In this document: positions 1-64,000 of the stretch, one piece after another | How positions within the stretch are numbered: the stretch's first letter is position 1 | Layout: each line of letters opens with the position of its first letter | Assembly: GCF_002592045.1 (NCBI RefSeq) | Contig: NZ_MEJG01000001.1 | Location: forward strand, 372,001 to 436,000 | Source: Parasaccharibacter apium | GTDB taxonomy: Bacteria; Pseudomonadota; Alphaproteobacteria; Acetobacterales; Acetobacteraceae | Length of the DNA: 64,000 nucleotides | Direction of reading: 5' to 3' | Made by a program: the position numbers and the translations under genes | The notes under the pieces: generated by a model | The model's input: only the letters and a program-made list of their open reading frames with translations | What the model was told of the DNA's origin: nothing | Databases searched by the model: none

Positions 1-1
1 C

Positions 2-787
2 GGCGGGGGAGCGACCGGTGTGCAACTTGCTGCAGAACTCTGCCAAGCGATTGATAACACGCCCGGTCTTGGGCCTGATGCCCGGCGCAAATTGCTTAAA
101 CCCACTTTGATTGAAGCCTCTGAGCGTCTGCTCGCCGCCTTCCCAGAGAAAGTGTCTGCCGAAGCCAAAACAGAGCTGGAAAAACTCGGCTTCCAGGTCA
201 TTGTATCAGGGATGGTTAGTGAAGTCGGCTGTGGGTATATCGCCCTCAAAGATGGCCGTCGTATTCAATCCGACTTTCCTATCTGGGCAGCCGGGGTAAA
301 AGCCTGTGCAGCAACGTCCTTACTAAAAGACCTAGAGCTAAGCCGCAGCGGCCAGATTATGGTCACTGCAACGCTCCAAACCACAAAAGACCCCGCAATT
401 TTCGCCATTGGGGATTGTGCCCGCATGGAGGTCAACCCCGTTGCCCCAACCGCACAAGCCGCCCGCCAAGAAGGGCGCTATGTTGGCCGGGTGGCTATCC
501 CTCGGCAAATCGCTGGGAAAGCGCCTGTACCCTTCGTCTATACCGACCGTGGGTCTGTCGTCTCTTTAGGTCATTATAACGCTTGGGGTATGTGGCCTTC
601 CAAAAAAGGCTTTGGTGGTCACGGCCTAGGGGCCCAATTGGCACGTTTTATTCACGAGGGCCTCTTCCGCCAGCATCAGATGGGTTTAAGCGGCCTTTTC
701 CGTACACTCTGCGTCGCCCTCAAGGAGCGCTTCCACCCCAATAATCCAGACCTTAACGGCAAAGAACGACACAAAAAGAACGATTAA
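2..787 (+). CDS. ndh: Type II NADH dehydrogenase (NDH-2), C-terminal part
   Basis: This is the 3' portion of an NAD(P)/FAD-dependent oxidoreductase; the gene starts before the window. The reading frame is open from base 2 and begins inside the second dinucleotide-binding loop (GGGATGVQLAAEL), which binds NADH in the NDH-2 family. Further on is the FAD-contacting motif FAIGDCA at bases 409-429. The tail is rich in Gly and basic residues, as in membrane-associated NDH-2 enzymes. NDH-2 passes electrons from NADH to quinone without pumping protons and is a main respiratory entry point in acetic acid bacteria. A perfect 13-bp hairpin follows the stop. The family call is firm; the exact electron donor is inferred. 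Confidence 0.88.
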   Translation, partial: GGGATGVQLAAELCQAIDNTPGLGPDARRKLLKPTLIEASERLLAAFPEKVSAEAKTELEKLGFQVIVSGMVSEVGCGYIALKDGRRIQSDFPIWAAGVKACAATSLLKDLELSRSGQIMVTATLQTTKDPAIFAIGDCARMEVNPVAPTAQAARQEGRYVGRVAIPRQIAGKAPVPFVYTDRGSVVSLGHYNAWGMWPSKKGFGGHGLGAQLARFIHEGLFRQHQMGLSGLFRTLCVALKERFHPNNPDLNGKERHKKND

Positions 788-796
788 TCCTGCGCC

Positions 797-830
797 CTTC
801 CTCTCACATTCACAACCATGTGAGAGGAAG
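797..830 (+). terminator. Perfect 13-bp hairpin after ndh
   Basis: Arms 797-809 and 818-830 are exact inverted complements (CTTCCTCTCACAT and ATGTGAGAGGAAG) around an 8-base loop. It lies 10 bases after the ndh stop. There is no T-tract on either side, so it may be a transcript-stabilising or Rho-assisted end rather than a classical intrinsic terminator. Confidence 0.5.
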
Positions 831-918
831 AGCCTAATATCACTCTACAGACAGATACACATAAGTAAGTTATAGCTTTGCCCTACCCCCCTAAGCTGGA
901 GAAAGGGAATCGGCCGTC

Positions 919-1656
919 ATGATACCGTCTTGCACAGCCCTTAACCGGACGGACGAAGCCCAACTTCATAAACAAGGCTTTCTTTTTCTACCTGCTCATC
1001 ATGCTCAAGCATGGCTAACACCCTATGGTCTAAAGGATTGGGAGAGCTTCGCAGCGAGTTGGAACACGTTAGGGATGGACCGTTACATGGCCGATAGCGG
1101 GCGTTACCGCCGTCGCCGTTATGGGACATTTTCCATCAATAGCGGTCACATAACCCGCAAAGAACATCAGCCACATTATCAAAGCCGAGATTATAACCTT
1201 CTCAATGGCGGGATAGAACGCTGGTTCAACCCTATTAGCGAGGAGATAGGCAATCATCCTGCACTCCAAGCAATCCTAAAGGCCAGTGCGACATTAGCTG
1301 ATCACCTCGCCCAAGAGCATGCACGCCCAACCTCATGGCATGTGGAGGTTCATCAATTCCGCATTGAGGCCGCAGTTCATACGCAAGGTCGTCCCACGCC
1401 AGAGGGTATGCATCGCGATGGTGTAGATTGGGTCTTTGTATTTATGATCAACCGTATCAATATTCGCGAGGGCGTTACGAGTATCCATGCGCTGAATAAG
1501 CAGACAGAACTAGGGTCTTTTACATTAAAGGACCCGCTCGATACCGCTATTGTAAATGATCATCGCGTTTATCATGGAGTAACCGCTGTGGAGCCAGAAG
1601 ACCCCTCACAACCAGCCTATCGTGATGTCCTTGTTGTCACTTTGCGATACGAATAA
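919..1656 (+). CDS. 2OG-Fe(II) dioxygenase family protein (PF10014-like)
   Basis: A 245-residue protein with the features of the 2OG-Fe dioxygenase family that includes amino-acid hydroxylases of the IDO type. The iron triad is visible: H165-x-D167 in MHRDGVDW and a distal His, most likely H219 in YHGVTAV. R235 near the C terminus fits the 2-oxoglutarate contact. The fold is probably a cytosolic double-stranded beta-helix with no signal peptide. It stands alone between ndh and a small exported protein gene, so context gives no substrate. The family's characterised members hydroxylate free aliphatic amino acids such as isoleucine; that this one does so is only a possibility. Confidence 0.8.
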   Translation: MIPSCTALNRTDEAQLHKQGFLFLPAHHAQAWLTPYGLKDWESFAASWNTLGMDRYMADSGRYRRRRYGTFSINSGHITRKEHQPHYQSRDYNLLNGGIERWFNPISEEIGNHPALQAILKASATLADHLAQEHARPTSWHVEVHQFRIEAAVHTQGRPTPEGMHRDGVDWVFVFMINRINIREGVTSIHALNKQTELGSFTLKDPLDTAIVNDHRVYHGVTAVEPEDPSQPAYRDVLVVTLRYE

Positions 1657-1701
1657 GAACCCCGCCCCTTCACCCCTTCTCCTCCTTACAGGATCACCAT
1701 T

Positions 1702-2211
1702 ATGACATACTCATGCCATCGGTCTCTTCGTTTCGTCATTCTCACTATTACGCTAATCGCTTTTAATCCGTTGCATTCTCTTACGCATCAAGCATTAGCA
1801 GCCCCCCATGCACGCCATACCCCCAACACAACCTCTGTAGAGTTAAAAGCCCGCCCTGGGACAGAGCTCGACAAGCAGGCACGCGCTCTTAATGCTGACC
1901 TCCTCGATGATGCAGCCCGCCATAACGACCAACCCATCATCCTTACAGGGACAGCCCGGCTCTCCCCACGCCAAAAAGAGACGATTCTCTTTGTACAACT
2001 GCAATCTTATCGGCTATGCGGCTCGGCCGGATGCACGACCTCCATTTACCGTCAAGCTGGAAACGACTGGGAGACCTTACTTGATAGCGTGAATGGCACC
2101 ATTCGCATCACACGGCGTTATCATAATGGCATGGCGGATTTGCTCATCAATGGGAATGACCGGTGGGTCTTTGATGGCCAACATTATCAAGACACGCTCA
2201 ACAGCCCGTAA
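1702..2211 (+). CDS. Small exported protein of unknown function with CGSAGC motif
   Basis: A 169-residue protein whose first 33 residues form a signal peptide: a basic start, a hydrophobic stretch and a likely cleavage after ALA. The mature part carries a close cysteine pair in LCGSAGCTTSIYR followed by a Trp-containing strand, consistent with a small disulfide-bonded periplasmic beta protein. An AGGAT ribosome site precedes the ATG. It lies 45 bases after the dioxygenase stop and may be co-transcribed with it. I do not recognise a named family and assign no function. Confidence 0.6.
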   Translation: MTYSCHRSLRFVILTITLIAFNPLHSLTHQALAAPHARHTPNTTSVELKARPGTELDKQARALNADLLDDAARHNDQPIILTGTARLSPRQKETILFVQLQSYRLCGSAGCTTSIYRQAGNDWETLLDSVNGTIRITRRYHNGMADLLINGNDRWVFDGQHYQDTLNSP

Positions 2212-2260
2212 GGCTCTACCTAACGGATAACGCATCATACCCAAATTTTTAGGGAAATCT

Positions 2261-2334
2261 TGGAGCGGATGAGGGGAATCGAACCCCCGTATGCAGCTTG
2301 GGAAGCTGCCGTTCTACCATTGAACTACATCCGC
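2261..2334 (-). tRNA. tRNA-Gly (anticodon CCC), CCA encoded
   Basis: On the minus strand the sequence folds as a full cloverleaf. The acceptor stem GCGGATG pairs with CATCCGC, the anticodon stem GCAGC pairs with GCTGC around the loop TTCCCAA (anticodon CCC), and the T-loop is TTCGATT. The 3' CCA is encoded in the DNA (TGG at 2261-2263 on the plus strand). CCC reads the GGG glycine codon. A strong promoter lies immediately upstream. Confidence 0.96.
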
Positions 2335-2346
2335 TCAACGGGGATT

Positions 2347-2375
2347 GTTATACTGAGGGGAGTAACAGCGTGCAA
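2347..2375 (-). promoter_or_regulatory. Sigma-70 promoter of tRNA-Gly
   Basis: Reading the minus strand, TTGCAC (2375-2370) and TATAAC (2352-2347) are separated by exactly 17 bases. The -10 element is 12 bases from the mature tRNA 5' end. Confidence 0.75.
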
Positions 2376-2409
2376 TCCCTTGTTTATATATTTTTCGCAA
2401 TAGTTGCGC

Positions 2410-2438
2410 TTGACGCTCTCCCACCCTGAGCGCATAGT
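2410..2438 (+). promoter_or_regulatory. Sigma-70 promoter of the metZ riboswitch transcript
   Basis: TTGACG (2410-2415) and CATAGT (2433-2438) have 17-base spacing. A start near 2446 would place the SAM-II aptamer close to the 5' end of the mRNA. Confidence 0.6.
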
Positions 2439-2461
2439 CTCATCGTGATGGGACATACCAT

Positions 2462-2524
2462 CGCCCTCGTGATTTGATAGGCCGGCTTGCGGCGAGGTTA
2501 AACAACATGCGCTAAAGAGGCCCT
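2462..2524 (+). promoter_or_regulatory. SAM-II riboswitch upstream of metZ
   Basis: The segment carries the hallmark SAM-II blocks in order: CGTGATTT, a GGCC-CGG segment, CTTGC, GTTAAAC, then GCTAAAGAGG. Stem P1 is CCTCG (2465-2469) with CGAGG (2493-2497). A loop GGCC (2480-2483) can pair with the downstream GGCC (2519-2522) to form the characteristic pseudoknot. SAM-II elements occur mainly in Alphaproteobacteria and repress methionine and SAM biosynthesis genes when SAM is bound. The gene immediately downstream is metZ, so the context agrees. The ribosome site of metZ is about 90 bases downstream, so the coupling to expression is not obvious by eye. Confidence 0.88.
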
Positions 2525-2616
2525 GTTTCTCCCCCGCAGAATCAGGACTTCAGACGGCCTCCATCTCAATTAGGCGGCCCGCTGGGGTGCGGCTGCCTCT
2601 TCAGCTGGAGGAACCC

Positions 2617-3831
2617 ATGCCCTCTACCGACCCTACCTTCCTTGCCTCCTGTCGCACAGGCACACGCCTGCTGCATGAAGCGCGCCATCGTACCGAACAT
2701 GGGGAGACATCCGATGCCATCTTCCCCACATCCGGCTTTGTGTATGATAGTGCCGAGCAAGCCGAGGCTACTTTTGAAGGCACGATTCAACATCTCCAAT
2801 ATTCCCGCTATGGCAATCCCACGGTCGATGCCCTGCAAGACCGTCTCGCCCTGCTAGAAGGAGCCGAGGCCTGCCAGACGACGTCCACCGGCATGGGGGC
2901 TGTCTCCTGCGCGTTACTCGCCCATCTTAAAGCGGGGGACCGTATTGTTGCTTCCAGCGCGCTCTTTGGCTCCACCCATTGGCTGCTCGACAGCTTGCTT
3001 CCCGCTTATGGGATTGAGACGGTCATGATTGACGGCACCAACCCCGCAGCGTGGGAGGAGGCCCTCTCCCGCCCTACTAAGGCTGTGCTGATTGAGACCC
3101 CCTCCAACCCTATGCTGGATGTGCTGGATATTCGCCATATTGCCACGCTTGCTCATAAAGCGGGTGCGCTCTTTATGGTCGATAATGTCTTTGCCACCCC
3201 TGTCGGCCAAAAACCGTTAGAGCTTGGGGCCGATGTCGTTATCTATTCCTGCACCAAACATATTGATGGGCAAGGCCGTGTGATGGGCGGGGCGATTCTA
3301 GGCAGCCAAAAATGGATTACCGAGACGCTGCAACCCTTTGTCCGCAATACAGGTAACACGCTCTCTCCCTTCAATGCGTGGGTTCTCTCTAAGGGGCTAG
3401 AGACCTTACAACTCCGCGTTGAGGCTATGGCCCGCAATGCTGCCCGTATTGCTGATGTACTAGGCGACCTCCCCGGCATTACCGCTGTGCGCTATCCGGG
3501 GCGGAAGGACCATCCCCAAGCAAAGCTTGCACATACACAAATGAGCAATGGCGGCACGCTGATTGCCTTTACCGTTGCAAATGGCAAGAAAGGGGCTTTT
3601 GCGTGCCTCAATGCCTTTCAACTCATTGCTATTTCTAACAATCTTGGTGATGCACGCAGCCTTGCTACACATCCTGCCACCACAACGCACCGCAAGCTAA
3701 CACAAGAGCAACGCAATGCCCTTGGCATTACCGATGGCTCCATCCGCTTCTCTGTCGGTTTGGAGGATGCAGAGGACCTCATCGCAGATATTCGCCGTGG
3801 GGCAGAAGCTGCTTTAAGGGCTGGACGCTAA
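2617..3831 (+). CDS. metZ: O-succinylhomoserine sulfhydrylase
   Basis: A 404-residue PLP enzyme of the Cys/Met metabolism family. It makes homocysteine from O-succinylhomoserine and sulfide in methionine synthesis. The PLP lysine is K214 in YSCTKHIDGQGR, and the SRYGNPT-type segment (YSRYGNPTVDAL) and the ETPSNP motif are present. The ATG at 2617 is chosen because GGAGG lies 5 bases before it and the protein then starts MPSTDPTF; an in-frame upstream start at 2587 lacks such a site. The gene is controlled by the SAM-II riboswitch just upstream and followed by a strong terminator. Related gamma-lyases look similar, but the riboswitch and alphaproteobacterial context favour MetZ. Confidence 0.92.
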   Translation: MPSTDPTFLASCRTGTRLLHEARHRTEHGETSDAIFPTSGFVYDSAEQAEATFEGTIQHLQYSRYGNPTVDALQDRLALLEGAEACQTTSTGMGAVSCALLAHLKAGDRIVASSALFGSTHWLLDSLLPAYGIETVMIDGTNPAAWEEALSRPTKAVLIETPSNPMLDVLDIRHIATLAHKAGALFMVDNVFATPVGQKPLELGADVVIYSCTKHIDGQGRVMGGAILGSQKWITETLQPFVRNTGNTLSPFNAWVLSKGLETLQLRVEAMARNAARIADVLGDLPGITAVRYPGRKDHPQAKLAHTQMSNGGTLIAFTVANGKKGAFACLNAFQLIAISNNLGDARSLATHPATTTHRKLTQEQRNALGITDGSIRFSVGLEDAEDLIADIRRGAEAALRAGR

Positions 3832-3870
3832 CCCCCCTTTTTATGTTATAAGGAATCTGCCCGCACCCCC

Positions 3871-3909
3871 GGCCGCCCATCATACCACCCCCATGATGGG
3901 CGGCCTTTC
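3871..3909 (+). terminator. Intrinsic terminator of metZ
   Basis: A perfect 13-bp stem, 3871-3883 (GGCCGCCCATCAT) with 3893-3905 (ATGATGGGCGGCC), is followed by TTTCTG. Confidence 0.85.
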
Positions 3910-3964
3910 TGTAAATATCCTCCGCAACCGTGACAACCCTCTATAATGAGTCTAGTAAGAGCCT

Positions 3965-4441
3965 ATGTCTGATAACGCTCCCCCCTCAGAAGATTCATTA
4001 GCTGACACAGACACTGTTGAGCTAGAACCCATCACCTCCCTCCCCGCTTTTACTGCCCGCACGGGGGATGTAACGGTCAATGTTCGGCCTTTTTGGGTTG
4101 ATGAACATTCCGACCCTGATGAGCATCGCTATGTGTGGCTTTATCACGTATTGATCGAAAATAACGGCCAAGAAAGCGTCCAACTCCTCTCCCGTAGTTG
4201 GACCATTACCGATGAACGCGGCAGCCAAGAGCAAGTGCATGGTGAGGGCGTCGTTGGGGAACAACCCATCATCGCTCCCGAAAGTAACTACCAATATACA
4301 TCTGGAGCAGAGCTCAAAACCCCTAGCGGTTTTATGGAGGGCGTCTATCACATGATTACCCCAGCGAGCGGTCATCGCTTTGATGTCAGCGTACCAGCTT
4401 TTAGCCTAGACAGCCCCCATCATATCGGCATGACCCACTAA
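3965..4441 (+). CDS. apaG: ApaG domain protein
   Basis: A 158-residue protein with the ApaG fibronectin-III-like beta sandwich. Typical motifs are YHVLIENNGQESVQLLSRSW, ITDERG, the GEGVVGEQPIIAPE block, and YQYTSGAELKTPSGFMEGVY. ApaG has been linked to cobalt/magnesium tolerance and Ap4A metabolism in enterobacteria, but its molecular role is not settled. The protein has an N-terminal extension of about 30 acidic residues and a short C-terminal tail compared with the usual length of about 125. It lies 27 bases before ispDF and is probably co-transcribed with it. Confidence 0.92.
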   Translation: MSDNAPPSEDSLADTDTVELEPITSLPAFTARTGDVTVNVRPFWVDEHSDPDEHRYVWLYHVLIENNGQESVQLLSRSWTITDERGSQEQVHGEGVVGEQPIIAPESNYQYTSGAELKTPSGFMEGVYHMITPASGHRFDVSVPAFSLDSPHHIGMTH

Positions 4442-4468
4442 CCTCCCGGTTTTGCGAAGGACGCCCCC

Positions 4469-5685
4469 TTGGACGCCACTCCCTCTCCCATCAAACGCAA
4501 GCGCGTTGCGGCCCTCCTCCTTGCCGCAGGGCGTGGGCGGCGATTCTCCGCTGGTACGACAGAAGAACAAGCAGCCATCAGCAAGCAGTTCCATCTCCTT
4601 GCGGGGCAGCCTGTTATTCGTCATGCGGCCCTCGCCCTTTTGCCGCATGTTGATTATCTCCAACCTGTAGGCAGTGACCCTCTCCTCCCGCAAGCTCTAG
4701 CGGGGCTGGATGTTCTTTCCCCCGTCCCCGGCGGGGCCGAGCGTCATGATAGTGTGCGCGCTGGGTTGGAGGCTCTGGCTGCTTTGCCCACACCCCCGGA
4801 TATTGTGCTTGTTCATGATGGTGCGCGCCCTTATGTGCCAGCGGCCCTCATTACCCGTGTTTTAGAAGCGTTAGAGCATCATGAAGGCGTTATCCCTGCC
4901 CTGCCTGTCAGTGATACGTTAAAGAAGGTCAAAGACGGCATCATCACCGATACCGTCCCGCGTGATGGGCTATGGCGTGCGCAAACCCCGCAGGGCTTCT
5001 CCTTTCCTTTATTGCACGCCCTCCATACCCGCCACCGTACAGCCTTAACCGATGATGCCGGGCTTTTAGAGGCAGCAGGCCACCCTGTGGCTATCGTTAT
5101 GGGGGCCGAAGATAATATTAAACTGACCGTTACGGAGGACCTTATGCGGCTTGAACGTGCCATGCAAAGCCAAGAAAACCAGCCTACCCCACCGCTCCTA
5201 CCGCGTGTTGGGTTGGGTTATGATGTCCACGCTTTTGCTGAGGGGCGTAAGCTCATCCTATGCGGTATTGAGATTCCTCATGAGAAGGGCCTTGCCGGTC
5301 ACTCTGATGCCGATGTGGGAATCCATACACTTTGCGATGCGATTTACGGTGCCCTTAATGAGGGTGATATTGGCCGGCATTTCCCCCCACAGATGAAAAA
5401 TGGCGCGATATGGATTCCGCTCGTTTCCTCATCCATGCCGGGGAGCTAATTCGCTCCAAGGGGGGGATGTTGGTGAATGCCGACCTCACCATCATCTGCG
5501 AACGCCCCAAAATCGGCCCTCATGCTCAGGCCATGTGTGCTCGTTTGGCCGAGTTGCTCAAGGTCCATCCCAGCCGCATCTCCGTCAAAGCTACAACGTC
5601 CGAGCGTCTCGGCTTCACCGGGCGTGAAGAAGGCATCGCCGCTACGGCCGCCGTCAGCATCATGGTACCCGATAGCGGGGTGTGA
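4469..5685 (+). CDS. ispDF: Bifunctional IspD/IspF of the MEP pathway, apparent frameshift
   Basis: The N-terminal half is the IspD cytidylyltransferase ([10 protein letters not shown] nucleotide loop, VHDGARP, TPQGF). The C-terminal half is the IspF cyclodiphosphate synthase ([29 protein letters not shown]). Together they catalyse two steps of isoprenoid synthesis. The start is TTG at 4469, supported by GAAGGA at 4456-4461. The frame breaks at the C6 run 5383-5388: the first frame ends early at 5449, whereas the expected sequence [17 protein letters not shown] continues in the next frame to the stop at 5685. One added C would restore a 405-residue protein, normal for an IspDF fusion. Since this pathway should be essential here, a sequencing error is likelier than a real mutation. 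Confidence 0.9.
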
Positions 5686-5697
5686 TACCCCCGCTAT
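5672..5697. terminator. Hairpin between convergent ispDF and atp12
   Basis: ATAGCGGGG (5672-5680) pairs with CCCCGCTAT (5689-5697) over an 8-base loop that contains the ispDF stop codon. It could end transcription from either side; only short T-rich stretches flank it. Confidence 0.5.
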
Positions 5698-5698
5698 T

Positions 5699-6397
5699 CT
5701 AACCCTGCATGAGGTTATAGAAACGGAGCGCATCCGCAATATCCGCGTTTTTGCGCTCTAATTGGCGGGCCAGCTCTTTATCATGGCCCCATTTTGTAAG
5801 CTGCTGATGTTCATCTGCATGGGCAAGATGCACAGCGTCATCAAAAGACACGATCCCCCGCACAAGGGCGAGAGGCAGCAGCAAACTGCCCATAATAGGG
5901 ACCATAACCCCTAACGTGGCCAATAAGGCAGGGTCCATCTTCGCCAACGTGGCTTTTACTGCCTCTTTGTAGGATTCTGGCTGCTCTAGCGGCATCACCG
6001 CCTCAGTCATGGCAGGATGTAACCCTTGCTCCGCTGCCCAAGCAAGGATGCGCCTAACTAAAGCCCCATCCTGCGCCTCGCTTTGGTAACAGAGATTATC
6101 ATCAATCCCATAGCCATAGAGAACGGCCTCTGTCGCAGTACGATCGGGCAAAATACGCTCAATATAACTCCCGGTAATACGCGTCAGCACCAAATCATCA
6201 GGGGTGAAATGCGCTCCTTCAGCAATCTGCCGCCACTCCTCCCCCAGAGCATGAGCCAGGGCGGATGACGATACCGCCAGCACAGCGCCCGCAGGTAAGC
6301 GCACGGGCCGGCCATCTAGCAACACGCCTTGTTGCCCATCATCTCCGACCGGCCCAACGGTTACATGCTTCCAAAAGCGTTTACGCGCTTGTACCAC
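5699..6397 (-). CDS. ATP12 family F1-ATPase assembly chaperone
   Basis: A 232-residue homologue of ATP12, the chaperone that in mitochondria protects the F1 alpha subunit during ATP synthase assembly. Family motifs include KRFWKHVTV at the N terminus, LDGRPVRLPAG, and the central block WRQIAEGAHFTPDDLVLTR (written here as a motif span, residues about 55-75). It starts at GTG with AAGGGGG before it. It lies 17 bases downstream of asmA and is the last gene of a long minus-strand run. Alphaproteobacterial members are common, but their role in bacterial F1 assembly is inferred from the mitochondrial protein. Confidence 0.9.
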   Translation of the reverse strand: MVQARKRFWKHVTVGPVGDDGQQGVLLDGRPVRLPAGAVLAVSSSALAHALGEEWRQIAEGAHFTPDDLVLTRITGSYIERILPDRTATEAVLYGYGIDDNLCYQSEAQDGALVRRILAWAAEQGLHPAMTEAVMPLEQPESYKEAVKATLAKMDPALLATLGVMVPIMGSLLLPLALVRGIVSFDDAVHLAHADEHQQLTKWGHDKELARQLERKNADIADALRFYNLMQG

Positions 6398-6414
6398 GCT
6401 CTACCCCCTTCTCT

Positions 6415-9147
6415 TTAATGCCCACCAAGGCCAAGCGCACGCAGGATACCCCCTGCACCACCGCCATGGTCTTGCTCCCGCTCAGGTAGGGGCAAACCTT
6501 GCCGCCCTGCGCGTGCTTGTTGCACAGCATAGGCGCAAGCATCATCACCAAATTTTGCTGTATCAAGCGGGGGCAAAGCGGGGACGCCATCTTTCCCTGC
6601 TGTACCGATATGGACGCTTCCCCCCTTACCCTCCAGCAGCAATGGTGTGGAGAAATCCGCCCCAATCACACTAACATGCGGCATAAGCTGAAGCGTATAG
6701 CTTTGGTCTGCCAAGGCCATACTGCCCTGCCCAAGGACCGAAAGATGTTTGACCTCCAAAGCCATATCCCCAAAATGAACCTGCCCATGGTTAAACTGCA
6801 CCACGCCCGCAGCACAGCGCAGGCCCATAGTGCCATCACCTAGCTTGAGCAACCGTGCCGCGGGGCCTGCTAAGGGGGCTAAAACCTCCCGATGGATACG
6901 CCCATCCACAATGGAGAGGCCCATCTGCCCTTCAATCGCTTGCAAAAGGTCAGACGGATGCGCACCTTCCGTCCCTAAAGCCCCTACAAGTTGAATTGGC
7001 CCCTCCACCGTAACAGGCTGGTTTAACGCCAACTGCACCCAGCGTGCGGGCAAAATGAGCGGGTCCGCTTTCATGCCCATCCGCAAAGGTTCAGTAGAGC
7101 CATCCAACACAATCTCGCCCGATAATGATACAGTTTGCACCGCACCCCCTAGGACAGAAAGAACAAGATGCCCCTCATGCCCTAAAAGATGCAGGTGCAG
7201 CCCTTGGTACTCTACCTCCGTACTTTGGAGATGATCAGCCGTAAAATCTATATCCAAGGGTTGGACGGCCAGAGCCCCTAACCAACGCGCCAGAGGGCCA
7301 TCATGGCCCGGGAGGTTTGCAAAAGCCGCCTCTGCATGAGATTGCCCTCTATGAGCCTCCGCTTCCATCTCGTGAGAGCCAGCATATTGCGCACCTATAT
7401 AACGATCCCCCGACGAGCGACTCTCTCCTGAGGGCATAGACGTAGCAGGGGGTTGCTCCACTGTTTTGAGCGCAGCACCGAGTGATAAAGTCGGCACAGA
7501 CGGCTCCGTCGCGCCCCCCGCAAACTCCATAATCGGCGCATAGTGGAAGCGCGTCTCATCCATATGGGCAAGATGTATCTGCCCTGTCAGCCCTGCCGCG
7601 CCGAGAGGAGCAGGCACTACCATAGCCGCGCTCCCACCGATCTCCTGACTTTCAAAAACTAGATCATGCAGTGTGACAGACGGCAGGCCCGCCTCCTCTA
7701 TCGCCCCAAAAGCGAGCTGGCCTTTTAAATGGACATCATGCAGCAAAAGGCCAGAGAACCATCCCCAATCAGGTAATTGCAAAAGATGCGCTTGGCCGGA
7801 GACATCCAGCATACTGCCCGTCCGCCCTATTTGCCCTTGCAGAGCGAACGAAACATGCTCTTGCGCGGCATTCCCTTTTTCCGCGTCACTTTGGTTAAAA
7901 AGGCTCGCTAACGTTTTGTCCTCACCTTGCAGCTCCATCTTCACCATCACAGGGGTAGAATCACCCGGCAACCCAGCCATTACCGCTTGCTGTAAGCTTT
8001 GCACCTCCCCATGGAAGAGCCACGCATACCGCCCCTTGGTGGCCTTACCCTGCATAATAAGAGGGGCTTGTCCGTTCTCAGCATCCAAACGCACATCGCG
8101 TAGCTGAAGCCCTGTTGGAGCCGTTACATGCCCTAAATGGAGATGAATCACATCAGGGCGCAAACGCTGTGGCACATGCAATAGAGCATCCGTCAAAGCG
8201 ACATCCGCTCCTTTATCAAGACCAGCATCAGCCGCCTTATGCGGAGCATCAACCGCATGGAGGCGCAGCGTGCCATCAAGCTGCTCCATCTCCACCGGCA
8301 TAAAATGCGGAAACAGACGATGCAATCCTTTAAGGGAAGCCCAATGTCCTTCCAGCGTAAAAGCTAAGCCCTGCAGACGATGCGCATCGCTCATTGTTCC
8401 ATCTAAAGTAGCATGGTCCTGTTGCGTGCCATCTCCTAACGTCATACCAAGGCTGAAAGGCCAAGGACTTTTCTGCTCTATTGTAGCAGAGAGCAAACGC
8501 TCCAACGGCCCCATACGCCCACGCAACGTAAAGGGCGTATGCTCATACTGCCCGCTTAGATCCACCCACGGGCTGGCACTGCGCATACCCTCTAATTCCA
8601 AACGCGTGATCTGAACACGACCACTAATCGGCACCTCTCCATCTGAGAGATCATCCTGCCATGAGAGGGTCGCGTTCTTTAGATGCAAAGCCCCAAAGCT
8701 TACCTTCCACCGCGGGAGAAGATGGCCCGGCATAGCAGCAGGAACAGCCCCACCTTGTGCCGGCTGAGACATCACCGGCAGCCATGTAGAACATTGCCCC
8801 TCGCTTGCCCGATGGAGCATAACCCCTGCCCCATTGATCGTGAAATCTTGAAAAGAAACATCACGATTTAACAACGCAAATAAAGACATATCCGCATGGA
8901 CAGACCGCGCCACAACAAAGGGTGAGCAGCCCGGGCGCGTCAACACCACATTTGTCGCTTGGAAAGACGGCCACGGTAAGAGCTGAAAAGACGTCTCTCC
9001 CATTTTAAGCTCTAAGCCTGTTTGGGCTTGGAACACCGCCGTCACCCGCTCACGCAAATGATTTTGGTCTATCAAAAATTGCGGGGCAAGGCTGATGCCT
9101 GTCAGCACGACCACCAACCCTATCAGACTGGCTGCTAGTTTTTTCAT
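6415..9147 (-). CDS. AsmA family inner-membrane/periplasmic protein
   Basis: A 910-residue AsmA-like protein. An N-terminal membrane anchor (residues about 5-25) is followed by the family start FLIDQNHLRERVTAVFQAQTG and a long beta-rich periplasmic region. The C-terminal AsmA domain (residues about 690-880) contains the LLQAIEGQMGLSIVDGRI block. AsmA proteins form long hydrophobic grooves spanning the periplasm and are linked to lipid transport and outer-membrane integrity. The gene lies between an RluA-family gene and atp12 on the same strand. A second, larger AsmA-superfamily protein is encoded 2.4 kb upstream. The family is clear; the individual lipid role is inferred. Confidence 0.85.
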   Translation of the reverse strand: MKKLAASLIGLVVVLTGISLAPQFLIDQNHLRERVTAVFQAQTGLELKMGETSFQLLPWPSFQATNVVLTRPGCSPFVVARSVHADMSLFALLNRDVSFQDFTINGAGVMLHRASEGQCSTWLPVMSQPAQGGAVPAAMPGHLLPRWKVSFGALHLKNATLSWQDDLSDGEVPISGRVQITRLELEGMRSASPWVDLSGQYEHTPFTLRGRMGPLERLLSATIEQKSPWPFSLGMTLGDGTQQDHATLDGTMSDAHRLQGLAFTLEGHWASLKGLHRLFPHFMPVEMEQLDGTLRLHAVDAPHKAADAGLDKGADVALTDALLHVPQRLRPDVIHLHLGHVTAPTGLQLRDVRLDAENGQAPLIMQGKATKGRYAWLFHGEVQSLQQAVMAGLPGDSTPVMVKMELQGEDKTLASLFNQSDAEKGNAAQEHVSFALQGQIGRTGSMLDVSGQAHLLQLPDWGWFSGLLLHDVHLKGQLAFGAIEEAGLPSVTLHDLVFESQEIGGSAAMVVPAPLGAAGLTGQIHLAHMDETRFHYAPIMEFAGGATEPSVPTLSLGAALKTVEQPPATSMPSGESRSSGDRYIGAQYAGSHEMEAEAHRGQSHAEAAFANLPGHDGPLARWLGALAVQPLDIDFTADHLQSTEVEYQGLHLHLLGHEGHLVLSVLGGAVQTVSLSGEIVLDGSTEPLRMGMKADPLILPARWVQLALNQPVTVEGPIQLVGALGTEGAHPSDLLQAIEGQMGLSIVDGRIHREVLAPLAGPAARLLKLGDGTMGLRCAAGVVQFNHGQVHFGDMALEVKHLSVLGQGSMALADQSYTLQLMPHVSVIGADFSTPLLLEGKGGSVHIGTAGKDGVPALPPLDTAKFGDDACAYAVQQARAGRQGLPLPEREQDHGGGAGGILRALGLGGH

Positions 9148-9206
9148 CAGCCTTTTCCCTTTCCTTCTTTCACATCGGGCTTGGGTAAAACCAATGCCCC
9201 ACCATC

Positions 9207-10178
9207 TTACCGACTACGGCGGGGCTTAGGGGTATCACCTGCGATAAACCCCAACATCTGAAACGTCTCTTGCATATGCGGCGGCAAAGGAGCCGTAACC
9301 TCCAACCGCCCCCCTGCTGGGTGGGGGAAGGCCAGCATACGCGCATGAAGATGTAACCGGTCGGGGAAGCCCTCCACATGCGCTGCGGCCCCGCCATAGC
9401 GCGGGTCCCCCAAAATAGGTGTGCCTAAGCTCTCTGTATGGACGCGTAATTGATGCGTCCGCCCCGTCCATGGTGAAAGGGCCAGCCAGCTAAACCGCTT
9501 ACCCGTGGCATCGAGCGTCTCATAAGCACTTTTAGCACTCATCGCATCCTCATCGCCGCGCTCTACTGGCACGATGAGCGAGGCCCCACCCGCCCCTACT
9601 TTGGCCAAAGGCTGATCAATAACGCCCTCTGGCGGTGTGGGACGCCCCACCACAACCGCCCAATAGGTCTTGCTCACCTCACGACTACGAAAAGCCGCCG
9701 CCAATTTTGCCGCAACACCGGGCGTCCGCGCCACAAGGAGCAACCCTGATGTATCCCGGTCGATACGGTGAACAAGCCGGGGCTTCTCGCCCCCTTCAGG
9801 GCGCAACCCTTCCAACATCATATCCACATGTACGGTAATGCCGGGGCCGCCTTGTGTTGCCAGGCCAGAGGGTTTGTTCAACACAATGAGCTGCTCATCC
9901 TCATACAGAATCATATCCCGCATTTGTTGGATAAGCTCTGGGTTAGGCGGTGGCGGCGGGGCTGGGCGGCTTTGGTCTGGCAGAGGCGGGATGCGGATGC
10001 TCTGGCCGGGGTAAAGCCGTTTATTAGGTTGTACACGCCCACCATCAACCCGCACCTGCCCTTTACGGCATAATTTCTGCAACCCGCCTTGGGTCAAATT
10101 GGGATAATGACGGCGGAACCAGCGATCAAGACGTAAATCGGCCTCATCCTCACTGACAATACGATTCTGAACACTCAT
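9207..10178 (-). CDS. RluA/RluC-family 23S rRNA pseudouridine synthase
   Basis: A 323-residue protein with an N-terminal S4 RNA-binding domain (residues about 14-65, LRLDRWFRRHYPNLTQGGLQKL) and a pseudouridine synthase domain. The catalytic Asp is D140 in the motif VHRIDRDTSGLLL. The GRTHQLRVH block near residue 235 and a Pro-rich linker (residues 68-80) are also visible. The S4 domain and overall layout resemble RluC, which modifies 23S rRNA, but family members differ in target site, so no gene symbol is given. The start ATG overlaps the rarA stop by 4 bases, showing translational coupling. Confidence 0.9.
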   Translation of the reverse strand: MSVQNRIVSEDEADLRLDRWFRRHYPNLTQGGLQKLCRKGQVRVDGGRVQPNKRLYPGQSIRIPPLPDQSRPAPPPPPNPELIQQMRDMILYEDEQLIVLNKPSGLATQGGPGITVHVDMMLEGLRPEGGEKPRLVHRIDRDTSGLLLVARTPGVAAKLAAAFRSREVSKTYWAVVVGRPTPPEGVIDQPLAKVGAGGASLIVPVERGDEDAMSAKSAYETLDATGKRFSWLALSPWTGRTHQLRVHTESLGTPILGDPRYGGAAAHVEGFPDRLHLHARMLAFPHPAGGRLEVTAPLPPHMQETFQMLGFIAGDTPKPRRSR

Positions 10179-11554
10179 GATTGGCGAGATGCCCGTTTCT
10201 GCGTCAACATGTCCAGACGCTCGCGGATTCTTTTTTCAAAACCACGATCAACCGGCTCATAAAGCGTCACGCGCTCCATCCCTTCTGGAAAGTAATTTTG
10301 GCCAGAGACACCATCTTCATAATCATGGTCATACTCATAACCTTTATTATAGCCTAGCTCCTTCATCAACGCTGTTGGGGCGTTACGAATATGTGCAGGC
10401 GGCATGAGGCTCCCTGTCTGTTTGGCTAAAGCCCGTGCTTGGTTATACGCTTTGTAAACAGCATTCGACTTAGACGCCACAGCAAGATGTACCACAACCT
10501 GCGCTAATGCGACCTCCCCCTCTGGCGAGCCAAGACGCTCATAAGCTGTCGCCCCAGCTTGCGCGAGCGGCAGAGAGGTTGGGTCAGCCTCGCCAATATC
10601 CTCACTCGCAAAACGCACAAGGCGGCGGGCAATATAGCGCGGGTCCTCCCCCCCTTCTAACATACGGGCAAACCAATAAAGGGCCGCGTCAGGATCACTA
10701 CCACGCAATGATTTATGCAACGCAGAGATAAGATTATAATGCTCATCCCTATCTTTATCATACAAAACGGGACGGCGGGCTAAGGAGCGCGCTAGGGCCT
10801 CCGGGGTAAGTGGCTGCGTATCTGCTTTTGTAAGCGATAAAAGCTGCTCCACCATATTAAGCAGATAACGCCCATCCCCATCCGCCATTGCCCTTAGTGA
10901 GGCCCGTCCTTCCTTGGTGAGCGGGAGGGTGCGGCCTATCTCTCCCTCGGCACGGCACAATAATTGCTCCAACGCCTCATCATCAAGGCGATGCAGCACC
11001 AAGACCTGACAACGCGATAAAAGAGCAGAGTTCAACGCAAAGGAGGGGTTCTCCGTTGTGGCACCCACCAATACGACCGTACCGCGCTCCACATAGGGGA
11101 GGAAGCCATCTTGCTGCGCCCGATTAAAACGATGAATCTCATCAACAAATAATAGCGTCCCCCGCCCGGTAGCCTCTGCTTTGCGCCGTGCTTCCTCAAA
11201 CGCCTTTTTTAAATCTGCCACGCCTGAAAAGACGGCTGAGATTTTCGTATAAAACAACCCAGCTTGAGCGGCGAGAAGCTGAGCAATGGTCGTCTTACCA
11301 CAGCCCGGCCCACCCCAGAGGATTAAGCTTGAGAGATGGCCGCTCTCTAACATCCGTGTCAGCGTACCTTCCGGCCCTAGGAGATGCTCTTGACCGCGAA
11401 CATCCCCTAGATGTTGCGGGCGCAATCGGTCTGCTAAAGGCTGCGTCCCCGCCTTATGCCCTATAGCAGCCCCACGGCGTGGCAATGCCGCTCCCGCCTC
11501 TGGCTCCTCTGAGGGAGACCCACCAAAGAGATCCGCCATAATCTCCGCCCTCAT
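10175..11554 (-). CDS. rarA: Replication-associated recombination protein A, AAA+ ATPase
   Basis: A 459-residue AAA+ protein of the RarA/MgsA/WRNIP1 family, which acts at stalled replication forks. Walker A is GGPGCGKTT, Walker B is LLFVDEIHRF, sensor 1 is VLVGATTENPSF, and the C-terminal tetramerisation region includes LYWFARMLEGGEDPRYIARRL. The first residues MRAEI precede a second in-frame start, MADLFGG at 11539, which is more typical of the family; the true start may be that one. The gene overlaps the pseudouridine synthase gene by 4 bases and is in the same direction as the giant AsmA-like gene upstream. Confidence 0.93.
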   Translation of the reverse strand: MRAEIMADLFGGSPSEEPEAGAALPRRGAAIGHKAGTQPLADRLRPQHLGDVRGQEHLLGPEGTLTRMLESGHLSSLILWGGPGCGKTTIAQLLAAQAGLFYTKISAVFSGVADLKKAFEEARRKAEATGRGTLLFVDEIHRFNRAQQDGFLPYVERGTVVLVGATTENPSFALNSALLSRCQVLVLHRLDDEALEQLLCRAEGEIGRTLPLTKEGRASLRAMADGDGRYLLNMVEQLLSLTKADTQPLTPEALARSLARRPVLYDKDRDEHYNLISALHKSLRGSDPDAALYWFARMLEGGEDPRYIARRLVRFASEDIGEADPTSLPLAQAGATAYERLGSPEGEVALAQVVVHLAVASKSNAVYKAYNQARALAKQTGSLMPPAHIRNAPTALMKELGYNKGYEYDHDYEDGVSGQNYFPEGMERVTLYEPVDRGFEKRIRERLDMLTQKRASRQS

Positions 11555-11593
11555 CCTCTCTCACATTTATTTCTACAGCCTTGATGATAAAAG

Positions 11594-14500
11594 CTACTCG
11601 AACAAACGCCTTAATATAGCCGGCACAAATGCTGAGAGATAATTAACATGCAAGGCAGGTTTGGCAAAACTCCCCTCTAGCTTATAGGTCACCGCCATGG
11701 CCCCACTGCCTTTTTTAGCCCCAAAGACGCTCCCTGCGGCTTGATTCACCCCAAAGAATGGCGAGAGCGTCCCTTGCATATGCAACATCTCCTGCCCGAG
11801 ATCGACCTGCCCTTTCATCGTACCCCCAAAGATGGCATTGCTGGCTCGGCCATCCTCCACGTCCAATTGGTTCCCCGCCATATGGAACGACGCACGAAGG
11901 CGCACATCCTCAAAACGTTCCCGTGAGATCTGCCCCCAATGCAAGGGGGCAGCAAAGGTAGCCACAACTAAGGGTGTTGGCGGATGCTCTAAGTTTAGAT
12001 GGTCTATTTTAAGCGTCCCCGTAAAAGGAGGCAGACCAAGGCCTATACCCATTGTTTGCTCTGCCTCCGTCACCGAGCTTCCCGGTGCTACAGGCTGACA
12101 GCGCCCCTCCAAATCCACCGTACCACCGGTAAGTTGCTGATAAACCCCAAGGGAGGCCAGCCAAGCCCCAAAATCCGCTACCGTAAACTTCACATCATAC
12201 GCGCCCTTCTGCCCGGGGATGGGGCTGAGGTCAAAAGCGAGCGGATTAGGTTGGCGTATATGCAAGGCAAGCTCTGTTACATGGTGAGCCGCCCATTGCG
12301 CACGCACTATGACATGAGAGGCCGTTTTCTCCTTCCCATAAAGGACTTTATCAGCCTCCAGACTCACCTTCCACGTCCCCGCTGGGAGGAAAGATTTGCG
12401 TAAATTGGAGGGCGATTTACCCACACCAGCAGATGGAGATGGCTTCGCAACAGCTTGCCCCTTCTTCTTCCCCCACCATGGGGTAAGGTCTAAAAGCTCT
12501 GCTTGAATATTCGCTTGATAACGTGCTGTCAGATCGCCCTTTAAAGGCCAGTCTAACACAGCGTTGCCCTCTGTCCGGCCGAGTTGAAAATGCGTCAAAT
12601 GGACACCGCCTACCTGCCCTTGCCGCACACGCCCCTCCGCCTTTAAAGCAATCTGCGGCCCATGAACTTGCACATCATCCAATCCGATAAGCTGACCATT
12701 CTCCCACAGGATCGTCCCTGTTAAGCCTGCATCCGCCCCGGCGGGCTTCTGCCAAAACGAAGCTGTCACAGCAAGCGGCGTAAGATCTAGCTGTAAGTGC
12801 GCTGTTGTACGTTTATGCTTGTTGCCTAATCCATATTGCTCATACACAACATGACTTTGCGCTTTACCTTTTAACACGGAAGGCCGCGCAATAGAGGCAG
12901 GCACCCCAAGGGTGCGAAACTCCGCTACACCAAGCGGGGCGGTTAAATCAGCCTTCAATAACAAACGCCCTGCAATATTGGATTGGAAACTATCAAACAC
13001 ACTCCCCGCTACTGTAAGACCACGAAAAACCGCCCCGCCTTTAATTGTCAGGCTAGTCTCATTAATAGAAAGCCGTCCCCATCCTTGCTGTACATGGTCA
13101 ATACCGGGCATCGCTATCCCAATATCGTGAATGTCAAACGCTGCTCCGAACTGCAACTCCTTCATACTGACATGTTTTTTAAGCGGTAATTTGATTGTAA
13201 AAGTCCCCTTCATCTCGCCCTGCGTTGTCGCCGGGTCAACAGGATGACGGGCTAAGAGATTCAAACGAGGATATGATAAAATATATAAAAAAGGTGGTAA
13301 TTTGCCCTCCATCCCCAAAGAGAACTCACCCATTTGTTCATGATGTAACAAATCACTCAATATAATGCGCCCAGAAGGCAGCAAAACCATACCGCCTTTA
13401 CCGTCAGCAATATGGCCGTGCTGAAGGTCTATTTGCAATGTCTCTGGCCCTATGAAATGGGCATGAGCATATTCCCCCGTTACTTGGGGCATATTATCTA
13501 ACCATGTCACATTCAGCCCATGGCCGATCAAATCACCATCCAAAGCATGGACATCCAACCCCGCTAAACCCGTTGTACTGGAGAAATAGAGGATAAGCCG
13601 GAGATGATCCCCCCGCCCGGCAGTCATATTGGTTGTCATCCAACGCCGCGCACCGCGAGCGGCCCCTTCTGGCCAGACGCTCGCTAATGTTGCAAAATCG
13701 AAGGCAGCAACCTTACCATCTACCGTCATGCTGACATTATGTGCATGCTGTAGATGGTCCATTTCGCCATGAGCATCAATAACAAATGGGACAGGAATCT
13801 CATGGGAATCCAGAGCAGTTAGATCCGTATGCAGGGCCAATGCCCACGGCTCGGGCTTATCAGCATGAGCCGGCCCAAAGGTGAAGCGCGACCGAGCCGA
13901 TGACACACGGAAAGGCATCTTCCCCGGCCGAATAACCTCCCCCGCCCCAGCCTCAACTGTGCCACTAAGCGTCTCGAACGCCCCTAACACACCGCGTTGT
14001 TGAAACTGCCCCTCTAGCTGAAAAGCAAGCGGCAGATTAGCGACTAGAAGCCCTTTCTTCTGCTCATTCGCCACAGGAATCCACGGGGCCAAAGCGGGCA
14101 AGCGCATAGGGGAAAGAGTGAAGTGCCAATGGCTTTTCCCGCTCCCCTCTGGGGCAATATCGCCCTTAATCTGCACTGTCCCACGCTCTGTCCCATCCAC
14201 TAATCCCGGCCCTTGGAGGGAGAACGCAAATTGACCCCGCCAACCGCTCCGCGTTGTATAATCCGCTTGCATATCCGGCATACTCATCACCAAAGAGGCA
14301 TCTGGTTGAGCCTCATCCAACATGGTGAGATGAATATCATGCATAGTAAGATGATACGGCACGAGCGAAGCGAAGGACTCAGCCCCCCCAGAGCGATGAT
14401 GCGTCCGTGCATTACGCCCCATCCCTGCAACCTGCACACGGCCTTGTAAGGTCTTTATCAGGGTTACATTGACCCCTTGCACCTCAAGCGAGCGCGCCCT

Positions 14501-14842
14501 CACCGTCCCACGCAATAGAGAAGCTAATTTAAAGGTAAACCCCACATGCTCTATATGCTGTATAGGGGCAGAAGGAGCGATGAAGCGAATATTATCAAGC
14601 TGCAATAATAATTTGGAGGAGTGACCGCCCTTTTGCGGTTGCCATGCGAGGGCCATGCGCTCCCATTGCAATGTCCCCCCGCCTATATGTGTTAACGCCC
14701 CACCCCACCGATGGGATAGACCCGTCACATCCAACGGTCCCTGCGCTAACCGCCCCAAAAGCAGAGCCACAGCCAATAACACCCCAACAAATGGGATTAA
14801 AAGACCAAACGCCACACGGCGTACCATTGGCTGCCAGTTCAT
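11594..14842 (-). CDS. Giant AsmA-like (YhdP/DUF3971-type) protein
   Basis: A 1082-residue protein with one N-terminal transmembrane segment (residues about 10-30) and a very long beta-rich periplasmic region. The C-terminal AsmA-like domain contains NAIFGGTMKGQVDLGQE and GTLSPFFGVNQAAG. Length and layout match the YhdP-like members of the AsmA superfamily, thought to form bridges moving phospholipid to the outer membrane. It lies 38 bases downstream of bcp and 39 upstream of rarA, within the same minus-strand run. The superfamily is well supported; the lipid-transport role is inferred from characterised relatives. Confidence 0.8.
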   Translation of the reverse strand: MNWQPMVRRVAFGLLIPFVGVLLAVALLLGRLAQGPLDVTGLSHRWGGALTHIGGGTLQWERMALAWQPQKGGHSSKLLLQLDNIRFIAPSAPIQHIEHVGFTFKLASLLRGTVRARSLEVQGVNVTLIKTLQGRVQVAGMGRNARTHHRSGGAESFASLVPYHLTMHDIHLTMLDEAQPDASLVMSMPDMQADYTTRSGWRGQFAFSLQGPGLVDGTERGTVQIKGDIAPEGSGKSHWHFTLSPMRLPALAPWIPVANEQKKGLLVANLPLAFQLEGQFQQRGVLGAFETLSGTVEAGAGEVIRPGKMPFRVSSARSRFTFGPAHADKPEPWALALHTDLTALDSHEIPVPFVIDAHGEMDHLQHAHNVSMTVDGKVAAFDFATLASVWPEGAARGARRWMTTNMTAGRGDHLRLILYFSSTTGLAGLDVHALDGDLIGHGLNVTWLDNMPQVTGEYAHAHFIGPETLQIDLQHGHIADGKGGMVLLPSGRIILSDLLHHEQMGEFSLGMEGKLPPFLYILSYPRLNLLARHPVDPATTQGEMKGTFTIKLPLKKHVSMKELQFGAAFDIHDIGIAMPGIDHVQQGWGRLSINETSLTIKGGAVFRGLTVAGSVFDSFQSNIAGRLLLKADLTAPLGVAEFRTLGVPASIARPSVLKGKAQSHVVYEQYGLGNKHKRTTAHLQLDLTPLAVTASFWQKPAGADAGLTGTILWENGQLIGLDDVQVHGPQIALKAEGRVRQGQVGGVHLTHFQLGRTEGNAVLDWPLKGDLTARYQANIQAELLDLTPWWGKKKGQAVAKPSPSAGVGKSPSNLRKSFLPAGTWKVSLEADKVLYGKEKTASHVIVRAQWAAHHVTELALHIRQPNPLAFDLSPIPGQKGAYDVKFTVADFGAWLASLGVYQQLTGGTVDLEGRCQPVAPGSSVTEAEQTMGIGLGLPPFTGTLKIDHLNLEHPPTPLVVATFAAPLHWGQISRERFEDVRLRASFHMAGNQLDVEDGRASNAIFGGTMKGQVDLGQEMLHMQGTLSPFFGVNQAAGSVFGAKKGSGAMAVTYKLEGSFAKPALHVNYLSAFVPAILRRLFE

Positions 14843-14880
14843 ACTCTAGGAGACCCCAAGAAGGACATATCTAAAAAGCC

Positions 14881-15378
14881 TTACAGCTGTGCTAAAGCCT
14901 CTTGCACCCAAGCCACATGCTTTGCAGGGCTGACCTTCCGCTTAAAAGCAGCAATACGCCCCTGCGCATCAATAAGGAAGGAGCTGCGCTCTATCCCCAT
15001 AAACTCACGCCCATACAGCTTTTTAAGCACCCAAACGCCATAAGCCTCAGCCAATTTATGCTCATGGTCGGAAAGGAGCGTAAAGCTCAGTGCCTGCTTG
15101 GTGAGGAACGTCTCTAACGCGCCAAGCGCATCGGGACTAACACCCAATACTGTCAGCCCCTCCCCACCGGGGATGCGTAATTCTGCCAAATGGTCACGCA
15201 AATCACACGCTTGCGTTGTACAACCCGGCGTAGAAGCCCGCGGGTAGAAATACAATAAATAAGGTTTACCTTTTAGCGAGGTACTCTCTACCTGCGTTTC
15301 CCCTTGTGGACCAACACCCTCCAACGTGAAGTCCGGCGCGCTCTGCCCAAGCTCTATTACGTGCGTTTTTTGCGTCAT
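14881..15378 (-). CDS. bcp: Thioredoxin-dependent peroxiredoxin (BCP type)
   Basis: A 165-residue peroxiredoxin of the bacterioferritin comigratory protein class that reduces peroxides using thioredoxin. The peroxidatic cysteine is C53 in STPGCTTQAC and a second cysteine, C58, sits five residues later, as in two-cysteine BCP proteins. The motif FYPRAS precedes the active site. It has no signal peptide and should be cytosolic. It follows the upstream exported-protein gene by only 3 bases, so the two are probably one transcript. Confidence 0.94.
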   Translation of the reverse strand: MTQKTHVIELGQSAPDFTLEGVGPQGETQVESTSLKGKPYLLYFYPRASTPGCTTQACDLRDHLAELRIPGGEGLTVLGVSPDALGALETFLTKQALSFTLLSDHEHKLAEAYGVWVLKKLYGREFMGIERSSFLIDAQGRIAAFKRKVSPAKHVAWVQEALAQL

Positions 15379-15381
15379 GGC

Positions 15382-16251
15382 TTATTGCCCCTCATTGCTG
15401 CTTGTAGGTTGGTCGCTATGGGTAACACTCCCATCCCCTACCGAATCATCCGGGCTATGAGGTTGGTCCCCAGCAGGTTGCTCCACAGCCTCATGCCCCC
15501 CACGGCGCATACCCTCCATCGCAGCACCCGGCACGGGCGGCTGGCCTTGCTGAGATTGCTGTGCTTGCTGCGCCTGCTTTTGTGCAAGCTGCTTCTTCAT
15601 CTTGGCAAATGGATCAAACTTCTGGAACCCAGCTGGAGGCGTAAAAATATCCGCAGGTAAGTCTTTATACTCTACGGCAATGGCCTTTAAACGGCCCGTT
15701 AGCCCATCAGCATCCACCCCTTCTTCAGAGAGAATAAGACCATCCTCCGTCACACAGGCTTTTGCTTTGCCGCGCTTGCTATCAATCGTCCAATTCTGAC
15801 ACGTGACATGAGCAATCTGCTCCGTTCCCTCAGGGTGATAAGTCATCCCTAACCCTAAGAAGAACGGATTATGCAACCCATGCATAGGGCGAAACTCAAT
15901 ATAACGCCGCTCTTGCATACTCACGAGCGTCATAATCTGGGTTTGGCGATTTAAAATTGTTGCACTGCGGCCATCGTCAGGGTCTATCCGTAGCCGGTCT
16001 CCTGATGCAGCGAAGGATACTTTGACTTGATGCTCCGGCTCACTGCCTTTTTTATCACCCGGCAGCACCTCCGTTTGGAAGCGATACGTCACCACCGCAT
16101 CCCGCGTGGGAGATAGCGGCGGGTGATCCGCCCCTGCCCATGCAAGAGACGTATGAGCCCCTACCAGAATCGCCAATGAAGCAGCCGCTATCACACCACC
16201 CTTGCCGCATCTATGCTGCCCATCCCGCTTGATACGCCAAAGTGTCATCAC
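15382..16251 (-). CDS. Exported protein of unknown function (DUF4412-like) with Gln-rich tail
   Basis: A 289-residue protein with a signal peptide (hydrophobic residues about 20-38, cleavage near AWAGA). The middle part resembles DUF4412-type periplasmic proteins: a beta-rich region that reads as a modified lipocalin-like fold, with VTCQNWTID and LPADIFTPPAGFQKFDP near its end. The last 75 residues are low-complexity, with runs of Gln and many Pro, Gly, Asp and Ser, and are probably disordered. It starts the bcp transcript unit. The domain assignment is tentative and the function is unknown. Confidence 0.65.
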   Translation of the reverse strand: MMTLWRIKRDGQHRCGKGGVIAAASLAILVGAHTSLAWAGADHPPLSPTRDAVVTYRFQTEVLPGDKKGSEPEHQVKVSFAASGDRLRIDPDDGRSATILNRQTQIMTLVSMQERRYIEFRPMHGLHNPFFLGLGMTYHPEGTEQIAHVTCQNWTIDSKRGKAKACVTEDGLILSEEGVDADGLTGRLKAIAVEYKDLPADIFTPPAGFQKFDPFAKMKKQLAQKQAQQAQQSQQGQPPVPGAAMEGMRRGGHEAVEQPAGDQPHSPDDSVGDGSVTHSDQPTSSNEGQ

Positions 16252-16342
16252 TGCCTCTCTTTCTTGCTCGTCTCATTCACAATCTTACCCCCACCATAAT
16301 CAGACCAAAAAGAGAGAGCCAGAGAGAAAATGCCCCCGCCCT

Positions 16343-17017
16343 TCATCTCCCTTTAGAACGCTGGGCCATAAGGGTAATCTCGGCTGCCAAAGCCTCCAAA
16401 CTTATATCATCAGGCCAATGGCCTTCCTGCATCATGGCCGCCTCAAGCTGCTGTTTATACGCTATAAAGGGGACAGACACCCCACCCAAACGCGCTAAAT
16501 GAGGGGTGATATATTGCGTATCTAAAAGCTTATACCCCCCACGCCGCAATGCCGCCATGAGATGCACCAGCGCGATTTTGGAGGCATCCCGCACGCGCGA
16601 GACCATGCTCTCCCCAAAGAACGCCCCATGCAGGGAGACGCCATAAAGCCCGCCGAGCAAAGCCCCGCTCTCTTTATCGCGCACCTCGACAGAATGAGCA
16701 TGACCTAAGCGATGCAACTCCCCATAAAGCTGCCGAATCCGTCCGCTAATCCATGTCTCTGGTCGCTCAGCCGTGGCTTGGGCGCAGGCTTGCATCATGC
16801 CATCAAAATCTTCATCACTACAAAGGCGATAATGCCCGGCTAAGACGCTCCGCATTAACCGCCGCGGTAGGCGGATGGCCTCCAAAGGCTCTAGCGGGAT
16901 AATCCCCCGCTCTTGTGGGCAGAACCATTCCAGCTCATCGCTCTGCTCATCTGGAGCCATGGGAAATAAACCTGCCGCATAAGCGCGCAAAACTAACTCA
17001 GCCGTGATAGTCTCCAT
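16343..17017 (-). CDS. aat: Leucyl/phenylalanyl-tRNA--protein transferase
   Basis: A 224-residue Aat enzyme. It transfers Leu or Phe from tRNA to N-terminal Arg or Lys residues, tagging proteins for ClpS/ClpAP degradation in the N-end rule pathway. Family motifs are YAAGLFPMA, ELEWFCPQERGIIPL, the WISGRIRQLYGELHRLGHAHSVE region, GGLYGVSLHGAFFGESM and LLDTQYITPHLARLGG. The length is normal for the family. It is divergent from the small membrane-protein gene on the other strand, sharing a short promoter region. Confidence 0.95.
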   Translation of the reverse strand: METITAELVLRAYAAGLFPMAPDEQSDELEWFCPQERGIIPLEPLEAIRLPRRLMRSVLAGHYRLCSDEDFDGMMQACAQATAERPETWISGRIRQLYGELHRLGHAHSVEVRDKESGALLGGLYGVSLHGAFFGESMVSRVRDASKIALVHLMAALRRGGYKLLDTQYITPHLARLGGVSVPFIAYKQQLEAAMMQEGHWPDDISLEALAAEITLMAQRSKGR

Positions 17018-17048
17018 CTCTCACGCAGCCCTTATAGAAAGACTCTTC

Positions 17049-17240
17049 ATGTCCACACGTCAGCCTTCATCCTACCAAACATATATCTACGCTCTCAGCC
17101 TAGGGCTGGCTTTTATGCTGCAACTCGCCCGCCCTGCCCTGCGCCCTCTTATGAACATCATTGAGGTTGGCTGCCTTCTTGGCATCCTCATCTTCGCCCC
17201 GTTAGAGCTCTACCAGCTCTGCCGTCATAAAAAGGGCTGA
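17049..17240 (+). CDS. Small membrane protein, unknown
   Basis: A 63-residue reading frame from ATG 17049, predicted to have two hydrophobic segments (residues about 10-24 and 33-50) and a basic C terminus ending in HKKG. It is the only plus-strand frame in a minus-strand stretch and fits exactly between aat and the EcsC gene, ending 6 bases before the latter's stop. Its ribosome site is weak (GAAAGA). It could be a real small inner-membrane protein or chance coding; I do not recognise it. Confidence 0.45.
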   Translation: MSTRQPSSYQTYIYALSLGLAFMLQLARPALRPLMNIIEVGCLLGILIFAPLELYQLCRHKKG

Positions 17241-17246
17241 TGCCGT

Positions 17247-18086
17247 CTAGCCCTCTGCCCCTGCATGACCCCGATACGCCTCGGCGGCCTCCTGCACGGC
17301 CATACCGTGGGTGCGCTCCAACCGCCGGATGGTGAAATGCGCTTTCGCCACCGCACGATAATGCGCCAAAAAGGCGGAGTTAATCGCTGCCCCACATAAG
17401 GCCCCCGCTACCGGGACCATCTGCGCCGCTAATTTACGGGAGAGAGCCATCCCATAATGGCCAGCAACTTCCGCCATAAGCAATACAAGCGGCTGACCGC
17501 GCATGAGGCTGCGTGCTGCAAAAAAGCCAAGCTCACCTTGCCCCTCACCCGGCTCGCTGCCCTGTTTGCCTCCCATATTCCGCAGGGCAAAGACTTCCAA
17601 ACACGCGCGGCGTGTCTCCTCGCTTTGCAAATCCTCCCCATTTTCCTGCGCGATAATGGCAATCTCACGCATAATCGTTAGGGTGGTAAAACCAATATCC
17701 GGCCCCATGCTCATAAGGCCGCCAAAGCCGCCCGCCGCACCAGAAGCTGCAACAACGGCTTGCCTCATCCTCTCCTTAATCGCGTGCTGAGGCCGCCCCT
17801 TTTGCCGCTCCAACCCCAAAATCGCGATGCGATAAGCCTGCTCCAACGCTGTACCGGCAAGGGATTGCACCTTCTCTTGCAGGCCCGGTGCCAAAGAGAG
17901 CGTATGCAAGCCCAAATGCGCTGCACGACCAACCGCACCGCCCATCAAATCCGCCAAACGGGTTAGGGTGCTACGCCCTTTCTCCACACCATCAAGCACG
18001 GCATGTAATTGGGACAGAGCCTCCGTATCGAGGTCCTGAAACAGAAAAGCCGCGCTGGGCACATGCTCTTTCCGCTCGTTACTCAT
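17247..18086 (-). CDS. EcsC family protein
   Basis: A 279-residue protein matching the EcsC family. It has an alpha-helical N-terminal part, a Gly/Ala-rich hydrophobic centre (VVAASGAAGGFGGLMSMGPD, residues about 112-130), the FTTLTIMREIAIIAQ helix, and a second Gly/Ala-rich segment (VPVAGALCGAAINSAFLAHY). The family is named after a Bacillus ABC-transporter-associated gene, but most proteobacterial members lie alone, as here, and their activity is not known. A 20-residue Gly/Glu-rich loop near residue 176 looks like a lineage insertion. It is probably membrane-associated. Confidence 0.8.
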   Translation of the reverse strand: MSNERKEHVPSAAFLFQDLDTEALSQLHAVLDGVEKGRSTLTRLADLMGGAVGRAAHLGLHTLSLAPGLQEKVQSLAGTALEQAYRIAILGLERQKGRPQHAIKERMRQAVVAASGAAGGFGGLMSMGPDIGFTTLTIMREIAIIAQENGEDLQSEETRRACLEVFALRNMGGKQGSEPGEGQGELGFFAARSLMRGQPLVLLMAEVAGHYGMALSRKLAAQMVPVAGALCGAAINSAFLAHYRAVAKAHFTIRRLERTHGMAVQEAAEAYRGHAGAEG

Positions 18087-18151
18087 GCTCTGTACCTCCT
18101 TTTAAGAATCGGCTTTTACGCAAAAGCCTCCTCATTGTTACTAACCTTTAA

Positions 18152-18568
18152 TCAGGCTTTTTCCCACTGGCCCTTTTTTGTGAGATACGCAAACTCCTCC
18201 TCCCGCACCGGTGCGACCGAAAGACGAGACTGCTTCAATAAAGCCATCTCTGTTAAGGTAGGGTCGGCTTTAATCTCTGCCAATGTGATAGGCTGTACAA
18301 AAGCCCCATCTACCTTAACATCCACACAGACCCAACGCGGATCCTCTGCTGTTGGGTCGGGGTAAGCTTCCTTCACAACCTCTACCACACCGACAATGCG
18401 CTTTTCCGTCACGGAATGATAGAACAACGCCTTATCGCCGCATTTCATGGCCTTCAAATTATTCCGCGCTTGATAATTCCGCACGCCTGTCCATGGCTCA
18501 ACATCATTCTGCACCTGCTCATCCCACGAAAAAGACGCTGGCTCCGATTTAATCAGCCAGAAGGCCAT
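18152..18568 (-). CDS. EVE domain protein
   Basis: A 138-residue single-domain EVE protein. The family start FWLIKSEP, the central WTGVRNYQARNNLK and the aromatic-cage region DKALFYHSVTEKRIVGVVEV are visible. EVE domains belong to the PUA-like superfamily and are thought to bind modified nucleotides in DNA or RNA. It is divergent from the ccm cluster. Housekeeping rather than defence context is suggested by its neighbours: no restriction or nuclease genes are nearby. Confidence 0.92.
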   Translation of the reverse strand: MAFWLIKSEPASFSWDEQVQNDVEPWTGVRNYQARNNLKAMKCGDKALFYHSVTEKRIVGVVEVVKEAYPDPTAEDPRWVCVDVKVDGAFVQPITLAEIKADPTLTEMALLKQSRLSVAPVREEEFAYLTKKGQWEKA

Positions 18569-18731
18569 GGCTCCATTCTCCTTATATTCTATACGCTATT
18601 GGCCCCACCATGCCCGACTTCATCTCTTTTTCAAAGGGTCGTTTCCTACAGGATGGTGCGAACATGCTTACGGCCCCACCCTTCATATTTTTCATTTTCT
18701 TCCGCCCCCTAAAACGTCCATACTAGGGGCT

Positions 18732-19472
18732 ATGCGCATATCCTCATCCCTAACCCGTTGGACAACCAGCCCCACCGCGTGCCTCACACTCATTCGCCGC
18801 CTCACCCTCCCTTGCTTATGTGTAGGGTTAAGCATGCTGGCTGTTGGGATGATATGGGGCCTCTTTTTTGCCCCGGCGGACTGGCAACAGGGAGAGACTG
18901 TCCGCATCATGTTCCTCCATGTCCCGATGGCATGGCTTGCCAGCTTGGATTACGCCCTCCTCGCCTTATGTGGCTTTCTCTATCTTATATGGCGCAACCC
19001 TCTTATTGGTCTTATCGCTGTGGAGGCAGGGCCGCTGGGGGCTATGGCTGCGGCTTTATGCCTCATCACAGGCTCACTATGGGGCAAACCAAGCTGGGGA
19101 ACATGGTGGGTATGGGATGCACGGCTCACCTCCGTCCTCATTCTCTTTTGCCTCTATCTTGGTCACATCCTCACCATCCGCGCATTTGATGACCCACTCC
19201 GCGGCCAACGCGCAGCGGCCCTGCTGGCCCTTGCCGGGGCAGTGGACCTCCCCATCATCAAATTCAGCGTCCAATGGTGGAATAGCCTGCACCAGCCTGC
19301 CAGCATCACCCTTACCAAAGCCCCAACTATGGCTATGAGCTTCTTTTACCCGCTCATAGTCTGTACCATCGGCTTTACCCTTACAGGGTTCGCCCTTTTA
19401 TTGCTCCGCCTCCATGCCGCCTTGCTCGAACGCCGCGCCCAAGCCCTTGCCATGCAGGACCCCACATTATGA
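18732..19472 (+). CDS. ccmC: Heme exporter subunit CcmC
   Basis: A 246-residue, six-segment membrane protein that loads heme onto CcmE during cytochrome c maturation. The tryptophan-rich heme-handling motif is GTWWVWDARLTS, flanked by conserved His residues in FLHVPMAW and SLHQPAS. The ATG at 18732 is preferred: the frame is open back to 18567, but that extra N terminus is not hydrophobic and overlaps the divergent EVE gene start. It opens a plus-strand ccm cluster and overlaps ccmD by 4 bases (ATGA). Confidence 0.94.
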   Translation: MRISSSLTRWTTSPTACLTLIRRLTLPCLCVGLSMLAVGMIWGLFFAPADWQQGETVRIMFLHVPMAWLASLDYALLALCGFLYLIWRNPLIGLIAVEAGPLGAMAAALCLITGSLWGKPSWGTWWVWDARLTSVLILFCLYLGHILTIRAFDDPLRGQRAAALLALAGAVDLPIIKFSVQWWNSLHQPASITLTKAPTMAMSFFYPLIVCTIGFTLTGFALLLLRLHAALLERRAQALAMQDPTL

Positions 19473-19639
19473 CCCCACCCTCATGGCCCCCTCATTGGGG
19501 CTTTATCCTCGCCAGCTATGGGCTTACCTGCCTTGCCGTCCTGCTCATCCTCGGTGGTAGCCTCATCCGTTTATATCGTGCAAAACGGCGTCTTGCCCTT
19601 ATGCACCGCCTCTATAAACCGTCATCCTCTTTAGACTAA
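19469..19639 (+). CDS. ccmD: Heme exporter small subunit CcmD
   Basis: A 56-residue protein: a short N terminus, one transmembrane segment (residues about 12-35, FILASYGLTCLAVLLILGGS), then a basic stretch (LYRAKRRLALMHR). This is the standard CcmD layout, and it lies exactly between ccmC and ccmE. CcmD helps release heme-loaded CcmE from CcmC. The start overlaps the ccmC stop (ATGA), and its stop is 6 bases before ccmE. Confidence 0.9.
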   Translation: MTPPSWPPHWGFILASYGLTCLAVLLILGGSLIRLYRAKRRLALMHRLYKPSSSLD

Positions 19640-19645
19640 CGCTCC

Positions 19646-20194
19646 ATGCCCTCATCACGCCCTTTCATGCGCCGTAAGGCTGGCCGGTTTTGGCTCATCA
19701 TCGCATGCCTAAGCTGCTTCGCTGGGGCGGTGGGATTGATCATGCATGCGCTCTCCAGCACGATTATCTTCTTCATGACCCCTGCACAAATACACGCGCA
19801 CCCCCCACCCATACACCAAACCATCCGGCTAGGCGGTATGGTGGTGGCAGGCTCCCTCCATAACCAACCCACCCAAGATGGCACGCCAGATACCTCCTTT
19901 GAGGTCACAGATGGCCAAGCCGCCTTGCGCGTCTCCTATCACGGCATTTTACCCGACCTCTTCCACGAAGGACAAAGCGTTGTGGCTTTGGGCTATTATC
20001 AACCTTCAGGATATTTCCTCGCTTCTGAGGTCCTCGCTAAACATGATGAAACTTACATGCCCAAAGAGGTGGCTGATGCTCTGCAAAAAACCGGCAAATG
20101 GGACCCACGCTTTGGCCCCCCACCTGATGCTGCAAGTTGGAACCGTATGACCGCCCCCGCCAAAAGCTCCACCACCCTAAAGAACACACCCTAA
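19646..20194 (+). CDS. ccmE: Heme chaperone CcmE
   Basis: A 182-residue protein with one N-terminal transmembrane anchor (residues about 14-34) and a periplasmic OB-fold. The heme-linking histidine is H133 in LAKHDETYMP with Y137 downstream, the signature of classical His-type CcmE. The preceding segment VVALGYYQPSGYFLASEVL is the last strand region of the fold. CcmE receives heme from CcmC and hands it to CcmF/CcmH. It lies 1 base before ccmF. Confidence 0.95.
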   Translation: MPSSRPFMRRKAGRFWLIIACLSCFAGAVGLIMHALSSTIIFFMTPAQIHAHPPPIHQTIRLGGMVVAGSLHNQPTQDGTPDTSFEVTDGQAALRVSYHGILPDLFHEGQSVVALGYYQPSGYFLASEVLAKHDETYMPKEVADALQKTGKWDPRFGPPPDAASWNRMTAPAKSSTTLKNTP

Positions 20195-20195
20195 T

Positions 20196-22229
20196 ATGCA
20201 GGCCCTTTTCACCACACTGCTTGCAGCCTTAGCCCCCGTCTTTTCACCAGAAAGCGGGCATTTTGCCCTCGCCCTCGCTTGTGTGCTTGCTGCCCTGCAA
20301 GGAATATTACCCCTCATAGGGTTGCGCCGCGCCCATAGCCCGCTTACAGCCTTGGCCCGCCCGCTTGCCCTCAGCCATTGCCTCGCATTGCTCATCTCGT
20401 GGGCCTGCCTCATCATCGCTGCTTTAGGGGATGATTTCTCCCTCAAACTCATTGCCGATAACTCTGCCATCAACAAACCATGGCCTTATAAAATAGCCGG
20501 ATTATGGGGCAATCATGAAGGCTCTCTCCTTTTATGGGTGAGCTTGCTAAGCCTCTATTGCGCCCTCTTAGCCCTCCTCCCCGGCCAAAGCCCCCGCCAT
20601 CCCGCCGGGTTGCCACCCCGCTTACGCAGCCGCCTCCTCGCCCTTTTAGGCATCGTCAGTGCAGGATTTGAGCTTTTTTGTCTCACAACCTCCAACCCCT
20701 TCCTCCGCCTCTGGCCCGTCCCGATAGATGGGCTAGGGATGAACCCCCTACTGCAAGACCCCGGCCTCGCTGTGCACCCACCCCTATTATATAGCGGTTA
20801 TGTCGGCTTTGCCGTGCCCTTCGCCTTTGCCATAAGTGCCTTGCTAGATGGCCGCGCCGATGCGCTTTGGGCACGCTATGCCCGCCCATGGGTCATCAGC
20901 GCATGGGCGTTGCTTACATTAGGCATCACATTAGGCGCGTGGTGGTCCTATGCCGTCTTAGGATGGGGGGGCTATTGGTTTTGGGACCCGGTAGAAAATG
21001 CCGCGCTCATCCCGTGGTTAACAGGCACAGCCCTCCTCCATAGCGTCATTGTGGTGGAAAAACGCAGCCATTTGCAAAGCTGGTGCCTCTTACTCGCCCT
21101 CGCCACCTTCGCGCTCTCACTCTCTGGCACATTCCTTGTTCGCTCGGGGATTCTCAACTCCGTTCATGCCTTTGCGAATGACCCGGCACGCGGCCTTTTT
21201 ATCCTTGCCTTATTGGGCCTTTATGGCGGGGGTGGATTATTACTTTTCGCCCTGCGCGCGCCTAACCTCCTGCCACCAGCAACACCATCCTTCACCCCCC
21301 TCTCACGGGAAGGAGCGTTAGTCCTTAACAACATCCTCCTCTGCACCTTATGCGCCATCGTGCTTACAGGCACGCTCTACCCACCTTTTATGCAACTGCT
21401 CTTTGGGCGCACCTTATCGGTCGGTAAACCGTTTTTTGAGGCCACAACAACGCCATTCATCATCCCGCTCCTCCTCCTAATGGGGGGCAGCATGGCCTTA
21501 CCTTGGCGTTATGCCCCTATAAACCCAACCTTACGCCGTCTTGCTCTACCCCTATGCCTTACCCTTGGGGCCATTCTGCCCGCCTTCTGGCTCTTTCCCA
21601 CCGCTTTGGCAGCGAGTGTGGCTGTCCTCGCTCTTTGGGTTATCAACGCAGCTTTAAACGACCTCATCTCGCGTTTTTATACAATGCCGCAAGAGCATCG
21701 CGGTCTCTCCCGCTTGCCACGCAGCCTTTGGGCAACAAGCCTTGCTCATATTGGGGTCGGCATCACAATGCTGGGCCTATGCGGCATGGCTGGCAGCCAA
21801 GAACGCCTCATTGAGGCCCAAATAGGCACGCATCTCCACTTTGGCGGGCATGATTGGGCCCTCACCGCTCTCACCCCTCATCATGGCCCGAATTATGAGG
21901 CAGTAGAAGCTCACATCATCATCCGCCGTCATGATGCACATGGTCCCGTGCTAGCCATCCTTGAGCCGCAAATCCGCCTTTTCCCCCAACAGGGGCAAAA
22001 AATCCTGCATGTCGCAATCATTCACCGCCCGTTAGAGGACCTCTACGCCGCCTTAGGGAGTGTTAAAGAGGTCCAAACTCCGCAGGATCAAAACACCTAC
22101 CGCGTTATTTTACGCGTGCATGAAAATCCCCTCGCCTCTTGGCTATGGTTTGGCGGAATCATCATGGCCATGGGCGGCGTCTTACATCTCATCCCCGCAC
22201 GCCGTAAGAGGAGGCCCGCATGCGCCTAA
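20196..22229 (+). CDS. ccmF: Cytochrome c heme lyase subunit CcmF
   Basis: A 677-residue polytopic membrane protein of the CcmF family. The WWD heme-handling domain reads GAWWSYAVLGWGGYWFWDPV, with conserved His residues on flanking loops (KIAGLWGNHEGSLLLW; AVHPPLLYSGYVG). A periplasmic region lies before the last transmembrane segment. CcmF attaches heme to apocytochrome c together with CcmH. The end overlaps ccmG by 10 bases. Confidence 0.96.
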   Translation: MQALFTTLLAALAPVFSPESGHFALALACVLAALQGILPLIGLRRAHSPLTALARPLALSHCLALLISWACLIIAALGDDFSLKLIADNSAINKPWPYKIAGLWGNHEGSLLLWVSLLSLYCALLALLPGQSPRHPAGLPPRLRSRLLALLGIVSAGFELFCLTTSNPFLRLWPVPIDGLGMNPLLQDPGLAVHPPLLYSGYVGFAVPFAFAISALLDGRADALWARYARPWVISAWALLTLGITLGAWWSYAVLGWGGYWFWDPVENAALIPWLTGTALLHSVIVVEKRSHLQSWCLLLALATFALSLSGTFLVRSGILNSVHAFANDPARGLFILALLGLYGGGGLLLFALRAPNLLPPATPSFTPLSREGALVLNNILLCTLCAIVLTGTLYPPFMQLLFGRTLSVGKPFFEATTTPFIIPLLLLMGGSMALPWRYAPINPTLRRLALPLCLTLGAILPAFWLFPTALAASVAVLALWVINAALNDLISRFYTMPQEHRGLSRLPRSLWATSLAHIGVGITMLGLCGMAGSQERLIEAQIGTHLHFGGHDWALTALTPHHGPNYEAVEAHIIIRRHDAHGPVLAILEPQIRLFPQQGQKILHVAIIHRPLEDLYAALGSVKEVQTPQDQNTYRVILRVHENPLASWLWFGGIIMAMGGVLHLIPARRKRRPACA

Positions 22230-22822
22230 CACGCCGCCATTATCTCGCTGCTCTACCTGCTTTAGGGGCCGCTGGCTTAGGGGGTGGGTTCCTCTACATG
22301 CTCCGCCATGCCACCCAAGGAACATTCGACCCCAAAGCCGTTCGCAACCCACGGCTAGGCCAAGCAGTCCCCGCCTTCTCTCCCCTGCCAGCCTTGCCAG
22401 AGCAACCTACCCCTTGCCCCGGCCTCTCATGGCAGGATTTTCACACCCTCACGCAGCCTGTCCTCCTGCTCATCTGGGCCTCATGGTGCTTACCTTGTCT
22501 GGAGGAAATCCCCTTCCTCCGCCAGCATATCGCGGGGGAGACCACTACCGCATCCCCGCTCGCTTTATGGGGGGTTTGTTATAAAGATACCCCCTCACAA
22601 GCCGCGCATTGGCTAGAGCAAGCACATCACCCCTTCAGCCGTCTAGGCATGGATTATGACGGCCAATGCGCTATTGAATGGGGCGTAACAGGTGTGCCGG
22701 AGAGCTTCCTCATCCTCCCTCATCCTCTAACAGGTAGCCGCATTGTCTGGCACGGGACGGGGAGCTTAACAGAGGCACTCTATCGTGAGCAGATTCAGCC
22801 CTTTTTAAGAGGGGCATTATGA
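22220..22822 (+). CDS. ccmG: Thiol:disulfide oxidoreductase CcmG/DsbE
   Basis: A 200-residue thioredoxin-fold protein with a membrane anchor and active-site cysteines C90 and C93 in WASWCLPCLEE. It reduces the apocytochrome CxxCH cysteines before heme attachment. The cis-Pro region is GVTGVPESFLI. The N terminus contains TRRHYLAALPALGAAG, a twin-arginine-like start that would be unusual for CcmG, although it may simply be a basic signal anchor. It overlaps ccmF at its start and ccmH by 4 bases at its end. Confidence 0.93.
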   Translation: MRLTRRHYLAALPALGAAGLGGGFLYMLRHATQGTFDPKAVRNPRLGQAVPAFSPLPALPEQPTPCPGLSWQDFHTLTQPVLLLIWASWCLPCLEEIPFLRQHIAGETTTASPLALWGVCYKDTPSQAAHWLEQAHHPFSRLGMDYDGQCAIEWGVTGVPESFLILPHPLTGSRIVWHGTGSLTEALYREQIQPFLRGAL

Positions 22823-23289
22823 TGCGCGTCTGCCTAAAAGGCCTGCTCCTCCTCGCCGTCTGCCTATATGGAAGCTCCATCGGCCATGCTATTGATAGCC
22901 CTGATGAAATGCTACCCGACCCGGTATTAGAACAAAAAGCCCAGCATATTGGCCAGCAATTACGCTGCCTCGTCTGCCAAAATGAGAGCATTGAGGAAAG
23001 CTCCGCCCCCCTAGCAAAAGACCTCCGCCACATCGTGCGTCAGCAACTCCAGCAAGGCCGCTCACCAAAAGACATTACTTTATGGATGACCCAACGCTAT
23101 GGGGAGTTCATCCGTTTACAACCTCGCTTCTCTGCATCGACAGCCTTGCTCTGGCTTATGCCATTCCTCAGCCTTATGATAGGCTTCCTCCTAGCACGCC
23201 CCCTCTGGGCACGCCGCACCTCTCCCCCGCCAGCCCCTCTCACTGTGGAAGAACGCCAAAAACTCAATCAGTTTTTCAATAAGGACTAG
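22819..23289 (+). CDS. ccmH: Cytochrome c maturation protein CcmH (CcmL domain)
   Basis: A 156-residue protein with a signal peptide, the redox motif LRCLVCQ (C50, C53), a helical bundle, and a C-terminal membrane segment (residues about 108-126). CcmH holds reduced apocytochrome c at the heme lyase. Only the CcmL-type domain is present; the TPR-bearing part found in fused enterobacterial CcmH is absent. It is 5 bases from the ccmI-like gene. Confidence 0.93.
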   Translation: MMRVCLKGLLLLAVCLYGSSIGHAIDSPDEMLPDPVLEQKAQHIGQQLRCLVCQNESIEESSAPLAKDLRHIVRQQLQQGRSPKDITLWMTQRYGEFIRLQPRFSASTALLWLMPFLSLMIGFLLARPLWARRTSPPPAPLTVEERQKLNQFFNKD

Positions 23290-23294
23290 CCTGC

Positions 23295-23750
23295 ATGTCG
23301 CTTCTGATCCTCGCCTTTCTATGCTTGTTTATTGGCTTACCAATTGTAATTAGCCTTGCCATACGCGGGACACTCAGCAAACAGACGGAAGACCCCTTCC
23401 TCACCCTCCATCAAGAACGGCTAGAAGCCCTCGCACGGGATAAACAAGCCGGGCTGATGGACCAACATCATTATGATGCCGCTCGTATTGAGACAGAGCG
23501 CGATATTATCAACCATATCTCCACCCCTCCACCAAGCCTCAGCGGGGCAGGGCATGCGCATCGCATCATTGGTATTTCCACCCTCGTCTTAGTCCCGCTT
23601 GTGGCCTTGCTGCTCTATGCCCTACATGGTCAACCCTTCCTCGGCCCGCATCCTGAAGCCGCCCTTCCTGCTGGGGCGTTTCATACCTCGCCTATCGCAC
23701 CACCAGCCAGCACAATGGCCCCCACCCACACCTCTGGAGGACAACCATGA
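23295..23750 (+). CDS. ccmI: Short CcmI-like cytochrome c maturation protein
   Basis: A 151-residue protein matching the N-terminal, membrane part of CcmI. It has a first transmembrane segment (residues about 3-22), a helical cytoplasmic stretch with ERLEALARDKQAGLMDQHHYDAAR-like content (split here: residues about 41-65), and a second transmembrane segment (about 92-110). The usual periplasmic TPR domain, which binds apocytochrome c, is missing; it is replaced by a Pro/Ala/Thr-rich tail of 40 residues. The reading frame ends normally and overlaps the next gene by 4 bases, so this looks like a natural short form. Confidence 0.8.
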   Translation: MSLLILAFLCLFIGLPIVISLAIRGTLSKQTEDPFLTLHQERLEALARDKQAGLMDQHHYDAARIETERDIINHISTPPPSLSGAGHAHRIIGISTLVLVPLVALLLYALHGQPFLGPHPEAALPAGAFHTSPIAPPASTMAPTHTSGGQP

Positions 23751-24103
23751 AGCCCACTCTACCCCGCACAGCCGCCACCCGGTTGCATAACAGCACGCAG
23801 CCTCTACCGCCGCGTAAACTCATCCCATGCCCCTGCTGCCATGAACCCCTCCAACATACGGCCCTCCATTGCGCCCATTGTGGGGCAGAGAAACATTATG
23901 GCCCCCGCCTCCATGAGCTTCTCCTCTATGCACTTAGCGGCCTTGCCCTCTGCTTAGCCCTCATTTTCATCCTCACACCACATGCCTTCAGCACAGCATC
24001 CTTCTGGCTCTACCCCCTTTTGGGCTCTGGGCTAACAGCAGGGTTCCTGTTGGCGCAATTCCGCTTCTCCGGGGAGCGATGGATTCAACACCGCAAAAAG
24101 TAA
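23747..24103 (+). CDS. Zinc-ribbon membrane protein, unknown
   Basis: A 118-residue protein with a small zinc ribbon, CPCC (C28, C31) and CAHC (C42, C45), followed by two hydrophobic segments (residues about 56-76 and 83-102) and a basic C terminus. It overlaps the ccmI-like gene by 4 bases, so it is translated from the same message as the cytochrome maturation genes. I do not know a standard ccm component of this shape. Its position suggests an accessory role or simple carriage on the operon. Confidence 0.6.
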   Translation: MKPTLPRTAATRLHNSTQPLPPRKLIPCPCCHEPLQHTALHCAHCGAEKHYGPRLHELLLYALSGLALCLALIFILTPHAFSTASFWLYPLLGSGLTAGFLLAQFRFSGERWIQHRKK

Positions 24104-24133
24104 GAACGGGTTCCTTTTCTTTAAACTTCGCCG

Positions 24134-24139
24134 TATAAT
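24134..24139 (+). promoter_or_regulatory. Candidate -10 element for malic enzyme gene
   Basis: A perfect TATAAT stands 48 bases before the ATG, but no good -35 element is visible at 16-18 bases spacing. GGAGG (24174-24178) is the ribosome site. Confidence 0.35.
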
Positions 24140-24187
24140 TGAGGCGTTATATCCAAGGCTCTGCCACGATTCTGGAGGTTCCTGCCC

Positions 24188-25858
24188 ATGGCTGCCCCGC
24201 TCTCCCCCCGCACTATCACCCAACACGGGATGGCCTTATTAGACACGCCTTTACTAAATAAAGGCACAGCCTTCCCCATGGATGAGCGCACAGCTTTTGG
24301 GCTTCACGGGCTTCTTCCCCCCGGCATTCATACGTTAGAAGAACAAATTGAACGCGCTTATAACTACATTACCGCAACTAACGATATCTTAAGCCGCTAT
24401 GTGCGCCTCCGTACAATCCAAGATAATAACGAGACACTCTTTCACGCCTTGCTCCAAAAATATCTCACCGAGCTTATGCCCATCGTCTATACGCCCGGCG
24501 TTGGGGAGGCGTGTCAGGAATTCTCCAAAATATGGCAGCGTCCTCGCGGTTTGTTCCTCTCCAGTGCAGACCGTGGGCAAATCGCTGATCGCCTCGCGGC
24601 TATTCCACAGAATGACGTTCGCCTCATCATCGTAACCGATGGTGAACGCATTTTAGGCTTGGGTGACCTCGGTGCAAATGGGATGGGCATCCCCATTGGT
24701 AAGCTCGCCCTCTATACAGCCTGTGCAGGCTTAAACCCTGCCTTTCTCCTCCCTGTCACCTTAGATGTGGGGACAGAGAACATGACACTGCGTAACGACC
24801 CTGCCTATATCGGCAATCGTACACCTCGCCTCCGCGGGCAAGATTATGCCGAGTTTGTGGAGGAGTTTGTCACCGCTATACAGCAACGCTGGCCGGGCAT
24901 CATCCTCCATTGGGAGGATTTTGCAGGGCGTAATGCCGCCCCTCTCCTTAAACGCTATCGGGACCGCCTACCTAGCTTTAATGACGATATTCAAGGCACG
25001 GCCGCCATTGCCGTAGCAGCCATCCTCAGCGGTGTGCAAGCGAATGGGGAACGCCTAAGCCAACAACGCATCGCCATCGCTGGGGGAGGCTCGGCAGGGA
25101 TTGGCATTGCCGAGCTGCTCCTCACCGCCCTAGAAGCAGAAGGCCTCAGCCGTGAGGACGCCCTAAAACGCTTCTATATCGTGGATCGTAACGGCTTACT
25201 CACCCACGATATGGCTAATCTTAGCGAGGGGCAGACCCTTTTTGCCCGTCAGGATGAAACCGCTCAGAATGGGCAGGGCCGACCACTAGGGGAGGTTATC
25301 AGCAAATCTGCCCCTACGATTCTGATTGGTGTATCTGGCCAAGCCGGTCTCTTTACGGAAGGGATGATTCGCGAGATGGCCACTCATTGCACCCGTCCGC
25401 TCATCTTCCCCCTCTCCAACCCGACAAGCTGTGTGGAAGCCACACCGCAGGACATCCTCACCTGGACGGCAGGGCAAGCGTGGGTCAGCACAGGTGGGCC
25501 TTTTGCCCCAGTAGAACTAGATGGCCGGAATGTCGTGATCGACCAAACCAATAATGCGTATATCTTCCCCGGTTTGGGGCTTGGAGCTTTGGCCTGCAAA
25601 GCCAAAACGGTAAGTGAAGGGATGATCATGGCCGCCGCGCAAGCCGTTGCCGCCCTCTCCCCATTGAAGAATGGGGGGACGAATCTCCTTCCCCCCCTCG
25701 AATCCATTCGCACAACTGCTCTTAAAGTTGCATATGCCGTAGCCCAACAAGCGCAGGCTGAACAACTCTGCCCGGCTTTTGATGATACCGCCCTGCAAGG
25801 GGCCATCGCCGCCCTTAGCTGGCAGCCGCGCTACCGCCCCTATCGTCCGGCCTCATAA
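24188..25858 (+). CDS. maeA: NAD-dependent malic enzyme
   Basis: A 556-residue malic enzyme that oxidatively decarboxylates malate to pyruvate. The long single-domain form without a phosphotransacetylase fusion matches the SfcA/MaeA type. Visible motifs are the malate site region MPIVYTPGVGEACQEFS, the metal-binding SFNDDIQGTAAI, and the dinucleotide loop AGGGSAGIGIAELL. ATG 24188 has GGAGG nine bases upstream. NAD rather than NADP preference follows from the family. It is followed by fumarase in the same direction, a sensible pairing: fumarate to malate to pyruvate. Confidence 0.93.
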   Translation: MAAPLSPRTITQHGMALLDTPLLNKGTAFPMDERTAFGLHGLLPPGIHTLEEQIERAYNYITATNDILSRYVRLRTIQDNNETLFHALLQKYLTELMPIVYTPGVGEACQEFSKIWQRPRGLFLSSADRGQIADRLAAIPQNDVRLIIVTDGERILGLGDLGANGMGIPIGKLALYTACAGLNPAFLLPVTLDVGTENMTLRNDPAYIGNRTPRLRGQDYAEFVEEFVTAIQQRWPGIILHWEDFAGRNAAPLLKRYRDRLPSFNDDIQGTAAIAVAAILSGVQANGERLSQQRIAIAGGGSAGIGIAELLLTALEAEGLSREDALKRFYIVDRNGLLTHDMANLSEGQTLFARQDETAQNGQGRPLGEVISKSAPTILIGVSGQAGLFTEGMIREMATHCTRPLIFPLSNPTSCVEATPQDILTWTAGQAWVSTGGPFAPVELDGRNVVIDQTNNAYIFPGLGLGALACKAKTVSEGMIMAAAQAVAALSPLKNGGTNLLPPLESIRTTALKVAYAVAQQAQAEQLCPAFDDTALQGAIAALSWQPRYRPYRPAS

Positions 25859-25897
25859 ACGAGGCCCGTCCTTCCCATCCCTTGCTAGAGAGTTCCC

Positions 25898-27307
25898 ATG
25901 GCACACCGTATAGAAACCGATGGCCTCGGCCAGATTGAAGTCCCCCAAACAGCCCTATGGGGGGCGCAAACACAACGGTCTCTACGGTATTTTAGCATTG
26001 GGAAGGACCTCATGCCGCGCGAGATGATTGAGGCCTATGCCATCCTCAAGCGCGCTTGTGCCATCGCCAATGCGGCGAGTGGACGGTTAGCAGGCGATAA
26101 GGCGGACCTCATCATCCGTATTTGTGATGAAATTATGAGCGGGATGCACGACCGTCACTTCCCGCTACATGTCTGGATGACAGGCTCTGGCACGCAATTC
26201 AACATGAATGTTAATGAGGTCATCGCCAATCGTGCAAGCCAAATGACAGGGCAACCTTTAGGGAGCAAAAAACCGCTGCACCCTAATGACCATGTCAATA
26301 TGGCGCAATCGACAAACGATACCTTCCCCGCTGCTATGTATATTGCCAGCGCACTCACCACCCATCGCCGTCTCCTCCCCGCTTTGGAGCGATTACACGG
26401 GGCGATTACTCATAAGGCAGCGCAATGGAAACATATCGTCAAAGTCGGCCGTACCCATCTTCAAGATGCTGTCCCCATCACATTAGGGCAGGAATGGGAA
26501 GGCTATGCGGGCATGCTGGCCGAAAACATCCAACGTATTGAAGCCGCACGCGATGGCCTTCTCCCACTCGCCTTAGGCGGGACAGCCCTTGGCACAGGGG
26601 TAAATACCGACCCACAATTTGCTACACGCGCTTGTAAAGAGATTAACCGCCTCACCCAGCTCGACTTCACAAGTGGGAGCAACAAATTCGCCCTCCAAGG
26701 CGCGCATGATGCCCTTGTACATCTCTCCTCCACTTTACGGACCTTAGCGGGCAGCCTCTTTAAAATTGCTAATGACATCCGTTTGCTCGCCTGCGGCCCT
26801 CGCGCCGGATTGGGGGAGCTAAACCTCCCGATTAATGAGCCCGGCTCCTCCATCATGCCGGGTAAAATCAACCCCACTCAAGCCGAGGCCCTCACTATGC
26901 TCTGCCTCCAAGTGATGGGTAATGATACAGTTGTCGGGATGGGCGGGGCCAGTGGTATGCTGGATATGAACGTCTATAAACCGGTGATGATTCATAACAT
27001 CATGCAAAGCCTCACCCTGCTCCATGATGGTATGGAAAACTTCCGCCGCTTCCTCATTGAGGGCACAACTGCCAATGAGGAACATATCCGCCAACAATTA
27101 GACCATTCCTTAGTCTTGGTCACAGCCCTCTCCCCCAGCATTGGGTATGACAAAGCCTCTCAGGTAGCGCATCACGCCATGAAGCATGGACTCAGCCCCC
27201 GCCAAAGCGCGCTAGATCTCGGTTTTATGAGCGGAGAGGACTATGACCGCGTGGCGGACCCTGCCCTCATGCTTAAGCCGAATATTACGCCCCCTAAGGG
27301 GTCGTAA
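25898..27307 (+). CDS. fumC: Class II fumarate hydratase
   Basis: A 469-residue enzyme of the fumarase/aspartase superfamily. The signature [13 protein letters not shown] is present (residue about 325), together with [19 protein letters not shown] and [18 protein letters not shown]. The N-terminal WGAQTQRS and the overall sequence favour FumC over aspartase. It interconverts fumarate and malate. It lies 39 bases after maeA and its end faces the purF end with a 4-base gap, leaving no room for a separate terminator. Confidence 0.93.
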
Positions 27308-27311
27308 GAGC

Positions 27312-28754
27312 TCATTGCTGGATGAGTTTGCCCTCTTTATCCACCAAGCTAATAGGATAATCACCAGAGAAACACGCATCGCAATTCGTATGGTTAGCCA
27401 CAGGGCGGCCTTGGTGACCAAGAGCACGGTACAAACCATCAAAACTAATAAAAGCAAGGCTGTCAGCATTGATGGCCTTACACATTTCTTCTAACGAATG
27501 CCGCGCTGCTAACAAATGCTTCTCCGAGGGAGTATCAATCCCATAAAAACACGGATGCTTTGTTGGCGGAGAGGTAATGCGCATATGCACCTCCTTCGCC
27601 CCAGCAGCGCGCACCATATCGACAATCTTACGCGAGGTTGTTCCCCGTACGATCGAATCATCCACCAAAATAACGCGCCGTCCTTCCAGCACCGCTTTAT
27701 TGGCGGAATGTTTCATCTTCACACCGAGATTACGCACTTGGTCTGTCGGCTGAATAAAGGTGCGCCCTACATAATGGTTCCGCACAATGCCCATCTCGTA
27801 AGGTAGGCCACTTTCATGCGCATAACCAATGGCCGATGGCACACCGGAATCCGGCACAGGCACGACGACATCCGCCTCCACCCCGCTCTCCCGCGCTAAT
27901 TCTCCCCCAATGCGCGTCCGCACTTCATAGACGGACTGACCCTCCAGCACAGAATCAGGCCGGGCAAAATAAATATACTCAAAGATGCAAAAACGCCGCC
28001 CGACATCCCCAAAGGGCCAAAGCGACTTTACCCCTTCAGCATTGATGACAACAATCTCACCCGGCTCAATATCGCGGACATAATCCGCACCGATGATATC
28101 CAGCGCACATGTCTCGCTGGCTAATATCCAACCGCCCGCTTTCTTCTCATAACCAGGCATCCGCCCTAACACTAAAGGCCGCACGCCAAGCGGGTCGCGC
28201 ATCCCCATCATGCCGTTATCAGGCGTTAAGGTAATGAGAGAATAGGCCCCTTTAATCTGCTTCGCAGCATCCATCAGACGGTCAATAACCGTATCATAGA
28301 GAGAAATCGCAATGAGATGAACAATGACCTCTGTATCCATCGTAGAATGGAAGATACAGCCACGCTTTACCAAAGCTTGGCGCAAGGTCGCAGCGTTGGT
28401 CAAATTGCCATTATGAGCAACAGCCAACCCCCCAAAGGCGTAATCGGCATAAATAGGCTGAACATTGCGTACATGCGTCCCGCCCGTTGTGCCGTAGCGG
28501 TTATGGCCAATCGCTGCCTCGCCGGGTAAACCTTCTATAACGGCTTGATTACCAAACACATCCCCCACCAGCCCAAGAGCCTTATGCTGGTGGAAAGCCT
28601 CGCCATCAAAACTGACAATCCCCGCCGCCTCCTGACCACGATGCTGCAAAGCATGCAGGCCTAGGGCTGTCAGAGCGGCCGCATTTGGCACCCCCCACAC
28701 ACCAAAAACACCACATTCCTCATAGGGACGACTGGACGATTCAGGAAAAGACAT
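27312..28754 (-). CDS. purF: Amidophosphoribosyltransferase
   Basis: A 480-residue PurF, the first committed enzyme of purine synthesis. The glutaminase nucleophile is C14 in YEECGVFGVWG, so a 13-residue propeptide must be removed, as in Bacillus-type enzymes. The PRPP loop is VILVDDSIVRGTT. Cysteines in RRFCIFEYIYFARPDS, HPCFYGID and CDACFSGDYP fit the iron-sulfur cluster of that subclass. It lies downstream of cvpA on the same strand, the usual gene order. Confidence 0.95.
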   Translation of the reverse strand: MSFPESSSRPYEECGVFGVWGVPNAAALTALGLHALQHRGQEAAGIVSFDGEAFHQHKALGLVGDVFGNQAVIEGLPGEAAIGHNRYGTTGGTHVRNVQPIYADYAFGGLAVAHNGNLTNAATLRQALVKRGCIFHSTMDTEVIVHLIAISLYDTVIDRLMDAAKQIKGAYSLITLTPDNGMMGMRDPLGVRPLVLGRMPGYEKKAGGWILASETCALDIIGADYVRDIEPGEIVVINAEGVKSLWPFGDVGRRFCIFEYIYFARPDSVLEGQSVYEVRTRIGGELARESGVEADVVVPVPDSGVPSAIGYAHESGLPYEMGIVRNHYVGRTFIQPTDQVRNLGVKMKHSANKAVLEGRRVILVDDSIVRGTTSRKIVDMVRAAGAKEVHMRITSPPTKHPCFYGIDTPSEKHLLAARHSLEEMCKAINADSLAFISFDGLYRALGHQGRPVANHTNCDACFSGDYPISLVDKEGKLIQQ

Positions 28755-28825
28755 AGACAGAGCAAACCTGACGAGCGACTCTCGCTCTTATCGAGTGGCA
28801 CAGCAGCGCATGAAACGCTGCCCCT

Positions 28826-29380
28826 TCAATGGCTATTCGGAGCCATAAAGGCAAGATGTTCCGACCAGGAAAGAGGCACATACCCCTGCAAAAAAGCAAC
28901 GCCTCGCACGATATAAGGGGAGAAAATGCTCCCTTTCATCGCAGTTTCCAGCCAATCTTGAGCAAGATAGCCCCCTGCGCAAAAAAGCAACACTAAAACC
29001 ACATAACCACGCACCACACCAAAGCCCGCCCCCAAAAGAGCATCCAACGAGCCAGAGAGAACAACCCGAAGCGCGCGCGCTAACTGTCCTGTTATGAGGT
29101 TAAGCACAATCAACACCAGTACAAAGAGGACCAACCGCCCCCCCCAGTAAAGCAATGGCGTCCCTTGGAGGGAGGGTACGATCAACGGGCCAAGCTTTGC
29201 CAATACAGCTCCACCTACCCGGCTAACAACCCACACACTCCCAACCCAAACAAGCAAGGCCCCACTCTCACGAGAGACGCCGCGTATCAGCCCCCACACA
29301 GTCGAAAGCCCGATAAGACTGAGAATCCCCCAATCCATCGGGCCTAAATGCTCCAAAAACGTCCCATGCAGGCCTGTCAT
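28826..29380 (-). CDS. cvpA: CvpA family membrane protein
   Basis: A 184-residue membrane protein with about four hydrophobic segments. The family start is MDWGILSLIGLSTVWGLIRGVSRE and the conserved central block is LGAGFGVVRGYVVL. CvpA is linked to colicin V production and, more generally, envelope homeostasis; in many Proteobacteria it precedes purF, as here. Small hairpins lie in the 71-base gap before purF (GCAGCG with CGCTGC at about 28803-28821), which might tune read-through. Confidence 0.88.
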   Translation of the reverse strand: MTGLHGTFLEHLGPMDWGILSLIGLSTVWGLIRGVSRESGALLVWVGSVWVVSRVGGAVLAKLGPLIVPSLQGTPLLYWGGRLVLFVLVLIVLNLITGQLARALRVVLSGSLDALLGAGFGVVRGYVVLVLLFCAGGYLAQDWLETAMKGSIFSPYIVRGVAFLQGYVPLSWSEHLAFMAPNSH

Positions 29381-29417
29381 ATAACCCCTTAGCCCCCGCT
29401 CAAACTACTTAAAAACA

Positions 29418-29726
29418 TCAAGGCAGTTTAGTAGAGCGATATCGCCCTCCCTTACGAGCCCTTATGCCACGCTTAAGTAAATCTGCCGAGAGGTCGAGCC
29501 GCTCTGTTAGCTCCTGCCATATAGCAACCTCGCTTATGCCATGCTGATGCCATATTTTTTGTATCTCTTGGAGGAAGAGCGCGCTATCATCAACCAATGC
29601 TTCCGGGTCCCCATAAAGGTAATCCAGCAAGCAGTCAGTTGCCTGCTCAGCAAAGGCTTTACACTCCTGCCCAGCCTTAAGTTCTGCGCGTTCCTTAGCA
29701 GCGTTATGTTTTGTGGGTTTTTTCAT
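29418..29726 (-). CDS. Unknown small charged protein
   Basis: A 102-residue protein, predicted helical and without a signal peptide. The N terminus is Lys/Ala-rich (MKKPTKHNAAKERAELKAGQ) and the C terminus is basic (RARKGGRYRSTKLP), around an acidic middle with DYLYGDPEALVDDS. It lies 37 bases upstream of cvpA on the same strand and may be co-transcribed. I do not recognise a family. The basic tail could bind nucleic acid or ribosomes, but nothing in the sequence shows that. Confidence 0.55.
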   Translation of the reverse strand: MKKPTKHNAAKERAELKAGQECKAFAEQATDCLLDYLYGDPEALVDDSALFLQEIQKIWHQHGISEVAIWQELTERLDLSADLLKRGIRARKGGRYRSTKLP

Positions 29727-29968
29727 CTCAAGGCCATTATAACGGGCTTATAGCGTCCTGCAAAAGGAAAGAAAGCACACAAGAATGTTATATCCCTTCC
29801 TCAAGCATCATTTTATCTCAATACGCCCCTACTCTACCCGATTATAGCTTAAGAAAGGTCAAACGCCGCCAAAACCTGCCAAAGGCCTTTTCTCTCACTC
29901 TAAAATCTTTTATATCTCCCCTGCGTGAGCGACTGGCATCGTCTTTTACCATATGGGGTCCGGTTTTT

Positions 29969-30670
29969 ATGGATGTATCATCCACAACCCTCCCGGTACG
30001 CTGCGTTCAAGCGATAGTCCTTGTTTGTGGCCTTCTCTCCCCTCATCACGCATGGGGGCAGGCTACACCTGTTGCAGGCTACTCCCCCGGCGCGCGTAGT
30101 GCCACAACAGCCAATACAATGCTCGATAGCGTTGTCGGCAATGCTCACTCACCGCTTAAAAAACAAACCAGCATCACAGGCGACCTCTACCATATCGCTG
30201 CCGATGGCACTGTTACTGCGCCCAATGGGTTAATTGTCCCTCCCGGTGGTTGCCAAACCCCCGGTACGGCCCGCCTCCCTACCAGCCAAGCGGCTAATGC
30301 CCCACATTCCCATTATCAATTTGGCACCGGTCGGCGTGGAAAAGGATTTGAGACCGTAACCATTGGGGTGAGTGAACAACCTATCCTCGCAACATCCAGC
30401 CCCCATCCCCCCACAACACGTCGGGCAACACTCAATGCCTCTTTTGGTCCTACCGGCATTTATATTCTGCCAGAGCCATGCACGCGCTCCCATCCAAGCG
30501 ACCGCGCCTTAACATTAGATGCCGCCACCAGCCTTGCCAGTGCCGATGGCAACGCCTTTACTCTAGCGGGTAATCGCTCTCATGAGGTCCCCGTCAATAC
30601 AGCACAACGCTTACCTGATGGGGATATTGACTTAAGCAATAACGCACTCGCTGGCCCCACCTCTCCGTGA
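29969..30670 (+). CDS. Exported protein of unknown function overlapping a TpsB gene
   Basis: A 233-residue protein from ATG 29969. Residues 1-31 form a signal peptide ending near AWGQA. The mature part is low in charge, rich in Ala, Pro, Thr and Gly, with only two cysteines (GGCQTPG and EPCTRS). It lacks a recognisable TPS secretion domain, although it is encoded exactly where a TpsA partner would be expected, and its stop overlaps the start of the TpsB gene (TGATG). It may be an unusual secreted substrate or an accessory periplasmic protein. The frame is open further upstream to 29711, but that region does not look like a signal sequence. Confidence 0.5.
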   Translation: MDVSSTTLPVRCVQAIVLVCGLLSPHHAWGQATPVAGYSPGARSATTANTMLDSVVGNAHSPLKKQTSITGDLYHIAADGTVTAPNGLIVPPGGCQTPGTARLPTSQAANAPHSHYQFGTGRRGKGFETVTIGVSEQPILATSSPHPPTTRRATLNASFGPTGIYILPEPCTRSHPSDRALTLDAATSLASADGNAFTLAGNRSHEVPVNTAQRLPDGDIDLSNNALAGPTSP

Positions 30671-32568
30671 TGCCCGCTCCTTCCACATCACAACGGGCCT
30701 TGAAAGAGTGGCGCATATGGTCACGGTCTGCTTTATTGGGCTTACTCCTCATTCCTGCACAAGCCCTTGCCCAAGGTGTTCCCCCTGCCACCACACAAGC
30801 CGGTGTGCCCATCACCGCTTTGCCAGAACCATTTGGCCTTTTTAATCGCCATACAATCGGCGGGCCCTCTGCTAATGTCCAAGGTACAGCATCAGGCGAT
30901 AACACCCCCAACACATCCCCGCCTGTAACAGAGCCCATTCCCCAAGGCCCTGCCGGACCAAACCCAGCCCCCCATATGGCTAATGATGTAGCGTTACCGC
31001 ATCTCCAAGCTGTGGTCCTCCAACCCGCAGGTCAAACTGGCAGCCAACTAGACCAACAGCCCATTTCCTCAGCCGGACTAAGGCTTAGCCACGCACCGGG
31101 GCTTTATAAAATCATCCTGCCTTATATAGGCAAACCCCTTACCTTCCAGAAAATGCACGAACTTACAGGGGCGATTGCCGTCTTTTATCGCCAACATGAC
31201 CGCCCCTTTATCAGCGTAACGGTTCCGCCGCAGCGCGTGCATAATGGTGTGCTGCATATTGATATTTCCGAATATCGTTTGGAGCGCATCACGGTGCATG
31301 GCAACCGCTGGACGCCTGCTTGGCAAATCCGGCAGACCAGCACACTCAGCCCCAACCAAACCATGGCCCTCACCTCCCTTCAGACGGAGCTAGACTGGCT
31401 TAACCTTAATCCTTTTCACACGGCAGACCTCATCTACCGCCCCGGTACGCACCCCGGCAGTACGGATGTGGATATTAATATCACAGACCGCTTCCCCGTT
31501 TATGCTTATGCCGCCATGAATAATCAGGCCGACCGCTCCTTAGGGCGGTTTAACTGGTACACGGGAGCCTCATGGGGAAACGCTTTTGGGCTGGGGCACA
31601 TCCTGACCTATCAATTCAACCGCACTTTTATGAATCGCTTTGACAACCATACAGGCAGTTGGACCATCCCTCTTTTTGGGCATAATGCGCTCCAAATCTT
31701 TGGCAATTACGCCCTCTCTCACCCCACCAGCAACACGCGCGACCTCATCAACCGTGGTCAGAGCGGGCAAGTCTCCCTACGCTGGCTCCATATGTTCGAC
31801 CATATCGCCCTAGGCCGTAATGCTGGCCTTGATGGCATGATTCAAGTTGGGTTTGATTGGAAGAATACCCATTCCGACCAATTCTACCATGCACGGACCA
31901 TCACCCTCTCCGAGGCCGATACAGCGCAATTTGTGGTAGGCTATACAGGCTCCCTCCAAGACGCATGGGGGCAGACGCAAATTAATAACCAATTCTTTTA
32001 CGGTCCCGGCGGCCTACTCCCCAATGATACACGCCGCGCTTATGAGGGCATCTTCCCGAAATCCAGCCCGAATTATGTTTATGACCGCCTCATGCTCACC
32101 CGCACACAAAATCTTCCTTACGGGTTCTCCTCCACCACGAAGGTAACCTTCCAACGTGCGAGCAAAAATCTACTTTATAGTGAGCAGCTCATGATTGGGG
32201 GAATGGGCAATGCACGCGGTTATTTTGCCAATACATCCTTCGGCAGTAACGGCAATGCTGTAAGCGAGGAGATATTCACCCCCGCCCTCTCTCTCCTCAA
32301 ACTCGCCCATATCCCCACAGCAGGACAGCCTGATAGCAATAAGCTGGGTATCTTTTGGGATTGGGCAGATAACCGCCAAGTCCGCCATGTCGGCACAGGG
32401 CCACGCGCAGCTAGCCTCGCCAGCATTGGCGCAGACCTTACCGGTAGCCTCAATAGGCACATCAACCTTACAGTCGACGCCGGGATACGCCTGCGCCGCA
32501 TCCATACAACAGAGCTCGCAAATCGCCGTGGGACGTTCTGCGACTTCCAAATTGTGGGGGGATTTTAA
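30670..32568 (+). CDS. ShlB/FhaC/HecB-type two-partner secretion porin (TpsB)
   Basis: A 632-residue outer-membrane protein of the Omp85/TpsB superfamily. It has a signal peptide (cleavage near ALAQG), a Pro-rich linker, a POTRA_2 domain (residues about 150-230: [32 protein letters not shown]), and a 16-strand barrel ending in a terminal Phe (QIVGGF). Proteins of this class export large TpsA adhesins or hemolysins. No TpsA-like gene is present next to it; the big surface protein 3 kb away carries its own autotransporter barrel. The 3' end overlaps the convergent hemA by 4 bases. Confidence 0.85.
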
Positions 32569-33773
32569 GCCCCTGCCCGCGGGAGGTTAAGCTCCTGCCA
32601 GACATGATCCAACGCACGGACCAAAGAATCTAAATCTGCCTCTGTATGCAGCGGCCCCGGCGTAAGGCGCAAACGCTCCGTGCCGCGCGGGACAGTCGGG
32701 TAATTAATCGGCTGAAGGTAATGACCATGCTCTTTTAAGAGCCGGTCTGTCACCTCACGGCACAAAGCCGCATCCCCCACCATCACCGGCGTAATATGCG
32801 ATTGCGCGGGCATATAAGGGAGTTTCACTGCCTCTAGCTTCTTCCGCAAAGAGGCTACGGCGGCTTTCTGCCCCTTACGTTCGGCATCGCTATGGCGCAA
32901 ATGCCGCACACTCGCCAGAACCCCCGCGGCAATCATCGGTGGCAAAGAGGTCGAGAAAATAAAGCCAGAACCAAAAGAGCGCACAAAGTCGCATAACGCC
33001 GCCGAGGCTGCAATATAGCCCCCCACCACGCCATAAGCCTTGCCTAATGTGCCTTCAATCACTGTCAGGCGATGCTCCAACCCACGCTCCTGCGCGACAC
33101 CACCCCCTTGAGGGCCATACATCCCAACCGCATGGACCTCATCAAGATAGGTCATCGCATTATAGCGGTCAGCAATATCGCAAATCTCCTCAATCGGAGC
33201 GATATCGCCATTCATGGAATAGACTGATTCAAAAGCCACAATCTTGGGCGTCTCAAGCGGAAACTCTTTTAGCTTCGCTTCTAAATCTTGTAGGTCATTA
33301 TGCTTGAAGATGCGCTTCTCCGCACGGGAGTGACGAATCCCCTCAATCATGGACGCATGGTTCAATTCGTCAGAAATCACCACACAGCCCGGTAAACGTG
33401 CCGCTAATGTTCCTAGTGTAACCCAATTTGATAAATAGCCTGAGTTAAATAATAACGCACTCTCCTTACCATGGAGAGACGCAAGCTCTCTCTCCAAACT
33501 AACATGGTAATGATTAGTGCCAGAGATATTACGCGTTCCCCCCGCGCCAGCCCCGCTTTCATCCAATGATTTATGAATCGCCGCTATAACATCAGGATGT
33601 TGCCCCATCCCCAAATAATCGTTAGAACACCATACCGTCACATCACGCCCAACACCGTGATGAAATGCCTTGGGGAACTTACCTGCATGACGCTCTAACT
33701 CCGCAAAATAGCGGTAGCTACCATCAGCACGCAGGCCATCTAATGCGGTTTGAAATAGGGTATCGTAATTCAT
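32565..33773 (-). CDS. hemA: 5-Aminolevulinate synthase
   Basis: A 402-residue PLP enzyme that condenses glycine and succinyl-CoA into 5-aminolevulinate, the Shemin route to heme used by Alphaproteobacteria. The PLP lysine is K245 in [14 protein letters not shown], and D211 in [11 protein letters not shown] contacts the cofactor. The glycine-rich [18 protein letters not shown] segment near residue 73-90 is characteristic. It is divergent from an MFS gene. Heme demand fits the ccm cluster and hemW elsewhere in the window. Confidence 0.96.
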
Positions 33774-33869
33774 AAAATAGTTCTCCTTGCGGGCCTCACT
33801 TTAGGTCTCACTCCCCAGAAAGCAAGGCTTAAACACTGTTATAGGCGAAAACATAATTACAGAATCTTT

Positions 33870-33896
33870 AAAATAGGACTATTAAACTACTATTTT
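33870..33896. promoter_or_regulatory. Inverted repeat in the hemA/MFS intergenic region
   Basis: AAAATAG (33870-33876) and CTATTTT (33890-33896) form an inverted repeat around 13 bases, with inner partial symmetry. It lies 97 bases upstream of hemA and 43 before the MFS start, so it could be an operator for either gene. No regulator is identified. Confidence 0.3.
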
Positions 33897-33938
33897 CCTC
33901 TCCATTCCTTTATAGCTAATAACATTCATCCTGCCCCT

Positions 33939-35231
33939 ATGGGGCCTGCTTGCCGGAGGGCCTCTCTTTTGCCTGTTTCCGCCTCATCTCACCAAAATGA
34001 ACATCCCCGTTTTGCTGCTTTACTGCCTTACTGGCAGGTCACACTGGCTGCCTTTAGCGGCTGGTTTTTGGATGCGTTTGACCAAACCGCCCTCATGTTT
34101 ACCCTCCCCGATATTGCAAAGGATTTCGGCTGTTCATTGGCGATGTTAGGCAGCGTCTTTTTAGCGCAAGCTCTGGGGCGCGCTGTTGGCAACACAGGGT
34201 GGGGATGGCTCTCAGACCGCTTCGGACGCAAACCAGCCTTTACATTAGGCGTCCTTTTCTTTGCCTTGTTCGCCGCGTTAACCGGCACAACGCATCATCT
34301 CCTCAGCCTCATCATCATTCAATTCCTTTTCGGCATTGGCTTTGGGGGAGAATGGACCGCCTCCGCCACACTCTTAATGGAGAGCGTACCCGCCCCGCTC
34401 CGCCCCTTAGCCTCTGCTACAATGATGTCCGGCTATGAAATCGGCTATATGGCCGCAGCAGGCGCACAGGCTTTAATTCTGCCACATTATAGCTGGCGGC
34501 TTATATTCTTTATCGGCTTACTCCCGGCTTTACTCGTCATCTTTATTCGCCTTGGAGTAGCAGAAAGCCCCCTCTGGCTCGCCACGCAAGAGAAGAAGAA
34601 GCACGCAACACATACGCCCCCAACTACCGAGAAAGGCCCCAGCCTATGGCATATCATACGTGCCTTCTGGAACGGAGCTGCTTTTCAAGCTGTAGCCTTT
34701 ATGTGCTTCCTAGAGTTCCAAAAAGCAGCATTATACACATTCTACCCCACGATTTTGCGGGAGCATCACCATCTAAGCCCCCAGCTTATCTTCTGGCCCG
34801 TAGCACTTTATTGCCTCGGCTCTTTTAGTGGGAAAATCCTATGCGGGGCCTTAGCTGCACGCTTTGGGGAGGCCCGCATCATGCGCCTTGCCCTCCTAAC
34901 AGTCATGCTTTTAATCATCCCCTTCCTCAATGCAGGACCATGGGCCATTTTGCTGGCATCAGCCTTCCTCATCGGGGCAGCCGCATCAGGCGTTTATGCC
35001 CTTGTGCCACATTACCTCTCCCAACGCTTCCCTAATGAACGCCGCAGCGCAGGGATGGGCACAAGCTATGCTGTTGGCTCATTAGGGCAAGGCTTAGCAG
35101 GTCGCATTGTACCCGCTCTTGGGCCTCTCGTGGCAGGGCTGCCCATCGCTGCAACCATATGCGTGCTCGCTGGTACGATGATGAGCATCGGGGTAACGTT
35201 CTTCCGCCCGAAAGATGTACAAAACTTCTAA
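33939..35231 (+). CDS. MFS transporter, sialate/lactate:H+ symporter (SHS)-like
   Basis: A 430-residue major facilitator with 12 hydrophobic segments. The first loop carries the MFS signature GWLSDRFGRKPAF (residues about 88-100), and the first helix contains FSGWFLDAFDQTALM, which resembles the SHS and related aromatic-acid families that carry carboxylates with protons. GIGFGGEWTASATLLMES matches the conserved helix-5 region of these families. The substrate is not determinable by eye; a monocarboxylate or sugar acid would fit an acetic acid bacterium. The start ATG lacks a clear ribosome site. Confidence 0.82.
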   Translation: MGPACRRASLLPVSASSHQNEHPRFAALLPYWQVTLAAFSGWFLDAFDQTALMFTLPDIAKDFGCSLAMLGSVFLAQALGRAVGNTGWGWLSDRFGRKPAFTLGVLFFALFAALTGTTHHLLSLIIIQFLFGIGFGGEWTASATLLMESVPAPLRPLASATMMSGYEIGYMAAAGAQALILPHYSWRLIFFIGLLPALLVIFIRLGVAESPLWLATQEKKKHATHTPPTTEKGPSLWHIIRAFWNGAAFQAVAFMCFLEFQKAALYTFYPTILREHHHLSPQLIFWPVALYCLGSFSGKILCGALAARFGEARIMRLALLTVMLLIIPFLNAGPWAILLASAFLIGAAASGVYALVPHYLSQRFPNERRSAGMGTSYAVGSLGQGLAGRIVPALGPLVAGLPIAATICVLAGTMMSIGVTFFRPKDVQNF

Positions 35232-35244
35232 GGGATTCAGCATG

Positions 35245-35276
35245 TAAAAAGGCGAGGCCTCATTAAGCCCCGCCTC
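35245..35276 (-). terminator. Intrinsic terminator of the autotransporter gene
   Basis: On the minus strand, AGGCGGGGC / GCCTCGCCT (35275-35267 and 35258-35250, one A-C mismatch) is followed by five T residues. It also lies just after the convergent MFS gene. Confidence 0.75.
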
Positions 35277-35297
35277 CCCTACATAAAGATATACCCC

Positions 35298-38200
35298 TCA
35301 GAAGCTCACATTCACACTGCCTGTGGCACCACTCTCGATGGAGTGGTTGCCATATTGACCGATATAGGAGAGGTCTACCCCCACACGGTCCGTCACCTTC
35401 GCGGTAATACCCGCATCCGTCACAGCGGCATTGCTAGAAAGCAGAACACCAGCAACATCCATCGTGTTCGTTCCACCACCAGCAACAAAGCCCTCATGCA
35501 GCCCAGGCCGCAGACGCCCAAACCCATGACGATACGCACCCATAATATGCGGCATAAAAACAGCCTTACCAATATTCAACCGCGTTGCCGCACGGAAGCC
35601 AAAGGTGGAGAAGGTCACACCCTGATCCGTCCCCCGGCTGCGTAAGGCCGCATCATTGCCATGCTCACGGAAGCTGTTCGTCTGCATATTGACGTAAGCC
35701 ACATTCATAAAGGGTTCGACCACTGTACGGCCTGCGCGCAGCTTATAGCCTAGCTCCGCATAGGCTTGCGCTGTACCGCCCAGATAGCTGCTCCGCACAC
35801 GGCTGCCATAATCCCCAACGGCAATTTGACGGCGCGTGTTAATCACATTCCAACTATAATCGGCCCCTAAACGAAGGTTCAGCCGCCCCCAATGCGTCCC
35901 CGCATAGGCCCCAACAGAGATATTATTGCTGTTACCAGAGGAGGACCGCCCACGCTCAACATTAAATTGAGAATGACCATAGGAGAGCAGCCCACCAACA
36001 CGCCAATGACTATGGTTGATGGGTGCATCCGCCCCTACGATAAAGCCTGCCGTATTATGGTGCATCAGCGCGGCATTACCATCCCCGCTATTATGGCCTA
36101 AGCCCCCATAAGCTTGGCCCCAGAGGACAGCATGATCAGAGTAGCAAGCCCCATTCTTTTGATGGGTTTTAAGGTCATAAACACTCTGCCCATTACGGCC
36201 ATAATCACAATCTGCATTGGCGAGGCGGTTCATAACGGCATTGCGAAGATAGAAGCTATCCTGGATTAACGCTGTGCGGATGGAGGCATGTAACTCACCC
36301 GAGAGGTTATCAAGCGCGCGGCGGGCTTGGTCTTTGGTCAGGCCCGTTAAGGCTGTCACCAGCCCACTCCCTGTCCCAACATGGCTTACCCCTTGGCCAG
36401 CCGTCACCTCATTACGCGTCCCGCCAATATCACCAAAGCCAGTGCTATTGCGCTTCAACACAATATCCACCGCATCAGCACTATAAGCAAGGGTCGGGTC
36501 CAGATACGCATATTGTGCAGCGAGATTAGTCGTCAGCCCACTAAATTGACCGCTCACCCCTTGTGTGGCTGTCAGAACACGATAGGCCTCGCCATAGGCT
36601 AAACCTTCTCCCGCATTCTTAACAATAAGGTCTAACGTTCCGCCCGCTAAGTTTGCCTTGCCCGTAACAGCCAGACGGTCAGAGGTTAGTTCGTTATACC
36701 CATCCCCCTTTGCCGTGGTCAGGCTCTGGCCTGTCACATCGCTTGTACCATTGATGCGAAGGATAGAGCCTTTCGCCATGCTCACATCACCCGTGACGTG
36801 AAGCGTCCCCAGGCCACTCTGCGTCGAGATCCCCGGTGCAATAACGCCGCCACTCTCAACATGCGTCTCGCCAACACTCCCCACACCACGTAACAGACCA
36901 TCTTGCTGAACGGTCAACAACCCGTTCCCAGTTGCGCCATTTACTTCCAGCGTTGCTCCATCGGGAACCATTGTCGGGCCAGAATAATCATTCATACCCG
37001 TTAAGACCTCGTGCCCTTTTGCAACGACTATCCCACCATTACCGGATAAGGAACCACTATACGTATCCTGTGCATTAGTAAGTGTTAAAATGCCATTCAA
37101 CGTCCCCCGTCCCGCTCCAGACAACGATTGCGCTTGGGAATCCCCTGCAACTGTAAGATCATTATTATTAATCAACCTGCCTTGGATAATAGCTTTATTT
37201 AACGTCATGCTCCCATTATTGGTGGCAGAGGCTACAGTAGCTCCGTTAGTAAGGTTGGACGTACCATCGTTAACTAACGTCCCTGCCAATGTACCGCTAT
37301 TTAGATCCAACCCCGCCCCTTTGGCCACGCTCGTAGCCCCTGTGAAACGGTTCTGGCCGGTCAATGTTTCTGTCCCACCAGTAATATTCACTCCAGCTGT
37401 GCCAGAAAGTGAGCCACTATAACTATCCTTAGCGTTCGTTAGGGTAAGCCCCCCCTCTAACGTCCCATCGCCCTTGCCAGCCAAGGACCCCAATTGGGCA
37501 CCATCTGTTCCAACAGTAAAATTACCATCATTGGTCAATGTACCTTGGACAGTCGCCTTATCTACTGTCATGCTGCCATCATTGGTAACAGACGCTACAT
37601 GAGCCCCATTCGTCACACTAGAGGTGCCACTATTAGCCAACACACCAGCTAATGCACCACCATTCACGTTCAATCCCGCTCCTTTTGCCACGGTCGTAGC
37701 ACCCGTGAAGCTATTTTGACCGGTGAGAGTCTTGGTGCCAGCGGCGATGGTCAACCCACCACTCCCAGCGATGGTGCCATTATAATCATTCTGTGAATCA
37801 GCATCTGTGAGCGTCAAACTATTCCCACCTAATGCCACTGTCCCATCACCACGCAGGTCCGTCACAGATAATGGCGTACTACTCGCTTGGCTAATATCAA
37901 ATTGTGCCTCCTTCTTAACATCCACATAGGATGAAGGCGCAATACTCCCACTACCAGCCAAGGCTAATGTACCATTTTCAATAATCGTATGGCCTGTATA
38001 CGTATTAGCCCCTGTCAGAGTTTGTGTCCCCGTTCCTATTTTAACGAGGCTCCCGCCTGTATCATTACTCGCCCCACCATCTTTTATGACCGCACCAAGT
38101 ACATCATTTTTATTAAGACCACCGAGCGTTAACGTCTTACCTCCTAACGATACAGTCCCCCCCTCACCAGAAAGAGACCCAATAGAAAGGCCATTTGTAT

Positions 38201-40850
38201 CCATCTTGGAAAGATCTATTTTACCTCTCTGCTGATTGACAATACTAGCCGTATCAGCCGTCGTGTTATTAGAGAAAGATAAATTACCAACATTCTTGAT
38301 CGTAGAGGATCCAGCAGTGCTATTATCTGTGAAAGTCAGCGTAGAGTTATCCTCATCATTGTTTATTGTTGCATTGCCTGCTGTACTATTATTATGGAAT
38401 GTAGTTATATTTGTTCCTTTATTTATTATTGTTGAATTTTCAGCAGAACTATTGTCATAAAAGTTCAATGATGCATTATATATGTTCGATATCGATGCAT
38501 GGCCTGCCCCCGTATTGTTATAAAAATTAACTTGAGAATCATGACCATAATTTGCCTTATTAAATATATTAGCACTATCAGCTGTGCTTTTATTATATAA
38601 ATTAAGGTAACCACCATCAACAGTCACCGTATGATGACCTAATGTAGCTGATGCTTGACCACCATCACTAGGCACACCATTCATATTCACTGTGGAGTTA
38701 CTGATAAAAACATTCCCTCCTTGTGTTGTCGCATCCGACAACCCAAAAGGCGTAGCATCATTCGCATTTACCGTGACATTAGGCGTGCGCCATGTACCAG
38801 GCCCCACAATATACGTATCTCCTGTATAGGTATTATCCTTATTTAAATTAATAACTGAATTTCCATCATTACTATTGGATATAAAAATACTTCCTGGACC
38901 AATAATAGGTGCATTGGTATCATAGGTATGACCATTAAGATCAATACCATAACGATAGCCACCATATGTATTTTCATTATGACCTGAATGATTAGACGGG
39001 CCAAGAATAATTGTCCGCCCCACCTCGTTCGTAATATCAGCGCCAAGTTTTAATATACCACCATCAATATCAATAGATGTACCCTGCTGCCCCAAGCTTT
39101 GATCAGAGGCAATTTGAAGGATACCATTATTAATAGCTGTCCCACCCGTATAGCTATTATTGCCGTTTAAAATGAGTGTTCCCGTATCTGTTTTTACAAG
39201 AGTTGTAGAATTATTGGGATCATCTGTAATATTTGTATCAATAATAGCCGTTTGACCATCACCAAAAGACGTTCCATTCCCTACACGAATAATCGAAGCA
39301 GACCCCGTTTTATTAAAGAGGAGACCTGTTTTCTGCTCATCACTTACACTACCCTGATTAGTGATAGAGAATATATTATTGTTATACTGGTTCCCATTTA
39401 AAACAATAAGACTATCATCACCTTTGGACAACACATGATAAGTAGATTGACTTCCACCCTGTCCATTACCTTCTGGCGCAAATTGCATACCCGCAACTTT
39501 TACCGTTCCATCTACTGTAATATTACCGCCATTATGCTCAAAAATAGCATAGCTATTTTCATTCCACGCGGCATTATTTGTCCCCTGAATTGTCGTCCAA
39601 TTTGTTGGGGCACCCTCTCCTTGCTTCCATACGCCATCTCCTCCCTCAACTTGACCTGTTGAACTCACATGGGAGCCGTCCCAGAAAGTAAGCTTATCTT
39701 CAGCGTTGGTTTGGATAAAATTAACTTGATGCTGCCCCGTCTGAAGAGCACTTAAATCAGGTCGTGCCCCCTCACCATTTACAGCCAATACAGTATTCTG
39801 CCCTATATTAAGATTTCCACCATAATTATACAGCGTACGAATACCCGACCCCAATTGCGTTTGAAGCGGAGCTACATAAATAGTACCATTTAAATTAAGA
39901 TTTTCAGTAACGTTAATAACACCACTGCCCTGCTTTCCAGAGCCATTATCACCTATATTAAGAAAACTAGAATTTCCATTCATATTTAAATTACCTGTAA
40001 CCGTTAAATAACTACGTGGGTTACCAGGTATAGCTGGAGCAATAGTACCACCAGACTCTACATCTATATCATGTCCCGCAGAGCCAATACTCCCCGTACC
40101 CTGCAAAAGGCCACTGCTCTCAACCGTTACATGAGATGTTCCCGTTATATTACCATAAACATTTAAAGAACCACCGTTCTGGACACGCGTCTCCCCCGTA
40201 TATGAAGCCCCATTATAAACATCAACATATTTAGCCTTGGCTATTAAACTAATATTTCCTTCAATATTCCCGCCAAATCCTTCTTTTGTTCCACTAATTA
40301 CAAGCGTACCACCATTACCTTTAACATTGGTTTGAGTTGTAGCATCAGTTGATGTAATATTTAATGTATTAGCACCAATATCAACCGTTGTACCTGCCGT
40401 GCTTCCCCAGTCTCCACCAAGGCTCGTAATATTTACAGGGCCTTGCGCTTGCGAAATATCAAATGTACTGCCACCACTCATAGCTACCCCGCTAGAATGG
40501 GCAATACTCCCCTCCCCCGATAGAGCAAGAGTCCCCTGCTCGATATTTGTATTCCCCGTATAGCTATTAACAGCCGACAATATAGTCGTACCTGCACCAT
40601 TCTGCACGAGAGTAACAGGCGCATCCGCCTTATCAGTGATAGGAGACGTTACAGTCTGCGTCTCGCCTTGGGCTGGTGTATAAGTTTCAACATTACCCTC
40701 CGCCGCATATACAGAGGACCCCACAAGTGACAGAGTGGAAACCCCCGCCATAAGAATTACACATCGAGCAGAAGCTCTAAGCGGAAAACAATCGGATACA
40801 GTCCGCAGAAAAAACGGAGATCTACGATGCAATCCACAGTACTTCGCCAT
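35298..40850 (-). CDS. Giant autotransporter adhesin with C-terminal beta-barrel
   Basis: A 1850-residue type Va autotransporter. The N terminus is an extended signal peptide (about 50 residues, cleavage near SVYAA). The passenger is a predicted beta-helix rich in Gly, Asn, Ser and Thr, with repeated PATR-type motifs such as NSYTGNTNIEQGTLALSG, NTYTGHTIIENGTLALAG and NSFTGATTVAKG. The middle (residues about 743-870) holds a tandem array of Asn/Ser/Thr repeats. The last 284 residues form the autotransporter barrel and end in SVNVSF, with the terminal Phe recognised by the Bam complex. It is likely a surface adhesin or biofilm factor. No protease or lipase triad was seen. Confidence 0.9.
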   Translation of the reverse strand: MAKYCGLHRRSPFFLRTVSDCFPLRASARCVILMAGVSTLSLVGSSVYAAEGNVETYTPAQGETQTVTSPITDKADAPVTLVQNGAGTTILSAVNSYTGNTNIEQGTLALSGEGSIAHSSGVAMSGGSTFDISQAQGPVNITSLGGDWGSTAGTTVDIGANTLNITSTDATTQTNVKGNGGTLVISGTKEGFGGNIEGNISLIAKAKYVDVYNGASYTGETRVQNGGSLNVYGNITGTSHVTVESSGLLQGTGSIGSAGHDIDVESGGTIAPAIPGNPRSYLTVTGNLNMNGNSSFLNIGDNGSGKQGSGVINVTENLNLNGTIYVAPLQTQLGSGIRTLYNYGGNLNIGQNTVLAVNGEGARPDLSALQTGQHQVNFIQTNAEDKLTFWDGSHVSSTGQVEGGDGVWKQGEGAPTNWTTIQGTNNAAWNENSYAIFEHNGGNITVDGTVKVAGMQFAPEGNGQGGSQSTYHVLSKGDDSLIVLNGNQYNNNIFSITNQGSVSDEQKTGLLFNKTGSASIIRVGNGTSFGDGQTAIIDTNITDDPNNSTTLVKTDTGTLILNGNNSYTGGTAINNGILQIASDQSLGQQGTSIDIDGGILKLGADITNEVGRTIILGPSNHSGHNENTYGGYRYGIDLNGHTYDTNAPIIGPGSIFISNSNDGNSVINLNKDNTYTGDTYIVGPGTWRTPNVTVNANDATPFGLSDATTQGGNVFISNSTVNMNGVPSDGGQASATLGHHTVTVDGGYLNLYNKSTADSANIFNKANYGHDSQVNFYNNTGAGHASISNIYNASLNFYDNSSAENSTIINKGTNITTFHNNSTAGNATINNDEDNSTLTFTDNSTAGSSTIKNVGNLSFSNNTTADTASIVNQQRGKIDLSKMDTNGLSIGSLSGEGGTVSLGGKTLTLGGLNKNDVLGAVIKDGGASNDTGGSLVKIGTGTQTLTGANTYTGHTIIENGTLALAGSGSIAPSSYVDVKKEAQFDISQASSTPLSVTDLRGDGTVALGGNSLTLTDADSQNDYNGTIAGSGGLTIAAGTKTLTGQNSFTGATTVAKGAGLNVNGGALAGVLANSGTSSVTNGAHVASVTNDGSMTVDKATVQGTLTNDGNFTVGTDGAQLGSLAGKGDGTLEGGLTLTNAKDSYSGSLSGTAGVNITGGTETLTGQNRFTGATSVAKGAGLDLNSGTLAGTLVNDGTSNLTNGATVASATNNGSMTLNKAIIQGRLINNNDLTVAGDSQAQSLSGAGRGTLNGILTLTNAQDTYSGSLSGNGGIVVAKGHEVLTGMNDYSGPTMVPDGATLEVNGATGNGLLTVQQDGLLRGVGSVGETHVESGGVIAPGISTQSGLGTLHVTGDVSMAKGSILRINGTSDVTGQSLTTAKGDGYNELTSDRLAVTGKANLAGGTLDLIVKNAGEGLAYGEAYRVLTATQGVSGQFSGLTTNLAAQYAYLDPTLAYSADAVDIVLKRNSTGFGDIGGTRNEVTAGQGVSHVGTGSGLVTALTGLTKDQARRALDNLSGELHASIRTALIQDSFYLRNAVMNRLANADCDYGRNGQSVYDLKTHQKNGACYSDHAVLWGQAYGGLGHNSGDGNAALMHHNTAGFIVGADAPINHSHWRVGGLLSYGHSQFNVERGRSSSGNSNNISVGAYAGTHWGRLNLRLGADYSWNVINTRRQIAVGDYGSRVRSSYLGGTAQAYAELGYKLRAGRTVVEPFMNVAYVNMQTNSFREHGNDAALRSRGTDQGVTFSTFGFRAATRLNIGKAVFMPHIMGAYRHGFGRLRPGLHEGFVAGGGTNTMDVAGVLLSSNAAVTDAGITAKVTDRVGVDLSYIGQYGNHSIESGATGSVNVSF
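37008..37366 (-). repeat. Passenger repeat B (about 120 residues)
   Basis: This unit, starting LTGQNRFTGATSVAKG, is a divergent copy of the adjacent unit at 37367-37728. Both carry the same order of motifs: TNGA, NGSMT, GxLxN, SLxGxGxGTL, LTNAxDxYSGSLSG. Confidence 0.75.
37367..37728 (-). repeat. Passenger repeat A (about 120 residues)
   Basis: The unit starts LTGQNSFTGATTVAKG and is the neighbour of repeat B. The two are alike over their whole length at protein level and recognisably so at DNA level. Confidence 0.75.
38240..38620 (-). repeat. AT-rich short tandem repeats in the passenger
   Basis: The encoded protein cycles through units of about 18-20 residues with the pattern NxSTAxxATIxNxxxxxLxFxDN. 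The DNA here is visibly more AT-rich than either end of the gene. Each unit fits one turn of a beta-helix. Confidence 0.65.
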
Positions 40851-41049
40851 AAAGCCATCCCTAAATATTTAACTTACTAACAAAGAATTAAGATAAAGAG
40901 ACGAATCAATACCCTCTCTATCAGGCGCGGCCAACAATAGATGGTAAAAATTACACGTCAATAAATTTTGATTGAATTGTAACTTCTTTAATTATGGAAA
41001 AATCCTATCTCTTTGATATGATTTATTACATGCTCCCCTTATTTATGCG
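40851..41049. other. Leader region of the autotransporter gene
   Basis: About 200 AT-rich bases upstream of the autotransporter start. No confident promoter or binding site was identified; the region must hold the promoter of the minus-strand gene. Confidence 0.5.
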
Positions 41050-41079
41050 AAAAAGCAGCTCGCTATGAGCCGCCTTTTT
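41050..41079 (-). terminator. Terminator retained behind the autotransporter relic
   Basis: On the minus strand the stem GCGGCTC / GAGCTGC (41073-41067 and 41061-41055, one mismatch) is followed by a run of T. It corresponds in type and position to the terminator behind the intact autotransporter. Confidence 0.65.
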
Positions 41080-41080
41080 A

Positions 41081-41206
41081 CAATGTTGGCCATATTGGCC
41101 GGTATAGGGGAGGTTTAACGCCGCATGGCCCATCAACGATAATACCAACACCCCCCTCACAGCAGCATTGCTAGAGGGCAAAACTCTGGCATCAAAACCC
41201 CACAAG
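41081..41206 (-). pseudogene. Remnant of a second autotransporter C terminus
   Basis: Read on the minus strand this fragment encodes VLPSSNAAV followed by a decayed stretch and then LPYTGQYGQH. The intact neighbour encodes VLLSSNAAV and LSYIGQYGNH at its C terminus with the same spacing. The fragment has no start and no closing residues comparable to SVNVSF, so it is a relic of a lost paralogue or of a duplication. Its terminator is still present just downstream (41050-41079). Confidence 0.75.
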
Positions 41207-41226
41207 CCTGCCAGATACCAAACGCT

Positions 41227-42879
41227 CTATTTTAGCTTTGCAAAAGACTCAATAAGCCATTCCGCCACACGGATGCCATCCATTCCAGCGGAGAGGATAC
41301 CCCCTGCATAGCCAGCCCCTTCCCCCGCCGGATAAAAACCACACACAAGCGGGCTTTGGCCAGTATCATCCCGCAAGATGCGCAGAGGCGAAGAGGTCCG
41401 CGTCTCCACCCCCGTCATCACCGCATCATCCATGCTATAGCCCTTAATCTTGCGCTCAAAACGCGGCAGAGCTTCCCGGATGGAGGCCACAACAAAATCT
41501 GGCAAGCATGTTGTAAGGTCTGTCGGGGTAACACCCGGCTGATAAGACGGCACAACCGCTCCCAAAGAGGTTGAAGCTCGCCCTGCGAGGAAGTCCCCCA
41601 CTCGTTGGGCCGGAGCTCGATAAGCCCCACCACCCGCTATAAACGCAGCCTTCTCCCAATGACGTTGGAAGGCAATCCCCGCCAAAGGCTCATCGGGGAA
41701 ATCCACCCCCGGACGAACCTCCACAACAATACCGCTATTAGCATTACGCTCAGCACGGGAATATTGGCTCATCCCATTAGTAACGACTTGGCCTTCCTCC
41801 GAGGTTGCTGCGACAACTTGCCCACCCGGACACATACAAAAAGAATATACACCCCGGCCCGTACTGGCATGATGCACCAGCTTATAATCCGCAGCACCAA
41901 GTAAAGGGTGCCCCGCTTGCGGACCAAAGCGCGCAACATCTATCACTGATTGAGGATGCTCAATCCGCACCCCAATAGAGAAAGGCTTGGCCTGCATCGG
42001 CACGCCACTCTCATGCAGCATAGCAAATGTATCGCGTGCTGAATGCCCCACCGCCAGAATCACCCGCTCCGCAGGTAAAACCTCCCCAGTAGAAAGCCTA
42101 ACCCCAGTAATCTGCCGCATATCTGGCTTATCTGCACAAGCTGCCGTCTCAATGCCCTCCAGCCGTGTCTCAAACCGATATTCACCACCGAGAGCCTCAA
42201 TCTGAGCCCGGAGGGACTGCACAACCGTCACTAAACGAAACGTCCCAATATGAGGTTTGGAGAGATATAAAATCTCCTCCGGGGCTCCGGCCTTTACGAA
42301 TTCCTCCAAAACCTTACGGCCAAGATGACGCGGGTCCGACACGCCAGAATAAAGCTTGCCATCAGAGAATGTACCGGCACCCCCCTCGCCAAATTGTACG
42401 TTACTTTCCGCTGTAAATTGCGCCTTCCGCCATAGGGCGAATGTATCAGCCGTGCGCTGCCTAACAGCACGACCACGCTCTAAAATAATCGGCTTTAACC
42501 CTGCTTGAGCTAGGATAAGAGCCGCCATTAACCCACATGGCCCCGCCCCAACCACAATAGGGCGCGCGGCCTTTTCACGCTGCTCTGCGGTCAATATCGG
42601 GGCGACCCAGCGCGTATCGGGGGTAGGGCGAATCTGCTGGTCATCGCCAAAACGCGCTAAAACAGCCTCACAATCCCGCACGTCACAATCGAGCGTATAG
42701 ACAAGCTGTATATGCCCCCGCCGCCGTGCATCATACCCACGGCGGAAGATATGATAGGCTCGCAAAGCCTCTGCCTCTATGCCCAGACGCGCAATAATCG
42801 CCGTGCGTAGCTCATCCTCTGCGTGGTCTAGGGGGAGAGCAAGGTTACTCAAACGAAGCATAGGAGAAGAAGCTGTCAT
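41227..42879 (-). CDS. FAD-dependent dehydrogenase (COG2509 type)
   Basis: A 550-residue flavoprotein. After an N-terminal domain of about 105 residues comes the FAD-binding loop VVGAGPCGLMAALILAQAG and ILERG acidic end. Further motifs are GEGGAGTFSDGKLYSG, AVGHSARDTF and a C-terminal FYPAGEGAGYAGG that completes the FAD site. This family of uncharacterised FAD-dependent dehydrogenases is widespread, but substrates are not known. It stands alone: an autotransporter relic lies downstream, and the divergent zinc-transporter gene upstream. Confidence 0.85.
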   Translation of the reverse strand: MTASSPMLRLSNLALPLDHAEDELRTAIIARLGIEAEALRAYHIFRRGYDARRRGHIQLVYTLDCDVRDCEAVLARFGDDQQIRPTPDTRWVAPILTAEQREKAARPIVVGAGPCGLMAALILAQAGLKPIILERGRAVRQRTADTFALWRKAQFTAESNVQFGEGGAGTFSDGKLYSGVSDPRHLGRKVLEEFVKAGAPEEILYLSKPHIGTFRLVTVVQSLRAQIEALGGEYRFETRLEGIETAACADKPDMRQITGVRLSTGEVLPAERVILAVGHSARDTFAMLHESGVPMQAKPFSIGVRIEHPQSVIDVARFGPQAGHPLLGAADYKLVHHASTGRGVYSFCMCPGGQVVAATSEEGQVVTNGMSQYSRAERNANSGIVVEVRPGVDFPDEPLAGIAFQRHWEKAAFIAGGGAYRAPAQRVGDFLAGRASTSLGAVVPSYQPGVTPTDLTTCLPDFVVASIREALPRFERKIKGYSMDDAVMTGVETRTSSPLRILRDDTGQSPLVCGFYPAGEGAGYAGGILSAGMDGIRVAEWLIESFAKLK

Positions 42880-43014
42880 GCCCGCTCCTTTACTGCTAGC
42901 AACGCGGCTCTGGCAAGCAGGCTCAGCACAAGCAAAGCAGAAAAATGATGCATCGTGAATAAGTTTCCCTTATCATTAGCCTTCCTGTGCTTTCCTCTGC
43001 CTATCAGGATATTC

Positions 43015-44055
43015 ATGACGACCACCGCCCATCACCACCATGACCATCACCATCATGACCACCATACGCATACACATGGGCATGGGCATGGGCATCATCA
43101 CGGGGGGCATAGCCATGCGCCAACCTCTTTTGGTGGCACCTTCCTCATCGCCATTCTTCTCAATTCTGCCTATCTGATTGGGGAGGCCGGATGGGGATTT
43201 GCCGCCCATTCTCTCTCCCTTTTAGCCGATGCCGGGCATAATCTCTCCGATGTATTAAGCCTGCTTGCCGCATGGGGCGCACAAGCCCTCGCCCGCCGCA
43301 GCCCCAGCGAACGCTTCACTTACGGTTTTAAACGCGCCACGATTCTCACCGCCCTCCTCAATGCAACCATCCTTTTACTCGTCACGGGGGGGATTATTTG
43401 GGAGGCTATCTGGCATTTCATCCATCCAGAAATCGTCCACGGCCGGACAATCAGCATCGTAGCGGCTATTGGCATCCTCATTAATGGTGGCACGGCTTTA
43501 TTGCTCATGCGCGGGGCGCATCACGACCTCAATATGCGCGGGGCCTTCCTCCATATGGCCTCCGATGCTCTTATGGCCCTAGGGGTTGTCATCGCAGGGG
43601 GGCTTATCACCCTCACAGGCTCTTCCTTCATCGACCCCTTAGCGAGCCTCATCGTCTCTGGGTTGATTATCTGGGGCACATGGTCGCTTCTGACCCACGC
43701 ACTCGGCCTCGCTTTAGATGCGGTCCCACACAGCATCACACCACGCGCTGTTGAGGATGCCCTACGCGCTATGCCCGCTATTGCGGACCTCCATCACCTC
43801 CATATCTGGCCAATCAGCACGACCGAAACTGCTCTAACGGTCCATCTCACCCTCCACCCCTTCTCTGAAGGATACAGCGCGCAAGACGCACAAAGCCAGA
43901 TTGCGGCAACCCTGCATGAAGCCACCCATCTGTTGCAAGAACGCTTTGCCATCGGCCACCCGACCTTCCAAGTCGAGGCTGCTACGGCTACGGCCTGCTC
44001 TGCACCGCATTGCACGCCAGAGGCTCACCATACATCAACCACAACCACGGACTAA
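43015..44055 (+). CDS. Cation diffusion facilitator, ZitB/CzcD type
   Basis: A 346-residue CDF exporter, most likely for zinc. The start ATG 43015 leaves an N terminus of about 30 residues packed with His (HHHHDHHHHDHH and HGHGHGHHHGGHSH), a metal-collecting tail. Six transmembrane segments follow; the metal site reads LLADAGHNLSDV in segment 2 and HMASDALMALG in segment 5. The C-terminal cytoplasmic domain contains DLHHLHIWPIS. An earlier in-frame ATG at 42955 is possible, but the AGGAT site favours 43015. Another CDF gene follows 4-70 bases later, depending on its true start. Confidence 0.92.
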   Translation: MTTTAHHHHDHHHHDHHTHTHGHGHGHHHGGHSHAPTSFGGTFLIAILLNSAYLIGEAGWGFAAHSLSLLADAGHNLSDVLSLLAAWGAQALARRSPSERFTYGFKRATILTALLNATILLLVTGGIIWEAIWHFIHPEIVHGRTISIVAAIGILINGGTALLLMRGAHHDLNMRGAFLHMASDALMALGVVIAGGLITLTGSSFIDPLASLIVSGLIIWGTWSLLTHALGLALDAVPHSITPRAVEDALRAMPAIADLHHLHIWPISTTETALTVHLTLHPFSEGYSAQDAQSQIAATLHEATHLLQERFAIGHPTFQVEAATATACSAPHCTPEAHHTSTTTTD

Positions 44056-44124
44056 CCCCATGGCTGCCGCTCTCCCACTCCCAACCCAAGAGGCCCCCCT
44101 TATAACGCCACAACGAAACTACGT

Positions 44125-45015
44125 TTGCGGGTTGCACGCCTCTCTATCCTCGTGAGTGTGATTGTCCTGAGCATCAAATACACAGCATGGGCTGTCTCAC
44201 ATTCCGGGGCTTTGCTCTCTGACGCTATCGAGACCATCCTTAACGTCCTTGCTGCCATCGGCACTTTATGGGCCGTTGCCTTCGCTGCACGCCCTGCGGA
44301 CGATAACCACCCTTACGGACATGGCAAAGCTGAATATGTTTGGGCCGTGATAGAAGGCGTGCTCGTTGTCCTCACCGCCCTCGTCATCCTTGCTATTGCA
44401 GGGCATGATGCCCTCCATATTCATGCGCCAGAAGCCCCCTTACCCGGCGCGTTGCTCAATGCTTCAGCGGGGGTTATCAACCTCCTCTGGGCACTCATCT
44501 TGCGGAGGATGGGCAAAAAACACCATTCACAAGCGCTCAGCTCCGCGGGGGATCATGTTCTCTCCGATGTTTGGGCCAGCATTGCCCTGCTCGTTGGTGT
44601 GTGCCTCATCCCTGTCCTTCATTGGCTTTGGTTGGACCCACTCCTCTCCGCCTTTGTGGCCTTAAATGTCCTATGGACAGGCTTTGGCATGATGCGCCAT
44701 TCCATGACCGGTTTGCTTGATGAGGCCCCCCCGCCGGAGCTTGTCAGCCAAGTGGGCCAGACCATCACCCAAGCTGGCCAAGGCGCATTAGAGGCCCATG
44801 ACCTCCGTATGCGGCGCGTTGGGGCTCTTTATTTCGTGGAGTTCCATCTCATCGTCCCTGATGAAATGCGTATTACGGATGCTCATGATATTTGCGACCG
44901 CATCGAACATGCCATCCGCGCCGTATTAGGCCGCTCTTCCATTCATATTCATGTCGAGCCAGAAGACCTCGCCAAACGTCATAAACCCGGTGCAAGCGGT
45001 GTGTTGGTAATGTAA
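44125..45015 (+). CDS. Cation diffusion facilitator, FieF type, N terminus probably misread
   Basis: A 296-residue frame for a second CDF exporter. Motifs are LLSDAIETILNVLAA (segment 2), HPYGHGKAEYVWAVIEG, and AGDHVLSDVWAS (segment 5). The frame has only a TTG at 44125 as start and no clear ribosome site. The natural ATG at 44060 is in another frame, but adding one C to the six-C run at 44094-44099 would join it to this frame and give 318 residues (start MAAALPLPTQEAPPYNATTK). The true gene is therefore probably 44060-45015. Metals are likely iron, zinc or manganese. It directly follows the ZitB-type gene. Confidence 0.85.
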   Translation: MRVARLSILVSVIVLSIKYTAWAVSHSGALLSDAIETILNVLAAIGTLWAVAFAARPADDNHPYGHGKAEYVWAVIEGVLVVLTALVILAIAGHDALHIHAPEAPLPGALLNASAGVINLLWALILRRMGKKHHSQALSSAGDHVLSDVWASIALLVGVCLIPVLHWLWLDPLLSAFVALNVLWTGFGMMRHSMTGLLDEAPPPELVSQVGQTITQAGQGALEAHDLRMRRVGALYFVEFHLIVPDEMRITDAHDICDRIEHAIRAVLGRSSIHIHVEPEDLAKRHKPGASGVLVM

Positions 45016-45161
45016 CACGGCCTCCCCATACGTCCCTCCTGTTACGGTAAGGTCACATCTGCCATGCAAATGCACATCTCCCCTTGACCACACCCCGCCC
45101 TGCATCCGAATACGGGACCGAAATCCCTTCACCCTGACCCCGTGGCGGACCCACCCAAACT

Positions 45162-46598
45162 GTGCCCGATTCTTCCCAACCAACCCCACCTCCTGCCCCA
45201 AGCTCACCCCACGCGATGAAGCGGCGTAACCGTATTACGCGCTTTCGCCGCTCGGCACGCACACATACAACGCATTGGCAACGCTCCCTCATCTTCTGGG
45301 CAGGGGCAATTACGGTTGGTATCATTGCATGGCTCTTTGCTCGCGCTGCTGATTATGCCAGCTCCCTTTGTCTGAGCTTAACCCACTGGAACCCTTATAT
45401 CATGCTCGCTATCATCCCTAGCGGGCTAGCCCTCTCCATGTGGTTGACCAAACGCTTCTTCCCCGGTGCGCAAGGCTCGGGCATCCCTCAAACAATCGCT
45501 ACACTGCATATTGAGGACTTCTCCCTCATCAACCGTATTTTGGCGTTACGGATTGCCTTTGGCAAAATCTGCCTCACCACCTTAGGGCTGCTCTGCGGGG
45601 CATCCATCGGGCGTGAAGGGCCAACAGTGCAGGTTGGTGCCGCTATTATGCACGCTTATTCCCGCTTTTTGGGTCATGCGAATGTCTCCACACGCCGGGG
45701 CGTTATCCTCGCGGGCGGGGCAGCCGGGGTGGCAGCGGCCTTCAACACCCCCCTTGCCGGGATTGTCTTTGCTATTGAGGAACTCTCCAGCTCCTTCCAC
45801 CAACGGACCTCCGGCTTCATGCTCACAGGGGTTGTGATTGCTGGTGTAACGGCCATTGTCCTAACAGGGGGCAATTATACATATTTCGGCCATGCATCAG
45901 TTGATGTCCCGGTTGGCACAGCATGGATCGCCGTCCTTGCATGCGGCATCCTGGGCGGGCTGGGTGGTGGGGCCTTCTCCGCTTTTCTCATCCGTGTGGG
46001 GAAAGGGTTGCCGGGTAAAATTGGCCGCATCCAACGCTCCAGGCCTGTTCTCTTTACCGCCCTATGCGGCGTTTTACTGGCTATTCTCGGCATTGCTAGC
46101 CATGGCGAGACATTTGGCACAGGGTATATCCAAGCCCATCACCTCGTTGATGGCTCCCGCCATGGCCATATGTCTTATTTCTTGATGAAATATGCCGCGA
46201 CCATCATTTCTTATTGCTCCGGCATACCGGGCGGGTTGTTCGCCCCCTCCCTTTCCATTGGGGCATCTGTCGGGGGGTGGGTAGCACGTTTCCTCCCCCA
46301 TACCGCCCCCGGTGCAGTGGTGCTGCTCGGCATGGTGGGCTATTTCTCCGGCGTGGTGCAATCGCCCCTCACCGCCACCGTCATTGTGATGGAAATGTGC
46401 GATAACCAGCAAATCACCCTTGCTTTGCTGGCCACCGCCTTCCTCGCCTTAGGCGTCTCACGCATGGTCTGCTCCCATTCCCTTTACGGGCAACTCGCCG
46501 ACCAATTCCTCGCCCGGCAGGAAGGGTATCTACAAAAGCAGCATGACCAAACCCGCCAAGCCTCATCAGACCATTCCACACCGGAAGAAGCACCATAA
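45162..46598 (+). CDS. ClC-type chloride channel or H+/Cl- exchanger
   Basis: A 478-residue ClC protein with the full set of anion-pathway motifs: GSGIPQ (residues 105-110), GREGP with the gating glutamate E152, and GGLFAPSL. Many hydrophobic helices follow the usual ClC order. Enterobacterial ClcA proteins exchange chloride for protons in acid resistance, a plausible need in an acid-producing bacterium. The start is uncertain: GTG 45162 gives a Pro/Ser-rich tail, while ATG 45216 would begin MKRRNRITRFRR. No CBS domains are present. Confidence 0.92.
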   Translation: MPDSSQPTPPPAPSSPHAMKRRNRITRFRRSARTHTTHWQRSLIFWAGAITVGIIAWLFARAADYASSLCLSLTHWNPYIMLAIIPSGLALSMWLTKRFFPGAQGSGIPQTIATLHIEDFSLINRILALRIAFGKICLTTLGLLCGASIGREGPTVQVGAAIMHAYSRFLGHANVSTRRGVILAGGAAGVAAAFNTPLAGIVFAIEELSSSFHQRTSGFMLTGVVIAGVTAIVLTGGNYTYFGHASVDVPVGTAWIAVLACGILGGLGGGAFSAFLIRVGKGLPGKIGRIQRSRPVLFTALCGVLLAILGIASHGETFGTGYIQAHHLVDGSRHGHMSYFLMKYAATIISYCSGIPGGLFAPSLSIGASVGGWVARFLPHTAPGAVVLLGMVGYFSGVVQSPLTATVIVMEMCDNQQITLALLATAFLALGVSRMVCSHSLYGQLADQFLARQEGYLQKQHDQTRQASSDHSTPEEAP

Positions 46599-46623
46599 GG
46601 GCCGCTCCTTCCAGCATCAGCCC

Positions 46624-47706
46624 TTATGCGTGGGCAGATAAATCCACCACACCGATATAGCCTTCCTCTGTACCGAAGATGACAGCACCGCCTTGCGGGG
46701 TGAAGGCAATAGCATTTACCGCACCACGGGCCACACCACCGCTACGCTGGCCATTACATAAGGGCAGGATGCGGTCGGCCCCCGGTGCGTTATCCTCCAT
46801 TGTAGCGGGGACTTCTGCGAGGAGCACCGTGCCATCCTCAAAACCAATGGCGAGAATATCATCCGTGGGATGAGCACAAACGCAGGTCACAAACAAACCC
46901 GGCAGACGTGCTAACTCCATAGGTGGCTTGCCCATTGGTCCCCCGCCAAAGAAAGGCCATAGAACAGCCGCATCCGCCCCCGAAGTCGCCAACCAACGCC
47001 CCTTACGCGTAAAGCTCATGGAGGCGATTTTACGCGGATAGCCGCTCATGCGCATATTATGCCCATCGGATAAACGCCACCCATGCAGCTCATTCTCCTG
47101 CATGCTCGTCACCAAGGCCTCTCCACCGGGATGTAAGCAAAGGCCCGTATGGCTGCCTTTCCACTCTAGCGCACGCACTCTCGCCTCTTTCGACTGCACA
47201 TACCATAGAGAGGCCCCATTATAATGAGATGCCGCTAACTGCTTGCCCTTGGCATCAAAAGCGAGGCCACTCAAAGCAGAGGGATGCTCTAGCACCTTCA
47301 CTGCCTCTTCATGCCCCGCCTTGTAAAGATGCACCTCCTTCTTACAAGCGCACGCCCAATGAGTTGGCGTACTAGCCAGACAATCCACCCAGCTACGGCC
47401 CTTATGACGCTCCTCCATAGTGCCATCAGCACGCGTCTCCACCACGCGGCCATCTTCCCCGCCGCTAAGGAAGCTCTCCGGCTCACATCCCTGTGCAAGA
47501 GAGATGGCCCCCTCATGCACAGCCAGCTTACGCCACGTCTCTTGTTGGCGTAGCCCTTCCCGCGGGATGAGATGCAGCTCCCCATCCATCGTCAAGGCTG
47601 CGAAAGTCTGCCCACCCCGGCTAGCCTGCACGGCAATAATGGGGGCTTCCGCCTGATGCTCCGCCCCACGTGTTTGTAACAATGTTTTACTTAGCGGGTT
47701 GCTCAT
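46624..47706 (-). CDS. WD40-repeat protein coupled to the COG0523 GTPase
   Basis: A 360-residue beta-propeller protein with about seven WD40-like repeats, e.g. VNAIAFTPQGGAVIFGTEEGYIGVVDLS at the end (residues about 330-358), IASMSFTRKGRWLATSGADAAVLW and VTCVCAHPTDDILAIGFEDG. Its ATG at 47706 overlaps the stop of the GTPase gene by 4 bases (ATGA), so the two are translated together. WD40 proteins next to COG0523 GTPases are seen in other Alphaproteobacteria; a scaffold role for metal delivery is inference. Confidence 0.8.
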   Translation of the reverse strand: MSNPLSKTLLQTRGAEHQAEAPIIAVQASRGGQTFAALTMDGELHLIPREGLRQQETWRKLAVHEGAISLAQGCEPESFLSGGEDGRVVETRADGTMEERHKGRSWVDCLASTPTHWACACKKEVHLYKAGHEEAVKVLEHPSALSGLAFDAKGKQLAASHYNGASLWYVQSKEARVRALEWKGSHTGLCLHPGGEALVTSMQENELHGWRLSDGHNMRMSGYPRKIASMSFTRKGRWLATSGADAAVLWPFFGGGPMGKPPMELARLPGLFVTCVCAHPTDDILAIGFEDGTVLLAEVPATMEDNAPGADRILPLCNGQRSGGVARGAVNAIAFTPQGGAVIFGTEEGYIGVVDLSAHA

Positions 47707-48782
47707 ACAGCCACACACCCTTCAAAACCACGCTGCAACTGGGCACGGTCTAACTTACGCCCGATAAAGACAATGCGTGATTGCTTCGCCTCACCCTCCT
47801 TAAACGGGCCAATCATCGCGCCATCGGCCATCATATGCACCGCCTGAAAAGCAAATCGCTCCTCTTGGCCTTTAAAGTGTAAAATCCCTTTAGCTCGCAA
47901 AATATCCGGCCCTTGCTCCTGCAAAATAAGCCCTATCCACGCATTAAAGCGTTCTTCATCCAAAGGAGCCGTAACGGTGAAAGAATGGCTCGTTACATCC
48001 TCATTATGGGCGTGATGATGCCCCCCTGCCCCATGCTCATGATGATGGTCATGGCCGTGGTGATGGCCGTGTTCATGTTCATGCTCATGCTCATGCTCAT
48101 GGTCGTGATGATGGTGGTGATCATCTTCCTCTAGGAAGTCCGGCATGGTGGTCAAAGCCCGTTTGAGGTCAAACCCACCACGGTTCAGAATATCCTCCAA
48201 CGCCACATTGCCCCGCTCAGCACGATGAATCCGCACAACGGCATTAATGGCTTTTAACTTCTGCTCCACCGCAGCAAGGCCCGCCTCATCAAGCAAATCA
48301 CATTTATTGAGGATAATCACATCCGCAAACGCTACTTGATTCACCGCCTCTGGGCTTTCTTTAAGCGTTTGCAGCACATTATAAGCATCCACCACTGTTA
48401 CCACAGCATCCAGCTCTGCCTTTTCGCGAATCCCGGCATCAACAAAAAAGGTCTGCGCAACAGGGGCTGGGTCTGCAAGGCCGGTAGTCTCTACAATAAT
48501 GCCATCAAACTTGCCGCGCCGGCGCAAAAGACGGCTTAGAATCCGGATTAAATCCCCCCGCACCGTGCAGCAGATGCAGCCATTATTCATCTCAAAGACT
48601 TCTTCATCCGCATCCACAACGAGGTCATTATCAATGCCCAGCTCGCCAAACTCATTCACCACAACAGCGTAATTACGCCCGTGATCAGCCGTTAGAATAT
48701 GGTTTAGCAAGGTCGTCTTACCCGCGCCTAAAAAGCCAGTCAGAACGGTAACGGGGATTTTGCGGTCCTGCATATCAGCCAT
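47703..48782 (-). CDS. COG0523 (CobW-like) metal-binding GTPase with His-rich loop
   Basis: A 359-residue GTPase of the G3E/COG0523 family. The P-loop is GFLGAGKTT (residues 16-24), the metal motif is GCICC (C69, C71, C72), and the guanine motif is NKCD (159-162). Residues 222-259 are a His-, Glu- and Asp-rich loop, a strong metal reservoir typical of zinc chaperones. The C-terminal CobW_C domain follows. ATG 48782 (MADMQDRK) is preferred over an upstream in-frame start at 48803. Zinc is the likeliest metal, given the loop and the CDF genes nearby; cobalt cannot be excluded. Confidence 0.9.
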   Translation of the reverse strand: MADMQDRKIPVTVLTGFLGAGKTTLLNHILTADHGRNYAVVVNEFGELGIDNDLVVDADEEVFEMNNGCICCTVRGDLIRILSRLLRRRGKFDGIIVETTGLADPAPVAQTFFVDAGIREKAELDAVVTVVDAYNVLQTLKESPEAVNQVAFADVIILNKCDLLDEAGLAAVEQKLKAINAVVRIHRAERGNVALEDILNRGGFDLKRALTTMPDFLEEDDHHHHHDHEHEHEHEHEHGHHHGHDHHHEHGAGGHHHAHNEDVTSHSFTVTAPLDEERFNAWIGLILQEQGPDILRAKGILHFKGQEERFAFQAVHMMADGAMIGPFKEGEAKQSRIVFIGRKLDRAQLQRGFEGCVAV

Positions 48783-48946
48783 GAGGGTTATCCTTCTCTC
48801 CAAAAACGAGAGCCATTATACGCCTCCTCCCGCGCAATACCAAAAAGAAGAACAGACGCTTGCATCACCCCCATCCCCCGCCCCATATGGGAAGGAGGCC
48901 GTTACCCTCATAAGCACGGCCCTCACTTTCTAATGGAGACAAACCT

Positions 48947-49936
48947 ATGAATGAAAACACCATTCTCATTCCCGGTTTTGACAAACCCGTATCACGCGTT
49001 GCCCTAGGCACATGGGCCATTGGTGGCTGGATGTGGGGCGGCCCTGATGATGATAATGCCGTCCGCACCATCCATCGCGCGTTAGATGAAGGGGTGGACC
49101 TCATCGATACAGCGCCCGTTTATGGGTTTGGTCACTCCGAAGAAGTGGTAGGCCGCGCTTTGGCTGAAAAACCCCATAGAGCCCGCGTTGCCACCAAACT
49201 AGCCCTAGATTGGAAGGACGATCACAAGCCTTTCCGCAACTCCAGCCCTGCCCGTATCCGTAAGGAAGTGGAAGATTCCCTCCGCCGCTTACGGGTAGAG
49301 ACCATCGACCTTGAACAAGTCCATTGGCCAGACCCTAACACCCCCATTGAGGACACAGCACGCGAGCTGCAAAAGCTCCATAAAGAGGGCAAGATTCGCG
49401 CACTCGGGGTGAGCAATTACTCCCCAGAGCAAATGGACATCTTCCGCGAGGTTGCGCCGCTGGCAAGCGTTCAATCACCTTACAACCTCTTTGAGCGCGA
49501 GATTGAAAAAGACGTCCTGCCTTACGCAAAAGAGCATAAACTTGCCCTGCTGGCTTATGGGCCGCTCTGCCGTGGCTTACTGACTGGCAAAATGACAGCG
49601 GATAAAACCTTCCCCGAGAGCGACCTCCGCTCTGGTGATCCGAAGTTCCAAAAGGAGCATTTTAAGGACTATCTCGCCGCTGTAGATGATTTAAAGAAAA
49701 TCGCAGACCGGCACGGTAAGTCGCTCATGGTGCTCGCCATTCGCTGGGTGTTAGACCAAGGCCCAACCATTGCTCTATGGGGCGCACGCAAACCAGAGCA
49801 AATTGACGGTGTGGCTGATGTCTTTAACTGGCAGCTCACCGCACAGGATAAGAAGGAGATTGACGCTATCCTTCATCGCCACGTTCCCACACCTATCGCG
49901 CCTTCCTTTATGGCACCCCCAGCCCGGAAGTCATAA
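48947..49936 (+). CDS. Aldo/keto reductase
   Basis: A 329-residue aldo/keto reductase with the catalytic tetrad D54, Y59, K84 and H126 visible in LIDTAPVYG, ATKLA and LEQVHWPDP. The GVSNYSPEQMD segment and the C-terminal LWGARKPEQ NADPH-binding region match the AKR fold. Such enzymes reduce sugar-derived aldehydes and ketones, suiting a sugar-oxidising bacterium. The exact substrate is unknown. A strong terminator follows, separating it from the Hint cluster. Confidence 0.9.
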   Translation: MNENTILIPGFDKPVSRVALGTWAIGGWMWGGPDDDNAVRTIHRALDEGVDLIDTAPVYGFGHSEEVVGRALAEKPHRARVATKLALDWKDDHKPFRNSSPARIRKEVEDSLRRLRVETIDLEQVHWPDPNTPIEDTARELQKLHKEGKIRALGVSNYSPEQMDIFREVAPLASVQSPYNLFEREIEKDVLPYAKEHKLALLAYGPLCRGLLTGKMTADKTFPESDLRSGDPKFQKEHFKDYLAAVDDLKKIADRHGKSLMVLAIRWVLDQGPTIALWGARKPEQIDGVADVFNWQLTAQDKKEIDAILHRHVPTPIAPSFMAPPARKS

Positions 49937-49966
49937 TCCCTCCCATACACCCCAAACTGCAATAAT

Positions 49967-50000
49967 ATGGCCGGAATCCCGTAAGATTCCGGCCATTTTT
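49967..50000 (+). terminator. Intrinsic terminator after the aldo/keto reductase
   Basis: A 12-bp perfect stem, ATGGCCGGAATC (49967-49978) with GATTCCGGCCAT (49985-49996), is followed by a T-run. Confidence 0.9.
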
Positions 50001-50176
50001 ATATGATTATCTACAGCATACACTCTGTCCAAAATTGCCATACTTTCGTCAAAAAATAGAACATACGTCATTATAACACCTTCTCTTCTCCCGAATCTCT
50101 CCTCAACTTTGCCATAAATAAACCATTAATATTTTTTACTAGACGATACGTAACTCAACATGGTCAGTCCTATTGT

Positions 50177-50183
50177 AGGAGAG
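50177..50183 (+). promoter_or_regulatory. Ribosome site deciding the start of the first Hint gene
   Basis: AGGAGAG lies 6 bases before GTG 50190. The start then aligns with those of the two paralogues (the proteins begin a few residues before the conserved PVV block), unlike the ATG at 50160. Confidence 0.65.
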
Positions 50184-50189
50184 ACGTAC

Positions 50190-51824
50190 GTGCCTGGTGA
50201 TCCCCAACCTGTCGTTACACTTGGTTCCTATCTTGTTAACTTCACTTCCCTTACGATTGATAAATCTCAATCTACCGCAAATGGTTTAGAATTTGGGCCG
50301 GGCAGCCTCTCAAACCAGCTCTATAGCGTAAAAGCGACATTCACGACCCATATCCCTACCGGCCCTAACGACCAAAGGGTGCAAGATTTTGTCATTCAGG
50401 ACCCTAAAACGGGGAAGGTCCTCATTAGGGGTAGTTACGACTATTCCTGGGGTAATAAGGCTGTTAATGGCTTCATTATTGGTGACGGCCAGGGGCAATA
50501 TTATCTTATATCCTCTGCCGTGCCAGGGAGCTCCTCCTCCACTATCCCAGGTGAAGTGCTGCTTAACCCGTGGCAGACTTCCTATGGCTATGTTTATAAA
50601 TGGAGACAACCTTGGTCGGTAGGGAACCATTTTACCCTTAATTTGAATGGTTGCTATTATACATTCCGTCAAGATGACTGCGGAACTGCAACGGATGGCT
50701 CCTTGGGCGAGCCATTTACCTTCAATACATGCTTCTTAGCTGGCAGCCTTATTAAAACCCCAACAGGGTACAAAAAGGTAGAAGAGCTAAAACAAGGCGA
50801 TATGGTTGTGACCTACAACCATAAAACAGACGCTATGCAGTCACAGCCCCTCACCTGGGTTGGGCGCAGTCACGCATCGGTCAATACCACCCTACCCATG
50901 GATATGGCGGGCTATCCTGTTTGCATCAAAAAAGACGCCCTAGCCGATAATATCCCCTCTCAGGACCTTTTCGTCACGGCAGAACATTGCCTGTTTTTTG
51001 ATGGCTTCTTTGTCCCAGCCCGGATGATGGTCAACGGACAATCAATCTATTTCGACACAACAATTTGCACCCCTCACGATATTTTCCATATCGAGACAGA
51101 GGAACATAGCGTCATCATTGCCAATAATGTCATGACAGAGAGCTATCTCGACACAGGCAATCGCCATACCTTTATACCATCCTCTCCAGCCACTCAGCAT
51201 GAAAACGTCATTGTACATCCACATGCTACGAAGAAGCTATCCTGGCACGAACATGCTGCTGCACCATTATGCACAACACAGGAGTTTGTAGCACCCCGCT
51301 ATCATAACCTCCTCCAACGTGCTGCAGACTTAAACGTCCCCATTCAGCATCCTTACAAAGCAGAAGTGCTTTCTGAGGATCCCAACTTCCACTTACTCAC
51401 TGATCAAGGGCGCATTTTGCGCGAACAACATACCTCCAACGGTTATAAGACCTTCGCCATCCCTCCCGATACGAAGTATCTTACACTCATCTCCAAAACC
51501 AGCCGCCCAGTCGATGTGCACGGCCCTTATGTAGATGATAGACGTTCATTAGGTGTTCTCATCGGTGAGATACTCTACTTCCAAGGTGGCCACTCACGTA
51601 ATATCGACGCCCATCTCACTACACAAACGCTAGACGGATGGTGGGCTTTGGAGGATGCGCCTCTCCGTTGGACAAAAGGAGCAGCCTTCTTGCCCCTCCC
51701 AGCTGAGCCCTATTTTGATGGGCTAAAAACTGGGTTGCTCGCTATCAAAGTCGTCGCTGGTGGGCCTTATCTTGAAGAAGATACCCCCTCCCTAGAGCCT
51801 TATCGCTTCAATAAAGCAGGCTAA
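50190..51824 (+). CDS. Hint-domain protein 1 of three tandem paralogues
   Basis: A 544-residue protein in three parts. The N-terminal domain (1-180) contains GSYDYSWGNKAVNGFIIGDG. The Hint module (about 181-322) begins at C181 in FNTCFLAGSLIKTPTGYKK, the intein A-block with a catalytic-type Cys, and carries the B-block TAEH (263-266). The C-terminal domain (about 365-540) has PLCTTQ, VPIQHPYK, DVHGPYVDDRR and LRWTKGAAFLPLP. There is no signal peptide or transmembrane segment. Hint modules of hedgehogs and inteins cut or splice at the Cys; whether this one does is inference. Such proteins are frequent in acetic acid bacteria, but I know of no established role. Confidence 0.82.
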   Translation: MPGDPQPVVTLGSYLVNFTSLTIDKSQSTANGLEFGPGSLSNQLYSVKATFTTHIPTGPNDQRVQDFVIQDPKTGKVLIRGSYDYSWGNKAVNGFIIGDGQGQYYLISSAVPGSSSSTIPGEVLLNPWQTSYGYVYKWRQPWSVGNHFTLNLNGCYYTFRQDDCGTATDGSLGEPFTFNTCFLAGSLIKTPTGYKKVEELKQGDMVVTYNHKTDAMQSQPLTWVGRSHASVNTTLPMDMAGYPVCIKKDALADNIPSQDLFVTAEHCLFFDGFFVPARMMVNGQSIYFDTTICTPHDIFHIETEEHSVIIANNVMTESYLDTGNRHTFIPSSPATQHENVIVHPHATKKLSWHEHAAAPLCTTQEFVAPRYHNLLQRAADLNVPIQHPYKAEVLSEDPNFHLLTDQGRILREQHTSNGYKTFAIPPDTKYLTLISKTSRPVDVHGPYVDDRRSLGVLIGEILYFQGGHSRNIDAHLTTQTLDGWWALEDAPLRWTKGAAFLPLPAEPYFDGLKTGLLAIKVVAGGPYLEEDTPSLEPYRFNKAG

Positions 51825-51861
51825 ACACACAACCATAAGTAGAGTTACCCTTCATTATTCA

Positions 51862-51896
51862 GGGCAGCGGAATCAATAATTCTGCTGCCCTTTTTC
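51862..51896 (+). terminator. Intrinsic terminator after Hint gene 1
   Basis: Stem 51862-51873 with 51879-51890 (12 pairs, one wobble, outer arm GGGCAGC/GCTGCCC), followed by a T-run. Confidence 0.88.
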
Positions 51897-52177
51897 TTTG
51901 TCTCATCGCCCTATACCCTTTGCAAGACAGCACATAATCACAACCAAAAAGACGCAAAATAGACTATAAACCAACTAAAAGATGGCATAATCAAAATTTA
52001 TAAACACATTATCAAACAACAATGCACACTGAGACTACGAAAAAACTACACTCATTTAGACTCTAACGCTATGATTCTTTATTGCGAATCTATTTCCGTT
52101 AATTTAATGTAAATTCATTCTTAACTTTCTAGGAAGATCAGCTTCCAGCTCCCTTCCCTCCTTCGGAGTCCGTTCCC
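51897..52177. other. AT-rich leader of Hint gene 2
   Basis: About 280 bases of AT-rich DNA with no reading frame of interest. It must hold the promoter of Hint gene 2, but no clear -35/-10 pair stands out. CGGAG lies just before the GTG start. Confidence 0.45.
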
Positions 52178-53779
52178 GTGTCTAACCCCAGGCCAGTCGT
52201 TACTCTCGGTACCTATAGCATCAATGTAGCAGCCCTCACCGTGGATAAGTGTGGGGTCGGACATCTGTCGGACCAACGCTTTTGTGTAAAAGCTACATTT
52301 ACGACGCATACTGCAACGAGTTCTTCTGACAAGAAAGTACAAGACTTCTGCTTTACCGACCCAAAAACGGGACGAACCATTAAAGGAAGTTACGATTACT
52401 CATGGGGCAATAAAGCTGTTAATGGCTTTATCATCGGTGATGGCTCGGGTGGTTACTACCTCATTACATCAGCACGGCCAGGTAGTTCATCCTCCAAAAT
52501 TCCGGGTTATACACTACTCGACCCTTGCAGAGCTTCTTATTGTTACGTCAACAAACCATATGAGCCATGGTGTAAAGGGAATTTCTTTATCCTCAACCTT
52601 AACGGCTGTGTTTATTACTTTACACAAGATAATAGCGGCTCCGCCACTGACGGATGCCTAGGCTGGTGCTTTACATTTGATACATGCTTCCTTGCTGGCA
52701 GCCTTATCGAAACACCTGAGGGCTATAAGAAGATTGAAGCCCTTGCTTGCGGGGATATGGTCATGACCTACGACCCCATTTCCCAGCAAAAAACGCCACA
52801 GCCCATCACATGGCTTGGCCATGGTCAGGTCAATATTGATCCGACACACCCGTTGGATATGGCGGGATACCCCGTTCGTATTACAAAAAATGCGATCGCT
52901 GCAGGCATTCCTTTTGACGATCTACTCGTCACTGCGGAGCATTGCCTCTTTTTCGAAGGGCACTTTGTCCCAGCACGTATGATGGTTAACGGCCGTTCAA
53001 TTTATTTTGAAACGTCAGAAACCGTCCCCTCCACATACGATATTTATCACCTCGAAACAGAGACCCATAATATTCTCTCTGCAAATGCGGTCCTCACGGA
53101 AAGCTATTTGAACACGGGTCACCGCGATAACTTTGAAACTATTAGCCAGACAGACACTGTCACGCCGCTTTCCCCCTCACAAAAGCTTTCATGGCAACAT
53201 GATGCTGCAGCACCCCTCTGCACAACCCAAGCCTTTGTCGAGCCGCTCCATCGCGCCATGCTAGAGCGCGCCGAGCGCTTAGGCGTGCCACTCCAACATC
53301 CTTACAAATATGACAAACTCTCTGATGATCCCGAGTTTGCCCTCATGACCGACCAAGGCGATATACTGAGAGAACAACGCACGACAAATGGCTACAAACT
53401 ATTCACCGTGCCACGGCAAACCCGCCAAGTTACACTCGTATCCCGAACAAGCCGTCCTTATGACGTCCATGGCCCCTTTGTTGATGATAGACGCCAGCTC
53501 GGCATACTCGTTGGCGAGATCACCTATTTCAAAAATGGACAATCCCACGCCATTACCGACCATCTCACCACACCGGACCTAGATGGTTGGTTGGAATTGG
53601 ACCCCACGGCAAATGGCCTACGCTGGACAGAAGGCACAGCCATACTTCCCTTACCAGATGATAACCAAGAGCACAGTGTAGGCCATGGGTTACTTGCTAT
53701 CAAAGTCGTAACGGCAGGCCCTTATCTAGATCAATCATATTTCTTATCGGAGGCTGAGAATCGATACATCGCCGCATAA
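52178..53779 (+). CDS. Hint-domain protein 2, cysteine-rich N-terminal domain
   Basis: A 533-residue paralogue of the genes on both sides, starting GTG 52178 (MSNPRPVVTLG). The Hint module begins at C170 in FDTCFLAGSLIETPEGYKK; the B-block is TAEH (252-255) and the module ends near ESYLNTGHR. The C-terminal domain repeats the family motifs (PLCTTQ, PLQHPYK, DVHGPFVDDRR, LRWTEGTAILPLP). What differs is the N-terminal domain: up to and including C170 it has ten Cys residues, where paralogue 3 has one and paralogue 1 has three. The fold is shared, so the Cys have been added or kept selectively. Function unknown. Confidence 0.82.
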   Translation: MSNPRPVVTLGTYSINVAALTVDKCGVGHLSDQRFCVKATFTTHTATSSSDKKVQDFCFTDPKTGRTIKGSYDYSWGNKAVNGFIIGDGSGGYYLITSARPGSSSSKIPGYTLLDPCRASYCYVNKPYEPWCKGNFFILNLNGCVYYFTQDNSGSATDGCLGWCFTFDTCFLAGSLIETPEGYKKIEALACGDMVMTYDPISQQKTPQPITWLGHGQVNIDPTHPLDMAGYPVRITKNAIAAGIPFDDLLVTAEHCLFFEGHFVPARMMVNGRSIYFETSETVPSTYDIYHLETETHNILSANAVLTESYLNTGHRDNFETISQTDTVTPLSPSQKLSWQHDAAAPLCTTQAFVEPLHRAMLERAERLGVPLQHPYKYDKLSDDPEFALMTDQGDILREQRTTNGYKLFTVPRQTRQVTLVSRTSRPYDVHGPFVDDRRQLGILVGEITYFKNGQSHAITDHLTTPDLDGWLELDPTANGLRWTEGTAILPLPDDNQEHSVGHGLLAIKVVTAGPYLDQSYFLSEAENRYIAA

Positions 53780-53811
53780 ACGGCACCTATTTTCAGGAGA
53801 GACAAGAACTC

Positions 53812-53852
53812 GTGAGACAATGGAGTGCTTAAACGGCCCACTCTGTTGTCTC
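53812..53852 (+). terminator. Hairpin after Hint gene 2
   Basis: A 15-bp stem with two G-T wobbles, 53812-53826 with 53838-53852 (TGAGACAA... with ...TTGTCTCA). It lacks an immediate T-run, so efficiency is uncertain. Confidence 0.5.
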
Positions 53853-54296
53853 ATTCCACCTTGAGATAAATATAACCTTACTTTTTTGTGATCGAATCTA
53901 AAATAATCATCCTTATTTAATAAAAATTTCACAACGACATCCTCGCAGAGAATGAGTATAATAAATAAAATATATTGAAATTTATAAAAATCCCATCATT
54001 TTACATATATAAAATAAGGTTATAAAATTTTAGCCATTAGATAGCGCGTAACTTCAATTCATTTTACAATAAAACAAAACAAATGAAAAACTTTCCATGT
54101 TATATTATGGTAATACTTTTAATAATTTATGAACTTGTTTTTGGCTATTGTGTATTGATTGGGTGAAAAATTTTTATTCATAATAATCATACTCTAACCT
54201 TCTTAAAATTACGATATATCTTGCATATCTCTTCCTCTTGATATACTTATCTGAAAATCTTCTACTCCTTTAAATAATTTCGGAGACCGCGTCACC
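53853..54296. other. Strongly AT-rich intergenic stretch before Hint gene 3
   Basis: About 440 bases without a plausible gene, visibly far richer in A and T than the rest of the window. It ends in CGGAG, the ribosome site of the third Hint gene. Several TATA-like strings are present but none can be assigned as promoter with confidence. Confidence 0.55.
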
Positions 54297-55907
54297 ATGA
54301 CCGACAATAACCCACGCCCCGTTGTTGCTGTTGGTGATTACCAGATTAATTTTGCCACATTACGACTAGACTCTAATGGCTTTGGCACTCTCTCCAACCA
54401 ACATTATAACGTCCAAGCCACCTTTACCACACATACATCTACAGGCCCTTCAGACCTAAAAGTCCAAGACTTCACCTTTACAGACACCAAAGGGAATGTT
54501 ATTAAAGGAAGCTACGATTATTCTTGGGGAAACAAAGCTATCAACGGTTTTATCATTGGTGATGGCTCTGGCGGTTATTACGTTATCACCTCTGCTATAC
54601 TTGGCAGTTCATCCTCTACAATCTCGGGTGATCAACCAATCAACCCCAGTATGACCCAATATAACTACCCCTACCCTTTCGGTAACATCCCGGGAGATTG
54701 GGCAACTGCTAACTTCTTTTTCCTTAATCTAAATGGCACAGTGTACGCGCTCCGGCAGGATAATAGTGGCACTGCGACTGACGGTCAGATTGCCAACCCT
54801 AGTACCCATGCCGACAACCAATTTACGTTTGATACATGCTTCCTAGCTGGTAGCCTCATCGAAACACCAGACGGGTATAAAAAAATAGAAACCCTAAAAG
54901 CAGGCGATATCGTCCTAACTTACGACCCTCAGAATAACCGTAAATCCCCACAACCCATCCAATGGGTCGGACAAAGTACCGCAAAAATTACCCCTAACAC
55001 ACAGCTCGAAATGGCCGGATACCCCGTCAAAATCTCCAAAAACGCTATCTCAGAGGGCGTCCCACATCAAGACCTCCTCATCACACCAGAGCATTGCATC
55101 TTCATCAATGGTAATTTCATCCCCGTCCGTATGCTCGTAAATGGACAATCAATCTTCTTCGACACAGCCACAGACAAAAAAGAATACCCCATCTACCATA
55201 TCGAAATGCAAAAACACTCCATCATTTGTGCAAATGGCCTCCTCTCAGAAAGCTATCTCGATACAGGAAATAGACATACCTTCACTAACTTAAACGACCC
55301 TACCGACGTCATATCACTGCACAATACAAAACAACTCTCTTGGGAAAAGGATGCCGCTGCCCCTCTCTGTACAGACCAAAATATCGTCGAGCCTTTGCAT
55401 CACGAAATCCTAACACGCGCACAAAAACTCAAAATGCCCGTCCAACACCCCTATAAGGAAGAACAACTAACAGACGACCCCGCCTTCACCATCATGACAG
55501 ATGATGGAACTATCCTGCACCAACAACGCGTCGTCAATGGATACGCTATCTTCTCCGTGCCAAGCCATGCTACCCAGGTCACGCTGCTCTCAAATGTAAG
55601 CCGCCCTTGTGACGTCAAAGGTCCTTTCGTCGATGATAGACGGCAATTAGGGGTCCTCATCGGCCATATCACTTACTTCCACAGTGGACAATCTCACGAC
55701 ATCTCCACCCATCTGACGACCCCAGACCTCCAAGGATGGAACACGCTAGAAGAAAATACTGGCCTCCGTTGGACCAAAGGCGCTGCAAAACTCCCGCTCC
55801 CCGTCCAAAACCATAGCAATGAAGCAGGATTGCTCGCTATCCAAGTCGTAACAGGGGGGCCATATGCCGCTCCCAAACCATTCCTCTTCAGCCAAAAAGT
55901 CGCTTAA
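54297..55907 (+). CDS. Hint-domain protein 3
   Basis: A 536-residue paralogue starting at ATG 54297 (MTDNNPRPVV). The N-terminal domain (1-180) has GSYDYSWGNKAINGFIIGDG but no Cys before the Hint start. The Hint module opens with C181 in FDTCFLAGSLIETPDGYKK; its B-block is TPEH (263-266), with Pro where the other two copies have Ala. It ends near ESYLDTGNRHTF. The C-terminal domain matches the others (PLCTDQ, PVQHPYK, DVKGPFVDDRR, LRWTKGAAKLPLP). Codons are somewhat more AT-rich than in copies 1 and 2. A terminator follows. Confidence 0.82.
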   Translation: MTDNNPRPVVAVGDYQINFATLRLDSNGFGTLSNQHYNVQATFTTHTSTGPSDLKVQDFTFTDTKGNVIKGSYDYSWGNKAINGFIIGDGSGGYYVITSAILGSSSSTISGDQPINPSMTQYNYPYPFGNIPGDWATANFFFLNLNGTVYALRQDNSGTATDGQIANPSTHADNQFTFDTCFLAGSLIETPDGYKKIETLKAGDIVLTYDPQNNRKSPQPIQWVGQSTAKITPNTQLEMAGYPVKISKNAISEGVPHQDLLITPEHCIFINGNFIPVRMLVNGQSIFFDTATDKKEYPIYHIEMQKHSIICANGLLSESYLDTGNRHTFTNLNDPTDVISLHNTKQLSWEKDAAAPLCTDQNIVEPLHHEILTRAQKLKMPVQHPYKEEQLTDDPAFTIMTDDGTILHQQRVVNGYAIFSVPSHATQVTLLSNVSRPCDVKGPFVDDRRQLGVLIGHITYFHSGQSHDISTHLTTPDLQGWNTLEENTGLRWTKGAAKLPLPVQNHSNEAGLLAIQVVTGGPYAAPKPFLFSQKVA

Positions 55908-55917
55908 AATCAAATAT

Positions 55918-55950
55918 GGCGGCCCGGTAATGGGGCCGCCTTCTATTTTT
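55918..55950. terminator. Intrinsic terminator after Hint gene 3
   Basis: Perfect 8-bp GC stem, GGCGGCCC (55918-55925) with GGGCCGCC (55933-55940), then TTCTATTTTT. It also lies just behind the convergent lipoprotein gene. Confidence 0.85.
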
Positions 55951-56656
55951 ATTGTCCAATTGTTTTCACAGAGCTAGGCAAGCCTAACTCTTGACGATCA
56001 CTTAGAGTTGGCGTCCAGTCCTCAACACGCGTATTGAGCGACCCCTCCCCGTGGAATTCCCTTAACCGTTTTTGGGAATGTTTGCTGATATGCTTATGGA
56101 GGTGCGGATGCTTCCTCCGCGCTAAGCGACTAATATCCACCTCTACTTGCCGTGTCGTGACATCACTCTCAGGCGAAAGTGCAAGAGCACTCCACACAAA
56201 AGCAGGCGGAACAACATTATATTGTGAACGCCCGCCCGATTGAGCGGCAGCGTCATCATGGATAGAAAATTGCGGGCGAATGACAAGGAGCCAATTCCCC
56301 TCCGGCAAATTATTAAACACAAGCCGGCACCCCGACCCTAAACTTACACGGCGTACTAGTGGCTCTGCCTGATGTCCTAGCTTTTCTTTAAAGCCCACTT
56401 GCGCCAAATCAACACGCAAATAATTCCGATAAAATTTTGTATCAGGCAACAACATCACATCTTTTTCAGCCACGTTACACTGTAATGCTTGGTGCAAACC
56501 ATCATTACCAACAACCTGAACGGCCAATGTTTTATTGCCAGGATTCTTTGCCCATGCCACTTGGTCTGGCTTAAAATTTGTATTGTAGCCATCACAGCCA
56601 CTTACTAACAACGTTAACCCCATAAGGGCACAAAGAGTATATTTATAATGTTTCAT
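55949..56656 (-). CDS. Predicted lipoprotein of unknown function
   Basis: A 235-residue protein with a lipoprotein signal: MKHYKYTLCALMGLTLLVSG then C21 (lipobox LVSGC). The mature part is beta-rich with VRRVSLGSGCRLVFNNLPEGNW and a basic His/Lys/Arg-rich segment near residue 180-205 (HPHLHKHISKHSQKR). I recognise no domain. It is convergent with Hint gene 3 and shares its terminator region, and is divergent from the DUF2272 gene. Confidence 0.65.
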   Translation of the reverse strand: MKHYKYTLCALMGLTLLVSGCDGYNTNFKPDQVAWAKNPGNKTLAVQVVGNDGLHQALQCNVAEKDVMLLPDTKFYRNYLRVDLAQVGFKEKLGHQAEPLVRRVSLGSGCRLVFNNLPEGNWLLVIRPQFSIHDDAAAQSGGRSQYNVVPPAFVWSALALSPESDVTTRQVEVDISRLARRKHPHLHKHISKHSQKRLREFHGEGSLNTRVEDWTPTLSDRQELGLPSSVKTIGQ

Positions 56657-56780
56657 TCTACTTACACCTTCTCCACTATCGTAAAGTCGCTAAACGCCTC
56701 TTGTCTTTACCTTGTAAAAACAGTTTACTCTTTACCTCATATACGTCAGAGATAGCCAATAAAGCAACATAGGGCCTATC

Positions 56781-57731
56781 ATGCAGACCATTTCTTCTTC
56801 TCGTCCCCATGCTTCTTCCTCTTTCCGCCAGAACAAAAACTCCGTAAAAAAGATTATATCGTTATACGGGCTCATGCTGCTCGCAGCCTGCGCTAACTCA
56901 CCCAAAAAACCTGCCCTTACTCCTATGAGCCAGTATGCAGACGGCCATACCGGCCCTTTAGGGTATGACGACCACGTCCCCGCCTTTGCGAGCGAAAATT
57001 TCGCTCCCTTTAACCGCCAAGATGTCGCTGCGATCGCCCTGCGCGAATGGCGGATGTTCGGCAGCCCCGTAGCCGATGCAGACCCCCATGACCGGCCAGA
57101 ACCAAGCAGCCCCGCCCTCAAGCCTGAACGCCTCCCCGGCCTATGGCAGCGCATTGGGGAATATTGGTGGATAGGCCAACCCCCTGAGGAAACAGAGAGC
57201 CGTTGGACAGGCCGCACAGACGGTGATGGCCGCCTCTTCCCCGCCGCTAAAGATGGTAATTATGCGTGGTCTGCGGCCTTTATTTCGTACGTTATGCGCG
57301 TAGGGGGGGCGAATATTCGCTTCCCATATTCGCCTAACCACGCCACCTATATCAATGTCGCTGCCTCTGGCAATAATCCGGGCATCACAGCGCAAAATCC
57401 CGCCTCTTACGCCCCACAACGCGGGGATATACTCTGCGTAGGGCGGGGACGGAGCAGCAGCATCACCTTCTCTATGCTGCCCACCCCTTACGGCTTCCCC
57501 GCCCATTGCGGCATTGTTGTTGCTACAGGCCAAAATGCCGAGCCTTTCGGGCGGGAAATCAGCATCATTGGTGGGAATGTGGATGATGCTGTCGCCCTCA
57601 CCCATGTCCCAACCGATGCAAGCGGCCATGTCAGCAGCCCAGAGGGCCAAAGCTATGATAGCCGCTACCCGTGGTGCGTCATCCTTACCCCCCGCTATGA
57701 GGCCGAGACAGACCCTAATAGCGGGCAATAA
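56781..57731 (+). CDS. DUF2272 lipoprotein
   Basis: A 316-residue protein with a lipobox (LLAAC, C37) after an unusually long polar start of about 24 residues; a later true start is possible but no better ATG is seen. The mature part matches DUF2272: WSAAFISYVMRVGG near residue 160, a PQRGDILCVGR block, and FPAHCGIVVA. These resemble the NlpC/P60-like papain fold, with His-Cys elements that may be catalytic. A cell-wall hydrolase role is inferred from the fold, not shown. It is divergent from another lipoprotein gene. Confidence 0.8.
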   Translation: MQTISSSRPHASSSFRQNKNSVKKIISLYGLMLLAACANSPKKPALTPMSQYADGHTGPLGYDDHVPAFASENFAPFNRQDVAAIALREWRMFGSPVADADPHDRPEPSSPALKPERLPGLWQRIGEYWWIGQPPEETESRWTGRTDGDGRLFPAAKDGNYAWSAAFISYVMRVGGANIRFPYSPNHATYINVAASGNNPGITAQNPASYAPQRGDILCVGRGRSSSITFSMLPTPYGFPAHCGIVVATGQNAEPFGREISIIGGNVDDAVALTHVPTDASGHVSSPEGQSYDSRYPWCVILTPRYEAETDPNSGQ

Positions 57732-57743
57732 GGCAAAGGAGGC

Positions 57744-58115
57744 CTATTTTACAGGGAGGCCACAGGCCTTCCACCCCGTGCCGGGGCCGTGCTTATCCTC
57801 AAAACCATCAGCGACATTAGTGAGCGTTTGGTACCCAGCCTGCGCAGCTAATGTCGCCGCCTTTTGCGAGCGCACACCAGAGCGACAAATGAAGAAAAGC
57901 GGCGTGGCCTTATCCGGCACCGCTTGCTCTAAGGCATGAATAAACTCAGCCTCGCTCCCCGCTCCCCATGTTAAAGCGACAAGCTTCCTGCCTATGCTAC
58001 CAAGCTCTGGCATGCCCACCTGTGCCCATTCCTCTGGCGTACGGACATCAACCAATACGGCTTGCGCCTCATTTTGCAAGCTGGACCATACCTCTTTTGC
58101 AGTGCTTTGTTTCAT
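57744..58115 (-). CDS. Rhodanese-like sulfurtransferase domain protein
   Basis: A 123-residue single rhodanese domain with the active-site loop CRSGVRS (C77), the start VLVDVRTPEEW, and the end region YQTLTNVADGFE. Such proteins carry a persulfide on the Cys and donate sulfur. It is cytosolic (no signal). It lies divergent from cysK, a sulfur-assimilation gene, which fits but does not prove a link. Confidence 0.88.
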   Translation of the reverse strand: MKQSTAKEVWSSLQNEAQAVLVDVRTPEEWAQVGMPELGSIGRKLVALTWGAGSEAEFIHALEQAVPDKATPLFFICRSGVRSQKAATLAAQAGYQTLTNVADGFEDKHGPGTGWKACGLPVK

Positions 58116-58264
58116 CCTACTTCCTTCTGTTGAATCTAAAATTCACGATTATATATGGGTTATAATACCCTTCCACGCTATTTAACGTGGTTCATAATGA
58201 TGATACCCTATTTCACACGTTAAAAGCGATTCATTCCGTCGATCAGAAACAACCGGATTCTCTC

Positions 58265-59272
58265 ATGCCTCTCACGTCACCTTGCCCCTCTTTGATTCAG
58301 GCCATCGGCAATACGCCACTCATTCGCCTCCGCCATGCCTCGGAGAGTACGGGCTGTAACATCTACGGCAAAGCAGAGTTCATGAATCCTGGTGGCTCGG
58401 TAAAGGACAGAGCCGCTCTCTCCATCATTCAAGATGGTTTTGCCCGTGGCGTGCTGCAAAAAGGCGGTACGATTGTCGAAGGTACGGCAGGTAATACAGG
58501 CATCGGCATCACACTCGTTGCCCATGCACTCGGCTGCAAAGCTGTTATTGTGGTGCCAGAAACCCAAAGCCGGGAGAAGCTAGACTTCCTGCGGATGATC
58601 GGGGCAGACCTCCGCCTCGTCCCCGCTAAACCTTATCGCGACCCCGGCAATTATGTGCATGTCTCCCGCCGTTTAGCCGAAGAAACAGGGGCCTTCTGGG
58701 CGAATCAATTTGATAATACCGCCAACCGTGAGGCCCATCGCACCACCACCGCACCAGAGATTTGGTCCCAATTACAGGGTAAAGTCGATGCATTTACCTG
58801 CTCCTGCGGCTCTGGTGGAACATTAGCCGGTATGGCCTTCGGCCTGCGCGAACTCGCCCAACGTGATGGTGCAAAAACCCCCGACATCGTCCTTGCCGAC
58901 CCAGAAGGCTCCGGCCTTTATGGGTGGGTCACGGCAAATGACCTCAGCATAAGCGGGGGCTCCATCACCGAAGGGATTGGCCAATCCCGCGTTACAGCAA
59001 ACCTAGAAGGTTGCGCCCCCGATCATGCTGAACGCATCCCCGATGCGGAAGCTTTGGAACAAATCTATCATCTCACAATGGAGGAAGGACTTTCCGTTGG
59101 GGGGTCATCAGGCATTAATATTGCTGCGGCTATCCGCACAGCCCGCCGGTTAGGGCCGGGGCATAACATCGTCACTATCCTCAGCGATGGCGGGGCGCGT
59201 TATCAATCCAAGCTTTTCAACCCGGATTTCCTCCGCAGTAAGAACCTCCCTACCCCACCTTGGATGTCATAA
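58265..59272 (+). CDS. cysK: Cysteine synthase A (O-acetylserine sulfhydrylase)
   Basis: A 335-residue PLP enzyme making cysteine from O-acetylserine and sulfide. PLP lysine K47 is in NPGGSVKDRAA; EGTAGNTGIG and the end motif SVGGSSGIN are family marks. ATG 58265 is chosen because it starts right before SLIQAIGNTPLIRL; the frame is open back to 58187 (GTG). The leader holds a short inverted repeat CCACG/CGTGG (58173-58190) and a TATAAT at 58161-58166. A cystathionine beta-synthase is less likely because no regulatory domain follows. Confidence 0.92.
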   Translation: MPLTSPCPSLIQAIGNTPLIRLRHASESTGCNIYGKAEFMNPGGSVKDRAALSIIQDGFARGVLQKGGTIVEGTAGNTGIGITLVAHALGCKAVIVVPETQSREKLDFLRMIGADLRLVPAKPYRDPGNYVHVSRRLAEETGAFWANQFDNTANREAHRTTTAPEIWSQLQGKVDAFTCSCGSGGTLAGMAFGLRELAQRDGAKTPDIVLADPEGSGLYGWVTANDLSISGGSITEGIGQSRVTANLEGCAPDHAERIPDAEALEQIYHLTMEEGLSVGGSSGINIAAAIRTARRLGPGHNIVTILSDGGARYQSKLFNPDFLRSKNLPTPPWMS

Positions 59273-59291
59273 ACCGCTTCACGCTCCGCCC

Positions 59292-60620
59292 TCACCGGCG
59301 AAGCAAACGCGCGGCAAAGAAGCCATCCATGCCCCCTTCTGCAACATTCATCCCCGGATGAGTGCGAAAATACCCTTCCTCCGTCCGTGCGCGCGGTAGG
59401 GCAGCAAGCTCCTCCTCCGTAAAGGGAGATAACTCCCACCGCCCATCTTCTAACGCATGGGCAATGCGCTGGGGGCCTTCTTCATCCTGTAATGAACAAA
59501 CAGCGTAAAGCAACATCCCACCGGGCTTGAGCATCTCATAGGCCGCATCAATAAATCGGTCTTGCCCAGCAGCCAGCGTGGCGATATCGCGTGGCCGTTT
59601 AATCCACAACACATCAGGATGCCGCCGCAACGTCCCCGTGGCCGAGCAAGGCGCATCCAACAACACAGCATCCAAGGGGGCTGATGGACGCCAGCGCAGC
59701 GCATCCCCCACAACAATCTCCGCTTTTAAACGCAGACGGGCCAGATTTTCGCGCAGCCTCTGGGCACGTGGTTTTTCACGCTCTACAGCCACCACATCAG
59801 CCCCTGCACAAAGGAGCTGCGCTGTCTTGCCCCCCGGAGCTGCGCATAAATCCGCCACGCGCTTGCCGCTCATATCGCCCATCAACCGCACCGGCATAGC
59901 CGCCGCCATATCTTGCGCCCAAAACTGCCCTTCCTCAAAACCAGGTAAGGCAGAGAGTTTCGTCCCCGCAGGGTAACGCACGCTCCCTGTTGGTAAGGTC
60001 TTACCCCCTTCTGGGGCCTCACAACCGGGTTTGAGCGTCACATCAAGAGGGGCTTCTTGGTAAAAACCTTGCGTAATAGACCGCGCGCGCCGCCCCCATG
60101 CGCTCCATAACCACGGCGGCACATCCAACCGCGCATCATCCAGCCCTTCCTTTAGCGTATCCGCTTCCCGCGCCACACGGCGCAACACAGCATTTGCAAG
60201 CCCTGCAAAAGGTGACAGCCCTCGCCGATGCAGCAAATCCACAATCGTGCCGACTGCCGCATGGGGCGGCGTTTGGAGCGGCAAAAGCTGTGCCACACCT
60301 AGTAATAATGCACAGCGTACAGGCTCCGGCGGTTGACGCCGCAAAAGCGGTTGGAGCAGCTCCGTCATACTGCCCAAATGCCGCAAAGTCGCTGCGGCAA
60401 GCCGGTGCGCTGCGGCCCTATCGCGCCCTTCACATGGACTACGCTCTAAGGTCGTCTCCAGCATCCGGCGATGCTCCACCACACCGCAGACAATATCGAA
60501 GGCTAAATCCCGCACCGGGTCTTCATGGCGCGATATAGAGGCAGGACGTACCGTTTTACGGCGGCCTCGCCCCCCTTTAGGGCGTGCAGAGGCAGGACGA
60601 GGAGAAGAAGCATGTGTCAT
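59292..60620 (-). CDS. rsmB: 16S rRNA m5C967 methyltransferase
   Basis: A 442-residue RsmB/Sun-family methyltransferase. The N-terminal NusB-like domain (residues about 35-160) precedes the SAM-binding motif DLCAAPGGKTAQL. Catalytic-type DAPCSATG follows, with a second Cys in LLYAVCSLQDEEG. Start MTHASSPR at 60620 is preferred over an in-frame start at 60701, because the extra 27 residues overlap the neighbouring promoter. The first 30 residues are Arg/Lys-rich. It is divergent from the YggS-type gene and convergent with cysK. Confidence 0.92.
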   Translation of the reverse strand: MTHASSPRPASARPKGGRGRRKTVRPASISRHEDPVRDLAFDIVCGVVEHRRMLETTLERSPCEGRDRAAAHRLAAATLRHLGSMTELLQPLLRRQPPEPVRCALLLGVAQLLPLQTPPHAAVGTIVDLLHRRGLSPFAGLANAVLRRVAREADTLKEGLDDARLDVPPWLWSAWGRRARSITQGFYQEAPLDVTLKPGCEAPEGGKTLPTGSVRYPAGTKLSALPGFEEGQFWAQDMAAAMPVRLMGDMSGKRVADLCAAPGGKTAQLLCAGADVVAVEREKPRAQRLRENLARLRLKAEIVVGDALRWRPSAPLDAVLLDAPCSATGTLRRHPDVLWIKRPRDIATLAAGQDRFIDAAYEMLKPGGMLLYAVCSLQDEEGPQRIAHALEDGRWELSPFTEEELAALPRARTEEGYFRTHPGMNVAEGGMDGFFAARLLRR

Positions 60621-60721
60621 GCGCCCGTTTTCGGGAGTTACATATAGGAAAGTCAAGAGGGTTTTTATAGCAGCCTTAAGAAGCTCTTGACCCCTCCCCA
60701 TAAAGAGAGTGCAATCCCCCC

Positions 60722-61405
60722 ATGACGCAGAATCACTCCATCGCCCAAGCCCTCACCGAAATTCGCAACCAGATGGCCACGGCCTGCCATAACGCGCATA
60801 GGCAAGCTGATGAGGTTCAGCTTGTTGCTGTCAGCAAGTTCCATCCCCAAGAGGCCGTGCGGGAAGCTCTCAAAGCAGGGCAACGCATTTTTGGTGAGAA
60901 TCGCGTCCAAGAAGCAGCCGCAAAGTTCCCCGCTTTACGAGAGGAATGGCCGGATCTTAGGCTCCATCTCATCGGCAGCTTACAAACAAATAAAGCCGTT
61001 GAAGCCTGCGCTCTCGCCGATGTGATTGAAAGCCTAGACCGCCCCTCCCTCAGCACCGCGCTGGAAAAAGCGGCCCAAAAAACAGGTCGCCTACCGGAGC
61101 TTTTTGTTCAGGTCAATATTGGCGATGAGCCACAAAAATCCGGCATTAGCCCCTTAGAGGCTGACCGATTTATCGAAGATGCTCTCTCACGTTTTGGAAG
61201 CCACGTTAAAGGATTGATGGCCATCCCGCCTCTCCATGCGGACCCACGGCCTTTCTTCCAAAAGCTTGCTCGCCTCAATCGCCGCCATGGCCTACCAGCA
61301 CTCTCTATGGGAATGTCGGCTGATTTTGACGTCGCCATTGCTGAAGGGGCTACAATCATCCGTGTTGGCACCGCCATTTTTGGAGACCGTCCCGCCAGCC
61401 CATAA
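60722..61405 (+). CDS. YggS/PROSC-type PLP homeostasis protein
   Basis: A 227-residue PLP-binding TIM-barrel protein of the YggS family. The PLP lysine is K39 in AVSKFHP, and FGENRVQEA, HLIGSLQTNK, VQVNIGDEPQKSGI and LSMGMSADFDVAIAEGATIIRVGTAIFG (last block residues about 195-222) are standard. It manages free PLP and has no known catalytic turnover. It precedes kup by 159 bases. Confidence 0.93.
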   Translation: MTQNHSIAQALTEIRNQMATACHNAHRQADEVQLVAVSKFHPQEAVREALKAGQRIFGENRVQEAAAKFPALREEWPDLRLHLIGSLQTNKAVEACALADVIESLDRPSLSTALEKAAQKTGRLPELFVQVNIGDEPQKSGISPLEADRFIEDALSRFGSHVKGLMAIPPLHADPRPFFQKLARLNRRHGLPALSMGMSADFDVAIAEGATIIRVGTAIFGDRPASP

Positions 61406-61564
61406 CGACATAAAAGAGAGTTTTTTGCCCTTTCCGTCTTGCATTTTACATAAAAAAACTGTCATGAAGCCAGAATCATAGTCAGTGCCCCTATGTGACG
61501 GGGCGTTACTGCCTGTCTTCCTGCGGGGGATGGGTGTCTATCAGTCAAACAGGATGATTTCTCC

Positions 61565-63532
61565 ATGTCTGAACAAGATGGCATATCCCTCAAGGATTCA
61601 TCAGCCGATGCACGCTATCCCGATTCCACGGGCCAGCCTACGTCCATCCCTCCCCAAGCCGAGGGGGGGCATGTGCGCCCCAAAGGGCTCGGGGCTATGC
61701 TCGCAGCGTTGGGCGTGGTGTATGGTGATATCGGGACCAGCCCGCTCTATGCTCTGCAATCCTCTATCCGCACCGTGGGGACAGAAACTCATCCCGCCCA
61801 AACATGGGAGGTTATCGGCCTTACCAGCCTGACCTTCTGGGCCTTAATGCTCATTGTAACTATCAAATACGTTATGCTCGTTATGCGGGCCGACCATAAT
61901 AAAGAGGGTGGTATTATTGCCCTCATGGCCTTGGCACAACGCGTTTGCAAATCCACCTATTTTCGCTGGGTGTTTGGTTTAATTGGGATTGCTGGGGCCT
62001 GCCTCTTTTTTGGTGATGGCATTATTACGCCCGCTATCTCCGTTCTCTCCGCTGTGGAAGGGGTGGAAGTCTCCGTCCCCGACGCGTCGCCCTTCATCAT
62101 CCCTGCCGCGATTATGGTGCTATTGGGCTTATTTGCAGCCCAAGCCCTCGGTACTGGCAAAATTGGGCGTGCCTTTGGCCCGATTATGTTGGTTTGGTTT
62201 GTCACCATCGCCCTCTTAGGCGCGCGCGCCATTACACTGCATCCAGGGATTATGCTCGCTCTCTCCCCCCTAGAGGCTATCCGCTTCATCGTCACCCACG
62301 GGAAGCTTTCCTTCGTTGCGCTCGGCTCTGTTGTACTATCCGTTACGGGGGCAGAAGCCCTTTATGCGGATATGGGGCATTTTGGTCGCTCTCCTATTCG
62401 TTATGTCTGGATATTCCTCGTGCTGCCCGCTTTGACGCTCAACTACTTTGGGCAAGCGGCCATGATTATCCATAACCCCACGACCTTGGCGAACCCCTTC
62501 TACTACCTCGCCCCACATTGGATGCAAATCCCAATGCTGCTGCTGGCTACATGCGCTACCATTATTGCTAGCCAGGCTGGTATTTCCGGTAGCTTCTCAC
62601 TCTGCCGGCAACTCATTCAACTAGGGTACTTACCTCGTACACGCATTATTCACACCAACCCGCATGAGGAAGCGCAAATCTACTTGCCCTCCTTCAACTG
62701 GATGTTGGCCTTTGGTTCTGTTGTACTGGTACTCGCCTTCCGCTCTTCTGCGGCTCTGGCTTCAGCTTACGGCATTGCCGTGACGGGGACCTTCCTCTGC
62801 ACCTGTGTGCTCTCTATGGTCGTGTTCCACCGCGTTTTCCAATGGAAGAGCTACGCTGTGGGGGTTGTATTCGGCTTCTTCTTCCTCCTTGATGGCGTGT
62901 TCTTCTCCGCCAATGTGATGAAGATTCCAGAGGGCGGATGGGTACCGCTCAGCATCGCAGCGGGAAGCACACTCATCATGACCACATGGCAGCGGGGCCG
63001 TCAGCTCATCCGTAATACAAAGAAACGCGACGCCGTGCCGATGGGCTCCTTCATCACACGCCTTACCCAATCCCGTACCATCCGCGTGCCCGGTCTTGCA
63101 GTCTTTCTGACCTCCGACCCGGAGATGGTCCCCGATGCCCTCCTTTATAACCTGCGCCATAACAAGGTTCTTCATCAAACGGTCTTGTTTGTAACGGTCC
63201 AAACACTTGACCAACCAGAGGTTGAAGCTGCCGAGCGCATGACTGTTAAGGAGCTCTCACCGGGCATCCGCCGTGTTATCCTGCGTTATGGGTTTATGGA
63301 GATGCCAAATCTCCCCGTTACCCTCGCCCAGATGACTGAAATGGACTTCGACCCCATTCAGGCCTCTTACTTCACCTCTCATGACCTCGTCTTCCGCTCC
63401 AAAGTGCCGAAGATGTCGCTCTGGCGGATGTGGATTTTCCTTTATCTGCTCAATAACGCGACCTCTATTTCGGAGTTCTTCCGTATTCCACCAGAGCGCG
63501 TTATGGAGTTCGGGGTGCGGGTCGCGATTTAA
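61565..63532 (+). CDS. kup: KUP-family potassium uptake protein
   Basis: A 655-residue potassium transporter with 12 membrane segments and a cytoplasmic C-terminal domain (residues about 490-655). Family motifs are GVVYGDIGTSPLYAL, the FGDGIITPAISVLSAVEG region, and GAEALYADMGHFG. KUP/Trk-like transporters move K+ with protons and work at low pH, suiting an acid-forming bacterium. The 159-base leader carries small inverted repeats, CCCC/GGGG and CCTGT/ACAGG, but I assign no riboswitch. hemW starts 2 bases after the stop. Confidence 0.94.
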   Translation: MSEQDGISLKDSSADARYPDSTGQPTSIPPQAEGGHVRPKGLGAMLAALGVVYGDIGTSPLYALQSSIRTVGTETHPAQTWEVIGLTSLTFWALMLIVTIKYVMLVMRADHNKEGGIIALMALAQRVCKSTYFRWVFGLIGIAGACLFFGDGIITPAISVLSAVEGVEVSVPDASPFIIPAAIMVLLGLFAAQALGTGKIGRAFGPIMLVWFVTIALLGARAITLHPGIMLALSPLEAIRFIVTHGKLSFVALGSVVLSVTGAEALYADMGHFGRSPIRYVWIFLVLPALTLNYFGQAAMIIHNPTTLANPFYYLAPHWMQIPMLLLATCATIIASQAGISGSFSLCRQLIQLGYLPRTRIIHTNPHEEAQIYLPSFNWMLAFGSVVLVLAFRSSAALASAYGIAVTGTFLCTCVLSMVVFHRVFQWKSYAVGVVFGFFFLLDGVFFSANVMKIPEGGWVPLSIAAGSTLIMTTWQRGRQLIRNTKKRDAVPMGSFITRLTQSRTIRVPGLAVFLTSDPEMVPDALLYNLRHNKVLHQTVLFVTVQTLDQPEVEAAERMTVKELSPGIRRVILRYGFMEMPNLPVTLAQMTEMDFDPIQASYFTSHDLVFRSKVPKMSLWRMWIFLYLLNNATSISEFFRIPPERVMEFGVRVAI

Positions 63533-63534
63533 GC

Positions 63535-64000
63535 GTGACCTCACCCTTACCTCTCGCCCTTTATATTCATTGGCCTTTTTGCCTCTCTAAATGCCCGTAT
63601 TGTGACTTCAACTCCCATGTACGGGAGACCATTCCGCAGGAACGTTTTACACAAGCCCTGCGGGATGAATTACGCTATGAGGCTGCTCTTTTAACGCAGG
63701 ATGCTCCCCGCCATCTTGTCTCCATCTTCTTCGGCGGGGGAACGCCCTCCCTCATGCAGCCAGAGGCTGTCCATCAGCTTATTGAGGATGCGCGCCAGCT
63801 TTTCCCTAGCGTGAATGACCTAGAGGTCACGCTAGAGGCTAATCCCACCAGTGTGGAAGCTGATAAGTTCCGTGCTTTTGCCCAAGCCGGGGTTAATCGC
63901 CTCTCCCTCGGCGTGCAGAGCCTACATGATGCAGACCTCGCCACGCTTGGCCGCCAACATTCCGCACAGCAAGCACTTACCGCGCTAGAGCTTGGACGTC
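63535..64000 (+). CDS. hemW: Radical SAM heme chaperone HemW, N-terminal part
   Basis: The first 155 residues of HemW; the gene leaves the window. GTG 63535 is 2 bases after the kup stop. The radical SAM cysteines are C16, C20 and C23 in FCLSKCPYCDFNSH, and FFGGGTPSLM and SLGVQSLHDADL follow in the usual order. HemW was long annotated as an oxygen-independent coproporphyrinogen oxidase, but binds heme and delivers it to proteins. Fit with hemA and the ccm genes is biological, not positional. Confidence 0.93.
   Translation, partial: MTSPLPLALYIHWPFCLSKCPYCDFNSHVRETIPQERFTQALRDELRYEAALLTQDAPRHLVSIFFGGGTPSLMQPEAVHQLIEDARQLFPSVNDLEVTLEANPTSVEADKFRAFAQAGVNRLSLGVQSLHDADLATLGRQHSAQQALTALELGR

Follow-up and report, generated by a model that had tools for sequence, protein, structure and literature searches.

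A tandem trio of Hint-domain proteins in a Bombella genome: candidate hedgehog-like precursors with a C-terminal domain widespread in Acetobacteraceae

What might three adjacent genes do that each place a Hint module between two domains of another kind, and are they peculiar to one locus? The question is raised by a 64,000 nt stretch of DNA (the window) from a genome of the honeybee-associated genus Bombella, whose + strand carries three intact tandem open frames, with proteins of 554, 533 and 536 aa in the ORF listing. The genes lie at 50190–51824 (protein 1, GTG start), 52178–53779 (protein 2, GTG start) and 54297–55907 (protein 3, ATG start), and each product matches PF13403. For copy 1 an ATG at 50160 is also in frame, and GTG 50190 was taken as the start based on an AGGAGA-type site seen upstream on inspection of the sequence, the fit with the starts of the paralogues and the coordinate given in a preliminary description of this DNA. 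The three proteins share 55–60% identity over their full length, far beyond chance, as expected for the three paralogues in a row with a common N-Hint-C layout that the preliminary description had reported.

All domains lie on the + strand. In protein 1, the N-terminal (passenger) domain, placed by alignments, spans 50190–50729, the Hint module, which ends in Glu-Ser, spans 50730–51143 (Cys1 codon 50730–50732), and the C domain spans 51144–51821. The corresponding positions are 52178–52684, 52685–53104 (Cys1 codon 52685–52687) and 53105–53776 for protein 2, whose N domain contains 9 Cys and whose Hint module matches PF13403, and 54297–54836, 54837–55253 (Cys1 codon 54837–54839) and 55254–55904 for protein 3. 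The Cys of the TC junction is residue 191, 170 and 181, numbered as translated, block B reads TAEH, TAEH and TPEH, and the C domains contain VDDRR followed by LRWTKG, LRWTEG and LRWTKG in proteins 1, 2 and 3, respectively; hence, the Cys, block B, VDDRR and LRW(T)xG motifs are all present as originally described. Between copies, pS is 0.75–0.77, which is saturated or nearly so, and pN is 0.27–0.29, indicating that these are old duplicates under purifying selection and neither a recent nor a decaying array.

The gaps upstream of copies 1, 2 and 3 are 253 (counted from 50190), 353 and 517 nt. The clear terminators that had been noted after copies 1 and 3 were recovered in a consensus scan as strong + strand hairpins at 51861–51891 (13 pairs with a T-rich tail) and 55918–55940 (8 G-C pairs), and the same consensus scan lists none on the + strand between copies 2 and 3 (53780–54296). 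Separate transcription of the copies is therefore plausible from the sequence. An Rfam search over 48000–58000 gave no match. The array is followed 3' by a lipoprotein-like ORF of the opposite strand. Other Bombella loci hold one to three Hint genes, and while most of the neighbouring genes are 79–95% identical, the lipoprotein-like ORF is about 50% and the Hint proteins only 50–60% identical.

The Hint modules of proteins 1, 2 and 3 match PF13403 (Hint_2) with E values of 2.6e-32, 2.4e-29 and 9.3e-32 and scores of 112.7, 103.1 and 110.9 bits over profile positions 1–146 of 147, far over the curated cut-off of 28.4. A structure model of protein 3 has a mean pLDDT of 82, with the Hint part mostly at 80–97 per ten residues (an earlier model built from 16 rows, with a poor pLDDT of 60, was not interpreted). 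The best Foldseek matches of this model were the BIL domains 6tmm/6y75 (E 1.6e-6) and 2lwy, followed by inteins, the Vint domain 8r2c and hedgehog 1at0; BIL domains and inteins make up the nine top PDB matches (TM to target 0.61–0.70), and 1at0 is at 0.49 (E 0.012). The profile matches and the model thus place the trio in Hint_2 and predict the fold of the Hint superfamily. Structure prediction of the flanking domains, which had been proposed as a check, gave a beta-rich N domain for protein 3 and a C domain formed by a helix and then a beta domain that carries VDDRR and LRWTKG.

The residues that matter for catalysis were examined in a family alignment of 43 rows, which omits redundant loci as well as pieces shorter than 250 aa and does not include the Cys1-less paralogues described below. 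Cys1 is conserved in all 40 rows that reach its column (two of the other three are cut at the end of the locus and the third, L056, is a fragment), as are the block-B Thr/Ser (42 of 43), the block-B His (42/42) and both block-F His (43/43), consistent with the intact-looking active site, with Cys1 and the block-B residues in all three proteins, that had been claimed. Block G is absent, and where inteins have a terminal His-Asn the module ends in Glu then Ser/Thr, followed by Tyr, Trp or Phe, in 43/43 rows. Together, these features predict formation of a thioester and N-terminal cleavage or transfer but no splicing. The Hint module is thus probably self-cutting, and release or transfer of the N domain, as first suggested, stands as the predicted chemistry on the strength of the conserved residues and modelled fold; the N domain might also be cross-linked.

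The C domain, of about 200 residues, has no Pfam entry; in a Pfam scan of the N and C domains nothing was above cut-off, and a PDB profile search with the C domain found no credible relative. The preliminary description had listed it as an unknown domain and had called for a survey of Acetobacteraceae. That survey found the C domain in 86 of 120 family genomes (as many as 22 matches in one genome), behind various front parts unlike that of the trio and also on small plasmids, whose records already label such proteins 'Hint domain-containing protein'. Outside the family, it was found in only one genome of a 299-genome draw from the phylum. Hence, the trio is a widespread, database-annotated hedgehog-like variant, not a unique system, and the suggestion of an undescribed system was not borne out. 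A search of the open-access literature, which mostly does not cover subscription journals, found no functional study of the Hint-C module. In the only non-family genome looked at (G057), Hint_2 proteins have a short tail and not the C domain, which is thus dispensable for Hint as such. Among the ORFs of the loci first collected, there were no convincing relatives of the C domain outside Hint proteins, though G024 and G138 each contain a C-domain-like piece without Hint in an ORF that has no Pfam match. In Asaia astilbis L082, the Hint part is on the + strand and a C-domain piece on the – strand, and DNA inversion was considered; no inverted repeats support it and, judging by the sequence, this looks like a broken gene.

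The front parts are far less constant. The N domain of the trio is a local part, present in 15 of 299 family genomes and limited in the 43-row set to orthologues of the trio. The frame before Cys1 ranges from 150 to 561 residues in the 37 rows with Cys1 that were measured, 7 of which are open at the 5' end, and a fourth Hint protein of the Bombella genome has 897 residues before Cys1. A surface or extracellular location is most likely for the passengers, as the front part of one relative (L038) includes RTX repeats and the fourth Hint protein has AIDA-like matches that are below the curated cut-offs (36.4 vs 1200 bits and 20.3 vs 30 bits). No signal peptide was seen in the trio by inspection. 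In a comparison of B. apis with B. mellum, conservation is higher for the N domain (83%) than for the rest (63%), a poor fit to a freely varying passenger.

A paralogue that has no passenger was found on three distinct contigs (L195, L196 and L197; L196 and L197 are 98.5% identical in this region, and the protein of L198 is identical to that of L197). Its Cys1, block-B His, both block-F His and the end Glu are all replaced, and it retains the C-domain motifs (KRRLGV, with GRWTDG seen in L142 and L145). Active-site residues were seen to be lost only jointly. The C-domain core is kept and the small C-terminal end is gone. The paralogue shows dN/dS of 0.08–0.22, with its C domain under purifying selection, and does not resemble a pseudogene. 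Catalysis therefore appears to track the passenger while the C domain has a role of its own, and the sequence indicates that Hint-C proteins can be retained in the absence of the chemistry.

The reading that we favour, and to which we give about an even chance based on conservation and the model, is that these proteins are hedgehog-like precursors composed of a passenger, a self-acting Hint and a conserved C domain, from which the passenger is freed or transferred. The Hint Cys would attack the peptide bond in front of it in an N-S acyl shift, and water or another nucleophile would resolve the thioester, a single-turnover reaction that would separate the passenger from the Hint-C part by release or transfer. 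The C domain would most likely target the precursor or present the acceptor, the place held in hedgehogs by the sterol-recognition region, and the trio would represent an expansion, within the lineage, of small passengers processed by this route. Hedgehog/Hog proteins, which have exchangeable passengers and undergo the N-S acyl shift only, according to the excerpted texts of PMC7664689 and PMC2362128, share with the trio the order of passenger, Hint and C-terminal region, and 1at0 is among the fold matches. However, the trio is bacterial and its C domain has no detected relation in sequence or fold to the hedgehog region.

The strongest competing explanation, possible though in our view unlikely, is self-cleaving release as in a B-type BIL, where the passenger is hydrolysed or cut at either end with no transfer to an acceptor and the C domain serves only for export or folding. 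Type B BILs, presumably Hint_2 members in the case of the Rhodobacter domains, resemble the trio in being block G-less Hint modules in passenger-bearing bacterial proteins. They catalyse cleavage that is not coupled to splicing, according to the excerpted text of PMC4031507; the trio would be expected to cleave and differs by its extra C domain. The Glu-Ser replacement of block G also occurs in four Hint_2 proteins of G057 (L121, L123, L125 and L128), where there is a short tail in place of the C domain of about 200 residues. An export role might also show as a C-terminal signal, and the last residue is small in 40 of 43 Hint-C proteins vs 106 of the 301 ORFs used as controls (frames called mechanically with a minimum of 250 aa, which may include spurious ones). 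Release leaves unexplained the pattern in the dead, passenger-less copy, where the C-domain core is retained but the small C-terminal end is lost, and the ends of classic RTX proteins differ. Ends like DFxFA or WVKIV are frequent among the family's RTX ORFs, of which 10 of 18 have a small last residue (28 loci, minus 9 frames running off the locus and 1 holding a Hint, with frames picked by motif count), and a type I substrate of the RTX kind was rejected on this basis.

Links to export are otherwise slight. No secretion genes were found among the scanned neighbours of the trio, and the one type I secretion operon of the Bombella genome (ABC, HlyD, Sel1, glycosyltransferase) is on a different contig, so linkage to the trio was rejected. 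In a hand tally over 36 family genomes, a Hint-C match is present in 27 of the 28 that have a close orthologue of the ABC gene (E below 1e-200) and in 5 of the 8 that lack it (p about 0.03 by hand, kinship ignored), a weak co-occurrence. In G001, G002, G003 and G005, a Hint gene has a second, peptidase-type ABC gene some 6 kb away; this was taken as chance, as other genes intervene in G001, the one listed gene by gene. RTX and the C domain show a tendency towards mutual exclusion, the C domain being found in 17/34 RTX-positive vs 51/66 RTX-negative genomes (p 0.007, kinship ignored; G024 was scored as negative since its only C-domain match is outside a Hint protein).

It is improbable that Hint has a purely scaffolding function with no chemistry and that the proteins act intact, in the manner of adhesins. 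The dead paralogues retained under purifying selection would suit this explanation, yet Cys1, the Thr/Ser, the three His and Glu-Ser/Thr are near-invariant in 43 relatives with differing passengers and were seen lost only jointly. A true intein or A-type BIL, with Hint spliced out and the N and C domains joined, is very unlikely despite the Hint fold and block A and B residues, as the Glu-Ser/Thr end, followed by an aromatic residue in every row, leaves no Asn for cyclisation. Least probable of all is a polymorphic toxin, in which Hint frees a C-terminal toxin as do the pretoxin Hint domains (PF07591) of secreted-type bacterial proteins such as MafB: a PT-HINT match is sub-threshold (copy 3, E 0.0028, 18.3 bits vs a cut-off of 27.7; copy 1, E 0.14), the variable part, which follows Hint in MafB and its like, here lies ahead of it, with a C-terminal part that is constant family-wide (43 rows), the array is followed by the lipoprotein-like ORF on the other strand with no small paired ORF after each copy, and PADLOC gave no match.

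The dead paralogue allows the roles of Hint and the C domain to be told apart. A more specific version, which we consider rather doubtful, is that of a hedgehog-like transferase family of Acetobacteraceae, in which the C domain would recognise a surface acceptor to which passengers are covalently attached or coupled, with the dead, passenger-free Hint-C proteins acting as partners in trans. Were it true, this would be a bacterial counterpart of hedgehog lipidation and sortase anchoring. A cellulose-overproducing mutant has been recorded with a missense mutation in a Hint domain protein described as 'of unknown function' (excerpted text of PMC11999647). The Hint-C module stands behind very different front parts in most of the sampled genomes of a family whose members include vinegar and cellulose bacteria as well as bee associates, and cleavage or transfer activity, if real, would represent a new natural route by which these bacteria release or attach surface proteins.

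The three tandem genes of the preliminary description, each encoding an N domain, a Hint module and a C domain, are real: all are on the + strand (Hint protein 1, 50190-51824; Hint protein 2, 52178-53779; Hint protein 3, 54297-55907), each with a Hint_2 (PF13403) match, in a genome of 1.85 Mb. In each protein an N domain of approximately 170-180 residues, Hint_2 and a C domain of approximately 200-225 residues follow one another, and no signal peptide was seen at the N termini by inspection. An aldo/keto reductase gene precedes the trio, and the terminators noted earlier were recovered as strong terminator-like hairpins 3' of copies 1 and 3. The copy 2 N domain (52178-52684) includes 9 Cys versus 2 in copy 1 and 0 in copy 3, and its calculated pI is 8.35 (copies 1 and 3, 4.94 and 4.45). 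Judged on its sequence, the trio is a putative hedgehog-like variant within a known Hint family. The proposal that it represents an undescribed system is not supported, PF13403 and the label 'Hint domain-containing protein' being already in databases. No functional study of Hint-C proteins (Hint module plus conserved C domain) was found in the open-access literature, subscription journals being mostly outside this scope. Fast-responding marine Rhodobacteraceae are reported to have PF13403 overrepresented together with RTX (PMC12487129), and in a cellulose-overproducing mutant a Hint domain protein bears a missense mutation (PMC11999647).

Bombella saccharophila TMW 2.2558 shares 99.2 % identity over 13.7 kb around the trio, and a second genome of that species was among the matches listed in one search. 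The locus is syntenic in the Bombella loci fetched, with neighbours identical in kind on both flanks, and includes one Hint copy (B. mellum, B. intestini, B. favorum and strain B3987), two (B. apis and B. pluederhausensis), three (the window's genome and B. saccharophila) or a broken copy (B. dulcis). At loci other than that of B. saccharophila, neighbouring genes are mostly 79-95 % identical and the Hint proteins 50-60 %. A lipoprotein-like ORF adjoining the array (55949-56656, - strand; 235 aa, no Pfam match) is approximately 50 % identical across several Bombella loci, two of which (L074 and L075) have a weaker second copy. Averaged over 66 pairs, identity is lowest in the N domain (0.55), followed by the C domain (0.59) and Hint (0.63), a pattern reversed between B. 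apis and B. mellum (N domain 83 %, other parts 63 %). As synonymous divergence between the trio copies is at or close to saturation while nonsynonymous change is low, the copies are old and maintained.

Relatives of protein 3 were found in 33 of 60 genomes (32/36 in its own family, Acetobacteraceae, and 1/24 outside), and those from other genera mostly cover residues 180-525 among the matches listed. C-domain profile matches occur in 86 of 120 family genomes, with up to 22 in a 2.9 Mb genome, and PF13403 matches in 96; comparison by hand at genome level found Hint_2 in 84 of the 86, the exceptions (G024 and G138) being from one genus. Among 299 genomes drawn from the phylum, four have the C domain, three in the family, including the window's own, and one elsewhere with Hint_2 in the same ORF. 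The N domain was found in 15/299 family genomes, and the non-Bombella loci from that search all include the C domain (7/7). The Hint-C module is general and the N domain local. A C-domain-like piece without Hint is present in two genomes of one genus (L160:1447-2502 and L161:1372-2499), followed by a shared region without a Pfam match (FESLGDDCELGF and FESLGEDCEFGF). In Asaia astilbis (L082:7998-9955) a Hint part and a C-domain piece are in opposite orientation, and no inverted repeats that would support DNA inversion were found.

The passenger, the variable part preceding Hint, includes above cut-off RTX repeats in one locus (L038), and in the fourth Hint protein of the window's genome (1244 aa) a repeat region with AIDA-I and strand-loop-strand matches, both sub-threshold. 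Hint-C genes are also found on plasmids of acetic acid bacteria (L162, NC_021979.1; L163, NZ_CP033088.1; L164, NZ_LT900341.1), namely a 3.85 kb plasmid of Acetobacter pasteurianus 386B, where an IS6 transposase is the only other gene listed (plasmid gene tables are incomplete), a 10.7 kb plasmid of Commensalibacter melissae from honeybee and a 14.5 kb plasmid of Gluconobacter oxydans 621H.

In an alignment of 43 non-redundant Hint-C relatives, Cys1 is present in all 40 rows reaching that column, block B has Thr/Ser in 42/43 and His in 42/42, and the block-F His and a second His are invariant (43/43 each). The residue preceding Cys1 is variable, Thr being commonest (16/40). The Hint end has Glu (43/43) then Ser/Thr (43/43) at the place of the intein His-Asn, an equivalence derived from motif-based alignment. 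Invariant C-domain residues (43/43) are Asp460, Arg462, Leu464, Gly465, Trp504 and Gly507, numbered on protein 1 translated from 50160. One relative (L137:550-1710) includes an Asp-Gly dipeptide run inserted in Hint directly after block A, adding 22 columns to another alignment, which could be a length-variable repeat. A second structure model (26 rows; mean pLDDT 82, pTM 0.66) is confident for Hint and the C domain, and Foldseek matched it to BIL (bacterial intein-like), intein, Vint and hedgehog Hint structures and, among viral models, to giant-virus and phage Hint proteins. A PDB profile search with Hint plus C found 2lwy, aligned over block A only; profile searches with the C or N domain alone found no credible PDB relative.

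Type B BILs, which lack block G, are described as cleaving without splicing (PMC4031507). Because block G is replaced in the trio-type Hint, N-terminal cleavage or transfer would be expected, leaving the Hint-C remnant intact, with the thioester resolved by either water or an acceptor. Rhodobacter B-type BILs have reportedly been shown to cleave, in work attributed to Dassa (2004) and Amitai (2003). In hedgehog proteins the place taken here by the C domain is held by a sterol- or adduct-recognition region (PMC2362128), to which the C domain showed no homology.

Of the 43 Hint-C proteins (the window's own end at 51821, 53776 and 55904), 40 terminate in Ala, Gly, Ser or Val, versus 106 of 301 control ORFs, with a p of 1e-13 that is too small because the rows are related; 29/32 remain after removal of the trio's orthologues. 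The bias holds despite variation upstream of the final two residues and would fit a C-terminal signal, but it is not shared by the family's RTX proteins (10/18). A type I secretion operon located away from the trio in the same genome (L068:1414-9942, - strand) includes glycosyltransferase and Sel1-repeat genes, and close orthologues of its ABC gene occur in 28/36 family genomes. Its co-occurrence with Hint-C is weak evidence on export. The window also encodes an 1850 aa autotransporter (35298-40850, - strand) that combines PATR repeats with an outer-membrane barrel.

A natural control is provided by a passenger-less Hint-C paralogue in IMG/VR contigs (L145/L195, L196 and L142/L197), with just approximately 35 residues from the likely start, which is inferred, to Hint. 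L195:5755-7011, L196:5866-7011 and L197:5782-7011 have substitutions at Cys1, at the block-B His (TPDQ), at each of the two block-F His and at the Glu of the Hint end; they keep the KRRLGV C-domain motif and have lost the small C-terminal end. In L195 and L197 the paralogue is followed at approximately 0.9 kb by an intact Hint-C gene of identical orientation, with an opposite-strand ORF in between, and no such gene was found in L196. With dN/dS of 0.08-0.22 among its copies, the paralogue retains purifying selection. The simplest reading of these sequences would be an active site in the service of the passenger and a C domain with a role of its own.
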